The notes below the pieces were generated by a model, which worked only from the letters and a program-made list of their open reading frames with translations, searched no databases and had not been told where the DNA came from. DNA of 64,000 nucleotides from Allostella vacuolata (GTDB lineage: Bacteria > Pseudomonadota > Alphaproteobacteria > ATCC43930 > Allostellaceae), in NCBI GenBank assembly GCA_006739055.1, contig AP019702.1, positions 1,116,501 through 1,180,500 of the forward strand, written 5' to 3'. Both the position numbers and the translations under genes were made by a program. The first letter of the stretch is position 1. The number at the start of each line of letters is the position of its first letter. Shown here piece after piece: positions 1 to 64,000 of the stretch.

Positions 1-1
1 C

Positions 2-1417
2 CGGGCGACGGCGGAGCGCGAGCGGGACCGGCTGGGCGCCGCCCTGGCGGCGCTGGAGCGCGCCATCCGGCGTCGGCCGGGCTTCGCCTCGGCCCATCTC
101 CACCGCGGCTTCGTCCTGCTCGACCAGGGGCGACCGGTCGAGGCCGTGGCGGCGCTCGACCAGGTCCTGGCGATCGACCCCGGCCATGCGGGCGCCGCCT
201 CCGCCCGGCTCTTCGCCCTCAACTACCGCGACGACCTGGACGGGGCCGCGATCGCGGCCGCCCATCGCCGGTGGGGGGAAGGGTTCGCCGCGGCCTGCCC
301 GGCACAGCCCGCGGCCATCCCCGACCGGGCGCCGGGCCGGCGCCTGCGCATCGGCTATGTCTCGGCCGATTTCCGCACCCATTCGGTCGCCTGGTTCCTG
401 GAGCCGCTGCTGGCCCACCATGACCGCGACCGGTTCGAGGTCGCAGCCTATGCCGACGTCGCGACGGGCGATGCCACCACGGCCCGCCTGCGGGCCCATT
501 GCGGCCTGTGGCGCGACATCCACGGGCTGGACGACGCGGCCGTGGCGGACCGGGTGCGGGCCGATGCGATCGACCTGCTGGTCGATCTGGGCGGCCACAC
601 CGCCTACAACCGGCTGGGGGTGTTCGCGCGGCGGCCGGCCCCGCTTCAGGCGACCTGGCTCGGCTATCCCAACACGACCGGCCTGGCGGCGATCGACTTC
701 CGCATCACCGATGCCACCGCCGACCCGCCCGGCGGGGCGGATGCTGACCATGTCGAGCGCCTGGTGCGCCTGCCGCGCCCGTTCCTCTGCTACGCCCCGC
801 CCCCCGACCCGCCGCCGGCACGGGCGGCGGCAGCGCGCCCGGTCACGTTCGGCTCGTTCAACGCGCTGGCCAAGATGTCGCCGTCGGCGGTCGCTGCCTG
901 GGCGGCGATCCTGGCCGGGCTGCCCGACGCCCGCCTGCTGCTGAAGGCGCGCGGACTGGACGACCCGGACACGGCCGCCTGGTGGCGCGGCCGGTTCGCC
1001 GCCGCCGGGGCCGATCCGGCGCGCATCGACCTGCATGGCCGGATCGCGTCGGCCGGCGGTCACCTGGCGCTCTACGGCGCGGTCGACGTGGCGCTCGACC
1101 CGTTCCCCTACAACGGCACCACGACGACCATGGAGGCGCTGGCGATGGGGGTGCCGGTGGTGGCGCTGGCGGGCGACCGCCATGCCGGCCGGGTGGGGGC
1201 GGCGATCCTGGGCCCGCTCGGGCTCGGGGAACTGGTCGCGCAGGATGTCGCGGCCTATGTCCGTCTGGCGGTCGGGCTCGGCCGGGACGGTGCGCGGCGG
1301 CAGGCTTACCACGACCGCCTGCCGGGGCTGCTGCGCGGCTCGACGCTGTGCGACGGGCCCGGCTTCGCGGCGGCGATGGAGGCAGCATTCCTGGCCGAGT
1401 GGCGCCGCCTGGCCTGA
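2..1417 (+). CDS. SPINDLY/OGT-family O-linked GlcNAc transferase, 5' end missing
   Basis: The reading frame is already open at the window edge, so the true start lies upstream. The first ~70 residues look like tetratricopeptide helices (AHLHRGFVLLDQGRPVEA). A GT41-type catalytic domain follows, with the N-lobe motif RIGYVSADFRTHS, the acceptor-region motif GYPNTTG, and the UDP-binding region including FGSFNALAKMSP and DPFPYNGTTTTMEAL. Family members transfer a sugar, usually GlcNAc, to Ser/Thr of cytosolic proteins; bacterial versions with TPRs are common but their targets are mostly unknown. It ends 182 bp before the phasin start, with no shared operon evident. Confident on family, not on substrate. 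Confidence 0.85.
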   Translation, partial: RATAERERDRLGAALAALERAIRRRPGFASAHLHRGFVLLDQGRPVEAVAALDQVLAIDPGHAGAASARLFALNYRDDLDGAAIAAAHRRWGEGFAAACPAQPAAIPDRAPGRRLRIGYVSADFRTHSVAWFLEPLLAHHDRDRFEVAAYADVATGDATTARLRAHCGLWRDIHGLDDAAVADRVRADAIDLLVDLGGHTAYNRLGVFARRPAPLQATWLGYPNTTGLAAIDFRITDATADPPGGADADHVERLVRLPRPFLCYAPPPDPPPARAAAARPVTFGSFNALAKMSPSAVAAWAAILAGLPDARLLLKARGLDDPDTAAWWRGRFAAAGADPARIDLHGRIASAGGHLALYGAVDVALDPFPYNGTTTTMEALAMGVPVVALAGDRHAGRVGAAILGPLGLGELVAQDVAAYVRLAVGLGRDGARRQAYHDRLPGLLRGSTLCDGPGFAAAMEAAFLAEWRRLA

Positions 1418-1472
1418 CGGACACGGACGATGCGGCGGTTTGTCGCGTAATGTTGCACCGCACAATAGCCCC

Positions 1473-1502
1473 TTGACCCGGCTTTCTCGCGCCCGATATA
1501 AA
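1473..1502 (+). promoter_or_regulatory. Sigma-70-type promoter of the phasin gene
   Basis: A TTGACC hexamer at 1473-1478 and a TATAAA hexamer at 1497-1502 are separated by 18 bases, close to consensus and conspicuous in G+C-rich DNA. Transcription would begin near 1509, immediately before the first TTGC-N3-GCAG site and about 90 bases upstream of the phasin start codon. Confidence 0.7.
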
Positions 1503-1510
1503 CCATCGTG

Positions 1511-1555
1511 TTGCAGTGCAGCATGGGCGCCCCGGATATCCGGACTGCACTGCGG
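1511..1555. promoter_or_regulatory. Inverted TTGC-N3-GCAG sites, candidate PhaR operator
   Basis: TTGC-AGT-GCAG (1511-1521) and CTGC-ACT-GCGG (1545-1555) sit just downstream of the phasin -10 box. Their inner 9-mers, GCAGTGCAG (1513-1521) and CTGCACTGC (1545-1553), are exact reverse complements. A third related site, TTGC-ACC-GCAC (1453-1463), precedes the -35 box. PhaR, the polyhydroxyalkanoate-responsive repressor of phasin genes, is known to bind CTGC-N3/4-GCAG-type sequences, and the position over the transcription start suits a repressor. The protein assignment is inference. Confidence 0.55.
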
Positions 1556-1599
1556 AACGATCCCCCGATCGATACGGCGAAGCCCGAGGGAGACCCCTG

Positions 1600-2148
1600 A
1601 TGAATACCAAGAGCAAGGCGGCCGCTGCGGCGGTCGATGAGATGACCAAGACGGCCGAGACCGGTTTCGGCGCCGGCAACGAGATGGTCGACACCTTCGT
1701 GAAGGTCGGCCAGGAAGCCGCGCAGAAGGGCTACGAGCAGGCCGTGACCATGACCAAGGAGCAGGTCGAGAAGGCCCGCTCGGTCGTCGCCAAGGGCGTC
1801 GACGAGATGAGCACCATGGGCAAGGGCAATGTGGACGCCGTCGTCCAGGCCGGCACCATCTACGCCAAGGGCGTGGAAGTGATCGGCAAGGAAGTGATGA
1901 GCTATGCCCAGGCGCGCATGGAATCCAACATGGCCGCGATGAAGGCCATGATGGGCGCCCGGACCCTGAAGGAGCTGGTCGACCTGCAGACCGAATTCGC
2001 GCGCAGCGCCTTCGACCAGATGGTCACCGAGAGCACCAAGCTGTCGGAGATCGGCGTGAAGGTGACGAACGAGGCGTTCGCCCCGCTCAACGCCCGCGTC
2101 AACCTGGTGGTCGAGAAGATGACGAAGTCCGCCGCCGCCACCGCCTGA
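1600..2148 (+). CDS. Phasin family protein (PHA granule-associated)
   Basis: This 182-residue protein is nearly all alpha-helix, rich in Ala, Lys, Glu and Met, and free of cysteine, as expected for the Phasin_2 family. Typical phrases are DTFVKVGQEAAQKGYEQA and LQTEFARSAFDQMVTESTKLSE. Phasins coat polyhydroxyalkanoate granules in the cytoplasm and control their number and size. The start ATG at 1600 follows GAGGGAGA at the right distance; an upstream in-frame ATG at 1516 lies inside the proposed operator and is rejected. The gene is monocistronic, with its own promoter, TTGC/GCAG operator-like sites and a strong terminator. No PHA synthase is present in the window. Confidence 0.9.
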   Translation: MNTKSKAAAAAVDEMTKTAETGFGAGNEMVDTFVKVGQEAAQKGYEQAVTMTKEQVEKARSVVAKGVDEMSTMGKGNVDAVVQAGTIYAKGVEVIGKEVMSYAQARMESNMAAMKAMMGARTLKELVDLQTEFARSAFDQMVTESTKLSEIGVKVTNEAFAPLNARVNLVVEKMTKSAAATA

Positions 2149-2174
2149 CCGGCGTCGACAGCGATGGGTTGCGA

Positions 2175-2205
2175 CGGCCCGGCGGCCTACCGCCGGGCCG
2201 TTTTT
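2175..2205 (+). terminator. Rho-independent terminator after the phasin gene
   Basis: A perfect 10-bp G+C stem (2175-2184 pairs with 2191-2200) has a 6-base loop and is followed directly by five T residues (2201-2205). It separates the abundant phasin transcript from clpSA. Confidence 0.9.
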
Positions 2206-2398
2206 GCGCGTGCGCCCGCCGGGGGGTCGCGGGCGCGCATGGCAGGGTTTTAATCCGGCCCGGCGCCGATCCTCTTTTCCCGCGCCGCCGGAACGCAATA
2301 TGATTCCGCTGGACGAGGAGACAGACCGGCCGCCTATCCCCATATGAGGGCATGCCGGTTGCATCGAGCCGGCTTGCGTCGAGAAGGAGCAGGGCCCG

Positions 2399-2441
2399 GT
2401 GAACAGCCGGCCCGCGGGACCCGATGAGTGACCCCCGATGA
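2399..2441 (+). other. Two overlapping short leader ORFs upstream of clpS
   Basis: The strong Shine-Dalgarno GAGAAGGAGC (2381-2390) lies about 48 bases from the clpS ATG but correctly spaced for a GTG at 2399. That GTG opens a 10-codon frame (MNSRPAGPDE) ending with TGA at 2429-2431. A second ATG at 2424 lies inside it and encodes MSDPR, ending with TGA at 2439-2441, which overlaps the clpS ATG (2438-2440). This could be a chain of translational coupling into clpS, or simply an accident of a duplicated CCGATGAGTGA segment. No expression evidence is available. Confidence 0.35.
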
Positions 2442-2764
2442 GTGACAACGAGCGCCGCGGCAATGACGGGTCGGTAACCGGAGTGGTCGTCAAGACCAAG
2501 CCGAAGACCAAAAAGCCGTCCATGTACAAGGTGTTGATGCTGAACGACGACTACACGCCGATGGAGTTCGTCGTCCATGTGCTGGAGCGGTTCTTTTCCA
2601 AGACACGGGAAGAGGCGACGCGCATCATGCTGCACGTCCACCGGCGCGGGGTCGGCATCTGCGGGGTCTTCACCTACGAGGTGGCCGAGACCAAGGTGAC
2701 CCAGGTGATGGATTTCGCCCGGCAGCACCAGCACCCCCTGCAATGCACCCTCGAGAAGGAGTAG
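2438..2764 (+). CDS. clpS: ATP-dependent Clp protease adaptor ClpS
   Basis: At 108 residues this has the usual ClpS length. The flexible N-terminal ~28 residues lead into the core with [16 protein letters not shown], the N-degron pocket motif, then [19 protein letters not shown] and the C-terminal CTLEKE. ClpS binds the N-domain of ClpA and delivers substrates with bulky N-terminal residues to ClpAP. It is followed after 3 bases by clpA, the standard arrangement. The chosen ATG lacks a strong ribosome site of its own, and translation may be coupled from short upstream frames. A TATGAT hexamer at 2299-2304 could be the -10 element. Confidence 0.97.
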
Positions 2765-2767
2765 CTC

Positions 2768-5095
2768 ATGCTGTCGCGAAATCTCGAGGAAACGCTCCAC
2801 CGCGCGCTCGCCAACGCCAACGAGCGGCGGCACGAGTATGCGACCCTGGAACATCTCCTCCTCGCGCTCACCGAGGATCGCGACGCCGTCGCGGTGCTGC
2901 GCGCCTGCGGCGTCGACCTGGAACGGCTGCGCCGGGAACTGGTCGAGTATCTCGACAACGAGTTGTCGAACCTGGTCAGCAGCCGGCTCGAGGACGCCAA
3001 GCCGACCGCGAGCTTCCAGCGCGTCCTGCAGCGCGCGGCGATCCATGTGCAGTCCTCCGGCCGCGAGGAGGTGACGGGCGCCAACGTGCTCGTCGCCATG
3101 TTCGCCGAGCGGGAATCGCACGCGGTCTATTTCCTGCAAGAGCAGGACATGACCCGGTTCGATGCGGTCAACTACATCTCCCACGGCATCGCCAAGGTCC
3201 CCGGCAAGGGTGAGACCCGCCGGGTCCAGGGCGCGGACGAGGATGCGGCGGCGGAGAAGGTCGTGAAAAAGGGACACGAGGCGCTCGACGCTTACTGCGT
3301 GAACCTGAACAAGAAGGCACGCAACGGAAAGATCGACCCGCTGATCGGGCGCGAGAGCGAGGTCGAGCGCACGATCCAGATCCTCTGCCGGCGGCAGAAG
3401 AACAACCCGCTCTATGTCGGCGACCCCGGCGTGGGCAAGACTGCCATCGCCGAGGGGCTGGCCCGGCGCATCATCCAGGGCGAGGTGCCCGAGGTGCTGC
3501 GCGAGGCGGTCATCTATTCGCTCGACATGGGCTCGCTGCTGGCGGGTACCCGCTATCGCGGCGACTTCGAGGAGCGGCTGAAGGCGGTCCTGGGCGAGCT
3601 GGAGGCGATGCCCCACGCCATCCTCTTCATCGACGAGATCCACACGGTGATCGGGGCCGGCGCCACCAGCGGCGGGGCCATGGACGCCTCCAACCTGCTG
3701 AAGCCGGCGCTCGCCAGCGGCACCATCCGCTGCATCGGCTCGACCACCTACAAGGAATATCGCAGCTACTTCGAGAAGGACCGGGCGCTGGTCCGGCGCT
3801 TCCAGAAGATCGACGTCAACGAGCCGTCGCTGGATGACTCGGTGAAGATCCTGATGGGGCTGAAGCCCTACTACGAGGACCATCACCGCGTCCGCTACAC
3901 CAACGACGCCATCAAGGCGGCGGTCGAGCTGTCGGCGCGCTACATCAACGACCGCAAGCTGCCCGACAAGGCGATCGACGTGATCGACGAGACGGGTGCC
4001 GCCCAGATGCTGGTGCCCGAGAACAAGCGCAAGAAGACGATCGCGGTGAAGGACGTGGAGGCGGTGGTCGCCAAGATCGCCCGCATCCCGCCCAAGACCG
4101 TGTCGCGCGACGACGGCGCCATCCTGCGCACGCTGGAGCGCGACCTGAAGACGCTGGTCTTCGGCCAGGACAAGGCGATCGAATCCCTGGCGGCGGCGAT
4201 CAAGTTGGCCCGCGCCGGCCTGCGCGAGCCCGAGAAGCCGATCGGCTCCTACCTCTTCTCCGGCCCGACCGGCGTCGGCAAGACCGAGGTGGCGCGCCAG
4301 CTCTCGCGCGTGCTGGGCATCGAGATGAAGCGCTTCGACATGTCGGAATACATGGAGCGGCACACCATCTCGCGCCTGATCGGCGCCCCGCCCGGCTATG
4401 TCGGCTTCGACCAGGGCGGCCTCCTGACCGACGCCATCGACCAGCACCCGCACTGCGTCCTGCTGCTGGACGAGATCGAGAAGGCCCATCCCGACCTCTA
4501 CAATATCCTCCTGCAGGTGATGGACTACGGGAAGCTGACCGACCACAACGGCAAGATCGTCGACTTCCGCAACGTCATCATCATCATGACGACCAATGCC
4601 GGCGCGGCCGAGATGGCCAAGGCGGCGATCGGCTTCGGCAGCGGCGTGCGCGAGGGCGACGACGAGGAAGCCATCAAGCGCATGTTCACGCCGGAGTTCC
4701 GCAACCGGCTGGACGCGATCATCGGCTTCCAGCATCTGACGCCGGAGATCATCGCCCAGGTCGTCGACAAGTTCGTGGCCCAGCTCGAGGGCCAGCTGGG
4801 CGACCGCCAGGTCGCGATCGAACTCGACGACGAGGCCCGCAAGTGGCTGGCCAACAAGGGCTACGACCGGCTCTACGGGGCCCGGCCGCTGGGCCGGGCG
4901 ATCCAGGAGTACATCAAGAAGCCGCTGGCCGACGAGCTGCTGTTCGGCCGCCTGGCCAAGGGCGGCACGGTGCGGGTCGGCGTCGTCGACGGCCAGCTTG
5001 CCTTCACCTACCTGGACGAACCCAAGCGCCCCGACGTGCGCAAGGGCGGAGACGACGGCTCGGCACCGAAGGAGCCGGAGCTGGTCGAGACCTGA
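2768..5095 (+). CDS. clpA: ATP-dependent Clp protease ATP-binding subunit ClpA
   Basis: The 775-residue protein has full ClpA architecture. A double Clp_N repeat (about 1-150) is the ClpS docking site. The first AAA+ module has Walker A GDPGVGKT near residue 218 and [12 protein letters not shown]. The second AAA+ module has GPTGVGKTE near residue 498, [12 protein letters not shown] and GARPLGR in the C-terminal small domain. It unfolds substrates and threads them into ClpP. The charged tail after about residue 750 ([12 protein letters not shown]) is longer than in E. coli. The ATG follows clpS by three bases, so the two are co-translated. Confidence 0.97.
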
Positions 5096-5148
5096 CCGAC
5101 ACCGCGACAGACGGCGCGACGGCCGGGACCGATGTCCCGGCCGATTGC

Positions 5149-5973
5149 GTGTCCGCCTGCCGGGCCGCCTTTCCCGACCTGCCGGCGGGCCCGCCGGTGC
5201 GGCTGGCGGGCGGCGGGGCGTCGGACGTGCTGCTGTTCGGCGGGCGGACGGTGGTACGCATCCCGCGGCATCCGGTGGTCGCGGCCCGGTTCCGGGCAGG
5301 TGCGGCGGCGATCGCGGCGCTGGCGGGGCGGCTGCCGGTGGCAGTGCCCCAGGTCCGCGCCCATCCCGGTCCCCCGCCCATGGAATGCTACCCGCTGCTG
5401 CCCGGCCGGGCGCCCGTCGCGGCCGATGCCGGGCCCGATCTGGCCCGGGACATCGCCCGGTTCCTGGCGTCGCTGCATGCGACGCCGCTCGACCGCCTTG
5501 CCGGCAGCCCCGTGGTGCCCGGATTCTGGGCAGGCTTCCTGGACGACATCGAGGCGGCCCTGGCGGCAGGTGGCGTCGACGCGGCGACGATGGCCGCGAT
5601 CGGTCGCGATTTCGCGCTCGCCCGCGACCCCGCGGACGCCCTGCCGCCGACGCTGGTGCATCACGACCTGCACCGCGGCAACCTGCTGGTCGCCGGCGAT
5701 CCGCCGCGCCTGGCCGGGGTGATCGACTTCGCCGACGTCTCGATCGAGGACCCGCACTGGGATTTCCGGCACCTGGCCGACCTGGGGGCGGGGTTCTTCG
5801 GGCTGGTGGTCGCGGACTACCAGGCGCGCACCGGCCGCACGCTGTCCCTGCCCAGAATCGCCCGGCTCAGGGCCTGCCGCGGCGGGCTCGACCTCGCCAA
5901 GCGGCTGGCGCTCGGCCTGCGGCAATCGGCGCCCCGGGATGGTTGCACGGGCCCGCCCGGCACCCCATCCTGA
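5149..5973 (+). CDS. Aminoglycoside phosphotransferase (APH)-fold kinase
   Basis: The frame encodes a small kinase-like protein of about 274 residues with the APH catalytic loop HHDLHRGNLLV and the metal-binding VIDFADVSIEDP. The N-lobe has GGASDVLLFGGRTVVRIPR. Such proteins phosphorylate small molecules such as choline, homoserine, fructosamine or sugars; resistance is only one possibility and there is no sign of it here. The start is uncertain: no ATG precedes the N-lobe, GTG at 5149 is chosen, and a CTG overlapping the clpA stop (5092) is another option. It lies directly downstream of clpA and may be co-transcribed. Confidence 0.75.
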   Translation: MSACRAAFPDLPAGPPVRLAGGGASDVLLFGGRTVVRIPRHPVVAARFRAGAAAIAALAGRLPVAVPQVRAHPGPPPMECYPLLPGRAPVAADAGPDLARDIARFLASLHATPLDRLAGSPVVPGFWAGFLDDIEAALAAGGVDAATMAAIGRDFALARDPADALPPTLVHHDLHRGNLLVAGDPPRLAGVIDFADVSIEDPHWDFRHLADLGAGFFGLVVADYQARTGRTLSLPRIARLRACRGGLDLAKRLALGLRQSAPRDGCTGPPGTPS

Positions 5974-6011
5974 GCGGCTGGGCATCGAGGATCGGCGGGA
6001 CGGGACGAGGG

Positions 6012-6962
6012 ATGGCTTCGCGAGGGCAGGGGCACGCGCCCACCGCAGAGGGCGGCCGCGATCGCAGGGTGCTGCTCGGCATCCTCTTCATGTGCCTGTC
6101 GGCCATGATCTTCCCGTTCATGAACGGGCTGGTGCAGCTGCTGAGCCGCGACTACCCGTCGGAACAGATCATCTGGGCGCGGACCAGCTCGCACCTGCTG
6201 GTGGCGCTCCTGTGGCTGCTGCCGAGCCAGGGGGTGGGCGCGCTGCGCAGCCGGCGGCCATGGCTGCAGATCCTGGGCTCGGTCATGCTGGTGACCTCGA
6301 CCTCGATGTTCTTCATCGGGGTCAAGGACGTGCCGCTCGCCAAGGCCGCCGCCATCAGCTTCACCGCGCCGTTCTTCGTGGCCCTGCTTGCCTGGCCGTT
6401 CCTCGGCGAGCGCATCCGCGGGTCGCGCCTGCTGGCGGTGGCGATCGGCTTCGCGGGCGTGCTGATCGTCATCCGGCCGGGGGCGGAGGTGGTGCAGTGG
6501 GCCTCCATCCTGATCATCGGCAGCGCCGCCTGCTACGCCGTCTACCAGATCGTGGCCCGCCGGGTGGCCGGCTTCGACCGGCCGGAGACCTCGGTCATGT
6601 ATTCCGCCCTGGTCGGCACCATCGTCATGTCGGCGATCGTGCCCTGGGTCTGGGTGTGGCCGAAGAGCCCGCTCGACGCCCTGCTGATGCTGGGCCTGGG
6701 GGTGCTGGGGGCGAGCGGCCACTACTGCGTGGTGCGCTCGCTCGCCTATGCCGAGGCGAACATCGTCTCGCCCTTCCAATACGCCCAGATCGTCGGCTCG
6801 GTCGCGATCGGCTGGGCCATCTCCGGCCTGCTGCCCGATCTCTACACCTGGATCGGCGCGGCGGTGATCTGTCTTGCCGGCATCTACATCGCCATCACCC
6901 AGACCCGCCGCACGCCGGCCGCCTCCGCCATCTTCACCGAGCGGCCGGTGCGGCCCGACTGA
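6012..6962 (+). CDS. DMT-superfamily (EamA) inner-membrane transporter
   Basis: This 316-residue protein has about ten hydrophobic segments forming two EamA repeats (about 20-150 and 165-300). Characteristic stretches are AKAAAISFTAPFFVALLAWPFLGE in the first repeat, around residues 110-135, and SPFQYAQIVGSVAIGW in the second. Family members export or exchange metabolites or amino acids across the inner membrane. The ATG follows GGACGAGG. The gene starts 38 bases after the APH-fold gene and is convergent with the aminotransferase gene, 7 bases away. Substrate unknown. Confidence 0.85.
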   Translation: MASRGQGHAPTAEGGRDRRVLLGILFMCLSAMIFPFMNGLVQLLSRDYPSEQIIWARTSSHLLVALLWLLPSQGVGALRSRRPWLQILGSVMLVTSTSMFFIGVKDVPLAKAAAISFTAPFFVALLAWPFLGERIRGSRLLAVAIGFAGVLIVIRPGAEVVQWASILIIGSAACYAVYQIVARRVAGFDRPETSVMYSALVGTIVMSAIVPWVWVWPKSPLDALLMLGLGVLGASGHYCVVRSLAYAEANIVSPFQYAQIVGSVAIGWAISGLLPDLYTWIGAAVICLAGIYIAITQTRRTPAASAIFTERPVRPD

Positions 6963-6969
6963 CGGGGGC

Positions 6970-8295
6970 CTAGCCGCGCCCGGTCAGCTCGCCCAGGGCC
7001 CGGTCGATGATCTCCAGCCCCTGGTCGATCTCCTGGCGGCTCACCGTCAGGGGCGGGGCCAGCTTCCACACCGCCCCGCTGGCCGGGTCGCGGGCCGCCC
7101 CCGACTGGGTGGTCTGCAGGCCGAGCTCGTAGCAGCGGCGGACCAGCGCCGGCCCGAGTGCGGTCGCCGGCCGCTTCGAGGCGCGATCCTCCACCAGCTC
7201 GACGCCGACCAGCAGGCCCAGCCCGCGCACGTCGCCGATCGCCTCGTAGCGCTGCTGCAGGGCGCGCAAGCCCTCCATGAAATAGGCGCCGTCGGCCCTG
7301 GCCTTCTCGACCAGGCGCTCGGCCGCGATCAGCTTCAGGATGGTGAGTGCCACCCGGGCCGGGAACGGGTCGGAGACGTGCGAGGTGTAGAAGTGGAAGC
7401 CCTTGGCATGCACGTCCGCCTCGATCGCGGCGCTGGTGACGGTGGCGGCCAGCGGCAGGCCGCCGCCCAGCGACTTCGACAGGGTCAGGATGTCGGGCAC
7501 CACCCCCTGCTGCTCGAAGACGAACTGCGAGCCGAGCCGGCCGAAGGCGGTCTGCGCCTCGTCGAAGATCAGCAGCAGGCCGCGCCGGTCGCAATGCTCG
7601 CGCAGCCGGCGCATGTAGCCGTCCGGCGGCACGACGATGCCGCCCGCCGCCAGCACCGGCTCGCACATCACGGCCGCATAGGCGCCGACCGACTGCATGT
7701 CGGCCATCTCGAAGCCGACATCGAGGCAGGTGGTGTCGCAGGTGCCGGCGCAGTGGCGGATCGGGCAGCGGTAGCCGTTGGGGGGCGGCAGGGCCATGGT
7801 CCCCGGCATCGCCGGGCCATAGCCCTTGCGCGCGCCGGAATAGGTGCTGGCGTTGGAGGCCGCCGTCATGCCGTGCCAGGAATGGCCCATGGCGATGATC
7901 TCGAACCCGCCGGTGTGCAGCTTGGCGATGCGGATCGCCGCCTCGTTGGATTCGCTGCCGGTCGACAGGAACATCGCCTTCTGCAGGCCGGGCGGCAGCA
8001 GCCGGGCCAACTCCACCGCCAGCTCGACCACGGCCGGCGACAGCATGTTGGAATAGAGGTGCAGCGGCTCGGCCGCGGCGTCGCGCATCGCTTCCAGCAC
8101 GGCCGGGTGGTTGTGCCCGACGGTCGCGCACATCTGCCCCGACGCGAAGTCGAGGATGGCCCGGCCGTCCGCGTCATGGATGAACGACCCCTCCGCCCGG
8201 GTGATCATGCCGGGCAGGAAGCCGCCCCGGGTATAGCGGATCAGGTGGTGGGCGACGTCGTCGCTCCAGGGGCCGAACGGCGAAGCGCTGGTCAT
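6970..8295 (-). CDS. Class III PLP enzyme, 2,2-dialkylglycine decarboxylase-like
   Basis: The 441-residue protein follows Burkholderia dialkylglycine decarboxylase (DgdA) closely as I recall that sequence: HLIRY, GSFIHDADGRAILDFASGQM (Gln54 equivalent to Gln52), STGSESNEAAIRIAKL and SWHGMT (Trp140). The PLP lysine is Lys274 in TLSKSLGGGLPLAA and Asp245 is in FDEAQTAFGR. Two differences stand out: the arginine that binds substrate carboxylate (VFRIAPPL in DgdA) is lysine here (VWKLAPPL), and a four-cysteine stretch CPIRHCAGTCDTTC occurs around residues 177-190. It may be a decarboxylating transaminase or an ordinary omega-aminotransferase. Convergent with the DMT gene. Confidence 0.85.
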   Translation of the reverse strand: MTSASPFGPWSDDVAHHLIRYTRGGFLPGMITRAEGSFIHDADGRAILDFASGQMCATVGHNHPAVLEAMRDAAAEPLHLYSNMLSPAVVELAVELARLLPPGLQKAMFLSTGSESNEAAIRIAKLHTGGFEIIAMGHSWHGMTAASNASTYSGARKGYGPAMPGTMALPPPNGYRCPIRHCAGTCDTTCLDVGFEMADMQSVGAYAAVMCEPVLAAGGIVVPPDGYMRRLREHCDRRGLLLIFDEAQTAFGRLGSQFVFEQQGVVPDILTLSKSLGGGLPLAATVTSAAIEADVHAKGFHFYTSHVSDPFPARVALTILKLIAAERLVEKARADGAYFMEGLRALQQRYEAIGDVRGLGLLVGVELVEDRASKRPATALGPALVRRCYELGLQTTQSGAARDPASGAVWKLAPPLTVSRQEIDQGLEIIDRALGELTGRG

Positions 8296-8482
8296 CGGAC
8301 ATTCCCCTTCCCGGATGCGATCGGGATGGATGATGGATGCCCGGACGACCGAATTCCATCGCTTTGCTGCAGCCGGCGCGCATCGCGATCTCCCTGATCG
8401 AGGGCATGGCCGATTCTACCGCGGATGTCCTAGGGTTGGCCGCACACTCCCTTGATTCCAGCATGCACGACGGAGCCCGCGA

Positions 8483-9868
8483 ATGAGGTTTCCCCAACCC
8501 TGCCGAGCCGCCGGCCTTGCGGGCGCCGCCCAGCCCGTCACCCGGTCATGGCCGGCTGATTTCCGCTGGGGCGCCTCGACCTCGGCCTACCAGGTGGAAG
8601 GGGCGGCTGCAGCGGATGGGCGGGGCGCCAGCATCTGGGACACCCGCTCGCACCAGCCCGGCCGCATCGCCAACGGGGACACGGGCGATCAGGCCTGCGA
8701 CCACTACCACCGGTATGCCGAGGATATCGCCCTGATGCGGGAGATCGGCCTCGATGCCTACCGCTTCTCGGTCTCCTGGCCGCGGGTGCTTCCGCTCGGC
8801 CGGGGCCAGGTCAACCCGGCCGGCCTCGATTTCTACGACCGGCTGGTGGACGGGCTGCTGGCCGCGCGGATCGAGCCCTGGCTCTGCCTCTACCACTGGG
8901 ACCTGCCGCAGGCGCTGCAGGACCAGGGCGGCTGGACCCGGCGCGACAGCGCCGGCTGGTTCGCCGACTATGCGGTGCTGATCGCCCGCCGCCTCGGCGA
9001 CCGGGTGAAGCGCTTCGCCACCTTCAACGAGCCGTCGGTGTTCACCCTCTTCGGCTACGTGCTCGACTGGCAGGCGCCGGGCGTCATCGACCGCGACGCC
9101 TATCTGGCGGCCATGCACCACGTCAACCTGGCGCACGGCGCCGCGGTCGACGTCCTGCGCGACCTGGTGCCCGACGCGCGGATCGGGGCGATCCACAACC
9201 GACAACCCTGCCGGCCGGCCGGGCCGGCGGACGGGGCGGCGGCCGCGATGTTCGATGCCTGCTGGAACCGGGCCTTTCCCGATGGCCAGATCCTGGGCGC
9301 ATATCCGGCGGAACTGGTCGACGAGGTCGCGCCGTGGGTGCAGCCCGGGGACCTGGCCCGGATCTGCCGGCCGACCGACTGGTTCGGGCTCAACCACTAC
9401 TCGCCCATCTATATCCAGGCGGACCTGGACGCGGTGCTGGGCTTCGCCTGGGGCGCGCCGCCGGCGGAGCGCCCGCAGACGGATGTCGGCTGGGTCATCG
9501 ATGCGGATGCGTTCCGGGACACCCTGACCGACGTGCATCGAACCTACCGGCTGCCGATCTACGTCACCGAGAACGGCTATGGCGGGACGGACGCGCCCGA
9601 TGCGGCCGGGGCCGTGCACGATCCCGAGCGCATCGGCTATCTGCGGGCCTACATCCGGGCGATGGGCGAGGCGATGGACCGGGGCGCCGATGTCCGCGGC
9701 TATTTCGTCTGGTCGCTGCTCGACAATTTCGAGTGGGGGTCGGGCTATTCGCAGCGCTTCGGCATCGTCCATGTCGACTACGCGTCCCAGCGGCGCACGT
9801 TGAAGTCGTCGGCACGCTGGTATGCCGACCAGATCCGGGCCAGCCGCGTCCCGACCACCTCCGCCTGA
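8483..9868 (+). CDS. Beta-glucosidase, glycoside hydrolase family 1
   Basis: This 461-residue protein has the complete GH1 barrel. The entry motif is FRWGASTSAYQVEGA, the acid/base glutamate is Glu183 in TFNEPS, the nucleophile is Glu363 in YVTENGYGG, and the aglycone-side motif is WSLLDNFEWGSGYSQRFG. It hydrolyses beta-linked glucosides or galactosides. No convincing signal peptide is present, although the first ~25 residues are a non-catalytic leader, so cytoplasmic action is likely. GGAG precedes the ATG. Six bases separate it from the next gene, an ABC protein, suggesting co-transcription. The 187 bases upstream show no clear promoter to me. Confidence 0.92.
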   Translation: MRFPQPCRAAGLAGAAQPVTRSWPADFRWGASTSAYQVEGAAAADGRGASIWDTRSHQPGRIANGDTGDQACDHYHRYAEDIALMREIGLDAYRFSVSWPRVLPLGRGQVNPAGLDFYDRLVDGLLAARIEPWLCLYHWDLPQALQDQGGWTRRDSAGWFADYAVLIARRLGDRVKRFATFNEPSVFTLFGYVLDWQAPGVIDRDAYLAAMHHVNLAHGAAVDVLRDLVPDARIGAIHNRQPCRPAGPADGAAAAMFDACWNRAFPDGQILGAYPAELVDEVAPWVQPGDLARICRPTDWFGLNHYSPIYIQADLDAVLGFAWGAPPAERPQTDVGWVIDADAFRDTLTDVHRTYRLPIYVTENGYGGTDAPDAAGAVHDPERIGYLRAYIRAMGEAMDRGADVRGYFVWSLLDNFEWGSGYSQRFGIVHVDYASQRRTLKSSARWYADQIRASRVPTTSA

Positions 9869-9874
9869 TCCCCG

Positions 9875-11746
9875 ATGACTGCGATCCCGCCGCCCGAGCC
9901 CATGCCGCAGGCATCCCCGCTTGCGGCGGCGGGGGCGTCGATGGGGGGAACCCTGCGGCGGTTCGCACGGCTCGCGGGGGGCTACTGGACCGGATCGGAG
10001 CGGTGGAGCGCATGCCTGCTGACCGCGCTCCTGGTCGCTTTCGGCATTCTCCAGATCCTCCTGGTGATCCGCCTCAACCTGTGGAGCGCCGACCTGTTCG
10101 ATGCGCTGGAGCGGCGGGACGCGCGCGAGGTCCTGGTGCAGTCGGCCGTGTTCGCCGCCATCGTGGCCGGCACCATGGCCGTGAACGCGGCGCACCTGGA
10201 GGCGCGGCGACGCCTGCAGATGGCCTGGCGGCGCTGGCTGACGATGCGGGTGGGCGACGGCTGGCTGGATCGCGGGCGCCAGCACCAGCTGACCCTCGTG
10301 CCGGGCGCCCCCGGCAACCCCGACGCCCGGATCGCCGACGACATCCGCGTGGCGACCGAGGCGTCGATCGAGCTGGCGAACTCGCTCTTCTACTGCGTGC
10401 TGCTGCTCGGCAGCTTCGTCAGCATCCTCTGGGGCCTGTCCGGAACCGTCCGCCTGGCGCTGGGCGGGATCGATCTGGCGGTGCCGGGGTATCTGGTCGG
10501 CCTGGCCTTCGTCTATGCGGGGGTCGGGGTCGCGGTGGCCTTCCTGCTCGGCCGCACCCTCGTCCAGGTCACCGACCTGCGGCAGAGCGCCGAGGCGGGC
10601 TATCGGTCGGGCCTCTTCCGCGACCTCGAGCAGGCCGAGACGATCGCCCTGCTGGCCGGCGAAGGCAACGAGCGGCAGCGGCTGCGCGCCCTGTTCCAGG
10701 CGATCGTCGCCTCCTGGCGGCTCCAGACCCGCGGCCTGCGCCGCCTGACGCTCTTCACCTCCGCCTACGGGACGATGTCGGCGATGTTCCCGATCCTGGT
10801 CGCGGCCCCGCGCTACCTCGCGGGCGACCTTACGCTGGGGGGATTGGTGCAGACGGCCCAGGCCTTCCAGCAGGTCACCGCGGCCCTGTCCTGGCCCATC
10901 GACAACTTCCCGCGGCTGGCGGAGACGGTGGCGTCGATGGAGCGGGTGCTGGTCCTCCAGCATGCGGTGGACACGATCGGGGCCGAGGTCGGGCGTCCGG
11001 GGCTGGCGATCGATGTCGCGGCGGTGAGCGGCAGCTCGCTCACCTTCATCGACCTCACCATCGCCGATGCCGACGGCGGGATCCTGTTCTCCGGAATATC
11101 GACCGAGATCCGGCCGGGCGAGCGGGTCCTGCTGCTGGGCGACCCGCGGCTCGCGCGCGCGCTGTTCAAGGTCGTTGCCCGGGTGTGGCCGTGGGGGCGC
11201 GGACGGGTGGAGCTGCCGGACGATGCCGCCATCCACTTCCTGCCGGCATCCCTCCACCTGCCGGCCGATACGCTGCGCGCGATCCTGGCCTACCCCGACG
11301 AACCGGGGATGTTCGACCAGGCGGCCTGCGTCCAGGCGCTCGCCCGCGTCGGCCTGGGCGATCTCGGTCCCCGCCTCGACAGTCCGGGGGACTGGATGCG
11401 CCAGCTCGACCCCTCGCAGCGGCAGCGGGCCGGCTTCGCGCGGATCCTGCTGAAGCGGCCGAGCTGGATCTTCCTGGAGGAACCGGGAGAGGCGCTCGAC
11501 ACCGCGGCCGAACTGGCCCTGATGCAGGTGATCGCCGAGGCGCTGCCGGCGGCGACCCTGATCACCGCCTCCCACCATGGGGAGCTGGAGGCGTTCTACG
11601 GCCGCACCCTGCGCCTGGAGCCGGCGGCCGATGGCCGCGTCTTCGTTCGCGACAGCGGCGGCCGCGCCCCTGCCGGCGAGAAGATCCGCCCGGCCTGGCC
11701 GGCGATCGAGGTGATCCGCCGCGGCTTCGGCGAAGGGCCGGGCTGA
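9875..11746 (+). CDS. BacA/BclA (SbmA/YddA)-like ABC protein with a degenerate nucleotide-binding domain
   Basis: The 623 residues comprise an N-terminal membrane domain (about 25-350, ABC_membrane_2 type, with YWTGSERW, NLWSADLFDALERRD and the EAGYRSGLFRDLEQAE cytoplasmic loop) and a C-terminal ATPase-like domain (about 390-600). The second domain keeps family landmarks such as WPWGRGRV but has lost catalytic motifs. The P-loop position (near residue 422) reads GDPRLARAL instead of GxxGxGK(S/T). The signature reads LDPSQRQR and Walker B reads IFLEEP. Relatives import peptides and acylated lipids. Here ATP hydrolysis at canonical sites is unlikely. It follows the GH1 gene by six bases. Confidence 0.8.
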   Translation: MTAIPPPEPMPQASPLAAAGASMGGTLRRFARLAGGYWTGSERWSACLLTALLVAFGILQILLVIRLNLWSADLFDALERRDAREVLVQSAVFAAIVAGTMAVNAAHLEARRRLQMAWRRWLTMRVGDGWLDRGRQHQLTLVPGAPGNPDARIADDIRVATEASIELANSLFYCVLLLGSFVSILWGLSGTVRLALGGIDLAVPGYLVGLAFVYAGVGVAVAFLLGRTLVQVTDLRQSAEAGYRSGLFRDLEQAETIALLAGEGNERQRLRALFQAIVASWRLQTRGLRRLTLFTSAYGTMSAMFPILVAAPRYLAGDLTLGGLVQTAQAFQQVTAALSWPIDNFPRLAETVASMERVLVLQHAVDTIGAEVGRPGLAIDVAAVSGSSLTFIDLTIADADGGILFSGISTEIRPGERVLLLGDPRLARALFKVVARVWPWGRGRVELPDDAAIHFLPASLHLPADTLRAILAYPDEPGMFDQAACVQALARVGLGDLGPRLDSPGDWMRQLDPSQRQRAGFARILLKRPSWIFLEEPGEALDTAAELALMQVIAEALPAATLITASHHGELEAFYGRTLRLEPAADGRVFVRDSGGRAPAGEKIRPAWPAIEVIRRGFGEGPG

Positions 11747-11782
11747 CCGCGGGGGCGTCGGCCCGTCAGGCCGCGATGAGAG

Positions 11783-12934
11783 TCAGGTCCCGAAGCCGCC
11801 GTCGGGCTGGCGCGGGCCGAACAGGCGCGCCAGGTCCGCCTCGTCGAACGCGGCCGGCTCCGGCTCCGGTCCGGCGGGCGGGGGGCCGCGATGGAAGCGG
11901 ATCTCCCAGGCCGAGAAGCCCGACACGAAGAAGCGCATGGTGCCGCCGCCCCGCCGGTCGCTGCCCAGCGGCGCGATCGCCTCAGGGTACCAGATGGCGC
12001 CGCGGACCAGCACCCGCGGTCGGGTCCAGCCGCCGGGGTCGCCGGCGTCGCGGTTGAAGGACACTTCCACGGCACGCTGCGTCAGGGTCCGGTCGCCGTC
12101 ATAGGTCCGGTTGAGCAGCATGACGAAGCCGCCGGTGTCGCTGTTCTCGTGGACGGCCGGGCCCCAGTGGGCGTCCGGGTCGGCATGCCGCCATCCCCGC
12201 GCCGGGCGGATGATCGGCTGGGGAAGGGATCGGTGGCGCGGCTGCCAGCCGTCCGCCGTCCACCATTCGAGCGCCGCGGCGGGTGCGTCACGGTCGCGGA
12301 TCGGGTAGCGGGCGACCACGATGCCCTGGGCCGCGTCCAGGGCGTGGTAGCTGGTCAGGTGGATCAGGAAGAAGGTCCCGGCCCGGTCGGGGATCACGGT
12401 GAAGTCGCCGAAGCCGCCGGCGAACCAGCCATTGTCGAAGGTGCAGTCCAGCTCGTCCGGCTGCGGGGCCAGCACCGGACCCAGGTCGTGCCAGCTGGCC
12501 CCGTCGTCGCGGGAGACGAGCGCGCCGATCCGATAGGCGGCGATGGTCCGCGGGCAGGGGGCGGGCGCCTCGCAATGGTACCAGCCATAGAGCGCCCCGT
12601 CCGGCGACCGCCAGAGCGATTCGATCCATTTCCCCGCGCCGGGGTCCGGATCGTCGACGATCCGGACCGGCTCGCCCGGGGCTGCGAACCGGAAAGGGGG
12701 GTGGCCGACCCGCCGGTGGCTGTGTCCGATCGGCACGAAATGGGCCGGCATCGCCAGGGTCCGGTCCCCTTCTGTCAGGACCGGGGTGTTGCAGTCGGCG
12801 CGATGGAGCGGCGGCGCGTGGAGCCGCAGGGGCGGGGCCGTCCGCCATTCGACGTGGACGCCGGCGTTGCGGTCCCACAGGATGGTGCGCCAGGGCCCGC
12901 GCATCTCGGGCGCGCCCGCGGGCCCGGGCCCCAT
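11783..12934 (-). CDS. Beta-propeller glycosidase-like protein of unknown function
   Basis: The 383-residue protein resembles five-bladed propeller glycosidases (GH43/GH130/sialidase-like folds). It has blade-like repeats of the form SPDGALYGWYHCE, GALVSRDDGASWHDLG (an Asp-box-like element) and DNGWFAGGFGDFTVIPD. No signal peptide is visible. I cannot identify the exact family or assign catalytic acids. The ATG at 12934 overlaps the TGA of the upstream CBS-BON gene (TGATG), so the two should be translationally coupled, an unusual pairing of a redox/energy-sensing protein with a carbohydrate-type enzyme. Confidence 0.6.
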   Translation of the reverse strand: MGPGPAGAPEMRGPWRTILWDRNAGVHVEWRTAPPLRLHAPPLHRADCNTPVLTEGDRTLAMPAHFVPIGHSHRRVGHPPFRFAAPGEPVRIVDDPDPGAGKWIESLWRSPDGALYGWYHCEAPAPCPRTIAAYRIGALVSRDDGASWHDLGPVLAPQPDELDCTFDNGWFAGGFGDFTVIPDRAGTFFLIHLTSYHALDAAQGIVVARYPIRDRDAPAAALEWWTADGWQPRHRSLPQPIIRPARGWRHADPDAHWGPAVHENSDTGGFVMLLNRTYDGDRTLTQRAVEVSFNRDAGDPGGWTRPRVLVRGAIWYPEAIAPLGSDRRGGGTMRFFVSGFSAWEIRFHRGPPPAGPEPEPAAFDEADLARLFGPRQPDGGFGT

Positions 12935-13635
12935 CAGACCCCGAAGTTCCAGCGCACGATGCCCAGATGGTCTTCGACGGCGCGGATGCCCGGCATGGTC
13001 TCGGCCGCGACCACCATGGCGCGTCGTTCGTCCTCGCTGCGCACGGCGCCCCACAGATGGGCCACGCCGCCGGACACCAGGACATTGAAGGCCGGACCCT
13101 GCGACCAGGGCTGGCGGCGGATCTTCTCCAGCAGCTGTTCGCGGAGTTCCGAATCGGCGGATGCCGCGGGTGCGGCCTCCTGGGCGGCCAGCGTGCCGTG
13201 GGTGGCGATCGCCTGGACGAAGTTGGCGCGGCTGACGATGCCGGCGATCCGCCCCTGCTCGACGACGACGACGCGCTTGATGCCGCGCGATTCCATCAGC
13301 CCGGCGATCTCGTCGAGCGGGGCATCCTCGCCCACGGTCACGACGTCCCGGGTCATGACCGCCGCAGCGGTCGGGCCCTGGGTCTTGACGTACTCGGCGG
13401 CCAGCGCCTGCGGGTCGGACAGGAATTTGAGCAGCCACGACGGATGGCGTTCGGTGCCGATCTCCGGGCGGCGGATCAGGTCGCTTTCGCTGACGATGCC
13501 GACCAGCCGTCCCGCCGCATCGACGACGGGTACGGCGCCGATATGCCGCTCCACCAGCAGGCGGGCGACGTCGGCGATCCTGGTGTCGGGGGCGACCGTG
13601 TGAACGATCCTGGTCATGACGTCCCGTGCGCGCAT
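12934..13635 (-). CDS. CBS-CBS-BON domain protein
   Basis: The 233-residue protein contains two CBS motifs (RARDVMTRIVHTVAPDTRI; VMTRDVVTVGEDAPLDEIA), each followed by a hydrophobic beta-strand (GAVPVVDAAGRLVGIVSESD; RVVVVEQGRIAGIVSRANF). A BON domain follows at about 160-230 (VLVSGGVAHLWGAV). CBS pairs bind adenosyl nucleotides, and BON domains contact membranes or other proteins. ATG 13635 is chosen because AGGAGG lies just upstream; an earlier in-frame start at 13707 would add 24 unrelated residues. It is divergent from a second CBS gene with two FNR/FixK-like boxes between them. Confidence 0.88.
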   Translation of the reverse strand: MRARDVMTRIVHTVAPDTRIADVARLLVERHIGAVPVVDAAGRLVGIVSESDLIRRPEIGTERHPSWLLKFLSDPQALAAEYVKTQGPTAAAVMTRDVVTVGEDAPLDEIAGLMESRGIKRVVVVEQGRIAGIVSRANFVQAIATHGTLAAQEAAPAASADSELREQLLEKIRRQPWSQGPAFNVLVSGGVAHLWGAVRSEDERRAMVVAAETMPGIRAVEDHLGIVRWNFGV

Positions 13636-13725
13636 CCTGCTCCTCCTGGGGCTGTCGTCGCCGGTGTCGGTGGCCCGCCCGGGCGAACGCAAGACAAGGA
13701 AGAGCATCCAGGGCGGAAGTCCGCC

Positions 13726-13774
13726 TTGATCTGGATCAGACCGCGGCCCGCCCGCCGGAATTGATCCACCTCAA
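13726..13774. promoter_or_regulatory. Two FNR/FixK-like boxes between divergent CBS genes
   Basis: TTGAT-CTGG-ATCAG (13726-13739) and TTGAT-CCAC-CTCAA (13761-13774) match the FNR/FixK/Anr consensus TTGAT-N4-ATCAA with one mismatch each. The second is a perfect TTGA-N6-TCAA core. Their centres are 35 bp apart. The first is placed to act on the leftward CBS-BON gene and the second on the rightward CBS gene, suggesting oxygen- or redox-linked control. The regulator itself is not in the window. Confidence 0.65.
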
Positions 13775-13830
13775 GGCGCGATCGCAGGGACGGCGCATCC
13801 TGTGCAACGCGCTGGAAGGAGGCCCATGCC

Positions 13831-14253
13831 ATGACGATGCGTCATCTGAGCGAGATGGTCCGTAATCGCGAGCCGCTGGTCCTCGGACAGCATGCGAAGG
13901 TGGCGGATGCCTGCCGGCGCATGCGTGACCGGGGAGTGGGCGCCGTTCTCGTGGCCGACGGCGCGCACCGCCTGCGCGGCATCTTCACCGGCCGCGACGC
14001 GGTCTGCCGGGTCCTGGCCGAGGGACGGCATCCCGGCGCCACCGAACTGGCCGAGGTGATGACGCCGGAGCCCTGCACGATCCCGCCGGCCGCGACCGCG
14101 ATCGAGGCGCTGCGCCTGATGTCCGACGGCGGCTTTCGCCACCTGCCGGTCGTCGAGGACGGCCGGATCGTGGGCGTCGTGTCGGTGCACGACTTCCGCG
14201 GCCTGGAGCAGGCCCGCCTGGACGAAGAGAACGTCATCTGGGAGCGGCTGTAG
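13831..14253 (+). CDS. Two-CBS-domain protein (stand-alone CBS pair)
   Basis: This 140-residue protein is just a Bateman module: CBS1 (about 1-65, ending RLRGIFTGRDAVCRVL) and CBS2 (about 72-130, TPEPCTIPPAATAIEAL and HLPVVEDGRIVGVVSVHDF). Such proteins sense AMP, ATP or SAM and modulate partner enzymes. A near-perfect ribosome site GGAAGGAGG (13814-13822) precedes the ATG; the nearby ATG at 13826 stops after two codons. A TTGA-N6-TCAA box lies 57-70 bases upstream of the start. It is convergent with hyuB. Confidence 0.88.
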   Translation: MTMRHLSEMVRNREPLVLGQHAKVADACRRMRDRGVGAVLVADGAHRLRGIFTGRDAVCRVLAEGRHPGATELAEVMTPEPCTIPPAATAIEALRLMSDGGFRHLPVVEDGRIVGVVSVHDFRGLEQARLDEENVIWERL

Positions 14254-14279
14254 GGGCCCGGCTCCCGTCTGCCCGCCGC

Positions 14280-15989
14280 TCACCCGGCCGTCTTCTTCTT
14301 CGCCGGCTTCGGGGCGCGAACGGCCGTCCCCTTCTTCAGGTCGACCTTGACGCCATAGTCCCGCAGGGCCGCCCTGGGGCTGACGAAGCCCTCGCGGACG
14401 TCGGCCAGGACGCGCTCGGGCGCGCGCCTGGCCGGGTCGCCGAAGCCGCCGGCACCGGCCTCGCGCACGGTCAGGCGGGCGCCGGCCGGCAGCTCGACCC
14501 TGGCCTTGGCGTTGATCGGGGTGCCGTCGATCGCATGCATGCGGATCGTGCCGTCGCCGCCCTTGAAGACGCCCTTGGCCGGGAACCGGGTGCGGTTGCC
14601 CATGCCCAGCAGGGTCATGGTCGAGCCGCTGTCGTTGCGGATCACCACCTCCTGGCCGAGGCCGCCGCGCCATTCCCCGGTGCCGCCGCTGTCGGTCAGC
14701 AGCTCCTTGCGCTCGATGGTGGTGCTGGTGATGTTCTCCCAGATCTCGACCGGGACCACCGCCATGTTGGACGGGTGCGGCACGGTCGGCGCGCCGTCGG
14801 TGCCATCGAGCGCGCCATAGCCGCCGGCCGCGAAATAGATGGTCGAGACGCCGCGGCCCTGGCGGTGCCGGCCCTGGAAGGTGACCAGGTTCATCATGCC
14901 GGAATCGGCCTGCACCCGGTCGGGTGCGGCCTTGGCGAGCGCGCCATAGATGAGCGGCACCACGAAGTGCCCCATCGCGTGCCGCCCGCCGGTGGCGAAC
15001 GGCGGCTGGGCATCGAGGATGCAGCCCTTGGGCGCGGACACGGTGATCGGCACCGCCATGCCGCCATTGTTGGGGATGCTCGGCAGGGTCAGGGTCTTGA
15101 TCGAATAGAGCGACATGGCGCGGGTGTAGCAGAAGGGCACGTTGATCCCGGCCCGCACGCAGGGGCCCGTGCCGTCGAAATCCAGGTGCACCCGGTCGCC
15201 CGCGATCTCGATGCGCACCTGGAAGCGGATCGGCCCGTCCAGCCCCTCCAGCTCGATCCGGTTGCGGTAGGTGCCGGGCTTCAGCGTGGTGCGGATGCGC
15301 TCGCGCATGGCGCGCTCGGCATGGTCGCGGATGGCGCGCGACAAGGGCCCCAGGTCCTCGATGCCGTACTCGTCCATGAATTCCAGGACCTGGCGGCCGC
15401 CGACCTCGTTGCAGGCGACGTTGGCCATCAGGTCGCCCACCACCTGCTCGGGCACCCGCACGTTGGTGCGGATGATCTCGATCAGGCGCTCGTCGACCCG
15501 GCCCTCCTCGGCCAGCTTGCAGATCGGGAAGCGCAGCCCCTCGTGGTAGATCTCGGTCGCCGACGAGCCGAAGCCGATGCCGCCGATGTCCGGCAGGTGG
15601 GTGATGCTCATGGTGTAGGCGACGATGCGGCCATGGCGGAACACCGGCCGCAGCAGGGTCACGTCGAACAGGTGGCCGGTGCCGAGCCACGGGTCGTTGG
15701 TGAACAGCACGTCGCCCGGCTTCAGCGTCTCCGGCGGGAAGCGGTCCAGCATGTGGCGGGCGGTGACGGGGGCGCTGGCGATGAAGATCGGCACGCTCAT
15801 GGTGCCCTGGGCGATCGAGTTCGCCTCGGCGTCGAGCACGACGCAGGACAGGTCGTAGCTCTCCGACACGATGGTCGAGAAGGAGCTGCGGACGAGCGTC
15901 GAGACGATCTCGTCGGTGATGGAGATGAGCCGGTCCCAGAGGATGCCGAGGCTGACGGCGTCGAAGCCTTCCTGCGCGCGCTTGGCCAT
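14280..15989 (-). CDS. hyuB: Hydantoinase/5-oxoprolinase subunit B (HyuB family)
   Basis: The 569-residue protein has HyuB hallmarks: LGILWDRLISITDEIVSTLVRSSFS, NDPWLGTGHLFDVTLLRPVF, YTMSITHLPDIGG and the late Gly-rich segment GEWRGGLGQEVVIRND. With HyuA it forms an ATP-dependent hydrolase or carboxylase acting on hydantoins, 5-oxoproline, acetophenone or acetone-type substrates. ATG 15989 is preceded by GGAGA and follows the hyuA stop by 10 bases, so the pair is co-transcribed. The Lys-rich C-terminus (PKPAKKKTAG) is atypical but harmless. Substrate not determinable. Confidence 0.92.
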   Translation of the reverse strand: MAKRAQEGFDAVSLGILWDRLISITDEIVSTLVRSSFSTIVSESYDLSCVVLDAEANSIAQGTMSVPIFIASAPVTARHMLDRFPPETLKPGDVLFTNDPWLGTGHLFDVTLLRPVFRHGRIVAYTMSITHLPDIGGIGFGSSATEIYHEGLRFPICKLAEEGRVDERLIEIIRTNVRVPEQVVGDLMANVACNEVGGRQVLEFMDEYGIEDLGPLSRAIRDHAERAMRERIRTTLKPGTYRNRIELEGLDGPIRFQVRIEIAGDRVHLDFDGTGPCVRAGINVPFCYTRAMSLYSIKTLTLPSIPNNGGMAVPITVSAPKGCILDAQPPFATGGRHAMGHFVVPLIYGALAKAAPDRVQADSGMMNLVTFQGRHRQGRGVSTIYFAAGGYGALDGTDGAPTVPHPSNMAVVPVEIWENITSTTIERKELLTDSGGTGEWRGGLGQEVVIRNDSGSTMTLLGMGNRTRFPAKGVFKGGDGTIRMHAIDGTPINAKARVELPAGARLTVREAGAGGFGDPARRAPERVLADVREGFVSPRAALRDYGVKVDLKKGTAVRAPKPAKKKTAG

Positions 15990-15999
15990 GGTCGGTCTC

Positions 16000-18090
16000 C
16001 TACTGCGCCGGCTCGGCGACGAGGTTGTAGTGGCGGTCGACCTCGGCCCGGTCGCCGGGGCCAATGATGCAGGTCGATTCGCGCTCCTCGACCACCGCCG
16101 GTCCGGCGATGCGGGTGCCGGGCGCCAGCTGGTAGCGGTCGTAGACGGGGATCGCGGCATAGTCGCCGGTCTCGCCGAAATAGACCCGGCGGGTGCCCTT
16201 GAGCGCGGCCGCGGCATCGCCCGACGGCGGCTCACCCAGACTGTAGCCGGCGCCGAACCCCGGGGCGGGGCCCGCCGCCTCGACCTTCCAGTTGATGATC
16301 TCGATCGGCTCCTCCAGGAAGCTGACGAGGTAGGTCTCGGCATAGGCGGCGGCGAAGAGGCGCGGCAGGTCGGCGAACAGGGCCTCGGTCGCACGCGCGT
16401 CGGGCAGCGTCACCTCGATATCGTGGCCCTGGCCCTGGTAGCGCATGTCGAGCCGGAGGGTGACGCGGATGTCGTCCTCGGCCACCCCGGCCCGGCGCAG
16501 GTAGCCCGACGCCTCGTCGACCAGCCGGCCGAACTGCTCGGCGAAGGCCGCGCCGTCCAGGTCGGCGACATGGACGCGGCGCGAGCGCGCGACCTCGAAC
16601 GACAGCGGGCTCGCCAGCAGGCCGAGCGCCGACATGACGCCGGCGCCGACCGGGAAGATGACGCGCGGGATCTTCAGCTTGCGGGCGATCGCCATGGCGT
16701 GGACCGGGCCGGAGCCGCCGAAGGCGACCATGCTGGCGCTGCGATAGTCGAAGCCGCGCTCGGAGGCATGGATGCGGAAGGCGCGGGCCACGTCCTCGTT
16801 GATGATCTCGTGGATGCCCCAGGCGGCCCGCGCCAGCGTCAGCGACAGGGGCTTGGCGACGGCGGCGCGGATCGCCTTCTCCGCCGCCTTGCGGTCGAGA
16901 CGCATGGCCCCGCCCAGGAAGAAGCCGGCGTCGAGATAGCCCAGCACCAGGTTGGCGTCGGTCAGGGTGGCGCCCTCGCCGCCGCGGCCGTAGCAGGCGG
17001 GGCCGGGGTCGGCGCTGGCGCTCTTCGGGCCGACCCGCAGCAGGCCGCGGTCGTCGATCGCGGCCAGGCTGCCGCCGCCGGCGCCGATCTCGATCATGTC
17101 GATGACCGGGATGCGCACCGGCAGGCCGCTGCCGCGCTTGAAGTCGTGAACCCGTGCCACCTCCATCATGTATTTCTTGAGCGGCTGGCCGTGGCGGATG
17201 AGGGCGCCCTTGGCGGTGGTGCCGCCCATGTCGAAGGCCAGCACGTCGTCGATCGCCAGGTTGCGGCCGTGGTGGGCCGACATCAGCGCGCCCGCGGCCG
17301 GCCCCGATTCCAGCGCCCGCACCGGGTAGCGCCGGGCGGTCTCGGTCGTCACCGTGCCGCCGCTCGAGGTCATGATGTAGACGCGGCCGCCGAACCCCTG
17401 CTCGGCCAGCCCGTCCTCCAGCCGCCGCAGGTAGCGGTCGAACATCGGCTGGGTGAAGGCGTTGACGGTGGTCGTCGTCCAGCGCTCGAACTCGCGCATG
17501 TTGGGGAAGACGTCGGCCGAGGTGGAGACGTAGAGGTCGGGGAACTGGCGGGCGACCAGCTTGCGGATCGCGTCCTCGTGGGCGGGGTTGAGGTAGGAGT
17601 GCAGCAGGCACACCGCCAGCGCCTCGATCCCTTCCTCGGCCTTGAGGCGGGCGACGGCGTCCAGCACCGACTGGCGGTCGAGCTTGCGCTCGACCTTGCC
17701 GTCGGCGCGGATGCGCTCGTCGACCTCGGCCCGCAGGCGCCTGGGCACGATCGGCGGCGGGAACTTGAGCCTGAGGTCGTAGAGGTCGTAGCGGCTCTCG
17801 TAGCCCATATCGAGGATGTCGCGGAAGCCGGCGGTGACCAGCATGCCGGTGACCGCGCCGCGCCGCTCGATCACCGCGTTGGTGACCAGCGTCGTGCCAT
17901 GGACGATGTCACCGACCTGGGCGATGGCGACCCCGTTGTCGGCCAGCAGCCGCGCCACCCCGTCGAGCACGGCGGCCGAGGGGTCGCGCGGCGTGGTCAG
18001 CTGCTTGTGGATCGCCATCCGCCCGCCATCGGCGTCGAACAGGGCGAAGTCGGTGAAGGTGCCCCCGATATCGACACCGATGCGATGCAT
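16000..18090 (-). CDS. hyuA: Hydantoinase/5-oxoprolinase subunit A (HyuA family)
   Basis: At 696 residues this is full length for HyuA. The N-terminal ATPase-like motif is RIGVDIGGTFTDFALFD. The core includes NAFTQPMFDRYLRRLE, MTSSGGTVTTETARRYPVRALESGPAAGA, AFDMGGTTAKGALI and FGGSGPVHAMAIARKLKIPR. It couples ATP hydrolysis to ring opening or carboxylation together with HyuB. It precedes hyuB by 10 bases and follows the LysR gene by 87 bases in the same direction. The surrounding block (dioxygenase, binding protein, amidohydrolase, acyl-CoA synthetase) suggests a dedicated catabolic route. Confidence 0.92.
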   Translation of the reverse strand: MHRIGVDIGGTFTDFALFDADGGRMAIHKQLTTPRDPSAAVLDGVARLLADNGVAIAQVGDIVHGTTLVTNAVIERRGAVTGMLVTAGFRDILDMGYESRYDLYDLRLKFPPPIVPRRLRAEVDERIRADGKVERKLDRQSVLDAVARLKAEEGIEALAVCLLHSYLNPAHEDAIRKLVARQFPDLYVSTSADVFPNMREFERWTTTTVNAFTQPMFDRYLRRLEDGLAEQGFGGRVYIMTSSGGTVTTETARRYPVRALESGPAAGALMSAHHGRNLAIDDVLAFDMGGTTAKGALIRHGQPLKKYMMEVARVHDFKRGSGLPVRIPVIDMIEIGAGGGSLAAIDDRGLLRVGPKSASADPGPACYGRGGEGATLTDANLVLGYLDAGFFLGGAMRLDRKAAEKAIRAAVAKPLSLTLARAAWGIHEIINEDVARAFRIHASERGFDYRSASMVAFGGSGPVHAMAIARKLKIPRVIFPVGAGVMSALGLLASPLSFEVARSRRVHVADLDGAAFAEQFGRLVDEASGYLRRAGVAEDDIRVTLRLDMRYQGQGHDIEVTLPDARATEALFADLPRLFAAAYAETYLVSFLEEPIEIINWKVEAAGPAPGFGAGYSLGEPPSGDAAAALKGTRRVYFGETGDYAAIPVYDRYQLAPGTRIAGPAVVEERESTCIIGPGDRAEVDRHYNLVAEPAQ

Positions 18091-18177
18091 GAGACCCCGG
18101 CCCCCGAACGTCTGTTGCGATGCGGCAGCCTAGCGCGCAACGCGCGCCGCCGACAACGGCGTGCCGGTGCGGAAAGG

Positions 18178-19101
18178 CTATGCAGGATCGGGCGGGAAGA
18201 TGCCGGGATGGCTCTCGGCCAGTTCGCCCGCGACGGTCGCGAGCAGGTGCGCGAAGGCCTCGGCAGCCGGCGTCAGCGGACGCAGACGCGAGCAGAGCGC
18301 GTTCAGCGGGAAGCGGATCTCGGGCTCGAGCGGGATGACGACCAGGTCGGCCATGTATTCCTGGAATGGGAAGGGGGAATCGACCAGGGCGATGCCGACG
18401 CCATAGCGCACCAGGGAGGCGGCCAGGAAGGTCTGGTTGCTGTCGACGACGCTCTCCAGCACCAGGCCGGCATTCCGGAATGCCTCGCGGATGCGGTTGC
18501 CGGTGGGCGCGTTGGGATAGAAGGTGATGATGCGCTCGCCGGCCAGTTCGGCGACCCTGACCGACGGGCGGGTCGCCAGGCGATGGTCCGGCGGCAGAAC
18601 GCAGACGACCCGGCCGACGCAAAGCCGGGCCGCGATCGTCAGCGTGTCGTCCTGCACCGCCTGGACCAACGCCAGGTCGACCCGGTTGGCCCGCACCAGC
18701 TCGATGATCTCCGGCGTCGGCAGGACCTGCGCATCGAAGCGCACGCCGGGACGGTCGGCGGCGAAGCGGCGGATCGCCGTCGGCAGCAGCAGCGTGCCCA
18801 GCACCGGGGCGGCGGCGATGCGCACCTCGCCCGCGCGGCCCTCGCGCAGCTCGGCCGCGCGCCGTTCGAACGTCGCCATGTCGCCGAAGATCCGCTCGAT
18901 CTCCGGAAACAGCTCCTGGGCCTCGCGGGTGACGTGCAGCCGGCCGCCGGCGCGGCTGAACAGGGTCATGTCCAGGTCGTGCTCGATGGCCCCCAGGATC
19001 TTGCTGGCGGCCGGCTGCGAGATGCCGAGGCGCCGCGCGGTCTCGCTGACCGAGCCGGTGCGGATCATGGTGCGCAGAACTTCAAGCTGGCGGACATTCA
19101 T
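18178..19101 (-). CDS. LysR-family transcriptional regulator
   Basis: The 307-residue protein starts with the LysR helix-turn-helix (QLEVLRTMIRTGSVSETARRLGISQPAASKIL, residues 4-35) followed by a periplasmic-binding-like effector domain. ATG 19101 is chosen because the HTH normally begins a few residues from the N-terminus; an upstream in-frame start would add 30 unrelated residues. It sits between the binding-protein gene and hyuAB on the same strand and probably controls them. Effector unknown. Confidence 0.9.
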   Translation of the reverse strand: MNVRQLEVLRTMIRTGSVSETARRLGISQPAASKILGAIEHDLDMTLFSRAGGRLHVTREAQELFPEIERIFGDMATFERRAAELREGRAGEVRIAAAPVLGTLLLPTAIRRFAADRPGVRFDAQVLPTPEIIELVRANRVDLALVQAVQDDTLTIAARLCVGRVVCVLPPDHRLATRPSVRVAELAGERIITFYPNAPTGNRIREAFRNAGLVLESVVDSNQTFLAASLVRYGVGIALVDSPFPFQEYMADLVVIPLEPEIRFPLNALCSRLRPLTPAAEAFAHLLATVAGELAESHPGIFPPDPA

Positions 19102-19221
19102 GCAGCCGACAGCACCATGATTCCGTGTGCCGCGCAAAGGGTGTTCGGCGTCGGCCGGGCCGAACCGGGAAGCGGGGCCCGGCCGCGGCACCCTGCGCCG
19201 CGACCGGGCCGGCAGCGGGCC

Positions 19222-20928
19222 TCAGCTCGCCCAGTACCAGGTATGGATGTTCCAGCAGTTGGAGCGATAGTTCACGTTCGGCTGGTAGCCGATCAGGTTG
19301 ACCTTCGTCCCCTCGGTCTGGTTGGGCTGGTAGATCGGCAGGAGCGGCAGGTCGTTCCGGAACAGCGCCTGGACCTTGTAATAGTTGGACTTTCGCTTCT
19401 CGCGGTCGACCAGACCGACGCTTTCCTTGAGCAGCGCATCCACCTCGGCGTTGCTGTACTGCATGGTATTGGCGCCGGTTCCGGTCTTGACGGGGATGGC
19501 CCAGCTGCCCAGACGGTCGCTGACGTCGGGGTCCGAACCGACGCCGAAGACGGAGCCGACGACGACCGAATCCCACTCGCTCTTGCGCCAGTAGTCGCCC
19601 CACATGACCGCGGGCGGGAAGTTCTTGATGGACATGGACACGCCGATCGGCCGCCAGCTCTGCTGGATGAACTGCTGCATCTGCTCGCGCAGGTGGTTGC
19701 CGGCGGTGGTGGAGTTGGAGAATTCCAGCTTCACCCCGTTCTTCTCGCGCACGCCGCCCGCACCCGGCTTCCAGCCGGCATCGTCCAGCAGCTTCTTCGC
19801 CTGGGCGGGGTCGTACTTGTGCTTGGGCAGGTCGGGGTTGTAGGCCCAGGACTGCTGCGGCAGGTAGGTCTCCGTCGGCCGGTGGGCGCCGTAGTAGATG
19901 TCGCGGATGATGGTTTCCTTGTCGAGCGCCAGATAGAGCGCCTGGCGGACGGCCAGCTCCTGGAACTGCGGCCGCCCGTTGTTGAGCGAGAAGCTCTCCA
20001 GGAACGGCATCGGGGCGCGGAACAGCTTGACCGTCTTGACCCGGCTGACCTCCTCGAAATTGTCCGGGGTGATGCCCTGGATGCCGACCGCGTCGACCGC
20101 CCCGGTCATGAACTGCGTCTTGAGGACGATCAGGTCCGGGATGTACTTGAAGATCAGGCGCTCGACATGGGGACCGTCGCCATAGAACTTGTCGTTGGCC
20201 TCCAGCAGCAGATAGTCGCCCGGCCGCCGCTCGCCCCACTTGAAGGGCCCGGTGCCGATCGGCTTGTTGTTGAAGGGCGAATCCTTGGGGTCGCCGCCCG
20301 CGCCCAGGATGTGCTTGGGCACGATCATGGTCCAGGCGACGATCGAGAAGTAGGGGGCGAAGAACCGCTCCATCTTCCAGCTGATCTCGGTCGGGCTCGT
20401 CACCTGGATATCGCGCACCAGGTTGTGGCCGTTGCGGCTCATCGCCGGGAAGTCCGGCTTCTGGATCAGCTCGATGGTGTACTTCACGTCCTCGGCGGTG
20501 AAGGGCGTGCCGTCGTGCCAGGTGACGCCCGGCCGCAGCTTGATCTTCCAGGTCAGGCCGTCGGCGGAAAGGCCGCCATTCTCGACGCTGGGAATCTCGG
20601 CGGCGAGCTGGGGCACCAGGTTGCCCTTGGCGTCGAGCGACCAGAGCGGGCTGAACAGGTTCAGGTGGACGCCGTCATCGACCTCGATCCGCGCCCGGAG
20701 CGGGTTGAAGACGGTCGGCTCCTGGGACAGGCCGACCACGATCTGGCCCTTGCGGGTTCCCTTGGGCGGCGGGCCGCCCTGGGCGAACGCGGCGGGGGCG
20801 GCCGGCAGCGCCGCGGCCAGCCCGCCCAGTGCCGCCATGCCGAGGAAGTGCCGCCGCGGCAGGACCAGGCGGGAGAGGATGGGGTCCACCTGTCCGCCGC
20901 CGGCGGGATCGTCGTCGCGCTCGCTCAT
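19222..20928 (-). CDS. ABC transporter substrate-binding protein, oligopeptide type (SBP_bac_5), Tat signal
   Basis: The 568-residue protein belongs to the DppA/OppA cluster: LTWKIKLRPGVTWHDGTPFTAEDVKYTIEL and a long two-lobed domain ending near NCWNIHTWYWAS. The N-terminus has a twin-arginine-like signal (LPRRHFLGMAALGG) and an AFA-Q cleavage region, so it should be periplasmic. It binds peptides or other polar compounds, and catabolic gene clusters often recruit such proteins. No permease or ATPase gene is adjacent, making it an orphan that must use a transporter encoded elsewhere. ATG 20928 follows GAGG. Confidence 0.9.
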   Translation of the reverse strand: MSERDDDPAGGGQVDPILSRLVLPRRHFLGMAALGGLAAALPAAPAAFAQGGPPPKGTRKGQIVVGLSQEPTVFNPLRARIEVDDGVHLNLFSPLWSLDAKGNLVPQLAAEIPSVENGGLSADGLTWKIKLRPGVTWHDGTPFTAEDVKYTIELIQKPDFPAMSRNGHNLVRDIQVTSPTEISWKMERFFAPYFSIVAWTMIVPKHILGAGGDPKDSPFNNKPIGTGPFKWGERRPGDYLLLEANDKFYGDGPHVERLIFKYIPDLIVLKTQFMTGAVDAVGIQGITPDNFEEVSRVKTVKLFRAPMPFLESFSLNNGRPQFQELAVRQALYLALDKETIIRDIYYGAHRPTETYLPQQSWAYNPDLPKHKYDPAQAKKLLDDAGWKPGAGGVREKNGVKLEFSNSTTAGNHLREQMQQFIQQSWRPIGVSMSIKNFPPAVMWGDYWRKSEWDSVVVGSVFGVGSDPDVSDRLGSWAIPVKTGTGANTMQYSNAEVDALLKESVGLVDREKRKSNYYKVQALFRNDLPLLPIYQPNQTEGTKVNLIGYQPNVNYRSNCWNIHTWYWAS

Positions 20929-21005
20929 CGGTTGCCTCGTCTGTTCGGGGTTTGTCGTTCGCGCCCACCTTCCGGCAGGTCGTTCTTGGTCGATTTCGTC
21001 CGCCG

Positions 21006-22163
21006 TCAGCCCGCCTGGGCCGGTTCCGGCTGCCAGTCGGCGGCGCTGCGGTAGCGTTGCGAGGGCGCCTGCCTGGCCATCACCGTCTGCGCCTGGCGGC
21101 GCTCTTCCTGCTGGGCGGCCAGCGTCGACAGGTACTGGGTCGGCATGTCCATGAAGGGCGTGCGGCGCTTGGCCCAGTGCTGGCAGTCGGCCAGGTTCAT
21201 GAAGATCTGGTTGTCCGGCCGGCGCGGCCATTCCGGCACATGCAGCCACAGGCGCAGCATGTGGCGCCGCCGGGCGATGTCGTCATGGTCCTCGTAGTCG
21301 GTGCGGCCATGCATGATCGCCCGGTTGTTGAGGAACTGAATGTCCCCCTCCTCGAAATTCATGTCCAGGTAGTATTCCTCGGTCTTGGCGACGCGCTGCA
21401 GCTCGTCGTAGGCCGCGATCTCCTCCGGGGTCAGGGTGACGCCGCCGTAATGCACCGCGTAGCGCAGGCAGCCGGTGTCGATGACGCAGCTGATGCGCCC
21501 GTCGCTCTCGGCGAAGACCGGGATGCGCTCCTCGCTCTGCGGCGGGAACAGCGAGTACCTGGCGTCGAGCTCGTGGTTGCGGTGGTAGTAGCCGCGGGTC
21601 AGCACGTCGAGCAGGTCCGGGCGCTCATCCACGAAGTAGTTGTAGAGGCCGGCCACGCTGACGATGCGGCTCGCCCCGCCCGACTTGGCCGCGCGCAGGC
21701 ACATCAGCGAGACGATGTCGCAGGCCGAGCCGTCGATGTGGAAATGCTGGCCGCCGCCGGCATTGTAGCCGCGCACCTTCTCGACCACGTCGCTGATGTC
21801 GATGACGCTGCCGAGCAGCTGGCCCTGCCAGGACTGGGCGATCGGCTGGCCCAGATGGGCGCCCAGCCCGATATAGACCCGCGCCATCTCGTCGGCGGAG
21901 TAGCGATGGCGGGGAAATCCGCGCATCAGCACCACGCCGCGCCCGTCCAGCAGCTCGTCGCGGAGCGCCGCCATCTTCGCCGCCATGGTCGGCAGGGCGA
22001 AGGTCTCCTGGGTGATCTCGGGGATGTCGAGCGCCCCGCAGGCCTTCAGGGCACCGTCGATCTCCGCCACCTCGTCGTCGGTGAAGCGGTGCATCATCTC
22101 GGTCCGGTAGTCGATCTCGGACCCTTTCCACGCCGCGCGCGTCTCGATCTTCTCGTATGCCAC
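21006..22163 (-). CDS. TauD/TfdA-like Fe(II)/2-oxoglutarate-dependent dioxygenase
   Basis: The 385-residue protein has the TauD-fold facial triad: HID in GGGQHFHIDGSACD and a distal His in NNRAIMHGRTDYED, followed by Arg-rich RRRHMLRLWLHVPEWPR for 2-oxoglutarate binding. Enzymes of this type hydroxylate small organic substrates. A GTG start at 22163 is chosen because AAGGAG precedes it by eight bases; the in-frame extension upstream has no such site. It is the first gene of the leftward catabolic cluster and is divergent from the amidohydrolase gene across 276 bp. Confidence 0.82.
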   Translation of the reverse strand: MAYEKIETRAAWKGSEIDYRTEMMHRFTDDEVAEIDGALKACGALDIPEITQETFALPTMAAKMAALRDELLDGRGVVLMRGFPRHRYSADEMARVYIGLGAHLGQPIAQSWQGQLLGSVIDISDVVEKVRGYNAGGGQHFHIDGSACDIVSLMCLRAAKSGGASRIVSVAGLYNYFVDERPDLLDVLTRGYYHRNHELDARYSLFPPQSEERIPVFAESDGRISCVIDTGCLRYAVHYGGVTLTPEEIAAYDELQRVAKTEEYYLDMNFEEGDIQFLNNRAIMHGRTDYEDHDDIARRRHMLRLWLHVPEWPRRPDNQIFMNLADCQHWAKRRTPFMDMPTQYLSTLAAQQEERRQAQTVMARQAPSQRYRSAADWQPEPAQAG

Positions 22164-22439
22164 GCCGTTGCTCCTTCGGTCGGTTCCGGCACCGCCCGGT
22201 GCCTGGGCCGGTGCGGAGGGCTTTTTGCGAATGTCGTGCCAGGGAAAAATCATCCCCGATCGGCCGATCAAAGGCAATGACCCCACGGGCGGCGGGGACA
22301 GGCGGCGGAGGTGGGCTCATTCCGCCCGGTAAAGACGACATGCGCAATCGGCATTTCCGCGGCCCGGCCGCGGCGCCTATCGTCGGCCGTCCGCCCGCGC
22401 CGGCGGGCCGCCCCGCCCCAACCTCCCCCCGAGTCGCCG
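22164..22439. promoter_or_regulatory. Divergent intergenic region with a 12-bp palindrome
   Basis: This 276-bp spacer separates the leftward dioxygenase gene from the rightward amidohydrolase gene. It contains an A/T-rich patch (22231-22250) next to the perfect palindrome GATCGGCCGATC (22258-22269), a plausible regulator site shared by both directions. No convincing sigma-70 hexamer pair could be assigned. Confidence 0.35.
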
Positions 22440-23300
22440 ATGGTCATTGACTTCTCCAGCCGCCCGCCCCTGCCGGATTTCGGTGTCCGGGCCAGCCACC
22501 TGTCCAACTATCGCCGGGTCTACCGGTCGAGCGAGGCGGCGGCGGCCGAGCAGGAGGCGTCGGGCGACGACAAGATGGCGGCCTACCTGGCGGCCTACGA
22601 CGCGGTCGGCGCCCGGCACGTCGTGGTCCGCGCCAAGGACACCGAGACCACCTTCGGCCACAAGACGAGCAACGAGTTCGTCGCCGGCTTCTGCCGCGAC
22701 TACGGCCCGCGCTTCCTCGGCTTCGCCGGCGTCGACCCGCACAAGGGCATGGCCGCCATCCGCGAGCTGGAGTTCGCGGTGAAGGAGCTGGGGCTGCGCG
22801 GGCTCAACCTGCAGTGCTTCGAGCACAAGATCGCGATCAACGACAAGAAGCTCTACCCGCTCTATGCCAAGTGCATCGAGCTCGACATCCCGGTGACGGT
22901 GCATTCCAGCATCAACTTCTCGACCGAATGCCTGATGGAGCATGGCCGGCCGATCCTGCTCGACGAGGTGATGGTGCATTTCCCGGAGCTGCGGGTGGTG
23001 GCCGCCCCGCCGGGCTGGCCCTGGGTCCAGGAGCTGATCGGCGTCGCCTGGCGGCACCGGAACGTCTTCATCGGCGTCTCGGCGGTGCGGCCGAAGTACC
23101 TGGAGGCCGAGGATTCCGGCTACGAGCCGCTGGTCAGGTACGGCAACTCGATCCTCCAGGACCAGATCGTGTTCGGCACTTCGCACCCGCTGCAGCCGAT
23201 CGGGCGCGCCTTCGACGAGGTCCGCGCCCTGCCGCTGAAGCCGGACGTGGTCGAGAAATGGGTGCACGGCAACGCCGCGCGCCTGCTCGGGCTCGACTGA
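22440..23300 (+). CDS. Amidohydrolase_2-family protein with altered metal ligands
   Basis: The 286-residue protein aligns with TIM-barrel amidohydrolases (PF04909) through VDPHKGMAAIRELEFAVKELG, VTVHSS, PPGWPWVQELIGVAWRHRNVFI and the C-terminal VEKWVHGNAARLLGLD. Three canonical ligand motifs differ: the N-terminal HxH is IDFSSRPP, the usual HGGWPW is PPGWPW, and the usual GTD/GSD is FGTSHP. It may bind no metal or work differently. The ribosome site is weak. Its TGA overlaps the ATG of the acyl-CoA synthetase gene, so the two are coupled. Confidence 0.8.
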   Translation: MVIDFSSRPPLPDFGVRASHLSNYRRVYRSSEAAAAEQEASGDDKMAAYLAAYDAVGARHVVVRAKDTETTFGHKTSNEFVAGFCRDYGPRFLGFAGVDPHKGMAAIRELEFAVKELGLRGLNLQCFEHKIAINDKKLYPLYAKCIELDIPVTVHSSINFSTECLMEHGRPILLDEVMVHFPELRVVAAPPGWPWVQELIGVAWRHRNVFIGVSAVRPKYLEAEDSGYEPLVRYGNSILQDQIVFGTSHPLQPIGRAFDEVRALPLKPDVVEKWVHGNAARLLGLD

Positions 23301-24925
23301 TGCACCCGGTCGTCGCCCGTGTCCAGGAACGCCTGCGCCGCATCGAGCAGGAGCCGTTCCACGCCACCATCGGGGACCTGGTCGCGGCCGCCGCCCGGCG
23401 CGACCCGGACCGGCTGGCGATCGTCTTCTTCGAGCGCGGCCAGCAGCTGACCTATGCCGGCCTCGACCGTGCGGCCGGCCGGGCGGCGAACGCGCTGCGG
23501 GCGCTAGGCGTCCGCCGCGGCAGCCGGGTCGCCGTCATGCTGCCGAACCGGATCGAGTACCCGGTCGCCTGGCTGGCGCTGGCGCGGCTCGGTGCCACCA
23601 TGATCCCGGTCAACAACGGCTACACCCCGCGCGAGATCGCCTACGCCCTGACCGATGCGGAGGCGGGGTTCGCCATCGTCGACGGCACCTGCCTGCCGAC
23701 GTTCCTGGCAGCACCCGAGCGGCCGGCCGGCCTGAGCGACGACCGGATCGTCGCGGTCGGCCCCTCGCCGGTGGCCGGCACCCGCGACTGGGGTGCCCTG
23801 ATGGCCGCCGCGCGCGACGGTTTCACCCCGGACGAGCCGGTCTGCGGCGACGACCCGGTCAGCATCCAGTACACGTCGGGCACGACCGGCCTGCCCAAGG
23901 GCTGCCTGCTGCCGCAGAGCTACTGGCTGGTCCTGTGCCGGTCGGCCAGCGCGCGCACCGTCTCGCCGGTGCGCCGGCTGCTGGTCCAGAACCTCTTCTT
24001 CTACATGAACGCCCAGTTCCTCTTGCTGACGGCGCTCAACATCGGTGCCACGCTCTACATGGCCGAGCGGCCGAGTGCCACCCGCTTCATCGGCTGGATC
24101 AAGGAGCTGGGCGCCAACTGGTGCGTCTTCCCGGAGGTGGTGCTGAAGCAGCCGGGCGCCTTCGACGACAACCGCACCCAGCTGATGGAGGTGGCCATGG
24201 CCGCCTTCAGCCGCGACGGCCACCGGGAACTGGAGCGCCGCTTCGCGGTCCGCGGGCGCGAGATCTTCGGCATGACCGAGGTCGGCCCCGGCACCTTCAT
24301 GCCGTTCGAGGTGGAGGACATGGTGGGATCCGGCTCGATCGGTGCCCCGTCGCTGTTCCGCCGGGCCCGCATCTGCGACCCCGAGGGGCGCGAGGTGGCG
24401 ACCGGCGACAGCGGCGAGCTGCAGATCGCCGGCCCGTCGATGCTGCGGCTCTACGTCAACAAGCCCGAGGCGACGGCCGCCTCCTTCGACGGCGAATGGT
24501 TCCGCACCGGCGACCTGGCCCGCCGGGACGAGCGCGGCTTCTACTATATCGTCGGGCGCATCAAGGACATGATCCGGCGCGCGGGCGAGAACATCGCGGC
24601 GGTCGAGATCGAGAGCGTCGTGCGCCAGCTGCCGGGGGTGGTGGACGCCGCCGTGACTTCCGTGCCGGACGACACCCGCGGCGAAGAGGTCCGCATCACC
24701 ATCGAGCGGGCGCCGGAGGGCGCCGACGACCGGGCCCTGCTGCGCACGGTGATCGCCCATTGCGAGGCGAACCTCGCCCGCTTCAAGATCCCGCGCTACT
24801 ACGCCTTCGCCGACACCCTGCCGCGCACCGCCTCCAACAAGCTGGCCAAGCACCGGATCGTGCCGGCCGGCGGCGATGCCCGCGCCGGCACCTTCGACCG
24901 CGTCGACGGCATCTGGCGACCTTAG
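23300..24925 (+). CDS. AMP-binding acyl-CoA synthetase/ligase
   Basis: The 541-residue ANL-family enzyme has the phosphate loop YTSGTTGLPKG, the adenine motif FGMTEVGPG, the hinge TGDLARRDERGFYYIVGRIKDMI and the catalytic Lys region in TASNKLAKHRIVPAG. It activates a carboxylate to acyl-AMP and then acyl-CoA. It resembles crotonobetaine/carnitine-CoA ligases (CaiC) in overall look. The ATG at 23300 shares its A with the TGA of the amidohydrolase gene, implying coupled translation and a joint pathway. It is convergent with the next gene. Confidence 0.9.
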   Translation: MHPVVARVQERLRRIEQEPFHATIGDLVAAAARRDPDRLAIVFFERGQQLTYAGLDRAAGRAANALRALGVRRGSRVAVMLPNRIEYPVAWLALARLGATMIPVNNGYTPREIAYALTDAEAGFAIVDGTCLPTFLAAPERPAGLSDDRIVAVGPSPVAGTRDWGALMAAARDGFTPDEPVCGDDPVSIQYTSGTTGLPKGCLLPQSYWLVLCRSASARTVSPVRRLLVQNLFFYMNAQFLLLTALNIGATLYMAERPSATRFIGWIKELGANWCVFPEVVLKQPGAFDDNRTQLMEVAMAAFSRDGHRELERRFAVRGREIFGMTEVGPGTFMPFEVEDMVGSGSIGAPSLFRRARICDPEGREVATGDSGELQIAGPSMLRLYVNKPEATAASFDGEWFRTGDLARRDERGFYYIVGRIKDMIRRAGENIAAVEIESVVRQLPGVVDAAVTSVPDDTRGEEVRITIERAPEGADDRALLRTVIAHCEANLARFKIPRYYAFADTLPRTASNKLAKHRIVPAGGDARAGTFDRVDGIWRP

Positions 24926-24935
24926 ACGGCGCCGG

Positions 24936-26909
24936 TCAGGGCGCCAGCAGGGCCCGCCAGTCCAGGCCGGCGCCAGGCCCGGGGCCTTCCGGGAACCAGC
25001 GCTGCAGGCGGTCGCCCTCGACCGGTCGGGCCGGGTCGCCGGGCAAGGTCGCGATCGGCTTCGGCTCGGGTATCCGCGGGCCGTGGCTCGCCCACCAGCT
25101 GCCGCTGACGGCGGCCGACACCTGGGCCGCGGCCTCGGAGCGGGCGCCCGCATCCTCGGTGCGGCCGAGCAGGGCCGTCGAGGTCGGGGCGATGCTCGCC
25201 ACGAGCGTGCCGAGCGCGCCCAGCGCCGCCGGCACCGCGTCGCGCGGGGCGACGAAGCCCAGCACCACCGGCGCCGACCAGGCCCCGGTGCCGCGCGAGC
25301 CCCGCGGGTTGCCGTCGGTGCCCGCCAGCACATAGGCGGCGATGGGCCCTTCCTTGCCGGTGCAGGACATGGCGACCTCGCCGCTCTCCAGTTCGCCGCC
25401 GGGCGGCGCCGGCAGCAGGGCGAGCGCCAGGGCCGGCGCCAGGTCGAGGCGGCGCCGCCGATACTCGGCCTTGGGCTCGTCCGTGCAGCGTCCGGCCAGC
25501 AGGCGCATGGCGTGCACCTCGGCGAAGCCCAGGCCCGGCATCAGGCGGGCAACCAGCACCGGCGTGCCGTCGCCATGGCGGAAGGCGGCCCCCTCCTCGA
25601 CGCCGGCCGCCTTGAGCCGTTCCGTCGGCAACAGGAACAGCGGCAGTTCGGGATCGCCCAGAAAGACCCGGGTGGCGCCGTCGGGCGCGGTCAGGTTGAC
25701 GATCCAGGTGGGGGAATCGTCGCGCCCGGGCTGGGTTCCGCCGGTCACCGTCCAGCCCTGCGGCAGTTCCGCCGAGAAGCCGCCGGCTGGGTCGGCCCAG
25801 CGATAGGTGCGCGCGGCGGCCGGGCGGATCGCGGGCGGCGGCCCGACCAGGCGGGGGGCCGCCAGCAGCGCCGCGGCCTCGGTCGCGCGCGCGCCGTCCC
25901 AGCGCCCGGCGGTCGCCAGCGCGAAGAGCCCGACCGTCGCGCCGTCGGGGCCGGGGGCGGCATGCAGCACGGCGCGGCCCGCCGGAAGCCCGTCGCGGAC
26001 CAGGGGGGCCGTCACGGCGCCGGCGCGGCGTTCGACCGGTCCCGGGCGCAGGTCGGGGGTCTCGGCCCGGACCAGCTGTTCCAGCAGGGCCGCGCGGCCG
26101 TCGTCGTCGAGCGTTCCGCTGCGGCGGAAGGGCCACCAGGCGACGTGCGCGCCGCCCGGCCCGCGCGCGCTCCAGGTGCCGGCATCGGACAGGCTGGCGG
26201 ACCAGGCGGCGGGCAGGCGCGCCTCCACCCGGCCGAATCTCTGGGGGGCGGCGGCGGCCGCGTCCGGCTCGATGCCCAGGCGCACGCCGCGGAAGGCGAA
26301 GCGGCCGGGGCCGACGGCGGCGATGCCGACGCGGGTGCCGGCGGTCGGCGCCACGGGCGCGCCCGCGACGCGGATGCCGTTGGCGGTGATGACGATCTGG
26401 CCCGCCTCCTCGGCCACCGCCAGGCGGACGAAGCCGGTGGCGCCCGGCAGCTTGCGGGTCTCGACCCGGTTCAGGCCCTTGGCATCGCTGCGGAAGAGGC
26501 CGATCTCGCCCGACCGCTCGACCAGGACCAGGGCGAAGCGGCGGGCTGCGCCGGCGCCCTGGACGTCGAACAGCAGCCCGGCGCCGACCAGCGCGTCGGC
26601 GGCCGCGTTGCCGGGTTCGCTGCGCACTTCGGCGGCAAGCGAGAGAGGCCCCGCGGGGGCCGGGATGGACACGAAGCGCGCGCCATAGGGCGCGCCCGGG
26701 TTGGCCAGGACATAGGCGTCGTCGGCCAGCGCCATGGTCCAGTCGCCGGCCCGGCCGACCACGCCCTGGCTGGCGAGCGGGCCGAGCAGGCGGGACAGGA
26801 CCTCGGCGGACGGCACCTGACCCTGGGCCTGACCTTGGGCCGGGCCCGCCCCGGCCAGCGCCAGCAGGCAGAGGCCGGCCCACCCGCCGAAGCGGGTGCT
26901 GCGGCTCAT
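24936..26909 (-). CDS. Secreted protein of unknown function (657 aa)
   Basis: I do not recognise this family. The N-terminus is a Sec-type signal (WAGLCLLALAGAGPAQGQA). The mature region starts with a segment that looks like a lectin/LamG-type beta-sandwich (about 60-230, with alternating strands such as FALVLVERSGEIGLFRSD and VRLAVAEEAGQIVITANGIRV). Further segments rich in Ala, Pro and Gly follow, with two later Cys (CTDEPK, SCTGKEG). Its ATG overlaps the TGA of the upstream IalB-family gene (ATGA), so the two secreted proteins are likely made together. Probably periplasmic or cell-envelope associated. Confidence 0.7.
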   Translation of the reverse strand: MSRSTRFGGWAGLCLLALAGAGPAQGQAQGQVPSAEVLSRLLGPLASQGVVGRAGDWTMALADDAYVLANPGAPYGARFVSIPAPAGPLSLAAEVRSEPGNAAADALVGAGLLFDVQGAGAARRFALVLVERSGEIGLFRSDAKGLNRVETRKLPGATGFVRLAVAEEAGQIVITANGIRVAGAPVAPTAGTRVGIAAVGPGRFAFRGVRLGIEPDAAAAAPQRFGRVEARLPAAWSASLSDAGTWSARGPGGAHVAWWPFRRSGTLDDDGRAALLEQLVRAETPDLRPGPVERRAGAVTAPLVRDGLPAGRAVLHAAPGPDGATVGLFALATAGRWDGARATEAAALLAAPRLVGPPPAIRPAAARTYRWADPAGGFSAELPQGWTVTGGTQPGRDDSPTWIVNLTAPDGATRVFLGDPELPLFLLPTERLKAAGVEEGAAFRHGDGTPVLVARLMPGLGFAEVHAMRLLAGRCTDEPKAEYRRRRLDLAPALALALLPAPPGGELESGEVAMSCTGKEGPIAAYVLAGTDGNPRGSRGTGAWSAPVVLGFVAPRDAVPAALGALGTLVASIAPTSTALLGRTEDAGARSEAAAQVSAAVSGSWWASHGPRIPEPKPIATLPGDPARPVEGDRLQRWFPEGPGPGAGLDWRALLAP

Positions 26910-27463
26910 CGCAGGGAGGCCAGGCCGCGGGTCAGCCCCTGCAGGGATACCGGCAGGGCGGCGGCGGCGCCTTGCGGGGCGCGGAAGGCGACCACCAGCT
27001 GGCTCCCGGCGCGCAGCCTCTTCAGCAGCTCCTCGTCGAGCGTGATGGCCGCGGTGCAGGCGCCGCCGTCGCAGTTCTGGATCGGGATCGGGGTGACCGC
27101 GGTGTCGTCGATGCGGAAGCCGATGCCGGCGTTGCGGTCGATCTGGGCCGGCAGCTTGATGACCAGGGTCATCTTGCGGTCCGGGGTCAGCCGGCCGATC
27201 GCCACGGCCATGATCGGCTGGCGCGGGTTCTCCTTGGGCGCGACGAACTGGCGCAGCGAGCACAGCTCGGTCCGCCCGGCGCGCTCGCAGCCGCGCTCCC
27301 AGCTGCCGAAGGTCTGCGGCGCCGCGGCCGGCGCCGGGGCCTGGCCGCGCTGCTGGGCCGCGGCGGGCGTCGCGAGCCCGGCTGCGGCGAGGGACAGGAG
27401 GGCCGCCACGATGGTCGGCTGGGGGAGGAAACGCATGGCCGCTCGATGCAGGGGATTCGACAT
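26906..27463 (-). CDS. Invasion-associated locus B (IalB) family periplasmic protein
   Basis: The 185-residue protein has a signal peptide ([20 protein letters not shown]) and a mature domain typical of Ial[49 protein letters not shown] and LVVAFRAP. Four cysteines in the mature part probably form disulfides. The family is widespread in non-pathogenic Alphaproteobacteria, so the name should not be read as virulence. The start could also be the ATG at 27436. It is coupled by ATGA overlap to the downstream secreted protein. Confidence 0.82.
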
Positions 27464-27571
27464 ACAGCTATCTAGTCGCTACAGGAGCGCTTCGCCACCG
27501 CCGCGGAGGGGCGGAATCGAGCCTCGGTTCCGCTTTTCCCGGCCGGTCGCCGTCGGTTCGCCGTCCGGTCG

Positions 27572-27600
27572 TTGACTTGGCCGGGGGGCATCACTATGGT
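27572..27600 (+). promoter_or_regulatory. Sigma-70 promoter of rpmJ
   Basis: TTGACT (27572-27577) and TATGGT (27595-27600) are separated by 17 bases, placing transcription start near 27607, about 42 bases before the rpmJ start codon. Confidence 0.65.
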
Positions 27601-27648
27601 CCGCCGCTCTTTTCCGCCCGCCGGTGCGCGGGCCTCGAGGATGTTCCG

Positions 27649-27774
27649 ATGAAGGTCGTCAACTCTCTGAAGTCGATGAAGAAGCGCGACAAGAACTGCC
27701 GCGTCGTGCGGCGCAAGGGGCGCGTCTACGTCATCAACAAGAGCAACCCGCGCTTCAAGGCCCGCCAGGGCTGA
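27649..27774 (+). CDS. rpmJ: 50S ribosomal protein L36, zinc-independent (C-) form
   Basis: The 41-residue protein, beginning [14 protein letters not shown] and ending NPRFKARQG, is an L36 of the type lacking the zinc knuckle: only one cysteine (KNCRVV) remains instead of the Cys3-His set. In Alphaproteobacteria this C- form is common and does not need zinc to fold. It has its own promoter and stands alone, apart from the main ribosomal operons, which is usual for this gene. ATG 27649 gives exactly the family length. Confidence 0.95.
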
Positions 27775-27833
27775 TCCGCCGGTCGCGGGCGAGGGCCGTC
27801 CGGCCGCGCCCGCGCGTGACCCGATTCCCGTGC

Positions 27834-27862
27834 TTGACCCGGCGCGGCAGGCCTATACCTTG
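27834..27862 (+). promoter_or_regulatory. Possible promoter of glcDEF
   Basis: TTGACC (27834-27839) is followed by the A/T-rich run CTATACCTT. A -10 of TACCTT (27857-27862) would give a 17-base spacer, while TATACC would give only 14. The -35 is clear and the -10 is not. Confidence 0.4.
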
Positions 27863-27942
27863 AGGGAAAGGCCGGCCCCGCGACAAGGGGGCGGCATCCT
27901 GACAGGCATCGCGTCCTGGCAGGGGCTTGGGAGGGGTCGTTC

Positions 27943-29427
27943 ATGCTGATGCCCGAACCGGACCGCGCCACGCTGGCGCGGCGGGACGAGATCGTGTCGG
28001 CCTTGCGGGAGATCGTGCCCGGCGGGGTGATCGATCGCGCCGAGGGCATGCGCGTCTACGAGTCGGACGGGCTCACCGCCTATCGCCAGCTGCCGCTGGT
28101 CGTCGTCCTGCCGGAAACGACCGCGCAGGTGGCGGCCGTGCTGCGCTGGTGCAACGCCCATGCGGTCAAGGTGGTGCCGCGCGGCGCCGGCACGTCGCTG
28201 TCGGGCGGCGCCCTGCCGCTCGCCGACGGCGTCCTGCTCGGCATGGCCCGGTTCAACCGCGTGCTGGCGATCGACCAGGACAACCGCTGCGCGGTGGTGC
28301 AGCCGGGCGTGACCAACCTCGGCATCTCCCAGGCGGTGGCCCATCTGGGCTTCTATTATGCGCCGGATCCATCGAGCCAGATCGCCTGCACCATCGGCGG
28401 CAACGTGGCCGAGAATTCGGGCGGGGTGCACTGCCTGAAGTACGGGCTCACCACCAACAACGTGCTGGGCGTCGAGATCGTGACGATCGACGGCGAGGTG
28501 ATCCGCCTGGGCGGACGCCATCTCGATGCCGAGGGCTATGACCTGCTGGGGGTGGTGATCGGCTCGGAAGGGCTGCTCGGCGTGGTGACCGAGGTCACCG
28601 TGCGCATCCTGCCCAAGCCGGCGACGGCGCGCGCGCTGCTGATCGGCTTCCCGACCAGCGAGCAGGCGGGCGACTGCGTCGCCGCCACCATCGCCGCCGG
28701 CATCATCCCGGGCGGCATGGAGATGATGGACCGGCTGGCGATCCACGCCGCCGAGGATTTCGTCCATGCTGGATACCCGCGCGACGTCGAGGCGCTGCTG
28801 ATCGTCGAGCTGGACGGGCCGGCGGCCGAGGTCGACCACCTGATCGACCGGGTGGCCGCGATCGCGCGCGGCTGCGGCTCGGTCACCCTGCGCATCAGCG
28901 AGAGCGAGGCGGAGCGGCTCGCCTTCTGGGCCGGGCGCAAGGCCGCCTTCCCGGCGGTCGGCCGCATCAGCCCCGACTATTACTGCATGGACGGGACGAT
29001 CCCGCGCCACCGCCTGCCGCTGGTGCTGTCGCGCATGCGGGAGATGGAAGGGCAGTACGGACTGCGCGTCGCCAACGTCTTCCATGCCGGCGACGGCAAC
29101 CTGCATCCGCTCATCCTCTACGACGCCAACCGGCCGGGCGAGCTGGAACGGGCGGAGGCCTTCGGCTCGGACATCCTGCGCCTGTGCGTCGAGGTGGGCG
29201 GGGTCCTGACCGGCGAGCATGGCGTGGGGGTGGAGAAGCGCGACCTGATGGGCGCCATGTTCAGCGAGGTCGATCTCGCCCACCAGCAGCGGCTGAAATG
29301 CGCCTTCGACCCGCAGGGACTGCTCAACCCCGGCAAGGTCTTCCCGACGCTGCATCGCTGCGCGGAGCTGGGACGGCTCCACGTCTCCGGCGGCAAGCTG
29401 CCCTTTCCCGACCTGCCGCGCTTCTGA
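27943..29427 (+). CDS. glcD: Glycolate oxidase FAD-linked subunit GlcD
   Basis: The 494-residue protein has the PCMH-type FAD-binding domain (PRGAGTSLSGGALPL, IGGNVAENSGGVHCLKYGLT) and the FAD-oxidase C-terminal domain (VFHAGDGNLHPLI, TGEHGVGVEKRDLM, FDPQGLLNPGKVFP). GlcDEF oxidises glycolate to glyoxylate at the membrane and passes electrons to quinone. It is the first gene of the glcDEF set, and its TGA overlaps the glcE ATG (TGATGA). No glc-type regulator is adjacent. Confidence 0.95.
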   Translation: MLMPEPDRATLARRDEIVSALREIVPGGVIDRAEGMRVYESDGLTAYRQLPLVVVLPETTAQVAAVLRWCNAHAVKVVPRGAGTSLSGGALPLADGVLLGMARFNRVLAIDQDNRCAVVQPGVTNLGISQAVAHLGFYYAPDPSSQIACTIGGNVAENSGGVHCLKYGLTTNNVLGVEIVTIDGEVIRLGGRHLDAEGYDLLGVVIGSEGLLGVVTEVTVRILPKPATARALLIGFPTSEQAGDCVAATIAAGIIPGGMEMMDRLAIHAAEDFVHAGYPRDVEALLIVELDGPAAEVDHLIDRVAAIARGCGSVTLRISESEAERLAFWAGRKAAFPAVGRISPDYYCMDGTIPRHRLPLVLSRMREMEGQYGLRVANVFHAGDGNLHPLILYDANRPGELERAEAFGSDILRLCVEVGGVLTGEHGVGVEKRDLMGAMFSEVDLAHQQRLKCAFDPQGLLNPGKVFPTLHRCAELGRLHVSGGKLPFPDLPRF

Positions 29428-30644
29428 TGATCCTCGCCCCGGACGATGCGGGCCGCCTGGCGGAGATGGTGGCGGCGGCGCTGGCCGACGGCACCCCGCT
29501 CGAGGTCGTCGGCGCCGGCACCAAGCGCGGGCTCGGCCGGCCGATGCAGACCGCGACCACGCTCGACCTGTCGCGGCTGGCCGGCGTCACCCTCTACGAG
29601 CCGGCGGAACTGGTCATGGCGACCGGCGCCGGCACCCGCCTGGCGGCGATCGAGGCCGAGCTGAAGGCGCAGGGCCAGATGCTGGCCTTCGAGCCGCCGG
29701 ACTATGGCCCGCTCTACGGCCGCCCGGCCGGCGAGCAGACCATCGGCGGGGTGCTGGCGACCAACCTCGCCGGGCCGCGGCGGATCAAGGCCGGGGCGGC
29801 CCGCGACCATCTTCTGGGGGTGGGCGCGGTGAGCGGCCGCGGCGAGGCCTTCAAGGCCGGCGGCCGGGTGGTGAAGAACGTCACCGGCTACGACCTGTGC
29901 AAGCTGCTGGCCGGGTCGCACGGGACGCTCGCCGTCATGCACTCCGTCACCTTCAAGGTGCTGCCGGTGCCGGAGAAGGCGCGCACCATCCTGGTCTTCG
30001 GGCTCGATGCGGCGTCGGCCGCGTCGGCGATGGCGGCCGCCCTCGGCAGCCCGCACGAGGTGGTCTCGGCCGCACACCTGCCGGCGCCGGTGGCCGCCCG
30101 CTCGGCCGTCGATTTCGTCCGCGCGGCCGGGGCGGCGGTGACCGCGGTGCGCATCGAAGGCCCGGAACCCTCGGTCGCGGTGCGCTGCGCGGCACTGCGC
30201 GAGCTGCTCGGCCTGCGCGGCCCGGTCGAGGAGCTGCATTCGTCGCGGTCGTCCCGGCTGTGGGCGGAGGTCCGCGACGTCGCCCGGCTGCTGCCGGACG
30301 CCGACGCCGCGCTGTGGCGCCTGTCGGTCGCGCCGATGGCCGGGCCGGGCGTGGTGGAAGCCATCGCCCGCGACCTGCCGGCCGAGTGCCTGTTCGACTG
30401 GGGCGGCGGCCTCGTCTGGCTGGCGGTCGCCGCGACCGGCGATGCCGGCGCCGCCGTCATCCGCCGCGCCGTCGACGCGGCGGGCGGCCATGCCACCCTG
30501 GTGCGGGCGCCGGAGCCGGTGCGCGCGGTCGTGGCCCCCTTCCATCCGCAGCCCGACGGGCTGGCGGCGCTGGCCCGCCGGGTGAAGGACGGCTTCGACC
30601 CCCGCCGCATCCTCAATCCCGGGCGGATGGCCCCCGACCTCTAG
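29427..30644 (+). CDS. glcE: Glycolate oxidase FAD-binding subunit GlcE
   Basis: The 405-residue protein is a second, shorter FAD-binding subunit with GAGTKRGLGRPM, FEPPDYGPLYGRPAGEQTIGG, GGRVVKNVTGYDLCKLLAGSHG and a C-terminal RILNPGRM. It complements GlcD in the glycolate oxidase complex. It begins on the last base of the glcD stop codon, so translation is coupled, and ends 18 bases before glcF. Confidence 0.95.
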   Translation: MILAPDDAGRLAEMVAAALADGTPLEVVGAGTKRGLGRPMQTATTLDLSRLAGVTLYEPAELVMATGAGTRLAAIEAELKAQGQMLAFEPPDYGPLYGRPAGEQTIGGVLATNLAGPRRIKAGAARDHLLGVGAVSGRGEAFKAGGRVVKNVTGYDLCKLLAGSHGTLAVMHSVTFKVLPVPEKARTILVFGLDAASAASAMAAALGSPHEVVSAAHLPAPVAARSAVDFVRAAGAAVTAVRIEGPEPSVAVRCAALRELLGLRGPVEELHSSRSSRLWAEVRDVARLLPDADAALWRLSVAPMAGPGVVEAIARDLPAECLFDWGGGLVWLAVAATGDAGAAVIRRAVDAAGGHATLVRAPEPVRAVVAPFHPQPDGLAALARRVKDGFDPRRILNPGRMAPDL

Positions 30645-30662
30645 ATCCGGCGAGCGGACCCC

Positions 30663-31964
30663 ATGCAGACGCATTTCTCCATCGCCCGGCTGGCCGACCC
30701 GGACATCGCCGAGGCGGACAGGATCCTCCGCGCCTGCGTCCATTGCGGCTTCTGCACCGCGACCTGCCCGACCTATGTCCTGCTCGGCGACGAGCGCGAC
30801 AGCCCGCGCGGGCGCATCTACCTCATCAAGGAGATGCTGGAGAACGAGCGGCCGGCGACCGAGGACGTGGTGCCGCACATCGACCGCTGCCTCTCCTGCC
30901 TGTCCTGCATGACGACCTGCCCGTCGGGCGTCCACTACATGCACCTGGTCGACCATGCCCGCCGCCATGTCGAGGAGACAGGCAAGCGCGCCTGGCACGA
31001 CCGGGCGCTGCGGGCCGTGCTCGCCTTCGTCCTGCCCCGGCCGACCGTGTTCCGCCTGGCCCTGGCAGGTGCGGCCCTGGCCGCGCCGGTCGGCCGGCGG
31101 CTGCCGGGACGGCTGGGGGCGCTGTTCCGCCTGGCGCCGCGCGACCTGCCCGGGCCGTCGCCCTGGGAGGGGCCGCGGGTGTTCCCCGCGGTCGGCCCGC
31201 GGCGCAAGCGGGTGGCGCTGCTGGAGGGCTGCGCGCAGCCGGTGCTCGACCCGGCGATCAACGAGGCGACCGTCCGCCTGCTGACCCGCCATGGCTGCGA
31301 GGTGGTGGTGGCGAAGGGGGCCGGCTGCTGCGGCGCTCTCGTCCACCACATGGGCCGCGAGCATCCCGCCCTGGTGCGCGCACGTGCCAACGTCGCCGCC
31401 TGGACCCGCGAGATCGAGGGCGAGGGGCTGGACGCCATCGTCATCAACGCGTCGGGCTGCGGCACGACCGTCAAGGACTACGGCTTCATGCTGCGCGGCG
31501 AGCCGGCCTGGGCGGACAAGGCGGCCCGCGTCTCGGCCCTGACGCGCGACGTGTCGGAGGTGATGGAGGGGCTGGGGCTGGCGCCGCGGGTCGAGCTGCC
31601 GCCGATGCGCGTCACCTACCACGCCGCCTGCTCGCTGCAGCACGGCCAGCGGGTGCGCGAGGCGCCCAAGGCGCTGCTGGCGGCGGCGGGATTCGCCGTG
31701 TCCGAGCCGGCCGAGGGCCACCTGTGCTGCGGGTCGGCCGGCACCTACAACCTGCTGCAGCCGGACCTGGCCACCCGCCTGCGCGACCGCAAGCTGGCCA
31801 ACATCGCCTCGACCGCGCCCGCCGTGGTCGCCACCGGCAACATCGGCTGCATGACCCAGCTCGCTTCCGGCACCGCGACGCCGGTCGTGCACACGGTGGA
31901 GCTCCTGGACTGGGCGACCGGCGGCCCGATGCCGGAGAAGCTGGGCGTCGCCAGCCGGGCATAG
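30663..31964 (+). CDS. glcF: Glycolate oxidase iron-sulfur subunit GlcF
   Basis: The 433-residue protein has two 4Fe-4S ferredoxin motifs (CVHCGFCTATCPT near residue 26 and CLSCLSCMTTCPSG near residue 78) and two CCG domains (GAGCCGALVHHMG; HLCCGSAGTYNLLQ). It moves electrons from the FAD subunits to the quinone pool. Its end is followed by the palindromic operator of a toxin-antitoxin pair only 10 bases later, so any glc read-through would enter that operon. Confidence 0.95.
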   Translation: MQTHFSIARLADPDIAEADRILRACVHCGFCTATCPTYVLLGDERDSPRGRIYLIKEMLENERPATEDVVPHIDRCLSCLSCMTTCPSGVHYMHLVDHARRHVEETGKRAWHDRALRAVLAFVLPRPTVFRLALAGAALAAPVGRRLPGRLGALFRLAPRDLPGPSPWEGPRVFPAVGPRRKRVALLEGCAQPVLDPAINEATVRLLTRHGCEVVVAKGAGCCGALVHHMGREHPALVRARANVAAWTREIEGEGLDAIVINASGCGTTVKDYGFMLRGEPAWADKAARVSALTRDVSEVMEGLGLAPRVELPPMRVTYHAACSLQHGQRVREAPKALLAAAGFAVSEPAEGHLCCGSAGTYNLLQPDLATRLRDRKLANIASTAPAVVATGNIGCMTQLASGTATPVVHTVELLDWATGGPMPEKLGVASRA

Positions 31965-31974
31965 ATCGACATTC

Positions 31975-32007
31975 CCATCGATGCTATCATATTGATAGCA
32001 TCGATGG
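31975..32007. promoter_or_regulatory. Perfect 15-bp inverted repeat, operator of the FitAB/VapBC-type pair
   Basis: Positions 31975-31989 are the exact reverse complement of 31993-32007, with a 3-base spacer TAT. The right arm runs into the GGAGG ribosome site (32006-32010) of the antitoxin gene. This is the form expected for cooperative binding by a ribbon-helix-helix antitoxin/PIN toxin complex, giving autorepression that also covers the translation start region. Confidence 0.85.
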
Positions 32008-32017
32008 AGGAACGCGA

Positions 32018-32263
32018 ATGGCCCAGGTAATCGTGCGCAACCTGGACGATGCCGTGGTGGCGGCGCTGAAGCGCCGCGCCCGGGAGCGGGGCAAGTCGGT
32101 GGAGCAGTTCCTGCGGGACGGGATCGTGGCCATGGTCGCGACCGACCGCACGGCCTGGCTTGAGGAGCTGGAACACATCCGATCCCTGGCCCCGCCAGGC
32201 GCCGGGAACCGACCCTTTCCGCTCGCCGAGGACATGATCCGCGAGGATCGGGACCGCCGGTGA
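32018..32263 (+). CDS. FitA/VapB-like ribbon-helix-helix antitoxin
   Basis: The 81-residue protein begins with the FitA-type RHH DNA-binding segment (AQVIVRNLDDAVVAALKRRARERGKSVEQFL, residues 2-32). A C-terminal tail (RPFPLAEDMIREDRDRR) should thread into the toxin active site, the Arg residues mimicking metal. GGAGG precedes the ATG and is overlapped by the palindromic operator. The gene overlaps the toxin gene by 4 bases (GTGA). Confidence 0.88.
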   Translation: MAQVIVRNLDDAVVAALKRRARERGKSVEQFLRDGIVAMVATDRTAWLEELEHIRSLAPPGAGNRPFPLAEDMIREDRDRR

Positions 32264-32718
32264 TCGTGGTCGACGCCAGCGTCGCCATCAAATGGTACGT
32301 GTCGGAGGAGGGTTCGGAAGAGGCGCTGGCGCTCGCCAGCGGTGGTCAGCGGCTTGTCGCGCCCGACCTGCTGTTCGCGGAGGTCGCCAACATCCTGTGG
32401 CGCAAGGCCCGGTTGGGACAACTGGCCGAGGCGCAGTTGCGGATGGTGCCGAGGCACCTGGCAATGGCGTTCGACCAGGTGTTGCCGTGCGCGGAACTGG
32501 CAGGTGATGCCGTCGATCTGGCGATGCGGCTGGACCACCCGGCCTATGACTGCTTCTACCTTGCGCTGGCGCTCCGGCTGAACGCGCCGCTGGTCAGTGC
32601 GGACGATCGCCTGCGGCGCCGGCTTGCCGGGACGCCGATGGCCGCGATGGTCGTCGGCCTCGGCCAGGAGGCCGTTACCCCTCCGCCGTCTTCCCCTCCT
32701 GGCGCTCCTTCCAGATGA
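32260..32718 (+). CDS. VapC/FitB-like PIN-domain ribonuclease toxin
   Basis: The 152-residue protein has the PIN acidic quartet: Asp5 (IVVDASVAIKWY), Glu41 (FAEVANILWRKA), Asp97 (AYDCFYLALA) and Asp115/116 (LVSADDRL). Family toxins cleave tRNA or rRNA and are neutralised by the upstream RHH partner. GTG start at 32260 overlaps the antitoxin stop. Beyond about residue 137 a Pro/Ser-rich tail (TPPPSSPPGAPSR) exceeds the usual PIN length. That tail is encoded antisense to the end of the convergent LpxB-N-like gene (44-bp overlap). Confidence 0.9.
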   Translation: MIVVDASVAIKWYVSEEGSEEALALASGGQRLVAPDLLFAEVANILWRKARLGQLAEAQLRMVPRHLAMAFDQVLPCAELAGDAVDLAMRLDHPAYDCFYLALALRLNAPLVSADDRLRRRLAGTPMAAMVVGLGQEAVTPPPSSPPGAPSR

Positions 32719-32965
32719 ACCACAGGTTCCGGGCATAGACGAGCAGCCCCAGGCCCTGGCCGGCGATGAAGACCGGGTCCTCGCGATGGATCGCGTAGGC
32801 GAGCAGGGTGACCCCGCCCAGCACGCTGAAGTACCAGAAGGCGACCGGGATCACGCTCTTCTTCAGCTTCTCGCTCATGATCCACTGGACGAAGAAGCGG
32901 GCCGAGAACAGCGCCTGGCCGGCGAAGCCGATGATCAGCCAGAAGGTCGGAATGTCGAAGTCCAT
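32675..32965 (-). CDS. Lipid-A-disaccharide synthase N-terminal-like (LAB_N) membrane protein
   Basis: The 96-residue protein has three hydrophobic segments and the LAB_N motifs FWLIIGFAGQALFSARFFVQWI, FWYFSVLGGVTLLAYAI and YARNLWFIWK. LAB_N occurs fused to LpxB in some bacteria and as a small stand-alone protein next to lipid-linked-sugar glycosyltransferases, as here. The GT2 gene lies 8 bases upstream on the same strand, so the two form an operon for membrane glycolipid work. Its 3' end overlaps the vapC-like gene tail to tail. Confidence 0.85.
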   Translation of the reverse strand: MDFDIPTFWLIIGFAGQALFSARFFVQWIMSEKLKKSVIPVAFWYFSVLGGVTLLAYAIHREDPVFIAGQGLGLLVYARNLWFIWKERQEGKTAEG

Positions 32966-32973
32966 CGCTGGCC

Positions 32974-33702
32974 TCACTCGGTCTCGGGAAGGATTTCGGG
33001 CCGCTTGCCCCGGCGCATCAGCCACATGACGCCGACCAGATCGCCGAACGAGACCAGGAGCCGGTCGAGGTTGCCGTAGTTGGACGTCCCCCGGGTGCGC
33101 GGCCGGTGGTTGACCGGCACCGACACCACCTTCTGGCCGCGCCGGATGAACAGGGCGGGCAGGAAGCGGTGCATGTGGTCGAAGCCCGGCAGGTCGAGGA
33201 AGTCGTCGCGGCGGAAGAGCTTCAGCCCGCAGCCGGTATCGGGGGTGTCGTCGCCGAGCAGCCGGGCCCGGATGCCGTTGGCGATCCGCGACGCCCAGCG
33301 TTTCGCCCGGCTGTCGCGGCGCTTGGTGCGCCGGCCGGCGACGAGGCCGAGGTCGGGCGGCGCCCCGGGCCCGGCCGCCATCGCCCACAGGCCGGGGATG
33401 TCCGCGGGGTCGTTCTGGCCGTCGCCGTCCAGGGTCGCGATCCAGGGCGCGCGCGCGGCGCGCACCCCGGTCCGCACCGCAGCACTCTGGCCGCAGCTCG
33501 CCCGGTGGCGGACGAGCCGCAGCTCCGGCACGGCCGGCTGCAGGGCGCGGATGCGGGCGACGGTGTCGTCCGTGCTGCCGTCGTCCACATAGACGATCTC
33601 GAAGGTGGTGCGGCCGCCGAGCGCGGCGCGGATCTCCGCGACGAGGGGCGCGATGTTTTCGGCCTCGTTGCGGACCGGGATGACGACGGCGAGTTCGGGC
33701 AC
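32974..33702 (-). CDS. Glycosyltransferase family 2 (dolichol/undecaprenyl-phosphate sugar transferase type)
   Basis: The 242-residue GT-A protein has ELAVVIPVRNEAENI, the nucleotide-binding VDDGSTDDT, the metal motif LDGDGQNDPADI and the acceptor-side GCGLKLFRRDDF. It lacks C-terminal membrane spans, like DPM1 and the short ArnC-type enzymes. It probably loads a sugar on a polyprenyl phosphate, handed on with the LAB_N protein encoded next. The exact sugar cannot be told. Confidence 0.88.
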   Translation of the reverse strand: MPELAVVIPVRNEAENIAPLVAEIRAALGGRTTFEIVYVDDGSTDDTVARIRALQPAVPELRLVRHRASCGQSAAVRTGVRAARAPWIATLDGDGQNDPADIPGLWAMAAGPGAPPDLGLVAGRRTKRRDSRAKRWASRIANGIRARLLGDDTPDTGCGLKLFRRDDFLDLPGFDHMHRFLPALFIRRGQKVVSVPVNHRPRTRGTSNYGNLDRLLVSFGDLVGVMWLMRRGKRPEILPETE

Positions 33703-33820
33703 GGGCGGCTGGTTTCCGGGGATGAGGGCGGGAGCCCCACGGGCGGCGGTCGTTTAGCACGCCGTGCCCGTGCCGGCAAAATCACCGTCTCTTTACATTT
33801 GCGCGGCCCCGGAGGGTCGC

Positions 33821-33988
33821 TCAGAAGTCGGTGCAGCGCCCCTTATAGTGCCAGTCGCCGTGCCGGGTCGGCTCCGGCCCCTTCGGTCCGCCGATTTCCC
33901 TCGGCATTGCGGGTTCCTTCGGCCGATCGGCTTCAGTCGTCGAAGGGGAGGGCGCAGGGGCGGTCGCGGTCGTGTCGGATTCGCTCAT
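33821..33988 (-). CDS. DUF1674/SdhAF4-type succinate dehydrogenase assembly factor
   Basis: The 55-residue protein ends with the diagnostic DUF1674 block GGPKGPEPTRHGDWHYKGRC-TDF after a disordered Pro/Thr/Ala-rich N-terminus. Homologues (SDHAF4/Sdh8) bind the flavinated SdhA subunit and protect it before complex II assembly. It is divergent from htpX across 132 bases, and DUF1674 genes are frequently found beside htpX and rsmB in this class. Too short for many automated calls, but the C-terminal signature is unambiguous. Confidence 0.9.
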   Translation of the reverse strand: MSESDTTATAPAPSPSTTEADRPKEPAMPREIGGPKGPEPTRHGDWHYKGRCTDF

Positions 33989-34064
33989 GGATGCCAAGAT
34001 AGGCCTTCGCGCGGGGCTGCCAAGGGCCTCCGATTTCTGCCAAAAAGCCCACCCGCGGTAGGGT

Positions 34065-34093
34065 CTTGAAGGGATCGGCGGCGCGGGCCATTT
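34065..34093 (+). promoter_or_regulatory. Sigma-32 (RpoH)-like heat-shock promoter of htpX
   Basis: CTTGAAG (34065-34071) followed after 14 bases by GGCCATTT (34086-34093) resembles the heat-shock consensus CTTGAAA-N14-CCCCATNT, with six of seven and six of eight matches. The -10 element ends 28 bases before the htpX start. HtpX is a heat-shock gene in many proteobacteria, which supports the reading. Confidence 0.6.
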
Positions 34094-34120
34094 CCTCGGT
34101 CGGAGGTGCATATCGAACAA

Positions 34121-35029
34121 ATGAGCAACTATCTGCGCACGGGCGTCCTGATCGCCGCGCTGACCGCGCTGTTCGCCGGTATCGGCTTCCTGATCGGCGG
34201 CCCTCAAGGCATGGTCATCGCGTTCCTCGTCGCCGGGGCGATGAACCTGTTCGCCTACTGGAACTCGGACAAGGTCGTGCTGCGCATGTATGGCGCGACC
34301 GAGGTCGACCGGCAGTCGGCACCCGGCCTCTACAACATCGTCGAGCAGCTCGCTGCCCGGGCCGAGATCCCGATGCCGCGCGTCTACATCATCGAGAACG
34401 ACCAGCCGAACGCCTTCGCGACGGGCCGCAACCCGCAGAACGCCGCGGTCGCCGCGACCACGGGGCTGCTCGACCGCCTGTCGACCGAAGAGATCGCCGG
34501 CGTGATGGCGCACGAGATCGCGCATGTGAAGAACCGCGACACCCTGACCATGACCATCACCGCGACCATCGCCGGCGCCATCGGCATGCTCGCCAACATG
34601 GCGATGTTCATGGGCGGGTCGAGCCATAATGGCGAGAACCGCGGCGTCGGCGTGATCGGCGGCATCGTCCTGATGATCCTGGCGCCGATGGCCGCGGCAC
34701 TGGTACAGATGGCCATCTCCCGCTCGCGCGAGTACGAGGCCGATCGCATCGGCGCGGAGATCGCCGGGCAGCCCCTGTGGCTCGCCTCGGCGCTCGAGAA
34801 CATTCATCGTGCGGCCGACGTGATCCCCAACGAAGATGCCGAACGCAACCCGGCCACCGCCCACATGTTCATCTACAACCCGCTGCATGGCCGCGGCGCC
34901 GACAGCCTGTTCTCGACCCATCCCGCGGTCGAGAACCGGGTCGCCCGGCTGGAGGCGCTGGCCCAGCAGATGGGCGTGCGCCGCGGCCCGGCCCGCGCGG
35001 CCGCCCCGCGCCGTCGTCCCTGGGGCTGA
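34121..35029 (+). CDS. htpX: Membrane zinc metalloprotease HtpX
   Basis: The 302-residue M48 protease has two N-terminal membrane spans (about 8-45), the zinc site HEIAH at residues 131-135, two further spans and the third-ligand motif [13 protein letters not shown]. It degrades misfolded inner-membrane proteins with FtsH. ATG 34121 (MSNYLRTG) is preferred over GTG 34106 because the family begins with MNYLRT-like sequence, although the GGAGG (34102-34106) is then a little far. The Arg/Ala-rich tail is a common alphaproteobacterial extension. Confidence 0.93.
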
Positions 35030-35056
35030 GCCCCGCGGACCCGACCGGTTCCCGGC

Positions 35057-36391
35057 ATGTTGAGCGCGCCGCAGGCGGCGTCTGCCGGCCTGCCGGCGCG
35101 CCGCGCGGCAGTCGCCGTGCTCTTCGCCGTCCTGGAGCAGCAGCGCCCGCTCGACGAGGCCCTGTCCGAGGGCGCGCTGTCGGCGTTCGACGGCGCCGGG
35201 CCGGTCGAGGGCCGCGACCGCGCCTTCGTCCGCCTGCTGGTGGCGACCGCGCTGCGCCGGCTGGGCGAGATCGACGCGGTGCTGGCGGCCTACCTGACGT
35301 CCCCGCTCGAAGGCGCCGACCCCCGGGCGCGCACCGCGCTGCGCCTGGGCGTGGCGCAGATCGTCCATCTCGGCACGCCGGCCCACGCCGCGGTCTCCGC
35401 CACCGTCGACACGATGGCGGGGCACGGCAGCGCCCGGCTGAAGGGCCTCGTCAACGCGGTCCTGCGCCGGGTCGCGGCCGGCGGCCATGCGCCCCGCGAG
35501 GGGGCGGCCGCGGCGCGCAAGAACACCCCGCAATGGCTGTGGGCGAGCTGGGAGCGCGCCTATGGCGCCGAGGCGGCGACGGCGATCGCGACCGCCCATC
35601 TGGCCGACCCGCCGCTCGACCTGACGGTCAAGGGCGACCCCGGGCAGTGGGCGGCAACGATCGGCGGCCTGGTCCGCCCGACGGGCACGGTCCGAGTCGT
35701 CGATGCCGGGCCGGTCGCCGAGCTGCCCGGCTATGGCGAGGGCGCCTGGTGGGTCCAGGATGCGGCCGCCGCCCTGCCGGTCCGCCTGCTGGGCGACGTG
35801 GCGGGCCAGTCCGTGATCGACCTCTGCGCCGCGCCCGGCGGCAAGACCGCCCAGCTGGCCGCGGCCGGTGCCCGGGTGACCGCTGTCGACCTGTCGCCGC
35901 GGCGCAGCCGGCTCTTGGCCGAGAACCTGGCCCGCCTCGACCTGGCGGCCGAACTGGTGACGGCCGACGCCGTGACCTGGCGCCCGGCCGCACTGGCCGA
36001 CGCGGTGCTGGTCGACGCGCCCTGCTCGGCCACGGGTACCATCCGCCGCCACCCGGACATCCCGTATCTGCGGCGTCGCGACGAGGTCGGGCGATTGACC
36101 GGCTTGCAGGACCGGCTGCTGGCGGCGGCCGTCGAGATGGTGCGGCCGGGCGGCCGGATCGTCTTCGCCACCTGTTCGCTGCAGCCGGAGGAGGGCGGCG
36201 AGCGGATCGCGGCGCTCCTCGCCGGCGGCGCGCCGGTCGCGCTCGATCCGGTGGACCCGGGCGAACTGCCGGGCCTGCCCGAGGCGCTCGGTCCGGACGG
36301 CACCGTCCGCACGCTGCCCGGTTTCTGGGCCGATGCCGGCGGCATGGACGGTTTCTACGCCGCCCGCTTGCGGCGACTCCCCACCAATTGA
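35057..36391 (+). CDS. rsmB: 16S rRNA (cytosine-C5) methyltransferase RsmB (Sun/Fmu)
   Basis: The 444-residue protein joins an N-terminal NusB-like RNA-binding domain (about 10-140) to a SAM-dependent methyltransferase. Motif I is [21 protein letters not shown]; the two catalytic-region cysteines are in [16 protein letters not shown] and [13 protein letters not shown]. It makes m5C967 of 16S rRNA. It follows htpX by 27 bases and precedes rpe by 11, probably one transcription unit. The NusB-part spacing is normal, with no truncation. Confidence 0.93.
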
Positions 36392-36402
36392 TAGGTAGCG
36401 GT

Positions 36403-37068
36403 ATGCGGCAGCGGGTGCGCATCGCACCGTCGATCCTCTCGGCGGATTTCGCGCGTCTCGGCGACGAGGTGCGGGCCATGGAGGCCGCAGGGGCGGATCT
36501 GATCCACATCGACGTCATGGACGGGCACTATGTGCCCAACCTGACGATCGGGCCGGGCGTGGTCCGGGCGCTGCGGCCGCTCAGCCGGCTGCCCTTCGAC
36601 GTCCATCTGATGTGCAGTCCGGTAGACGGGCTGCTGCCGGCCTTCGCCGAGGCGGGGGCCGATATCCTGACGGTGCACCCGGATGCGGGGCCGCACACCC
36701 ACCGGACCGTCCAGCTCATCCACCAGCTCGGCCGCAAGGCGGGGATCGCGCTCAACCCGGGCACGCCGGTGGAGGCGCTCGACTATCTGTGGGGCGACAT
36801 CGACCTGGTGCTGGTGATGTCGGTCAATCCCGGCTTCGGCGGCCAGGCGTTCATCCCCGGGCAGCTCGACAAGATCCGCGCGGTACGTGCCCGCATCGAC
36901 GCAGGCGGGCGGCCGATCGACCTGGAGGTCGACGGCGGCGTCAACGTGGAGACGGCGCGGCAGTGCGTGGAGGCCGGCGCCGACATGCTGGTCGCCGGCA
37001 CCGCCTCCTTCACCGGCGGGCCGGACGCCTATGCCGGCAACATCGCGCGCCTGAAGGGTACGGGCTAG
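36403..37068 (+). CDS. rpe: Ribulose-phosphate 3-epimerase
   Basis: The 221-residue TIM-barrel enzyme has [17 protein letters not shown], the catalytic Asp in [37 protein letters not shown] and DGGVNVETA. It interconverts ribulose-5-P and xylulose-5-P in the pentose phosphate or Calvin pathway. ATG 36403 begins 11 bases after rsmB and gives the standard length. The next gene follows after two bases. Confidence 0.95.
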
Positions 37069-37070
37069 CC

Positions 37071-38735
37071 ATGGCGACAGTGGGGACGGTGCCCGGACCG
37101 GGCGGCGGCGCTTCGCGTTGGGCGCGGCGCCTGGGTCGATCCGTCGCCACGACGCTGTTCGACAGCCCGACCTATCGCTGGACCCTGGTCGGGTCCAAGT
37201 CGCGGTCGGTCGCCCGGCTGCCGGTCGATCCCTGGCCCGGCGATCCGATCCTGGGTGGCTACATCCTCCAGGGCGAGCTGCGGGTGGCCGGCGACCGGGT
37301 GCGGACCGAGGGCATGTGGCGGATGGCCGTCCTGCCGACCTCGACGCTGGCCGCCATGCACGGCTTCCGCTGGATGCGCGACCTGCGCGCGCTCGGCACC
37401 CCGGCGGCGGCGGCCAAGGCCCGCCAGTTCGTCGACGAATGGCTGGCGATTCCGCCTCTGTGGCAGCCGATCCCCTGGCGCAGCGACGTGCTGGGCGAGC
37501 GGCTCTTCGCCCTGCTGGCCCATGCCGACTGGTTCGCCGGCAGCTCGGACCCGGCCTTCGACCGCCGCCTGCTCGACGGCATCGCCACCGGCTGCCGCCA
37601 TCTCGGCCGGGTCGCCGGCTGGGAGCTGGACGGCGAGGGCTGCATCGCCGCCGCCAAGGGCCTGGTCGCGGTCGGCACCTCGCTGGTCGGTGCCGAAGGG
37701 CAGGTCCGGCGCGCGCTCAACATCCTGCAGCGCGAGCTGCCGCGCCAGATCGCGGCGGACGGCGGCCATCTGTCGCGCAACCCCGCCGCCCAGGGCCGGG
37801 TCCTGGCCCACCTGGTCGAGATCCGCGGCGCGCTGGCCGGGGCGCGCCACCCGATCCCCGACAGCCTGACCCAGGCGATCGATCGGGCGGCCCCGCTGAT
37901 GCGCTTCTTCCGCCATGGCGACGGCGGGCTGGCGCTGTTCAACGGCAGCCGCGAGGGCGATCCGAAATGGATCGACACCCTGCTGACCCACGCCGACGCC
38001 AAGGGCCGTCCGCCCGTCAGCGCCCCGCATACCGGCTTCCAGCGCATGGTGGCCGACCGCTCGCTGGCGATCGTCGACACCGGCCACCCGCCGCCGCGCG
38101 GCTTCGACCGCGGCTGCCACGCGGGCCTGTTCTCGTTCGAGTTCTCGATCGGCAAGGAGCGGATGATCGTCAATTGCGGCGCCCATCCGACCGGTGCCGG
38201 CGACTGGGAACTGGCGCAGCGGGCGACGGCGGCCCATTCCACCTTGTCGATCGACGACCGCAACAGCGTCGAGGTGATCCCCGGCCGCGGCGCCGGGCGC
38301 CGGCCGCGCACCATCACCTGCGAGCGGCGCGAGGCCGACGGCGCCACCCTGCTGGAGCTCAGCCACGACGGCTACGCGCCGTCCTTCGGCATCGTCCACC
38401 ACCGCACGCTCTACCTGGCGGCGACCGGCGACGACCTGCGCGGCGAGGACCGCATGGAGGGCGAGGCGGGGCGCCGCTTCGTCATCCGCTTCCACGCCCA
38501 CCCCTCGATGCAGGTGTCGGTGACCCAGGGCGGCACCGCCGCCTTCCTGCGCAGCCAGAGTGGGGTCGGCTGGCGCCTGCGCGCGTCGGGCGCGGTCGTC
38601 AGCCTCGCCGACAGCGTCTATCTGGGCGGGCGCGGCGACCCGCGGCGCAGCCAGCAGATCCTCCTCAGCGGCGAAACCGGCCCGGGCGGCGCCAAGGTCA
38701 AGTGGGCCTTGCAGCGCGAGGATCGCAGGGGTTGA
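37071..38735 (+). CDS. Heparinase II/III-like protein
   Basis: The 554-residue protein has an alpha/alpha-toroid N-terminal part (about 90-330) and a beta-sandwich heparinase II/III C-terminal part (GFDRGCHAGLFSFEFSIGKERMIVNCG; AHSTLSIDDRNSVEVIP). No signal peptide is visible. Relatives are conserved in Alphaproteobacteria next to rsmB/rpe and purH, where their real role, perhaps envelope polysaccharide turnover, is unproven. It starts two bases after the rpe stop. The downstream DNA is a repeat nest rather than the expected purH. Confidence 0.88.
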   Translation: MATVGTVPGPGGGASRWARRLGRSVATTLFDSPTYRWTLVGSKSRSVARLPVDPWPGDPILGGYILQGELRVAGDRVRTEGMWRMAVLPTSTLAAMHGFRWMRDLRALGTPAAAAKARQFVDEWLAIPPLWQPIPWRSDVLGERLFALLAHADWFAGSSDPAFDRRLLDGIATGCRHLGRVAGWELDGEGCIAAAKGLVAVGTSLVGAEGQVRRALNILQRELPRQIAADGGHLSRNPAAQGRVLAHLVEIRGALAGARHPIPDSLTQAIDRAAPLMRFFRHGDGGLALFNGSREGDPKWIDTLLTHADAKGRPPVSAPHTGFQRMVADRSLAIVDTGHPPPRGFDRGCHAGLFSFEFSIGKERMIVNCGAHPTGAGDWELAQRATAAHSTLSIDDRNSVEVIPGRGAGRRPRTITCERREADGATLLELSHDGYAPSFGIVHHRTLYLAATGDDLRGEDRMEGEAGRRFVIRFHAHPSMQVSVTQGGTAAFLRSQSGVGWRLRASGAVVSLADSVYLGGRGDPRRSQQILLSGETGPGGAKVKWALQREDRRG

Positions 38736-38827
38736 TGCCGGCCTCGACCGGGCTCGGGATGAGTTCGCGCCGGCTGGCACGACCGACCGCGAACGAAACC
38801 GCCGGCGGCCGTCGACAGGAGTGCTGG

Positions 38828-38951
38828 CCGTCGGTCAAAGCGTCCCTCGACTTCGCTCGGGATGAGGAGATTGTCCTTTTCCCAGAAGCGTTTGCGCCGA
38901 TGGAGAGGTTCCCTCATCCCGAGCGAAGTCGAGGGACGCTACGACCGACGG
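38828..38951. repeat. Palindromic repeat pair (REP/BIME-like), copy 1
   Basis: Arms 38839-38867 and 38912-38940 are perfect 29-bp reverse complements. With two mismatched bases the pairing extends to 38828-38867 and 38912-38951. The 44-base middle could form the loop. The arm starts AGCGTCCCTCGA, has the centre CTTCGCT and ends CGGGATGAGG. A related pair occurs at 44071-44169. Confidence 0.9.
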
Positions 38952-39018
38952 GCAATGCCCGGTTTCTATCCAGGGGATCTCTCGATCGGCACAGACGCTT
39001 GTGGAGATAAGAAGCTCT

Positions 39019-39046
39019 CCTCATCCCGAGCGCAGTCGAGGGACGC
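39019..39046. repeat. Single arm of the palindromic repeat family
   Basis: On the minus strand this 28-base arm reads GCGTCCCTCGACTGCGCTCG and then GGATGAGG, the left-type end of the family with the variable centre CTGCGCT. It has no adjacent partner arm. A more diverged copy with centre CCGGGCT lies at 38742-38763. Confidence 0.8.
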
Positions 39047-39100
39047 CTTGACCGGTGGCCGGCGCGCCGGCCGAAGGGCCGCGCCCGGTTTGCGTCTGGC

Positions 39101-40096
39101 ATGATGCAAGCCCTTTCCGCGGTCCCCCCCTATCTGCTGGTCCTGGCCGTCGCGGTCGGCCTGCTCTCCTGGTTTGCGACCGGGCGGGTGACCGGATGGC
39201 TGCGGCGCCGGGCGATCCTCGACCGGCCCAACGACCGGTCCTCCCATGCCGTGCCGACGCCGCGCGGCGGCGGGCTGGGGCTCCTGCCGCCCTTGCTCGC
39301 GGGCTGGCTGCTGCTGGCGCTGCTCCTCGGCCCGGACCGCCTGATGCTCGGCATGGCGGCGGGCGCCCTGCTGCTGGCGCTGGTCTCTTGGCGCGATGAT
39401 CGCGGCGGCCTGCCGGTCCGGGTGCGGCTCCTGGTGCAGCTGGCGGCGGTGGTGCCGATGGTGCTGCTGCTGCCCGGGCCCGTCGCCCAGGGCTGGCTGC
39501 CGGGCTGGCTCGACGGCGTGCTGGCCGCCCTGGCCTGGATCTGGTTCGTCAATCTCTACAACTTCATGGATGGCATCGACGGCATCAGCGGTGTCGAGAC
39601 GGTGGCGGTCGGCGGCGGGCTGGCGATCCTGTCCCTGCTGGTTGGGCCGGCCGACGAGGCGGGGTTCGGACTGCTGCTGGCGGCCGCCGCCGCCGGGTTC
39701 CTCGCCTGGAACTGGCATCCGGCCCGGGTCTTCCTGGGGGATGTCGGCAGCGTGCCGCTGGGCTACCTGGCGGGCGGTCTGCTGCTGGCGCTGGCCGGCG
39801 CCGGCCACTGGGCGGCCGCCCTGATCCTGCCGCTCTACTACCTGGCCGACGCGACCCTGACCCTGCTGCGGCGCCTCGTCCGCGGCGAGGCGGTATGGCG
39901 TGCCCATCGCGAGCATTTCTACCAGCGCGCGGTGCAGGGCGGCCTGTCCCATGCGGCGGTGGCCCTCCGAGTCGCCGCGGCGGACCTGCTGCTGGTCGGC
40001 TGCGCCGTCTGGTCGCTGGCCGCCCCCTGGCCGGCGCTGGCGCTGGCGGCCCTGGTCACCGTCGCGCTGCTGGTCGAGCTGGGGCGCCGGCGATGA
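39101..40096 (+). CDS. MraY/WecA-family polyprenyl-phosphate sugar-1-phosphate transferase (WbpL/WreU-like)
   Basis: The 331-residue protein has about ten membrane spans and the family's cytoplasmic motifs: RRAILDRPNDRSSHAVPTPR, FVNLYNFMDGIDGISG with the catalytic Asp pair, FLGDVGSVPLGY and WRAHREHFYQRAV (the His-rich loop typical of bacterial WecA/WbpL enzymes). It transfers a UDP-activated amino-sugar-1-phosphate to undecaprenyl phosphate to start a glycan. Its stop overlaps the next ATG (ATGA). The downstream epimerase and dehydratase genes suggest a UDP-QuiNAc or FucNAc donor. Confidence 0.9.
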   Translation: MMQALSAVPPYLLVLAVAVGLLSWFATGRVTGWLRRRAILDRPNDRSSHAVPTPRGGGLGLLPPLLAGWLLLALLLGPDRLMLGMAAGALLLALVSWRDDRGGLPVRVRLLVQLAAVVPMVLLLPGPVAQGWLPGWLDGVLAALAWIWFVNLYNFMDGIDGISGVETVAVGGGLAILSLLVGPADEAGFGLLLAAAAAGFLAWNWHPARVFLGDVGSVPLGYLAGGLLLALAGAGHWAAALILPLYYLADATLTLLRRLVRGEAVWRAHREHFYQRAVQGGLSHAAVALRVAAADLLLVGCAVWSLAAPWPALALAALVTVALLVELGRRR

Positions 40097-41016
40097 GGGT
40101 GCTGGTCACCGGCGCGTCCGGCTTCGTCGGCCAAGCGGTCGCGGCCCGCCTGCTGGCATCGGGCCATCAGGTGGCAGCCGCCGTCCGCCGGCCGGGCGAC
40201 GCGCCGACCGGCACCGCGGCGCAGGTCATCGGCGACCTGGCGGGTCCGGTCGACTGGTCGGCCGCGTTGCGCGGGATCGACGCGGTCGCCCATCTGGCGG
40301 CCCGGGTCCATGTGATGCGCGACCGCGCGGCCGACCCGGAGGCGGCCTTCGCCGCGGTCAACGAGACGGCGACGCGCGACCTCGCAGCCGCCGCCCTGGC
40401 GGCCGGGGTTCGCCGCTTCGTCTTCCTCAGCACGGTCAAGGTGCTGGGCGAGCGGACCGCCCCCGGCCGGCCGTTCCGCGACGGCGACCCGGCCCGGCCG
40501 GAGGATGCGTACGGACGATCCAAGCTGGCGGCCGAGGAGGCCCTGGCGGCGATGCCCGGGCTGGAGCCGGTGGTGCTGCGCCCGCCGCTGGTCTATGGCC
40601 CCGGCGTGCGCGCCAACCTGCGCGCGCTGGCCCGGCTTGCCCGATCCGGCCTGCCGCTGCCGTTCGGCAGGCTCGCCAACAGGCGGAGTCTGGTCGGCGT
40701 CTCCAACCTGGCGGCCGCCGTCGAGCTCTGTCTGTCCCATCCCGATGCGCCGGGGCGCCGCCTGCTGGTGGCCGACTGGCATCCGACCACGGCCGAGCTG
40801 GCCGCGGCGCTGGCCCGGGCGGCCGGCCGGCGCCCGCTGCTGCTGCCGGTGCCGGCGGCGGTCTTCCGGCTGGCGGCCCGGCTCGGCGGCGCCGCGGCGA
40901 TCGCTCGACTGACCCAGCCGCTGGAGCTCGACCCGGCCGGGCTGGCGGCACTCGGCTGGCGCCCGGCGGTGGAGCCGGCGGCGGAGCTGGCGGCGTTGAT
41001 GGCGGCGCTCGGGTGA
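40093..41016 (+). CDS. NAD-dependent epimerase/reductase (WbpV/WreQ-like)
   Basis: The 307-residue SDR protein has the nucleotide-binding VLVTGASGFVGQAVAARLL, the FLSTVKVLGE strand, the catalytic YGRSKLAAEEAL (Tyr-x3-Lys) and LRPPLVYGPGVRANL. It resembles the reductases that convert UDP-4-keto-6-deoxy-GlcNAc to UDP-QuiNAc. The ATG overlaps the preceding transferase stop, and the big dehydratase gene follows 37 bases after. Sugar specificity is inferred from the neighbours. Confidence 0.85.
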   Translation: MRVLVTGASGFVGQAVAARLLASGHQVAAAVRRPGDAPTGTAAQVIGDLAGPVDWSAALRGIDAVAHLAARVHVMRDRAADPEAAFAAVNETATRDLAAAALAAGVRRFVFLSTVKVLGERTAPGRPFRDGDPARPEDAYGRSKLAAEEALAAMPGLEPVVLRPPLVYGPGVRANLRALARLARSGLPLPFGRLANRRSLVGVSNLAAAVELCLSHPDAPGRRLLVADWHPTTAELAAALARAAGRRPLLLPVPAAVFRLAARLGGAAAIARLTQPLELDPAGLAALGWRPAVEPAAELAALMAALG

Positions 41017-41053
41017 TGCCGGCCGACCGGCCGTGCTAGGATCGCTTCGCATC

Positions 41054-42982
41054 ATGACTCGCCTGAACATCCGCGCGCTGGTCGCCTATGCCCACGACAT
41101 CGGCATGGCGGCCCTGTCCTTCCCCATCGCGCTCTACCTGCGGATGGGGGCGGACGGGTTCGCCCAGTATCCGGTCGAGTATCTGCTCGCCCACTCCGCC
41201 GCACTGGCGGCGGTGTGCGGCGTGGTCTCGTGGATGACCGGGCTCTATCGCGGCATCTGGCGCTACGCCTCGCTCGACGACATGCTGGCGATCGGCCGGG
41301 CGGTGACGATCACCATCGTCGTCTTCACCGTGCTGGTCTTCATCGCCACCCGGCTGGAGCTGCTGCCGCGCTCCAGCATCGTCATCAACTGGTTCGTGCT
41401 GGGGGCGATGCTGGCCGGCCCGCGGGCCCTCTACCGGGTCCTAAAGGACGGCCGTCTCGACACGGTACTGCGGCGCGAGGGTGGGGCGGACGCGATCCGT
41501 CGCATCCCCGTGGTGCTGGTCGGCGCCGGCGACCCGGCCGAGACCTTCATCCGCGAGATGGACAGCCGCCGCGACGCGCCGTTCCAGGTTGTGGGCATCC
41601 TCGCCGACCGTGCCGGCCGGGTCGGGCGCGAGATCCGCAAGGTCGACGTCCTGGGTACCATCGACGATTTCCCGGCCGTGCTGCGGCGGCTGACCGAGGC
41701 CGGGCGGCGGCCGCAGCGGCTGATCCTGACCAAGGAGGACATCGACCCGCCGCGCCTCAGCCGGCTCGTCGAGGAGGCGACGGCCGAGGGGCTGACGCTG
41801 GCCCGCCTGCCGCGCCTGACCGACCTGCGCGACGGGGTGGACGATCCCGTGGCCGTCCGCCCGGTCGCCATCGAGGACCTGCTGGGCCGGCCGCAGGCGG
41901 TGCTGGAGCGCGAGCGGATGCGGGCCCTGGTCGGCGGCCGCCGGGTCCTGGTGACGGGGGCGGGGGGCACCATCGGCGGCGAGCTGGTGCGCCAGATCGC
42001 GGCGTTCGGCCCGGCCCACCTGGCGCTGCTCGATGCCAGCGAGTTCAACCTCTACACGATCGACATGGAGATCGCCGAGCGCCACCCGGCCCTGCCGCGC
42101 AGCGCCATCCTGGCTGACGTGCGCGACCGGGTTCGCGTCGAGGCGGCATTCCAGGCGGCGGCGCCGGAACTGGTCTTCCATGCCGGTGCGCTCAAGCATG
42201 TGCCGATGGTCGAGCTGAACCCGCTGGAAGGGGTGATGACCAACGCCGCCGGCACCCGCCACGTCGCCGACGCCTGCCGCGCCACCGGGGTGCTGGCGAT
42301 GGTCCTCATCTCCACCGACAAGGCGGTCAACCCGGTCAACGTGATGGGGGCGACCAAGCGCCTGGCCGAATGCTACTGCCAGTCGCTCGACCTGGTGGAG
42401 CGCCGGCGGGAACGCGGCACCCGCTTCGTCACCGTGCGCTTCGGCAACGTGCTGGGCTCGACCGGCTCGGTGGTGCCGCTCTTCCAGCGCCAGCTCGCCG
42501 CCGGTGGGCCGCTGACCGTCACCCATCCCGACATGACGCGCTATTTCATGACCGTGCGCGAGGCGGTCGAGCTGGTCCTCCAGGCGTCCGTCCTGGGCGT
42601 GGAGGGCACCGAGCCGGCCGGCGAGATCTTCGTGCTCGACATGGGCGAGCCGGTGCGCATCGTCGACCTGGCGCGGCAGATGATCCGCCTGGCCGGGCGC
42701 CGGCCCGACACCGACGTGCGGATCGAATTCGTCGGCCTGCGCCCCGGCGAGAAGCTGACCGAGGAGCTGTTCCACGACGCCGAGGCGCTGATGCCGACGG
42801 CGCACCCGGCGATCCGCCGCGCCGCGCCGCGCACGGTCGATGCCGCCTTCCTGGCCCGCGGCCTGGACGAGATCGCCGAGGCCGCCCGCGCCGGCCGGCC
42901 GGACATGACCCTGGCGCTGCTGCAGCGCCTGGTGCCGGACTTCCGCCCGCAGGTCCCGGAGCGCGCCGCCGCCGGGTTGTAG
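41054..42982 (+). CDS. Membrane-bound nucleotide-sugar 4,6-dehydratase (WbpM/CapD/WreV family)
   Basis: The 642-residue protein has four N-terminal membrane spans (about 10-120), a CoA-binding-like middle domain (about 150-260) and a Polysacc_synt_2 SDR domain. The SDR domain has VLVTGAGGTIGGELVRQI, FHAGALKHVPMVELNP and STDKAVNPVNVMGATKRLAE, in which Met replaces the usual SDR Tyr, as is normal for the WbpM class. It makes UDP-4-keto-6-deoxy-GlcNAc. ATG 41054 is preferred to GTG 41033. Its stop touches the convergent LysR gene with no spacer. Confidence 0.9.
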   Translation: MTRLNIRALVAYAHDIGMAALSFPIALYLRMGADGFAQYPVEYLLAHSAALAAVCGVVSWMTGLYRGIWRYASLDDMLAIGRAVTITIVVFTVLVFIATRLELLPRSSIVINWFVLGAMLAGPRALYRVLKDGRLDTVLRREGGADAIRRIPVVLVGAGDPAETFIREMDSRRDAPFQVVGILADRAGRVGREIRKVDVLGTIDDFPAVLRRLTEAGRRPQRLILTKEDIDPPRLSRLVEEATAEGLTLARLPRLTDLRDGVDDPVAVRPVAIEDLLGRPQAVLERERMRALVGGRRVLVTGAGGTIGGELVRQIAAFGPAHLALLDASEFNLYTIDMEIAERHPALPRSAILADVRDRVRVEAAFQAAAPELVFHAGALKHVPMVELNPLEGVMTNAAGTRHVADACRATGVLAMVLISTDKAVNPVNVMGATKRLAECYCQSLDLVERRRERGTRFVTVRFGNVLGSTGSVVPLFQRQLAAGGPLTVTHPDMTRYFMTVREAVELVLQASVLGVEGTEPAGEIFVLDMGEPVRIVDLARQMIRLAGRRPDTDVRIEFVGLRPGEKLTEELFHDAEALMPTAHPAIRRAAPRTVDAAFLARGLDEIAEAARAGRPDMTLALLQRLVPDFRPQVPERAAAGL

Positions 42983-43897
42983 CTACGCCACGAAGCGCCG
43001 CGCGAACTGCACGAAGGCGCGGGCGACCGCCGAGGGCTCGGTGCGGCGGAAGGCGATCGCCAGCTCGGCGGTCACGGCCATGCCGGCGATCGGCTTGTAG
43101 AGCACGCCCGGCAGCTCGATGCAGCGCAGCGACTGCGGCACCAGCGCCACCCCCAGCCCGACCGCCACCATGCTGGCGATGGTCATGAAGTCGCGCCCCT
43201 CCGGCCCGGTGCGGGGGAAGAACCCGGCCTGGCGGCAGGCGACGAAGGTGTGGTGGTGGAAGCTGACCCCCGGCGGATGGTGCGGCAGGATGAAGACCTC
43301 GCTGCCGAGCCGGTCGAGCGGGATCTCCGGCAGGGGAGCGAGGGGGTGGTCGGCGGGGATCGCCAGCAGGACCGGCTCGTGCAGGATCGACAGGGTGGTG
43401 ATCCCGAGCGGGATGTCGACCGGCGGCCGGATGAAGCAGATGTCCAGCCGGCCGTCCTCGATCGCCGCCAGCTGCGGCCGCATCTCCATCTCCGCGATGT
43501 GCAGCTCGGCATCGGGATGGGTCTGGCGGAAGCCGTAGATCATCGAGGTCAGCACGCCGACATAGGCGGCCGAGGCGACGTAGCCGATCGACAGCCGGCC
43601 GAGCTCGCCGCGCCCGGCGCGCCGGGCGGCGACCAGGGACTGTTCCGCCTGGGCGAGTGTCCGGGTGGCGCCCGCCACCAGCAGCTCGCCCGCCGTCGTC
43701 AGGCGCACCGCGCGCTGGGTGCGGTCGACCAGCGTGGCGCCGACGATCTCCTCCAGCCGCTTGATCTGCTGGCTGAGGCCCGGCTGGGCGATGCCGAGGC
43801 GCTGCGCCGCGCGGCCGTAGTTCATCTCCTCGGCCAGGGCCAGGAAGTAGCGCAGGTGGCGCAGCTCCAGCCCGCCGGACCTGGGATCGTCGGTCAT
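42983..43897 (-). CDS. LysR-family transcriptional regulator
   Basis: The 304-residue protein has the LysR HTH close to the N-terminus (LRHLRYFLALAEEMNYGRAA, then RLGIAQPGLSQQIKRLE) and a type-2 periplasmic-binding effector domain; the motif ELRHLRYF is typical of the BenM/CatM/CbbR-like branch. ATG 43897 puts the HTH at residue ~14; longer in-frame starts run into repeat DNA. It is divergent from the CoA-transferase/GGT/ABC block and carries a TAGT-N11-ACTA site before its start, so it likely autorepresses and controls that block. Confidence 0.9.
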   Translation of the reverse strand: MTDDPRSGGLELRHLRYFLALAEEMNYGRAAQRLGIAQPGLSQQIKRLEEIVGATLVDRTQRAVRLTTAGELLVAGATRTLAQAEQSLVAARRAGRGELGRLSIGYVASAAYVGVLTSMIYGFRQTHPDAELHIAEMEMRPQLAAIEDGRLDICFIRPPVDIPLGITTLSILHEPVLLAIPADHPLAPLPEIPLDRLGSEVFILPHHPPGVSFHHHTFVACRQAGFFPRTGPEGRDFMTIASMVAVGLGVALVPQSLRCIELPGVLYKPIAGMAVTAELAIAFRRTEPSAVARAFVQFARRFVA

Positions 43898-43928
43898 CGC
43901 CGCTTTCCAGAACTGCGACTTATCAAAA

Positions 43929-43947
43929 TAGTGCCGACCAAATACTA
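43929..43947. promoter_or_regulatory. LysR-type operator TAGT-N11-ACTA
   Basis: TAGT (43929-43932) and ACTA (43944-43947) are inverted and separated by 11 bases, containing the T-N11-A core of LysR-type regulator boxes. The site lies 32-50 bases upstream of the LysR start codon in an A/T-rich stretch (43921-43955) unusual for this genome, consistent with the divergent promoter region. Confidence 0.55.
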
Positions 43948-44070
43948 GACTGATCGTTTCGCGAGCGTCAATCATCCGGGCCGGAGCAGACGATTCCCAT
44001 CGGAGCATCCGACCCGCCCGCGATGAAACAGGCGGAGAGCTGTCGGGAGGCAGCGTTGGCCACTGGCCAA

Positions 44071-44169
44071 AGCGTCCCTCGACCAGGCTCGGGATGAGGA
44101 TTTTCCTTTTTCCACAAGCCTTAGTGCCAGGGAAGAAGCTCCTCATCCCGAGCCTGGTCGAGGGACGCT
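44071..44169. repeat. Palindromic repeat pair (REP/BIME-like), copy 2
   Basis: Arms 44071-44099 and 44141-44169 are perfect 29-bp reverse complements around a 41-base middle. Outer parts equal those of the 38.8-kb pair (AGCGTCCCTCGA and CGGGATGAGG), but the centre is CCAGGCT instead of CTTCGCT, changed in both arms so that pairing is retained. Confidence 0.9.
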
Positions 44170-44221
44170 ACGACCGAGGGGCAGCGTCTTGTTTCCATCA
44201 AACGGTGGAGTGGCAGGTTTC

Positions 44222-45442
44222 ATGGGTCCATTGGACGGAGTGCGCATCCTCGACCTCACCACGGTGCTGATGGGCCCCTATGCGACGACCATCCTGGGCG
44301 ACATGGGCGCGGACGTGGTCAAGGTGGAGAGCCCGCAGGGCGACATCATCCGCCAGGTCGGCCCGAGCCGCAGCGGCGAGATGGGCGGCATGTTCCTGCA
44401 CGCCAACCGCAGCAAGCGCAGCATCGTCGTCGACCTGAAGCACCCGGACGGCCGCGCCGTCGTGCTGCGGCTAGCCGAGACCGCGGACATCCTGATCTAC
44501 AATGTCCGCCCCCAGGCGATGGCCCGGCTCGGGCTCGGCTACGAGGCGGTGTCGGCCGCCAACCCCGGCATCATCTATGCGGGCGCCTTCGGCTACGGGC
44601 AGGACGGGCCCTATGCCGCCCGGCCCGCCTATGACGACCTGATGCAGGGTGCGGCCGGCATCCCGGCCCTGCTGGCGGCGACCGGCGACGGCACTCCGCG
44701 CTACGTGCCGATCAACATCGCCGACCGCATGGTCGGGCTGCATGCGGTCAATGCGGTGCTGGCGGCGCTGCGCTTCCGGGACCGCACCGGGCGCGGCCAG
44801 CGCATCGACATCCCGATGTTCGAGACCGTGGTCAGCCTGGTGATGGGTGACCACATGGGCGGCCTCAGCTACGCGCCGCCGCTCGACCAGGGCGGCTATG
44901 CCCGGCTGCTGGCGCGCAGCCGGCGGCCCTACCGCACCGCCGACGGCCACCTGTGCGTGCTGCTCTATACCGATCGCCACTGGCGCTGCTTCCTCGAGGC
45001 GGTCGGCCGCGCGGACCTGCTGGACGACCCGCGCTTCGCCACCCATGCCAGCCGGATCGGCCATATCGAGGCCCTGTACGAGGCGGTGGCCGGCATCTTC
45101 CCCGAAAGGACGACGGCCGACTGGCAGGCGCTGCTGGCCCGGCTCGACGTGCCCTACACCCCGATGCACACGCTGGAATCGATCGTCGAGGACGAGCATC
45201 TGCGCGCGGTCGGATTCTTCCCGGTGGTCGAGCATCCGGCCGAAGGCGCGGTCCGCTCGATGCGGGTGCCGAGCCGGTGGAGCGAGAGCCAGCCCGAGCC
45301 GAGCCGCCTTGCGCCGCTGCTCGGCCAGCACACGCGCGAGGTTCTGGCGGAACACGGCCTGTCGGCCGAGCGCATCGATCATCTGATCGAGACGGGAGCG
45401 GTCGTCCAGCACGCCGGGGGCTCTGAGAAGCCCGAGTTATAG
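44222..45442 (+). CDS. Family III CoA-transferase (CaiB/BaiF)
   Basis: The 406-residue protein has GPLDGVRILDLTTVLMGPYATTILGD (opening motif), KVESPQGD, the catalytic Asp138 in RPAYDDLMQGAAG, and RTGRGQRIDIPMFETV. Class III enzymes move CoA between carboxylic acids such as oxalate/formate, carnitine or benzylsuccinate. ATG 44222 (MGPLDGV) matches family starts; an upstream TTG would add 11 residues. It heads a rightward series with a gamma-glutamyltransferase-like gene and a peptide-type ABC transporter. Confidence 0.92.
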   Translation: MGPLDGVRILDLTTVLMGPYATTILGDMGADVVKVESPQGDIIRQVGPSRSGEMGGMFLHANRSKRSIVVDLKHPDGRAVVLRLAETADILIYNVRPQAMARLGLGYEAVSAANPGIIYAGAFGYGQDGPYAARPAYDDLMQGAAGIPALLAATGDGTPRYVPINIADRMVGLHAVNAVLAALRFRDRTGRGQRIDIPMFETVVSLVMGDHMGGLSYAPPLDQGGYARLLARSRRPYRTADGHLCVLLYTDRHWRCFLEAVGRADLLDDPRFATHASRIGHIEALYEAVAGIFPERTTADWQALLARLDVPYTPMHTLESIVEDEHLRAVGFFPVVEHPAEGAVRSMRVPSRWSESQPEPSRLAPLLGQHTREVLAEHGLSAERIDHLIETGAVVQHAGGSEKPEL

Positions 45443-45556
45443 AAGTTCTGTTTGATGCCTATTGGACTGCTCAGTTTCCCGATTCATACAATCCCCTGTC
45501 ACGGCATTGCCTTTCACCAGGGCCGGCCGGGACACGGGTGGACAGATGCGGGGGGC

Positions 45557-47284
45557 ATGCGGGCGATGACGGACAGCGGTTGGCGCGGACGGGCCGGAAC
45601 GGTCTTCGCGTGCGAGAAGACCCCGGTGACGGCCTCCCGCGGCATGGTCGTCACCAACCACCCGCTGGCGTCGGCGGCCGCGGTCGAGATGCTGGCGATG
45701 GGCGGCAACGCCATCGACGCCACCATCGCCGCCCTGTTCACGCTGACCGTCGTCGAGCCGATGATGGTCGGCATCTATGGCGGCGGCACCGCCCTGATCC
45801 GTCTGGCGGACGGGCGCGAGGTGATCATCGACGGGCTGGCGACCGCGCCGGCCGACGCCCGGCCGGACAGCTACACGCCCGTGTCCGACAGCTGGCCCGA
45901 CTACATGGAGACCGAAGGGCGCCGCAATCGCGTGGGCGCCTCGGCCGTGCCGGTGCCGGGCAACCTGAAGGCCTGGTGCGAGACGCTGGAGAGCTTCGGC
46001 ACGCTCTCCCTGAAGCAGGTGATGGAGCCGGCGATCCGCCATGCCGCCAAGGGCTTCGTCGTCACCCCCTACCTGTCGTCCTGCATCGAGGAGACGGCGG
46101 CCGACCTGGCGCTCGACCCGCACATCTCGGCCATGTTCCTGCCGGGCGGCAAGCCGCTCGACGACGGCGTCCTGCTGGTCCAGCACGACTATGCCCGGAC
46201 CCTGACCGAGATCGCCGAGCATGGGCCCGACCATCTCCATGGCGGCCCGCTCGGCCGCAAGGTGGCGGACTACCTGCGGTCGGCCGGCTCGTTCGTGTCC
46301 CTCGACGACCTCGCCCGCTATCGCACGGTGCGGCGCGAGCCGGTGCGGGCCAGCTATCGCGGGGTCGACATCGTCGGCGTCCATCCGCCGGCCACGGGCG
46401 GCGTGCATGTCGCCCAGATGCTGAACCTGATGGAGGCGTTCGACGTGCGGGCGCTGGGCTTCGGCACGCCCGAGACGACGCACCTGATGCTGGAGGCGCT
46501 CAAGATCGCTGCCGTCGACCGGCGCGCCGCCACCGCCGACCCGGCCTTCGTCGACGTGCCGGTCGCCCGGCTGATCTCCAAGGCCTATGCCGAGCTGCGC
46601 CGGTCCGAGATCGCGCTCGACCGCGCCGGCAGCTTCAAGGCCCGGGTGCTGGAGGTGGAATCGGCCAATACCACCCACGTCACCATCGCCGACGGGGCCG
46701 GCAACGTCGTCACCTCGACGCAGACCATCAACAGCCTGTTCGGCGCCCGCATCCTGATCCCCGGCACCGGGATCATCCCCACCAACTACATGTACCTGTT
46801 CGACCCGCACCCGGGGAACGCCTTGTCGCTGCAGCCCGGCAAGCGCATCACCAGCGGCATCTCGGCCACCATCGCCATGAAGGGCGGCCGGCCCTGGTTC
46901 GCGCTCGGCCTGCCCGGCGCCCACCGCATCCCCTCGGCCGTCTTCCAGGCGATCCTCAACATCGTCGACCACGGCATGAGCCTGCAGGAAGCGGTCGAGG
47001 CGCCGCGCCTGTTCACCTGGGGCCAGGAGGCCGAGATGGAGCGCGGCTTCCCCGAGGCGGTGCGCAGCCGGCTGGCCGCGATGGGCCACGACGTGCTGGC
47101 GGTCGACCATGTCGCGGGCGGCATGGGCGCCATCCAGTTCAACGACGACGGCAGCATGACCGGCGCCTCCTGCTGGCGCGCCGACGGCACGCCGATGGGC
47201 GTGGGCGGCGGCCTCGCCCGGCGCAAGACGGCCTTCTGGCCCGACCCGACCCGCAACCGCCCGACCCGTAACCGGCAGCGATAG
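45557..47284 (+). CDS. Gamma-glutamyltransferase-family Ntn hydrolase
   Basis: The 575-residue proenzyme has MVVTNHPLASAAAVEMLAMGGNAIDA, and the autocleavage nucleophile is Thr372 in NTTHVTIADG, so a ~370-residue large and ~200-residue small subunit are expected. The usual oxyanion GG of GGT (SPGGSRI) is LPGAHRI here, and no signal peptide is seen, suggesting a cytoplasmic member acting on something other than glutathione (oxamate amidohydrolases and acylases share this fold). ATG 45557 is chosen; 45566 is equally possible. It lies within the ABC transporter block. Confidence 0.85.
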   Translation: MRAMTDSGWRGRAGTVFACEKTPVTASRGMVVTNHPLASAAAVEMLAMGGNAIDATIAALFTLTVVEPMMVGIYGGGTALIRLADGREVIIDGLATAPADARPDSYTPVSDSWPDYMETEGRRNRVGASAVPVPGNLKAWCETLESFGTLSLKQVMEPAIRHAAKGFVVTPYLSSCIEETAADLALDPHISAMFLPGGKPLDDGVLLVQHDYARTLTEIAEHGPDHLHGGPLGRKVADYLRSAGSFVSLDDLARYRTVRREPVRASYRGVDIVGVHPPATGGVHVAQMLNLMEAFDVRALGFGTPETTHLMLEALKIAAVDRRAATADPAFVDVPVARLISKAYAELRRSEIALDRAGSFKARVLEVESANTTHVTIADGAGNVVTSTQTINSLFGARILIPGTGIIPTNYMYLFDPHPGNALSLQPGKRITSGISATIAMKGGRPWFALGLPGAHRIPSAVFQAILNIVDHGMSLQEAVEAPRLFTWGQEAEMERGFPEAVRSRLAAMGHDVLAVDHVAGGMGAIQFNDDGSMTGASCWRADGTPMGVGGGLARRKTAFWPDPTRNRPTRNRQR

Positions 47285-47327
47285 CCGACCCCCTCCGGGG
47301 CCAACCAACGAACAGGGAACCCGCAAG

Positions 47328-48908
47328 ATGATGAACCGTCGCGATCTCGCCTCCCTCCTGCTCGCCGGCCTGGCGACCGTCACGCTGATCGGCGGCCCGG
47401 CCGCCGCGGCCGAGCCGAAAACCCTGAAGGTGTCCCCGCACGCGTCCTTGCGGGTCCTCGACCCGATCACGACCAACGCCTACATCACCCGCAACCACGG
47501 CTATCTCGTCTACGACACCCTGTTCTCGATGGATGCCGGCTTCCGGCCGCAGCCGCAGATGGTGCAGAGCTGGACGGTCAGCGACGACAAGCTCACCTAC
47601 GACTTCGTCCTGCGCGACGGCCTGGCCTTCCATGACGGGGCACCCGTCACGGCCGAGGACTGCGTCGCGTCCCTGCAGCGCTGGGCCAAGCGCGACCTGG
47701 TCGGGCGCCGGCTGGCGGCGGCGACGGCGGAGATGAAGGCGGTCGACCCGCGCACCATCCGCATCGTGCTGAAGGCGCCGTTCGGCCAGATGCTGCAGGC
47801 CTTGTCGAAGCCGAGCTCGTTCGTGCCCTTCATCATGCCCAAGCGCATCGCCGACACCCCGCCCGACCAGAACATCACCGAGATCGTGGGCTCGGGGCCC
47901 TTCAAGTTCGTCGCGGGCGAGTTCCAGCCGGGGGTCAAGGTCGTCTATGAGCGCAACACCGCCTATGTGCCGCGCAGCGAGGCGCCGAGCGCCATGGCCG
48001 GCGGCAAGGTGGCCAAGGTCGACCGCATCGAGTGGATCTCGTTCCCCGACATGCAGGCATCGGTCAATGCCCTGAAGAAGGGCGAGATCGACCTGATCGA
48101 GAACATGACGGCCGACGTCAAGGCGACGCTCGACGGTGCGGCCGACGTCGTCATCCAGAAGCGGTCGGGCAAGTCGGCCGCGACCATCCGCTTCAACTGG
48201 TCGCAGCCGCCCTTCAGCGACGTCAAGGTCCGCAAGGCGGTGCAGCTCGCCGTCAGCCAGCGCGACTACATGGACGCGATCATCGGCGACGAAGACGCCT
48301 ACCAGATCTGTCCGTCCATGTTCATCTGCGGCACGCCCATGGAATCGAACGCGGGCGTGGTCGGCACCGTGGAGGCGGACCTCGCCAAGGCCAAGGCGAT
48401 GCTGGCCCAGTCGAGCTACAAGGGCGAGCGGGTGGTGCTGATCACCCCCAACATCGTCAGCTTCTCGGGGCTGGCGCCGCTGACGCAGCAGGTGCTGCGC
48501 TCGATCGGCATCAATGCCGAGATCCAGACCATGGAGTGGAGCACCTTCCTGTCGCGCCGCACGCTGGAGAAGCCGGTGGCGGAGGGCGGCTGGAACCTCG
48601 CCAACGCGGTGTTCACCACGCTCGACCTCTATTCGCCGCTCGCCAACCTGAACTTCGACGCGCGCGGGCCCGGCGCCTACACCGGCTTCGTCAACGACCC
48701 GAAGACCGAGGCGCTGAAGAACACCTTCGCCGCGGAATCCGACCCCGCGAAGCAGAAGGCGATCGCCGAAGAGATGCAGACCCGCGCCTACGACCAGGTC
48801 TTCTACATTCCGCTCGGCATCTACAACAACTTCGCGGCCTATCGCTCGAACGTCCGCAACTTCATCGACTCCTCGATCCCGGTCTTCTGGGGCATCGAGA
48901 AGAACTGA
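47328..48908 (+). CDS. ABC transporter substrate-binding protein (dipeptide/oligopeptide type)
   Basis: The 526-residue protein has a twin-arginine-like or Sec signal (MMNRRDLASLLLAGLATV to AAAAEP) and the SBP_bac_5 domain: HASLRVLDPITTNAY, YDFVLRDGLAFHDGAPVTAEDC and IENMTADVKATLDG. It delivers its ligand to the permease pair encoded immediately downstream. It follows the GGT-like gene by 43 bases, and the ligand may be the substrate of that enzyme. Probably a gamma-glutamyl or short-peptide-like compound, but this is inferred from context. Confidence 0.92.
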   Translation: MMNRRDLASLLLAGLATVTLIGGPAAAAEPKTLKVSPHASLRVLDPITTNAYITRNHGYLVYDTLFSMDAGFRPQPQMVQSWTVSDDKLTYDFVLRDGLAFHDGAPVTAEDCVASLQRWAKRDLVGRRLAAATAEMKAVDPRTIRIVLKAPFGQMLQALSKPSSFVPFIMPKRIADTPPDQNITEIVGSGPFKFVAGEFQPGVKVVYERNTAYVPRSEAPSAMAGGKVAKVDRIEWISFPDMQASVNALKKGEIDLIENMTADVKATLDGAADVVIQKRSGKSAATIRFNWSQPPFSDVKVRKAVQLAVSQRDYMDAIIGDEDAYQICPSMFICGTPMESNAGVVGTVEADLAKAKAMLAQSSYKGERVVLITPNIVSFSGLAPLTQQVLRSIGINAEIQTMEWSTFLSRRTLEKPVAEGGWNLANAVFTTLDLYSPLANLNFDARGPGAYTGFVNDPKTEALKNTFAAESDPAKQKAIAEEMQTRAYDQVFYIPLGIYNNFAAYRSNVRNFIDSSIPVFWGIEKN

Positions 48909-48939
48909 GGCGGCGGACGGTACCCCGGGAGCACGCGGC

Positions 48940-49881
48940 ATGGGCTATCTGATCCTGAAGCGGATCGCGGCCGCGGTCCCGGTGGTGCTGGTGGTCGCCA
49001 CCATCGTCTTCTTCCTGCTGCGCCTCAGCCCCGGCGATCCCGCCATGGTGCTGGCGGGCGACATGGCGAGCCCCCAGGACGTGGCGGAGATCCGCGCCCG
49101 CCTGGGGCTCGACCGGCCGCTGCCCGTCCAGTACGCGACCTGGCTGGGGGAGATGGCGCGCGGCAATTTCGGCGTCTCCATCCTGTCCAAGCAGCCGGTC
49201 CTGGACCTGATCCGGGCGCGGCTGGAGCCGACCTTCGTCCTGGCCTTCTGCGCCATCGTCCTGACGGTGCTGCTGGCCGTGCCGCTGGGGGCGATCGCGG
49301 CCTGGTACCACAACAGCTGGATCGACCGCGTGGTGATGGCGATGTCGGTGGCGGGGTTCTCGATCCCGGCCTTCGTCATCGGCTACCTGCTGATCCTGGG
49401 CTTCTCCATGTCGCTCGATCTCTTTCCGAGCCAGGGCTATGTCAGCCCGTTCGACGATCCGCTGGCGGCCGCCCGCCATCTGGTGCTGCCGTCGCTGACG
49501 CTGGCGGTCGTCTTCATGGCGCTGATCGCCCGGGTTACCCGGTCGAGCGTGCTCGACGTGCTGGGCGAGGATTTCGTGCGCACCGCGCGCGCCAAGGGCA
49601 ATGTCGAGCGCCGGGTGCTGTGGCGCCACGCCCTGCCGAACGCGGCGATCCCGATCATCACCGTCATCGGCGTCGGCGTCGCCCTGCTGATCAGCGGGGT
49701 GGTGGTGACCGAGAGCGTCTTCAACATACCGGGCGTCGGCCTGCTGACCATCGATGCGATCCTGGCCCGCGACTACCCGATCGTGCAGGGGCTGATCCTC
49801 TTCTTCGCGCTCGTGTTCGTGGGCGTCAACCTGCTGATCGACATCATCTATGTCGTCGTCGACCCGCGCATCCGGTACTGA
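48940..49881 (+). CDS. ABC transporter permease, DppB type
   Basis: The 313-residue inner-membrane protein has six predicted spans, the DppB N-terminus MGYLILKRIAAAVPVVLVV, SPGDPAMVLAGD, and the EAA-loop-like segment DFVRTARAKGNVERRVLWRHALPNA that contacts the ATPase. It starts 31 bases after the binding-protein stop and ends four bases before the second permease ATG. Part of a complete dipeptide/nickel-type importer. Confidence 0.95.
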   Translation: MGYLILKRIAAAVPVVLVVATIVFFLLRLSPGDPAMVLAGDMASPQDVAEIRARLGLDRPLPVQYATWLGEMARGNFGVSILSKQPVLDLIRARLEPTFVLAFCAIVLTVLLAVPLGAIAAWYHNSWIDRVVMAMSVAGFSIPAFVIGYLLILGFSMSLDLFPSQGYVSPFDDPLAAARHLVLPSLTLAVVFMALIARVTRSSVLDVLGEDFVRTARAKGNVERRVLWRHALPNAAIPIITVIGVGVALLISGVVVTESVFNIPGVGLLTIDAILARDYPIVQGLILFFALVFVGVNLLIDIIYVVVDPRIRY

Positions 49882-49885
49882 CGCG

Positions 49886-50773
49886 ATGGCGCTCGCCTCC
49901 GCCCCGCCGCCGTCGCCGGCCCGACGGCTGCTCGCCACCGGCGCCGGCCTGGCGCGCAGCCGCACCCTGGTGATCGGCGGCGGCCTGCTGCTGCTGCTGG
50001 TCCTGCTGTCGCTCTGCGCCTCCTGGGTCACGGCGACCGATCCGCTGCAGATCCGCCCGCGGGCGCGCCTGCGGGCGCCGGACTGGACCTACCTGTTCGG
50101 CACCGACTCCCTCGGCCGCGACGTCTTCAGCCGGGTGCTGCATGGCGGCCAGGTGTCGCTGATGGTGGGCCTGCTCTCGGCCGCGCTCGCCGCGGCGGTC
50201 GGCACCGCGGTCGGTCTGCTGGCGGGCATCTCGCGGCTGGTCGATGCGGTCGTCATGCGGGTGGTGGACGGGCTGATGGCCATCCCCTCGCTGCTGCTGG
50301 CGGTCGCCATCGTCTCGCTGGTCGGCCCCAACCTGCTGTCGATCGTCTCGGCCATCGCTATCGCCGAGGTGCCGCGGGTGACCCGCCTGGTGCGCGGCGT
50401 CGTGCTGACGGTGCGCGAGGAGCCTTACGTCCGGGCGGCCGAGGGCCTCGGCATCCCGACGCCGCTGCTGCTGGTGCGCCATATCCTGCCGAGCTGCATC
50501 GCGCCGCTCGTCGTGCAGACGACCCACATGATCGCGGCTGCCATCCTGGCCGAGGCGGTGCTGGGCTTCCTCGGCGTCGGCTTCCCGCCCGAACTGCCGA
50601 CCTGGGGCAACATCCTGGCCGAGGGCCGGCCGGTCTTCCAGCGCGCGCCCTGGACCATCGTCTTCCCCGGCCTGTTCCTCGGCGCGACGGTGCTGGCGGT
50701 CAACATCCTGGGCGACGGGTTGCGCGACCGGCTCGACCCGCGGCTCGCCCGCACCGTGAAGGCGACGCCATGA
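49886..50773 (+). CDS. ABC transporter permease, DppC type
   Basis: The 295-residue protein has an N-terminal span typical of DppC (LVIGGGLLLLLVLLSLCASW), FGTDSLGRDVFSRVLHGGQV, and the coupling loop EEPYVRAAEGLGIPTPLLLVRH. It pairs with the DppB-type permease. ATG 49886 lies just after the preceding stop; an earlier in-frame start would overlap by 32 bases and is less likely. Its TGA overlaps the ATPase ATG (ATGA). Confidence 0.95.
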   Translation: MALASAPPPSPARRLLATGAGLARSRTLVIGGGLLLLLVLLSLCASWVTATDPLQIRPRARLRAPDWTYLFGTDSLGRDVFSRVLHGGQVSLMVGLLSAALAAAVGTAVGLLAGISRLVDAVVMRVVDGLMAIPSLLLAVAIVSLVGPNLLSIVSAIAIAEVPRVTRLVRGVVLTVREEPYVRAAEGLGIPTPLLLVRHILPSCIAPLVVQTTHMIAAAILAEAVLGFLGVGFPPELPTWGNILAEGRPVFQRAPWTIVFPGLFLGATVLAVNILGDGLRDRLDPRLARTVKATP

Positions 50774-52407
50774 CCGCGCCGGCGGCCGCGCCGGACCCGA
50801 TCCTGGAGGTGCGCGACCTGACGGTCTCGCTGCCGGGCGGCCTCGATCGCGCCAACGCGGTGGAGGGGCTGGGCTTCGACGTCCATCGCCGGCAGATCGT
50901 CTGCCTGGTGGGCGAATCCGGCTCCGGCAAGTCGGTCACGGCCGCAGCCGTGATGCAGCTGCTGCCGCGCCGCGTACTGCGGGTGACCGGCGGCACCATC
51001 CGCCTGGAAGGCCGCGACCTGACCGCGGCCGGCGCCGCCCAGATGTGCCGGCTGCGCGGCAACCGCATGGCCATGGTGTTCCAGGAGCCGCTGACCGCGC
51101 TCAACCCGGTCATGCGCATCGGCACGCAGATCGCCGAGGTGCTGCGCATCCATCGCCCCGACATGGCCGCGGCCGAGGTCGAGGCGCGGGTCCTGGCCCT
51201 GATGGAGGATGTCCGCCTGCCGGACCCGGCGGCCCTGCGCCGGGTCTATCCGCACCAGATCTCCGGCGGGCAGCGGCAGCGGGTGATGATCGCCATGGCG
51301 CTGGCGCTGGAGCCGGCGCTGATCATCGCCGACGAGCCGACCACCGCGCTCGACGTCACCACCCAGGCACAGATCCTGCGCCTCTTCCGCGACCTGCTGA
51401 CCCACCATGACAGCGGCGTGCTGCTGATCACCCATGATTTCGGGGTGGTGGCCGACGTGGCCGACCATGTCGTGGTCATGCGCCACGGCCGGATGGTGGA
51501 AAGCGGCCCGCCCGGCCAGGTGCTGACCCGGCCGTCCCATCCCTACACCCGGATGCTGATCGACGCGGTGCCGCGCTTCCGCTTCCGCGCGGCGGTGCCG
51601 GCGGCCGCCGCCCCGGCGCTCCAGGTCAGCAACCTCCAGCTCACCTACCGCAGCCGCAGCTTCACGGGGAAGAAGCGCGAGACGCATGCGCTGGACGACG
51701 TGTCGTTCACCATCGACCCGGGCGAGACGCTGGGCATCGTCGGCGAATCCGGCTCGGGCAAGACGACGCTCGCCCGGTGCCTGCTGCGCTTCGAGATGCC
51801 GGACAGCGGGCAGATCCGGTTCGGCGGCCGCGACCTGGCGGCGGCCTCCCGTCGCGACCTGCGCGACCATCGCCGGCGCATCCAGATGGTGTTCCAGGAT
51901 CCCTACAAGTCGCTCAACCCGCGCCGCCATGTCGGGCAGTCGCTGGTCGAGGGGCCGGTCCACCACGGCGTGCCGAAGCGCGAGGCGGCGGAGCGGGCGG
52001 CCGGACTGCTGGAGATGGTCGGCCTCGGCGGCGACGCCATGCGCCGCTTCCCGCACGAATTCTCGGGCGGGCAGCGCCAGCGCATCTGCATCGCCCGCGC
52101 GCTCGCCATGGAGCCGGAGATCATCGTGGCGGACGAGCCGGTGTCGGCGCTCGACGTCTCGGTCCAGGCCCAGGTGCTGGAGCTGTTCGAGGAACTGCGC
52201 CGCCGCATCGGCTTCTCGATGCTGTTCATCACCCACGACCTGCGCATCGCGTCGAACATCTGCGACCGGGTCGGCGTCATGCATCGCGGCCGGCTGGTGG
52301 AGATCGGCCGCACCGAGGACATCTTCCGCAACCCCGGGCACGCCTACACCCGCGAGCTGCTGGCGGCGGTGCCGGGCGGGGCGCTCGGGACGGCAGGGGA
52401 GCGATAG
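50770..52407 (+). CDS. Fused double ABC ATPase, DppD-DppF type
   Basis: The 545-residue protein contains two nucleotide-binding domains in one chain. The first has Walker A GESGSGKSVTAA, signature SGGQRQRVMIAMAL and Walker B LIIADEPTTALD. The second has GESGSGKTTLAR, FSGGQRQRICIARAL and IIVADEPVSALD. Such fusions power dipeptide, glutathione (GsiA-like) or oligopeptide import, and the GsiA-like layout fits a gamma-glutamyl substrate. All catalytic residues are present. It is the last transporter gene and is followed by parDE. Confidence 0.95.
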   Translation: MTAPAAAPDPILEVRDLTVSLPGGLDRANAVEGLGFDVHRRQIVCLVGESGSGKSVTAAAVMQLLPRRVLRVTGGTIRLEGRDLTAAGAAQMCRLRGNRMAMVFQEPLTALNPVMRIGTQIAEVLRIHRPDMAAAEVEARVLALMEDVRLPDPAALRRVYPHQISGGQRQRVMIAMALALEPALIIADEPTTALDVTTQAQILRLFRDLLTHHDSGVLLITHDFGVVADVADHVVVMRHGRMVESGPPGQVLTRPSHPYTRMLIDAVPRFRFRAAVPAAAAPALQVSNLQLTYRSRSFTGKKRETHALDDVSFTIDPGETLGIVGESGSGKTTLARCLLRFEMPDSGQIRFGGRDLAAASRRDLRDHRRRIQMVFQDPYKSLNPRRHVGQSLVEGPVHHGVPKREAAERAAGLLEMVGLGGDAMRRFPHEFSGGQRQRICIARALAMEPEIIVADEPVSALDVSVQAQVLELFEELRRRIGFSMLFITHDLRIASNICDRVGVMHRGRLVEIGRTEDIFRNPGHAYTRELLAAVPGGALGTAGER

Positions 52408-52429
52408 GCCGTCGGAGCTGGCGGCCGCG

Positions 52430-52451
52430 ATGCCGTTGGCATATTATGCCA
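52430..52451. promoter_or_regulatory. Overlapping palindromes in the parDE promoter
   Basis: Three alternating half-sites ATGCC (52430-52434), GGCAT (52438-52442) and ATGCC (52446-52450) are each separated by three bases. They form two overlapping inverted repeats. TATTAT (52442-52447) inside them could be the -10 hexamer. This is a typical setting for ParD/ParDE autorepression. Confidence 0.65.
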
Positions 52452-52472
52452 TCCTTGCATCGGGAGCGGCGA

Positions 52473-52763
52473 ATGAGCACGCGCAACGTCGTGGTCACCG
52501 ACCACCAGGACCGATTGATCGACGACCTCGTACGATCGGGCCGATACCAGAACGCAAGCGAGGTGCTGCGCGCCGGCCTGCGGCTGGTGGAACAGGAGGA
52601 AGCCCGGCATGCGGCCTCGGTTGAAGCGCTGCGCGCTGCCGGAAAGGTCGGGGTGGAGGAGATGGAGCGGGGAGCGTTCGTCGTCTTCGACGACTTCGCC
52701 GCGCTCGAGGCTCATGTCGCCGCGGCTACTGATCCGATCATCGCCCGGCGCAAGGGGCGGTAG
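52473..52763 (+). CDS. parD: ParD-like antitoxin
   Basis: The 96-residue protein has the ParD RHH region (VVVTDHQDRLIDDLVRSGRY, then QNASEVLRAGLRLVEQEE) and a longer acidic C-terminus that should wrap the toxin. It binds its own promoter, which has overlapping ATGCC/GGCAT palindromes. GGAGCGGCGA precedes the ATG. The toxin GTG follows three bases after its stop. Confidence 0.92.
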   Translation: MSTRNVVVTDHQDRLIDDLVRSGRYQNASEVLRAGLRLVEQEEARHAASVEALRAAGKVGVEEMERGAFVVFDDFAALEAHVAAATDPIIARRKGR

Positions 52764-52766
52764 GAC

Positions 52767-53105
52767 GTGAAGCGGCGCGTCTGGCGCGTCGCACTAACCG
52801 AGACTGCGCTACGCGACCTTGCGCAGATCGTCGACTGGACTGCCGAGCATTTCGGTGTCTCTCAGGCCGTGCGATATCGGGCGACCATCCTGGCAGCGGC
52901 GGCCGCACTCCAGGCCGGGCCCGATGTACCGGGCGCTCGGCCGGCCCGGGAGGTGGACCCTGACTTCAGGGTCTTGCACGTTGCGCGAGGCGGACGATCG
53001 GGACGGCATCTGCTGCTGTACCGTGCGGTGGTCGACCATCAGATAGACATCCTCCGCGTCCTGCACGACGGCATGGATATCCGCCGGCATATCGGCGATC
53101 CATAG
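52767..53105 (+). CDS. parE: ParE/RelE-superfamily toxin
   Basis: The 112-residue protein has the ParE fold signature: VALTETALRDLAQIVDWTAEHFG at the N-terminus, ARPAREVDPDFRVLHVARG in the middle and the C-terminal strand DHQIDILRVLHDGMDI. Typical ParE proteins poison DNA gyrase. A GTG start is used, and parD lies immediately upstream. It ends 103 bases before purH, at the right edge of the accessory segment. Confidence 0.9.
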   Translation: MKRRVWRVALTETALRDLAQIVDWTAEHFGVSQAVRYRATILAAAAALQAGPDVPGARPAREVDPDFRVLHVARGGRSGRHLLLYRAVVDHQIDILRVLHDGMDIRRHIGDP

Positions 53106-53141
53106 CGGTCGCTGACCCGCCGCGGCGAATCGACGCCCGGC

Positions 53142-53171
53142 TTGCCGCTGCGGCGGGCTGCGGACTAAGGT
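53142..53171 (+). promoter_or_regulatory. Possible sigma-70 promoter of purH
   Basis: TTGCCG (53142-53147) and TAAGGT (53166-53171) are 18 bases apart, ending 37 bases before the purH ATG. Matches are moderate. Confidence 0.4.
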
Positions 53172-53208
53172 CCGGCCGCATTTCCCCCACCATATCCGGT
53201 TTGCCGCC

Positions 53209-54795
<1,587 letters not shown>

Positions 54796-54825
54796 CCGGC
54801 CGCCCCGGCATCCTTCGACGCGGCG

Positions 54826-55305
54826 TCAGTCGCGCCCTTCGAGGTGCGCCTCGAGGAACCACAGGTCCTTGTCCATGGCGCGCGAGATGCCGGTGAAGAG
54901 GTCGGCGGTGTCGGCGTCGCCCAGCCCGGCCGCCTCGTCGATCGCTGCCCGCGCCGCCTTGCCGTAGACGGCGATCGCATCGGCCAGGCGGGCCACGTGC
55001 TGGCCGCCGCCGAGCGTCACCGGGTAGGCGGGCAGGGTGGTCTTGGTGGAGACGGCCTGGAGCGTGCCCTCCGCGACGCCGCCCAGCGCCGTCACCCGCT
55101 CGGCCAGCTCGTCGACCTGGGCGTCGACCCGGCCGGCGATGGCGTCGAACAGCTCGTGGATGGCGATGAAGTTCGGGCCCTTGACGTTCCAGTGGGCCTG
55201 CTTGGCCTGGAGCTTGAGGTCGATCGCGTCCGCGAGGCGGGCGTTCAGCAGGGTGACGATCTTTTCCCGGACGTCGGGCGCCAGGTCGATCCGCGTGTTC
55301 CGCAC
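54826..55305 (-). CDS. dps: Dps-family ferritin-like DNA-protection protein
   Basis: The 159-residue protein has the Dps ferroxidase region [20 protein letters not shown] and the following acidic residues in [10 protein letters not shown]. It oxidises Fe(II) with peroxide, stores iron and shields DNA. The start is GTG at 55305, preceded by AAGGAG. A 16-base A/T-rich palindromic box like Fur-superfamily sites covers the ribosome site and promoter. It lies 34 bases after the MFS gene on the same strand. Confidence 0.93.
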
Positions 55306-55316
55306 GATGGCTCTCC

Positions 55317-55332
55317 TTATAATAATTCTAAA
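55317..55332. promoter_or_regulatory. Fur-superfamily (Irr/PerR-like) box in front of dps
   Basis: TTATAATAATTCTAAA is one base off the PerR consensus TTATAATNATTATAA. On the minus strand it begins TTTAGAA like the alphaproteobacterial Irr ICE motif. It starts 12 bases upstream of the dps GTG and touches its AAGGAG, the only A/T-rich stretch in the area. Which Fur-family member binds cannot be said. Confidence 0.65.
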
Positions 55333-55339
55333 CTGAACA

Positions 55340-56671
55340 TCAGATGGGGTGCCCCGGTGCCGCCGTCCAGCCCTGTCGCGTCGCCGGTCGGCGCCGGCTG
55401 TCGACGCCGAGCAGGATGGCGAAGCCGATCGCGAAGAAGACGATGATGGTCGCCATGCCGGCCCGCTGGCTGTCGAAGGCGAGCGTCGCCCAGGCGAGCA
55501 GCGCCGGCCCCATGAAGGAGGTCGCCTTGCCCGACAGCGCGAACAGCCCGAACATCTCGCTCTCGCGCTCCGGCGGGGCGAGGTGGGCCATCAGCGACCG
55601 GCTGGCCGCCTGGGCCGGGCCGACGAAGATGCCGATCGCCAGCCCGAACACCCAGAACCAGCTCTTGCTCTCGGCCAGCAGCACGGCGGTGCCGAACAGG
55701 ACCAGCCCCAGGATGGCGATCAGGATGGTCGGCTTCGGCCCGATGCGGTCGTCGATCCAGCCGAACGCGCCCGCGCCCAGCCCGGCCGTCACGTTGAGCG
55801 CGATGCCGAACATGATGACCTCGTCGAAGCCCATGCCGAAGGTGCCGGCGGCATAGATGCCGCCGAAGGCGAAGAGGGTGTTGAGGGCGTCGGTGTAGAA
55901 CAGCCGGGCGACCAGGAAGCGGGCGATGTTCCGCTCCGCCCCCAGGTGGCGCAGGGTGTGCCAGATGCGGCCGAGCCCGGCCCGGGCGGCGGCCCAGGGG
56001 GCGACGCCGGTCGCCGCCCGGTCCGGGGTCAGCACGAAGAAGGGCAGCGCGAAGACCGCGAACCAGATGGCGGTGAGAGGGGCGACTGCCCGGACATGCT
56101 CGGAGGTCGCCTTGTCGAGGCCGAACAGCGGCGTCGGCGTCATCACCAGGCCGAACAGCGCCACCACCAGGCACAGCAGCCCGCCCAGATAGCCGATGCC
56201 CCAGGCCCAGCCCGACCAGCGGCCGATCCGCGAGGGCGGGACGAGGTCGGGCAGCATGGCGTTGTAGAAGACCGTGCCGACCTCGAACGCGATCGAGGCG
56301 ATGACCGCCAGGGTCAGCCCCAGCAGCACGTAGGAGGGATCGGGGCGGACGAACCACAGCCCGCCGCCGGCCAGGATGCAGATCGCCGAGCAGACCAGGA
56401 TCCACGGCTTGCGCCGGCCCGAGCGGTCGGCGACCGCGCCCAGCACCGGGCTGAGGACGGCGGTCGCCAGGCCGGCGATCGCCATGGCCTGGCCCCAGGC
56501 GGCGGTGCCCGCCTCCACGTCGGCCGCCACCGCGCGCACGAAATAGGCCGAGAAGACGAAGGTGATGACGACGGTCGGGAAGGCGGAGTTGGCGAAGTCG
56601 TAGAGGCACCAGGCGAACAGGCCGGCCCTGCCGCCCCGGGCCTCGTCGGCGGGGGCAGGCTGCCGGGTCAC
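55340..56671 (-). CDS. MFS transporter, UMF1 (Atg22-like) family
   Basis: The 443-residue protein has twelve predicted membrane spans and the UMF1 opening motif FAWCLYDFANSAFPTVV, then GAVADRSGRRKPWI (MFS A-loop), YNAMLPDLVPP and GPAQAASRSLMAHLAPP. Related bacterial proteins are thought to export small molecules such as amino acids. The GTG start overlaps the TGA of the DUF3572 gene (GTGA), so they are coupled, and dps follows. Substrate not known. Confidence 0.88.
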   Translation of the reverse strand: MTRQPAPADEARGGRAGLFAWCLYDFANSAFPTVVITFVFSAYFVRAVAADVEAGTAAWGQAMAIAGLATAVLSPVLGAVADRSGRRKPWILVCSAICILAGGGLWFVRPDPSYVLLGLTLAVIASIAFEVGTVFYNAMLPDLVPPSRIGRWSGWAWGIGYLGGLLCLVVALFGLVMTPTPLFGLDKATSEHVRAVAPLTAIWFAVFALPFFVLTPDRAATGVAPWAAARAGLGRIWHTLRHLGAERNIARFLVARLFYTDALNTLFAFGGIYAAGTFGMGFDEVIMFGIALNVTAGLGAGAFGWIDDRIGPKPTILIAILGLVLFGTAVLLAESKSWFWVFGLAIGIFVGPAQAASRSLMAHLAPPERESEMFGLFALSGKATSFMGPALLAWATLAFDSQRAGMATIIVFFAIGFAILLGVDSRRRPATRQGWTAAPGHPI

Positions 56672-56991
56672 GACTGCGCCTCGTCCATGCCGCCCGGCAG
56701 CATCCGGCGCGCGACCGCCGGCATCTGCGGGTCGATCCCGGTCTCGTCGGCGAAGCCGGTGACCCAGGCCTCGTCGCCCAGCAGGCAGTCGAGGATGCCG
56801 CCCAGGAAGGCCGGGTCCGCGATCCGCCCGCGGATCTCGTCGAGGCCGGTCCCCGTCAGGGCGAGGAAGCGCATCAGCCGGTCCTCGTCGGCGGCGATCC
56901 AGGCCAGCGCCCGCAGGGCCAGGGCTTCCGCCCCGTCGCGGTCCATGCCGCCGGACCGCGACCGGGTCCGCGTCGTCTTGGGAATGAGCAA
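56668..56991 (-). CDS. DUF3572 family protein
   Basis: The 107-residue protein has the DUF3572 core ALALRALAWIAADEDRLMRFLALTG and LGGILDCLLGDEAWVTGFAD. The function is unknown; the family is confined to Alphaproteobacteria. A TTG start at 56991 is used because GGAGG lies seven bases before it; ATG 56946 (92 aa) is a less well supported alternative. Its TGA overlaps the start of the MFS gene. Confidence 0.85.
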   Translation of the reverse strand: MLIPKTTRTRSRSGGMDRDGAEALALRALAWIAADEDRLMRFLALTGTGLDEIRGRIADPAFLGGILDCLLGDEAWVTGFADETGIDPQMPAVARRMLPGGMDEAQS

Positions 56992-57048
56992 GGGCCGGCC
57001 TCCGTTCCGGGCGGGAAGAGGGGCAAGCCTATAGCATACGCGGCCGGC

Positions 57049-57150
57049 TCAGATCCGCGGGTTGGCGGCGACCGCGCAGGCGACGATGACGATGCTGGCC
57101 AGCAGGGCCGCGATGGTGCCGAAGAAGAGGATGAGGGACAGGCGGTGCAT
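57049..57150 (-). CDS. 33-residue single-span membrane protein
   Basis: A very short frame starts with MHRLSLILFFGTIAALL and continues with a hydrophobic run to about residue 28 (ASIVIVACAVAANPRI). GAGGAG stands four bases before the ATG. It lies 57 bases upstream of the DUF3572 gene on the same strand. I know no named family. The clean membrane segment and ribosome site make chance unlikely, but expression is not shown. Confidence 0.6.
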   Translation of the reverse strand: MHRLSLILFFGTIAALLASIVIVACAVAANPRI

Positions 57151-57277
57151 GGCGCTCCTCGGATACGGGCCTCGCGCCCGGGTTGCCGCTGCGTCGCAGG
57201 GACCGCGCGTCCGGTTCATCGGCCGGCCTTCATCCAGCGCGTGACGCCCCCGCCGGTTCGGGATACGGTCGGGTGCC

Positions 57278-58138
57278 ATGACCGAAATTCGCTCCGTCCT
57301 CGTCGCCGGCCTCGGCACGATGGGACGCGGGATCGCCGCCGCCTTCGCGCGCGGCGGCCATTCCACCGCCATCCTGACCCGGAGCCCGGAGAAGGCGACC
57401 GGCGTGCCGTGCTCGGTCGCCATCCTGGGCGACCTGCCGGCCACGCCGCCCGACCTGATCGTCGAGACGATCATCGAGGAGATGGAGCCGAAGATCGCCT
57501 TCAACGCCCGGGTCGAGGCCGCCTATGGGGGCCGGCCGATCCTGGTGACCAACACTTCCGGCCTCCAGGTCCAGGACCTGGCCGACCGGCTGACCTATCC
57601 CGGGCGCTATGCGGCGCTGCACTATTTCCAGCCGGCCGACGTCATCCCGCTGGTCGAGCTGGCGGCGATCCGCCAGACCGACCCTGCGGTGCTGGATGCG
57701 GTCGCGGCCGCGGTCGCCCGCTGCGGCCAGCGGGCGCTGCGCCTCGGCCAGGCGCTGCCGGGCCTGCTCATCAACCGCCTGCAGCACGCCATCCTGCACG
57801 AGGCCTACTACCTGATCGCCCAGGGCGTCTGCACCGCGGCCGAGGTCGACATCGCGGCCAAGGAGATGCTGGGCCCGCGCATGTGCGTGACCGGCCTGAT
57901 CGAGCAGAAGGACATGTCGGGGCTCGATACCCACGCGCTGGCCCAGGCGGCGATCGTCCCCCATCTCTGCCACGATGACCGGCCGAGCCCGGTGGTGCAG
58001 GACAAGTTCCGCGCCGGCGACCTCGGCATCAAGACCGGCCGTGGCTTCTACGACTGGCGCGAGCGGGACATCCCGGCCCACCAGGCGAAGACCCGGGCCA
58101 AGCTCAACCGCATCCTGGCGGTACTGGCCGAGGACTGA
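57278..58138 (+). CDS. 3-hydroxyacyl-CoA dehydrogenase-like NAD(P)-dependent oxidoreductase
   Basis: The 286-residue protein has a Rossmann domain (SVLVAGLGTMGRGIAAAFARGG; ILVTNTSGL) and a 3HCDH-type helical C-terminal domain (LPGLLINRLQHAILHEAYYLI; GIKTGRGFYDW). It likely oxidises a hydroxyacyl or hydroxyacid substrate with NAD+. Compared with typical enzymes the NAD-binding fold lacks the long insert, and the HFxxP motif is replaced by LHYFQPAD. It stands alone, divergent from the small membrane protein, and precedes def by 60 bases. Confidence 0.85.
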   Translation: MTEIRSVLVAGLGTMGRGIAAAFARGGHSTAILTRSPEKATGVPCSVAILGDLPATPPDLIVETIIEEMEPKIAFNARVEAAYGGRPILVTNTSGLQVQDLADRLTYPGRYAALHYFQPADVIPLVELAAIRQTDPAVLDAVAAAVARCGQRALRLGQALPGLLINRLQHAILHEAYYLIAQGVCTAAEVDIAAKEMLGPRMCVTGLIEQKDMSGLDTHALAQAAIVPHLCHDDRPSPVVQDKFRAGDLGIKTGRGFYDWRERDIPAHQAKTRAKLNRILAVLAED

Positions 58139-58162
58139 CGGCGGCGGGTCCGGCCCGCCCGC

Positions 58163-58191
58163 TTTACGCGGGGTCGGCCGGCGCCCATATT
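58163..58191 (+). promoter_or_regulatory. Possible promoter of def-COQ9
   Basis: TTTACG (58163-58168) and CATATT (58186-58191), four of six matches each and 17 bases apart, end eight bases before the def ATG at 58199. If used, the transcript would be almost leaderless. Confidence 0.4.
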
Positions 58192-58198
58192 GCCGGCC

Positions 58199-58744
58199 AT
58201 GGCCATCCTGAAGATCGCCCGCATGGGCCATCCGGTGCTGCGCCGGGTCGCCGATCCGGTCGCCGACCCCGCCGCGCCGGAGATCCGGCGTCTCGTCGCC
58301 GACATGATCGACACGCTGGAGGATATCGGCGGTGCCGGCCTGGCCGCGCCGCAGGTCCATGTCCCCCTGCGGGTGGTCATCTTCCGCGTCCGCGCCGAGC
58401 GCCTGACCGGCGACCCGGAGGACGTGGCGCTGCCGATGCAGGCGCTGGTCAATCCGGTGATCGAGCCGCTCGGGGACGAGAAGATGCTGCGCTGGGAGGG
58501 CTGCCTGTCGGTGCCGGGCCTGCGCGGCGCGGTGCCCCGCTGGCGGCGCCTGCGCTATTCCGGGACCGACCTCGACGGCCGGCCGGTCGAGCGGGTCGTG
58601 TCCGGCTATCACGCGGGCCTGGTCCAGCACGAGTTCGACCATCTGGACGGCATCCTCTATCCCGCCCGGATGGAGGATTTCACCCTCTTCGGCTTCAACG
58701 AGGAGATGGCGAAATATCCACCGGACATGGAGCCCGGCCGATGA
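58199..58744 (+). CDS. def: Peptide deformylase
   Basis: The 181-residue protein has the three deformylase motifs: GGAGLAAPQV, WEGCLSVPG and LVQHEFDHLDGIL, with Cys and two His as metal ligands and Glu as catalyst. It removes formyl groups from new proteins. ATG 58199 is taken; a TTG at 58190 would add three residues. No fmt gene is next to it; instead its stop overlaps the COQ9 ATG (ATGA). Confidence 0.96.
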   Translation: MAILKIARMGHPVLRRVADPVADPAAPEIRRLVADMIDTLEDIGGAGLAAPQVHVPLRVVIFRVRAERLTGDPEDVALPMQALVNPVIEPLGDEKMLRWEGCLSVPGLRGAVPRWRRLRYSGTDLDGRPVERVVSGYHAGLVQHEFDHLDGILYPARMEDFTLFGFNEEMAKYPPDMEPGR

Positions 58745-59400
58745 CCATGGGCAATCCGCGCGAGGCGCTGGTCCTGGCGGCCGCCGCCAACGCCGCCTTC
58801 GACGGCTGGACCGTCGCCGCCATCCGGGCCGGCGCCCGCGAGATCGGGCTGGAGCCGGCAGACGCGCTGGCCCTGCTGCCGGGCGGCGAGGGCGAGCTGC
58901 TGCAGGCGTTCAGCGAATGGGCCGACCGGCAGATGCTGGTGCATCTGGCCGACCTGCCGCTCGACGCGATGAAGATCCGCGACCGCATCGCGGCGGCCGT
59001 GCGGGCCCGGATCGAGGTACTGGCGCCCTATCGCGAGGCGGTGCGGCGCGGCTCGGCGGTGCTGGCCCTGCCGCATATGGCGCCGACGGGGGCGCGCCTG
59101 GTGTGGCGCACGGTCGACGCGATCTGGTACGCGGTCGGCGACACCTCGACCGACGTCAGCTACTACACCCGCCGCGCGCTCCTGGCCGGCGTCTATTCCT
59201 CGACGCTCGTCTACTGGATGAACGACCGCTCGCCCGGGCACGAGGACAGCTGGTCTTTCCTCGACCGCCGCATCGGCGACGTCATGCGCATCCCGCAGCT
59301 GCGCCGGCACGCGGAAACCTTGCTGAAGCGCCTCCCGGACCCCCGCCGTTTCCTGCGCGCCGGTGCTGCCGGCCGCCGCAGCCGCTTCTTCGGACGGTAG
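58741..59400 (+). CDS. COQ9-family ubiquinone biosynthesis protein
   Basis: The 219-residue protein is TetR-like in shape and carries the COQ9 core (ALVLAAAANAAFDGWTVAAI, LADLPLDAMKIRDRI, DTSTDVSYYTRRALLAGVY). COQ9 binds lipids and supports COQ7 hydroxylation in ubiquinone synthesis; bacterial homologues are often described as rpsU-divergent. It is coupled to def by ATGA overlap. Downstream, base composition drops at a small island. Confidence 0.88.
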   Translation: MTMGNPREALVLAAAANAAFDGWTVAAIRAGAREIGLEPADALALLPGGEGELLQAFSEWADRQMLVHLADLPLDAMKIRDRIAAAVRARIEVLAPYREAVRRGSAVLALPHMAPTGARLVWRTVDAIWYAVGDTSTDVSYYTRRALLAGVYSSTLVYWMNDRSPGHEDSWSFLDRRIGDVMRIPQLRRHAETLLKRLPDPRRFLRAGAAGRRSRFFGR

Positions 59401-59469
59401 GGGAAATAATCGGTCCGTGAAGTTCGGTCGCCGGGCTGGCTCGCGCGCCTCACAGAGAGAGGGTCGCGG

Positions 59470-59706
59470 TCAGCCGGTACCAAGCCGCCGAGCGCCTTCT
59501 TCACCCCAGATGGCACGGGCAAAGGCGGGTCTCAGCGAGACGATCTGTTCACCACTAAACCCTTTGAACTTGCGCAGATAGTCGTCGAGCGTAATTTCCC
59601 CCCGTCGCACGCGGTCACGTGCGGCGTTGTCACGGGCCTCACGCTCGGCAGTCACGCGCTCCGCTAGAGGCGTCTTGCGGTCGCCGGTACGGACATTCAG
59701 GCCCAT
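59470..59706 (-). CDS. Hypothetical protein, 78 aa, in a lower-G+C island
   Basis: I do not recognise this protein. It is basic and charged, probably helical (ERVTAEREARDNAARDRVRR), with a C-terminal half FKGFSGEQIVSLRPAFARAIWG. It lies six bases after the 166-residue gene on the same strand, so the two are likely expressed together. The surrounding DNA has visibly less G+C than its neighbours, suggesting acquisition. A toxin-antitoxin or small regulatory role is only a guess. Confidence 0.55.
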   Translation of the reverse strand: MGLNVRTGDRKTPLAERVTAEREARDNAARDRVRRGEITLDDYLRKFKGFSGEQIVSLRPAFARAIWGEEGARRLGTG

Positions 59707-59712
59707 GGCACA

Positions 59713-60213
59713 TCACTGTCTATGAATTAACAGCATATCGTATGTATGGTAGGCGGTAGGAACCATGCTTAGCAAGTGTGCAGAAACTTGCGTGCGCGCC
59801 ACCAGATGACGATACCAGCGCTGCAGCTTCGCACTATTCGGCACCCCAATGATGGTCTTCGGCGCTCTCTCCGAGATATACCGGTCAATGCCGCCTGCAA
59901 GATGATCGGTCAGGGCGAATATCTGGGGAACGCTTAGCCGCATCGCCGGTTCCATCGGCGCATAGGCGCGGCTGCCATCTATCGCGTTGATCGCGTTATC
60001 GAATTTCACGACATGCAGAAGACCGTCCCCTGCGATGCCGTGAAATGCGGTCACGCCACGCCAGCTGATCACCTCTTCTGGGTAGCACTCAAATCGCAGC
60101 GAATAGACGTGCCGGCCGATATAGAATGTCGTCGCCACTGCGCCGATGCAGCCGGCCAGTTCCGCCTCGACATCGACAAACGGAGGCACCGGCTGAGGCT
60201 GAATAAGCCGCAT
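59713..60213 (-). CDS. Hypothetical protein, 166 aa, in a lower-G+C island
   Basis: I do not recognise the family. The protein has a mixed alpha/beta look without signal peptide or membrane span. Notable stretches are TTFYIGRHVYSLRFECYPEE, VVKFDNAINAIDGSRAYAP and SERAPKTIIGVPNSAKLQRW. Codon use is less G+C-biased than in adjacent purK and COQ9 genes. It is followed after six bases by the 78-residue gene, and starts 46 bases downstream of purK on the same strand. Confidence 0.55.
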   Translation of the reverse strand: MRLIQPQPVPPFVDVEAELAGCIGAVATTFYIGRHVYSLRFECYPEEVISWRGVTAFHGIAGDGLLHVVKFDNAINAIDGSRAYAPMEPAMRLSVPQIFALTDHLAGGIDRYISERAPKTIIGVPNSAKLQRWYRHLVARTQVSAHLLSMVPTAYHTYDMLLIHRQ

Positions 60214-60259
60214 CTACCTACGACTTTCACAAGAACGGCATCAGCTGCAAGTACGCCTT

Positions 60260-61354
60260 CTAGGCAAAGCTCGCCCGAGGAAATACCCGGTTCACATGCC
60301 CCATCTTGCGGCCGGGGCGGGCTTCCGCCTTGCCGTAGAGGTGCAGCTTGGCGTCGGGTTCGGCCAGGATCGCCGGCCAGCCATGGACCTCGTCGCCGAT
60401 CAGGTTCTTCATGATCGCATCGGAATGGCGCTCGGGCGAGCCGAGCGGCAGGCCGCAGACGGCGCGGACATGCTGCTCGAACTGGCTGGTGCGGCAGGCG
60501 TCCATGGTCCAGTGGCCGGAATTGTGCGGTCGGGGCGCCAGCTCGTTGACCAGGATGCGGTCGTCGGCGGTGACGAACATCTCGACCGCCAGCAGGCCGA
60601 CCAGGTCGAGTTCGCGGGCGATGTGGCGGGCCGTCTCGACCGCGGCGTCGGCCGTGGCGGCGGGGATCGCGGCGGGCGCGATGGTGGTGTCGAGGATGTG
60701 GTGGACATGGCGGTTCTCGACCGGGACGAAGTGGGCGAGGTCGCCCGATGCGGTCCGCGCGACGATGACCGACGCCTCCATGCGAAAGTCGACGAAGCCT
60801 TCCAGCACCCCGTCGGCGCCGCCCAGCGCCAGGAGGGCACGCGCGGGGTCGTCGCCGGGCCGGATCACCGTCTGGCCCTTGCCGTCATAGCCCATGCGCA
60901 CGGTCTTCAGCACCGCCGGCCGGCCGAGCTCGGCCAGGGCGGCTTCCAGCTCCGGCAGCGTCGCCACCGGGCGGAAGGGCGCGGTCGGCACGCCGATGCC
61001 GTTGAGGAAGCGCTTTTCCAGCAGCCGGTCCTGCGCGATCGCCAGCACCCCCGGTCCCGGATGCACCGGCCGCAGCGCGGCCAGGTGGCCGGCGGTGGCG
61101 GCCGGTACGTTCTCGAACTCGAAGGTGACCACGTCGACCGTCGCGGCGAAGCGCGACAGGGCGTCGAGGTCGTCATAGGCGGCGACGGTCGTGGCGGTGG
61201 CGACCTGGCCGGCCGGCGAATCCCGCTCCGGCACAAAGACATGGGTGCGGTAGCCGAGTGCCGCTGCCGCCAGCGCCAGCATCCGGCCGAGCTGCCCGCC
61301 GCCCAGGATGCCGATCGTCGATCCGGGCGGAACCATCGCGCTGGCGGCCGTCAT
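60260..61354 (-). CDS. purK: N5-carboxyaminoimidazole ribonucleotide synthase
   Basis: The 364-residue ATP-grasp enzyme has [42 protein letters not shown] and [15 protein letters not shown]. It carboxylates AIR with ATP and bicarbonate, giving N5-CAIR for PurE. Its ATG overlaps the purE stop (ATGA). All catalytic regions are intact. It is the last gene of purEK and is followed by the lower-G+C island. Confidence 0.96.
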
Positions 61355-61875
61355 GCCATGGGTCCGGCGGGGGCCGCGGGACCGGGGGGGACGGGCGTCT
61401 CCGGCACGGCGGCGGTCTGGCGCATCCGCCAGCCGTCGAGCGCCTGGGCCAGCGCCAGGTCGGACAGGGCCAGCACGGCCGCGGCCAGGAGCGCGGCGTT
61501 GATCGCCCCGGCGCGGCCGATGGCCAGCGTACCCACCGGCACGCCGGCCGGCATCTGGACGATCGACAGCAGGCTGTCCATGCCCTTGAGCGCATGGCTT
61601 TCCACCGGCACGCCGAAGACGGGCAGGGGGGTCATGGCGGCCGCCATGCCGGGCAGGTGGGCGGCGCCGCCGGCCCCGGCGACGATCACCTTCAGCCCGC
61701 GGTCGCGGGCGGTGCGCGCATAATGGTGCAGGCGCTCGGGCGTGCGGTGGGCGGATACGACGCGCACCTCGTGCGGAACCCCCAGCGCCTCCAGCGTTTC
61801 CGCCGTATGGCGCATCGTCTCCCAGTCGGAGGTGCTACCCATGATGATACCGACGAGGGGGGTTGCGCGTTGCAT
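61351..61875 (-). CDS. purE: N5-CAIR mutase PurE (class I)
   Basis: The 174-residue protein has [25 protein letters not shown] (catalytic His), [14 protein letters not shown] and [21 protein letters not shown]. It converts N5-CAIR to CAIR. A perfect TATAAT promoter box lies just upstream, and a hairpin at 61884-61903 precedes the ATG. It is coupled to purK. The Pro/Ala-rich tail of about 15 residues is an extension. Confidence 0.96.
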
Positions 61876-61901
61876 GGTACCCGATCCGCGAAAAGGCGCG
61901 G

Positions 61902-61929
61902 ATTATAGGGGGCCGCCGGCGCCGGGCAA
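61902..61929 (-). promoter_or_regulatory. Sigma-70 promoter of purEK with start-site hairpin
   Basis: On the minus strand TTGCCC (61929-61924) and a perfect TATAAT (61907-61902) are 16 bases apart. ATCCGCG (61884-61890) and CGCGGAT (61897-61903) form an inverted repeat around the expected start point, ending eight bases before the purE ATG. It may be an operator or an RNA hairpin. Confidence 0.6.
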
Positions 61930-61973
61930 GCAATCCCGCATCCGGCTGCCCAGGTTCCGGCGATGCGGCCGGT

Positions 61974-62177
61974 TCAGGCGATGATGTCCGGCAGCAGAAG
62001 GCTTTCCAGTTGGGCGATCTGATCCTTCAGCAGCAGCTTCCGCTTCTTCAGGCGCTGGATGCGCAGCTGGTCGACCGGCGGATGGTCGGACAGCCGCTCG
62101 ATGACGTCGTCCAGGTCGCGATGCTCGCTCTGCACCGCGGCCAGCTTCTGCCGGATGAGTTCCAGGTCCAGATCCAT
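61974..62177 (-). CDS. DUF465 (YdcH-like) family protein
   Basis: The 67-residue protein is a helical hairpin with the family signature VQSEHRDLDDVIERLSDHPP and QLRIQRLKKRKLLLKDQIAQLE, ending LLPDIIA. The family is common in Alphaproteobacteria, and its role is unknown. ATG 62177 (MDLDLEL) is preferred to 62207, which would add ten residues without similarity. It is divergent from pfk across 75 bases holding a direct repeat. Confidence 0.85.
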   Translation of the reverse strand: MDLDLELIRQKLAAVQSEHRDLDDVIERLSDHPPVDQLRIQRLKKRKLLLKDQIAQLESLLLPDIIA

Positions 62178-62194
62178 CGCCACCGTCGTGATCG

Positions 62195-62223
62195 TGCATG
62201 GCACCATGACCCCTGCATGGCAC
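62195..62223. repeat. 10-bp direct repeat in the DUF465-pfk divergent promoter
   Basis: TGCATGGCAC occurs at 62195-62204 and again at 62214-62223, 19 bp apart (about two helical turns), in the 75-bp spacer between the DUF465 and pfk genes. It could bind a regulator in tandem. Confidence 0.45.
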
Positions 62224-62252
62224 GTTGGCGGGCATCATAGCGGAGAAGCACG

Positions 62253-63338
62253 ATGACGGCGAAGCGCATCGGCATTTTGACCAGCGGCGGCGACTGCGCC
62301 GGCCTCAACGCGGTGATCCGGGCAGTCGTGCTGGCTGCTGCGGCCCGGGGCTGGACGGTGGTCGGCATCCGCCAGGGCACGCTGGGCCTGATGGCCCGGC
62401 CGCCGATGGCGGCGGCCCTGGGGGCGGAGGCGACCGATGCCGCCATGCTGCGCATGGGCGGCACCATCCTCGGCACCACCAACCAGGGCGATCCGTTCGA
62501 CTACCCGATGCCGGACGGCAGCCGCCTCGACCGCTCGGAGGAGGTGATCGAGGGCTATGGAATGCTGGAGCTCGATGCGCTGATCGGCGTCGGCGGCGAC
62601 GGCAGCCTGGCGATCCTGCGGCGGCTGGCGCAGCAGGGCGGTATTCCCCTGATCGGCATTCCCAAGACGATCGACAACGACATCGGCCTGACCGAGACCG
62701 CGATCGGCTACCAGACGGCCGTCGCCGTAGCGACCGAGGCGCTCGACCGGCTGCAGCCGACGGCGGCCAGCCACAGCCGGGTGATGATCCTGGAGGTGAT
62801 GGGCCGCGACGCCGGGCATATCGCGCTCGCGACCGGCATCGCCGGCGGCGCCGATGTGATCCTGATCCCCGAGATCCCCTATGACTTCGCCGCCATCGCT
62901 GGCCATCTGCGCCGGATCCACCAGGGCGGACGGAACTTCGCCCTGGTGGTGGTCGCCGAGGCGGTGCTGACCGACGAGGGGCGGCCGGTGCGCCAGGGCA
63001 AGGGCAGCTATGGCGGCATCGGCCACTATGTCGCGGAACGGCTGAGCCGCGACACCGGCGCCGAGACGCGGGTGACGGTGCTGGGCCATGTCCAGCGCGG
63101 CGGGGCGCCGACCGCCGGCGACCGGCTGCTGGCGTCGGCGCTGGGCGTCTATGCCGTGCAGCTGATCGCCGCGGGGCGGTTCGACCGGATGGTCGCCTGG
63201 ATCAACCGCCAGGTCGGCGACGTGCCGATCCAGCACGCGATCGAGCACTACCAGGCGGTGGACCCGGACGGCGCCATCGTCGCCACGGCGCGCGGCCTCG
63301 GGATCTGTCTGGGCGACGTGCCGGGGTCTGTCGCATGA
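62253..63338 (+). CDS. pfkA: 6-phosphofructokinase (group III type)
   Basis: The 361-residue protein has the PFK motifs RIGILTSGGDCAGLNAVIR, GVGGDGSLAIL, IPKTIDNDIGLTETAIGYQTA, EVMGRDAGHIAL and GHVQRGGAPTAGDR. The donor-site residues are mixed: Gly in GGDG as in ATP-dependent enzymes, and Lys in PKTIDND as in pyrophosphate enzymes. This combination is seen in group III PFKs, usually ATP users, but donor choice needs assay. It lacks the effector-site detail of E. coli PfkA. Its stop overlaps the next ATG. Confidence 0.93.
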   Translation: MTAKRIGILTSGGDCAGLNAVIRAVVLAAAARGWTVVGIRQGTLGLMARPPMAAALGAEATDAAMLRMGGTILGTTNQGDPFDYPMPDGSRLDRSEEVIEGYGMLELDALIGVGGDGSLAILRRLAQQGGIPLIGIPKTIDNDIGLTETAIGYQTAVAVATEALDRLQPTAASHSRVMILEVMGRDAGHIALATGIAGGADVILIPEIPYDFAAIAGHLRRIHQGGRNFALVVVAEAVLTDEGRPVRQGKGSYGGIGHYVAERLSRDTGAETRVTVLGHVQRGGAPTAGDRLLASALGVYAVQLIAAGRFDRMVAWINRQVGDVPIQHAIEHYQAVDPDGAIVATARGLGICLGDVPGSVA

Positions 63339-63829
63339 CCGCGGGCGAGGGCCTGTGGGACTTCTCCCTGCGGGTCTACGGCACGCCCAGCATCGCCAAA
63401 TGGTGCCTGCGCCTGCAGGACGAGCACGGCGCGGACGTGAACATCCTGCTCTGGTGCGCCTGGGCCGGCAGCCAAGGGGTGCGCCTGACGGCGGACGATC
63501 TGGCCGCAGCGGAGGCGGCGACGGCGGCGTGGCGGGACCAGGTGGTGCTGCCGCTCCGGGCGCTGCGGCGGGCCCTGAAGCGGGACCTGGGCCAGGTCTC
63601 GGCCGACGCGGCGGTCGCGCTGCGCACGCGGATCAAGGGGGTGGAACTGGAGGCCGAGCGGCTGCAGCAGGCGGCGCTCGAACGGCTGCCGCAGGGGCGC
63701 CGGCGGCCGGGCAGGGGCTTCGTGGAAACCGCCATCGCCGACAACATCGCGCTCTACCAGCAGGCCCTCGGCGCCCCGGCCGGCGACGTGCCGGATGCCC
63801 TGCCGCTCGCTGCCCGATCGCGCCGATAG
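63335..63829 (+). CDS. TIGR02444/DUF2390 family protein
   Basis: The 164-residue protein starts with the family hallmark LWDFSLRVYGTPSIAKWCLR followed by LQDEHGADVNILLWCAWAG and continues as a helical domain with VVLPLRALRRALK and EAERLQQAALERL. The function is unknown. ATGA overlap with the pfk stop implies co-translation. Confidence 0.85.
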   Translation: MTAGEGLWDFSLRVYGTPSIAKWCLRLQDEHGADVNILLWCAWAGSQGVRLTADDLAAAEAATAAWRDQVVLPLRALRRALKRDLGQVSADAAVALRTRIKGVELEAERLQQAALERLPQGRRRPGRGFVETAIADNIALYQQALGAPAGDVPDALPLAARSRR

Positions 63830-63955
63830 TATCGGAAGCCAATCATTTCAAGGATCCATAAGTCGCCCCGATGGTGTTTTCCCCCGCTTGGCGACCTTCA
63901 AGAACGGGCGTAAGCTCCCACATGTTGGTTGCGTGCAATCAAGCCGGAGGTAACG

Positions 63956-64000
63956 ATGGCTACCCTTGATCGGATCGAAGCGCTTCGCCGTCAGCATTCC
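63956..64000 (+). CDS. Partial gene at the right window edge
   Basis: Only 15 codons are visible (MATLDRIEALRRQHS), after a strong GGAGG ribosome site. The first residues resemble the opening helix of small DUF465/YdcH-type proteins, but the fragment is too short to assign. The 126 bases before it hold no further gene. Confidence 0.5.
   Translation, partial: MATLDRIEALRRQHS

Follow-up and report, generated by a model that had tools for sequence, protein, structure and literature searches.

The gene at 9875..11746 and its product

The window analysed here is the whole stretch of 64,000 nucleotides from Allostella vacuolata (contig AP019702.1). On its forward strand, a gene at 9875..11746 (stop included in the span), assigned by Pfam and by homologues, encodes a half-ABC protein of 623 aa, and its reading frame (9875-11743, +) is free of internal stops. 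A GH1 beta-glucosidase gene with NEP and TENG motifs lies 6 bp upstream (8483..9868, +), and a conserved neighbour with an uncertain start codon is found on the opposite strand (11783..12874, -). The product of 9875..11746 is a YddA/BclA/Rv1819c-type half-ABC protein, whose ATPase domain is folded but dismantled.

PF06472 and PF05992 both score above the Pfam cut-off in the membrane part, which spans residues 28-368 (9956..10978, +) and contains coupling loops IL1 and IL2 of the length seen in ATP-driven relatives. No Pfam match to ABC_tran was found in the protein at E 0.01; NCBIfam ABC-protein profiles do match the ATPase-like domain, at scores under their cut-offs. An AlphaFold2 model (61 sequences; whole-model mean pLDDT 87.3) presents a complete half-transporter, and AlphaFold2, Foldseek and VIA-align together place a six-helix type IV membrane domain and a nucleotide-binding domain (NBD) fold on one chain. 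About residues 380-596 are folded as an NBD in the model, in agreement with the sequence-only reading, which had stated that the shape of an ABC ATPase is kept. We delimit this domain, which has no canonical ATP site, as residues 385-596 (11027..11662, +), based on AlphaFold2 and on Foldseek and VIA-align matches to Rv1819c and ABCD proteins.

Rv1819c is a mycobacterial BacA/BclA-type ABC protein and a cobalamin transporter (PDB 6tqe). It is the best PDB sequence match (E 4e-51) and the top Foldseek match (TM 0.75), and has the same two-domain layout (VIA-align Z 25.4, 560 residues, rmsd 3.3, 26% identity). The VIA-align Z of 6tqe is tied with those of ABCD1 and ABCD4. Such structure comparisons give tied Z scores for many families of type IV ABC proteins; they identify the fold rather than the function.

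Among the genomes searched, the nearest named relative of the window's genome is Stella sp. ATCC 35155. The other three genomes of the window's genus contain orthologues with 81%, 65% and 56% identity to the 623-aa protein, while the intact family relative in the window's own genome has 35% identity. A promoter and terminator scan was uninformative (0 and 1 sites, compared with 0.3 and 1.1 in shuffles).

Decay of the ATP site

The motifs of the ATP site are largely degenerate. Walker A is reduced to GDPRLARAL (residues 422-430; 11138..11164, +), the Q-loop position (residue 458; 11246..11248, +) is Ala in this protein, the signature reads LDPSQRQR (residues 511-518; 11405..11428, +), and in Walker B, WIFLEE (residues 531-536; 11465..11482, +), Glu535 replaces Asp and Glu536 is retained. 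The H-loop His (H567) is present. Compared with intact relatives, one residue is missing at the lysine column of Walker A, and the later Gly and the Ser/Thr are lost as well. The sequence-only reading had described a BacA/BclA-like protein with an apparently dead ATPase, and had named the motifs GDPRLARAL and LDPSQRQR, the Glu in place of the Walker B Asp and the loss of the P-loop Gly, Lys and Ser/Thr; translation and alignment find each of these in place, and the family matches together with the homologues described below bear out the diagnosis. The difference from Rv1819c is clear at this level, since the P-loop GxxGxGK and the signature LSPGEQQR of the latter are intact and both are absent from the window protein.

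The family alignment contains 135 rows (GTDB genomes, relatives and plasmids, the window protein included), of which 81 are without GK, 50 with GK, 2 cut by contig ends and 2 without an NBD. The rows cut by contig ends (L053 and L080) were excluded from the 81, and both display GDPxAA. All 81 rows without GK share a one-residue gap at the lysine column, not a substitution. The classes "dead" and "intact" are defined by GK itself (GK is present in 50 of 50 intact rows), and therefore the shared gap and the tree serve as the test. Because the gap is common to all 81 rows, the congeneric orthologues with 81%, 65% and 56% identity among them, it is not a product of chance or error.

The replacement motif is conserved among the 81 rows (Gly422 in 81, Asp423 in 76, the next Leu and the Phe in 77 each). 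The remaining motifs have decayed to different degrees: the Walker B Asp is absent in 80 rows and present in one, a Glu or Asp is kept at the catalytic position in 73, the H-loop His in 27, the second signature Gly in 21 and the signature LS/T-x-G-E/D-QQ-R/K in 13. Decay of the ATP site is thus uneven across the dead-NBD clade, with variation at the positions of Walker A, Walker B, the Q-loop, the signature and the H-loop alike.

Sequence error in the P-loop region, which the sequence-only reading had named as a possible refutation, is excluded by the common gap. A pseudogene or sequencing error is hardly conceivable as an explanation, because all 81 rows, which come from many assemblies, show the identical gap and dN/dS is below 0.5 in all 23 pairs compared. 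Nothing in the window speaks for it, and the one observation in its favour is an interrupted frame in a MAG homologue (L020), which was excluded from the motif, tree and GH1 counts.

The multidrug exporter LmrA offers an engineered parallel. According to the part of PMC6155054 used here, LmrA with its Walker A lysine deleted retains 4% of its ATPase activity and still binds ATP, and ion-gradient-driven transport without nucleotide is reported for LmrA, the deletion mutant included. This mutant lacks exactly the residue that is missing in the dead-NBD clade, but it is engineered and the rest of its ATP site is unchanged. Since LmrA without the lysine still binds ATP, loss of the lysine alone is no proof of lost binding.

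A single clade with a dead NBD

Clade members from named loci were taken from the best 80 of 98 matches, and near-identical rows were thinned for trees and for conservation. A tree of 51 thinned rows, built from membrane-domain columns alone, unites the 25 dead-NBD representatives and the 2 contig-cut members in one clade with support 100/99, and no intact row falls inside it; with a wider sequence set the support is 100/100. The dead-NBD clade and its single origin are therefore firm. It lies apart from the intact group that holds the paralogue from the window's own genome (no experimentally studied BclA is among the rows of this tree).

Among the best 80 of 98 matches, the hosts are Stella, Magnetospirillum, Azospirillum, Telmatospirillum, Neoroseomonas, Ferrovibrio, the gammaproteobacterium Plasticicumulans and a few other MAGs. 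An even draw across the class found the clade in at least 7 of 385 genomes, two of them from the window's genus, at a threshold of E 1e-138, which was set to exclude intact relatives and makes this figure a lower bound. In the window's genus (Stella), four of four genomes contain one dead and one intact member each.

SbmA/BacA, the SLiPT family, are proton-driven transporters without an ATPase domain, whose ancestors would have been ATP-driven ABC proteins. In our tree, SbmA joins between the YddA group and the remaining tree, away from the dead-NBD clade, and this attachment point suggests that its own NBD loss was a separate event; caution is needed as the tree is unrooted and the SbmA branch is very long (3.6 changes per column). 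Descent of SbmA from the dead-NBD clade is thus unsupported, and SbmA/BacA themselves probably did not arise by way of this clade.

Selection and conservation

Pairwise dN/dS was computed by the Nei-Gojobori method with our own code. For 23 pairs within the dead clade, the dead NBD has a median of 0.153 and a maximum of 0.485, and the membrane domain a median of 0.128; the 13 pairs of intact relatives give 0.214 for the NBD and 0.222 for the membrane domain. The check proposed by the sequence-only reading, namely purifying selection on the domain among homologues with the same degenerate P-loop, thus had a positive outcome in these 23 pairs, 81 rows with such a P-loop having been collected. 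The median ratio of NBD to membrane-domain dN/dS is slightly higher in the dead clade than in intact relatives (1.22 vs 0.99), and relative to the membrane domain the dead NBD is somewhat less constrained than an intact one.

The conservation profile points in the same direction (41 dead and 50 intact thinned rows). Mean pairwise identity at the former ATP-contact positions is 0.87 among intact relatives but 0.46 within the dead clade; for the remainder of the NBD it is 0.41 and 0.47, respectively. Identities of the NBD and the membrane domain are 0.47 and 0.56 in the dead clade, compared with 0.41 and 0.44 in intact relatives. The dead NBD is therefore firmly under purifying selection, while its ATP-contact positions are stripped of their extra conservation; this drop, with the rest of the domain conserved, indicates that these proteins gave up the ATP site but kept the domain.

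Paralogues without an ATPase domain

A paralogue that has no ATPase domain at all occurs in nine of 70 carrier genomes (with scoring of the best 25 candidates per genome in a batch of 50 genomes), from loci named Azospirillum and, once, Roseomonas genomospecies 6. These proteins align to residues 22-375 or less of the 623-aa protein with 48-50% identity, and their ORFs of 358-399 aa end right past the membrane domain. No ATPase domain was found downstream in the two loci inspected. Six of the nine were included in a tree, where they form one clade (100/99) nested in the Azospirillum part of the dead clade, a firm offshoot of it. Their dN/dS is 0.08-0.27 (5 pairs), which indicates purifying selection, and both coupling loops, IL1 and IL2, are retained in 9 of 9. 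For one of them, the predicted structure is a complete six-helix domain (pLDDT 86.1), and SbmA is among its near structural matches (Z 23.9 over 308 residues, with 22% identity and rmsd 2.7). These paralogues thus indicate that membrane domains of the clade persist without any ATPase domain.

This bears on a rather unlikely alternative, in which the dead NBD is a pseudo-ATPase that senses a nucleotide or another ligand, binding it without hydrolysis and gating the transporter. The conserved replacement motif, the purifying selection on the domain and the ATP binding of lysine-less LmrA would all suit such a sensor, but the five motif positions of the former ATP site all vary in the clade, and the whole domain has gone from the Azospirillum paralogues. 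The sequence-only reading had offered a pseudo-ATPase regulator as its second option, which may hold.

Family members per genome

Of the 80 named loci, 70 had their genomes searched for further family members at a threshold of E 1e-25 (L003, L014, L016, L019, L020, L046, L053, L064, L072 and L080 were left out of the genome counts). A second member was not found at this threshold in 31 of 70 carrier genomes (8 of 20 and 23 of 50, the best 25 candidates per genome being scored in the batch of 50, where MAGs may be incomplete). That many genomes lack one is firm, and those in which the dead protein is the sole family member found include isolates of Paramagnetospirillum, Caenispirillum, Novispirillum and Pararhodospirillum. 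The other 39 genomes contain a further member of some kind. The 38 rows fetched from carrier genomes comprise 25 intact proteins (GKS; 23 distinct genes), 9 without an NBD and 4 dead ones. In the fetched flanks of 79 named loci, no second family ORF was found.

An obligate live partner of the same family is rejected by the 31 genomes without a second member, within the limits given above. An ATP-competent partner of the same kind is present in the window's own genome, but at E 1e-25 none was found in 31 of 70 carrier genomes. A looser arrangement seems quite unlikely to us, namely an asymmetric heterodimer of the dead protein and an ATP-competent half, like known exporters with a single degenerate site. 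In its favour, degenerate sites are common in heterodimeric and full-length ABC proteins (in humans 21 of 29, as given in the part of PMC7756269 consulted), an intact member is encoded elsewhere in all four Stella genomes, and 39 of 70 genomes encode one or more further family members of any kind. On the other side stand the genomes with no second member found, isolates among them, in this same-family search, and the empty flanks. Moreover, Walker A itself is gone in the dead clade, while in the sections of PMC7756269 used here a Walker A change is named for ABCG5/G8 only. The ABCC proteins and ABCB2/B3 have likewise lost canonical motifs in a retained NBD, but theirs is an asymmetric pair with one live site. 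The ABCD folds are among the closest to the window protein, and the same sections of PMC7756269 give ABCD as the only human subfamily without a degenerate-site case.

Linkage with GH1 beta-glucosidases

The GH1 neighbour at 8483..9868 scores 563.5 bits on TIGR03356 (curated cut-off 478.5), and it is the sole GH1 gene found in the window's genome at E 1e-20. Linkage was examined for 81 dead-clade genes, namely 79 named loci (from the best 80 of 98 matches) and two Stella loci. In 57 of 81 loci, no more than 4.5 kb separates a GH1 gene from the dead gene; in 43 the distance is less than 400 bp, and there GH1 is upstream and co-directed in 20, downstream and convergent in 19, and downstream and co-directed in 4. 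In the other 24 loci, some of which are cut by contig ends, GH1 is absent within 4.5 kb. No GH1 gene was found within the same distance of 23 intact relatives or of the 9 NBD-less paralogues. The Fisher p value for the linkage, 2e-10, is overstated, as related loci are treated as independent.

Because the GH1 content of most intact control genomes was unchecked, a comparison by coordinates was made within 11 genomes in which GH1 occurs together with a dead gene and an intact paralogue (G000-G002, G045-G047, G050, G052, G055, G058 and G059). In all 11, GH1 is at most 2.2 kb away from the dead gene, and in none is it near the intact gene. In a separate check of 22 genomes, GH1 lies near the dead gene in 15, six of which have a single GH1 gene; of the rest, one is contig-cut, three carry a single GH1 gene at another site, and three, all Neoroseomonas, carry none. 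Two GH1 lineages occur near dead genes, with about 65% and 46% identity to the window's GH1, and together with the varied orientations they argue for repeated retention of the link, which is firm.

In a text test on the best GH1 match of 58 loci, NEP was found in 39 and E-N/S-G in 55, and the others may be variants or cut. No signal peptide was evident by eye at the GH1 N-termini printed. The A. lipoferum locus adds a GH4 glycosidase.

The linkage could also be read as a sign of a protein that transports nothing, a membrane scaffold or sensor that, for example, anchors GH1 at the membrane. GH1 indeed tracks the dead domain and is absent beside the NBD-less paralogues. We regard this as highly unlikely, since the membrane domain is more conserved than the NBD and has invariant polar residues, and since, for some members, GH1 is missing from the vicinity or even from the whole genome.

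Other neighbours are less informative. Six further loci (two Stella and four others) have a gene of the type at 11783..12874 close to their homologous transporter gene, and weak DUF4185/BNR propeller similarity was detected in 2 of 7 members; the best hit of a PDB profile search was at E 0.11, and a plasmid search gave none. Pfam searches on eight neighbours, from one locus each of Magnetospirillum, Neoroseomonas, Plasticicumulans and Caenispirillum, gave no common functional thread. Further recurring neighbours are rarer or confined to a single genus, such as a long ORF in 13 of 83 loci, which is a chemotaxis receptor in A. lipoferum, and the largest cluster of neighbour ORFs merged many families.

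The sequence-only reading had foreseen neither the shared deletion of the lysine codon, nor the GH1 linkage, nor the many genomes without a second family member.

Membrane-domain residues and energy source

The window protein resembles SbmA in the fold of its membrane domain (9g3g; Z 22.3, 307 residues, rmsd 3.0), and neither has a working ATP engine. According to the portion of PMC13316013 used here, SbmA carries a ladder of six glutamates (E193, E203, E269, E276, E287 and E378), and also has a TM0 addition and no NBD, while the window protein has a folded NBD in the model. The corresponding residues in the window protein are D155, I165, T233, E240, L251 and E350, so Asp or Glu is present at the columns of E193, E276 and E378. 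The dead-NBD clade as a whole likewise has Glu or Asp at the E193 column, retains E276 and, in 74 of 81 rows, has Glu at the E378 column, but is without equivalents of E203, E269 and E287. Intact ATP-driven relatives resemble the clade at the kept positions, and the E378 equivalent is Gln in 9 of 9 NBD-less paralogues. Thus, the ladder gives no specific support for proton coupling, and we rejected an SbmA-like ladder as its proof, as it is half present and common to ATP-driven relatives.

SbmA differs further in its coupling loops, which are shortened to 24 and 23 aa, compared with 34 aa (IL1) and 31 aa (IL2) in 85 of 85 dead rows, and the coupling helices are not lost in the clade; nor does SbmA group with the clade in the unrooted tree. 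The term "intermediate", used by the sequence-only reading, therefore stands in one sense, as there is one dead clade in which an NBD-less group is nested, and probably fails in the other, because the unrooted tree, with its long branch, and the partial ladder speak against a route to SbmA/BacA.

A different set of polar residues distinguishes the clade (85 full-length dead rows, 9 NBD-less and 73 intact; row L214 duplicates the gene of L021). His107 in TM2 (10193..10195, +) is found in 84 of 85 dead, 9 of 9 NBD-less and 0 of 73 intact rows. The Gln-rich TM6 segment QTAQAFQQ (10850..10873, +) contains Gln332 (85 of 85 dead, 0 of 73 intact) and Gln329 (84 of 85 and 8 of 73). R112 is present in 85 of 85 dead rows vs 1 of 73 intact, Q284 in 85 of 85 vs 0 of 73, and H169 in 61 of 85 vs 0 of 73, with Asn169 in the window protein. 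This set (H107, R112, Q284, Q332, Q329 and H169) would suit ion coupling as well as a sugar-like substrate, and proves neither.

Proposed mechanism and significance

We propose, with a probability of about 0.6, that the dead-clade protein is an ATP-independent carrier which retains its dead NBD as a structural or regulatory part, probably takes up a glucoside, and uses GH1 as an intracellular sink. The NBD, kept folded and under selection as the predicted fold, the coupling loops and dN/dS indicate, would be docked on the membrane domain. Most likely, the protein would act as a homodimer with alternating access in the absence of ATP, either as an ion-coupled or as a facilitated carrier. At most loci the linked GH1 is probably cytoplasmic, and transport would be directed inward. 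The tie to GH1 in most loci makes a hydrophilic beta-glucoside the most likely substrate, whose internal cleavage would pull uptake onward; this is the weakest step of the proposal, and the GH1 link at least offers a substrate lead. We infer an order of losses within the clade, and in one Azospirillum group a clade paralogue went further, with the whole ATPase domain gone.

A bolder version, which we hold only tentatively, is a second, independent and step-resolved conversion of a pump into a carrier, from a live ATPase to a dead one after deletion of one codon and to none in Azospirillum, with the membrane domain working throughout. The GH1-linked members would then be driven by an ion gradient and by intracellular glucoside hydrolysis, and the dead NBD may be a platform for GH1.

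BclA and YddA share the membrane and ATPase domains with the window protein, but their ATP site is canonical, and GH1 linkage is confined to the dead side of the comparison. For BclA, an assay of restored peptide import in a bacA mutant is described in PMC12003926. A 2026 study (PMC13316013) infers a YddA-like ancestor whose ATPase domain was lost, and no intermediate with a retained dead domain is shown in the part of it considered here; separate genes for the membrane domain and the NBD are reported there, and NBD loss is speculated upon. No description of the dead-NBD clade was found in open-licence PMC, including PMC13316013 and PMC12003926, whose trees and supplements may contain such sequences unremarked.

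The dead clade may show how an ATP-driven pump becomes a pump on another energy source. As live, dead and domain-less relatives exist at close range, the order of events and the energy source are testable on natural proteins. The label "ABC transporter ATP-binding protein/permease", which is attached to the genes in L151, L160 and L161, can mislead on the energy source.

ATPase domain loss and degeneration in the family

Loss of the ATPase domain (NBD) may have occurred more than once in this family. On a Bradyrhizobium septentrionale plasmid, the gene at L152:2025-3131 encodes an NBD-less protein (368 aa as annotated) labelled SbmA/BacA-like, which lies outside the dead clade, i.e. the half-ABC proteins whose P-loop has no GK. 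In the tree it is placed with the intact relatives that keep GK, such as the paralogue in the A. vacuolata genome itself, and apart from SbmA, with only moderate support for its exact position. This protein may have lost its ATPase domain in a further, separate event.

Three of the four NBD-less loci inspected (L249, L251 and L254) have conserved ORFs on both sides of the gene; in L249, one of these ORFs codes for a methyl-accepting chemotaxis protein and the other for an HPP/CBS membrane protein.

In the family alignment, an annotated ABC transporter of S. meliloti pSymB (L154:1893-3713), possibly ExsE, contains the P-loop GK, an unusual signature (LGDDEQRLL) and no H-loop His. Two copies matching the dead clade (L273 and L274) are found in a single genome (G488:C45:21113-25764), spaced by about 1.3 kb, and the P-loop of the first reads GDPEAA.

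Neighbouring genes of the dead transporters

A conserved protein of about 360 aa is encoded at 11783-12874 (-) in the window; in six further loci, it is likewise encoded close to the dead transporter. A Pfam search with the window protein returned zero families above threshold, while a weak DUF4185/BNR signal was detected in 2 of the 7 members of its group.

The beta-glucosidase (GH1) gene adjoining the dead transporter L004 in Paramagnetospirillum caucaseum SO-1 (G041:C2:146355-147661) may be broken or misassembled, because its match falls in two separate pieces. In two Azospirillum brasilense plasmid loci (L151 and L161), the dead transporter lies near GH1, and its neighbours also include a DUF6212 protein, a TPR protein and a family 2 glycosyltransferase. 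This gene group is possibly a glycan-related cluster.
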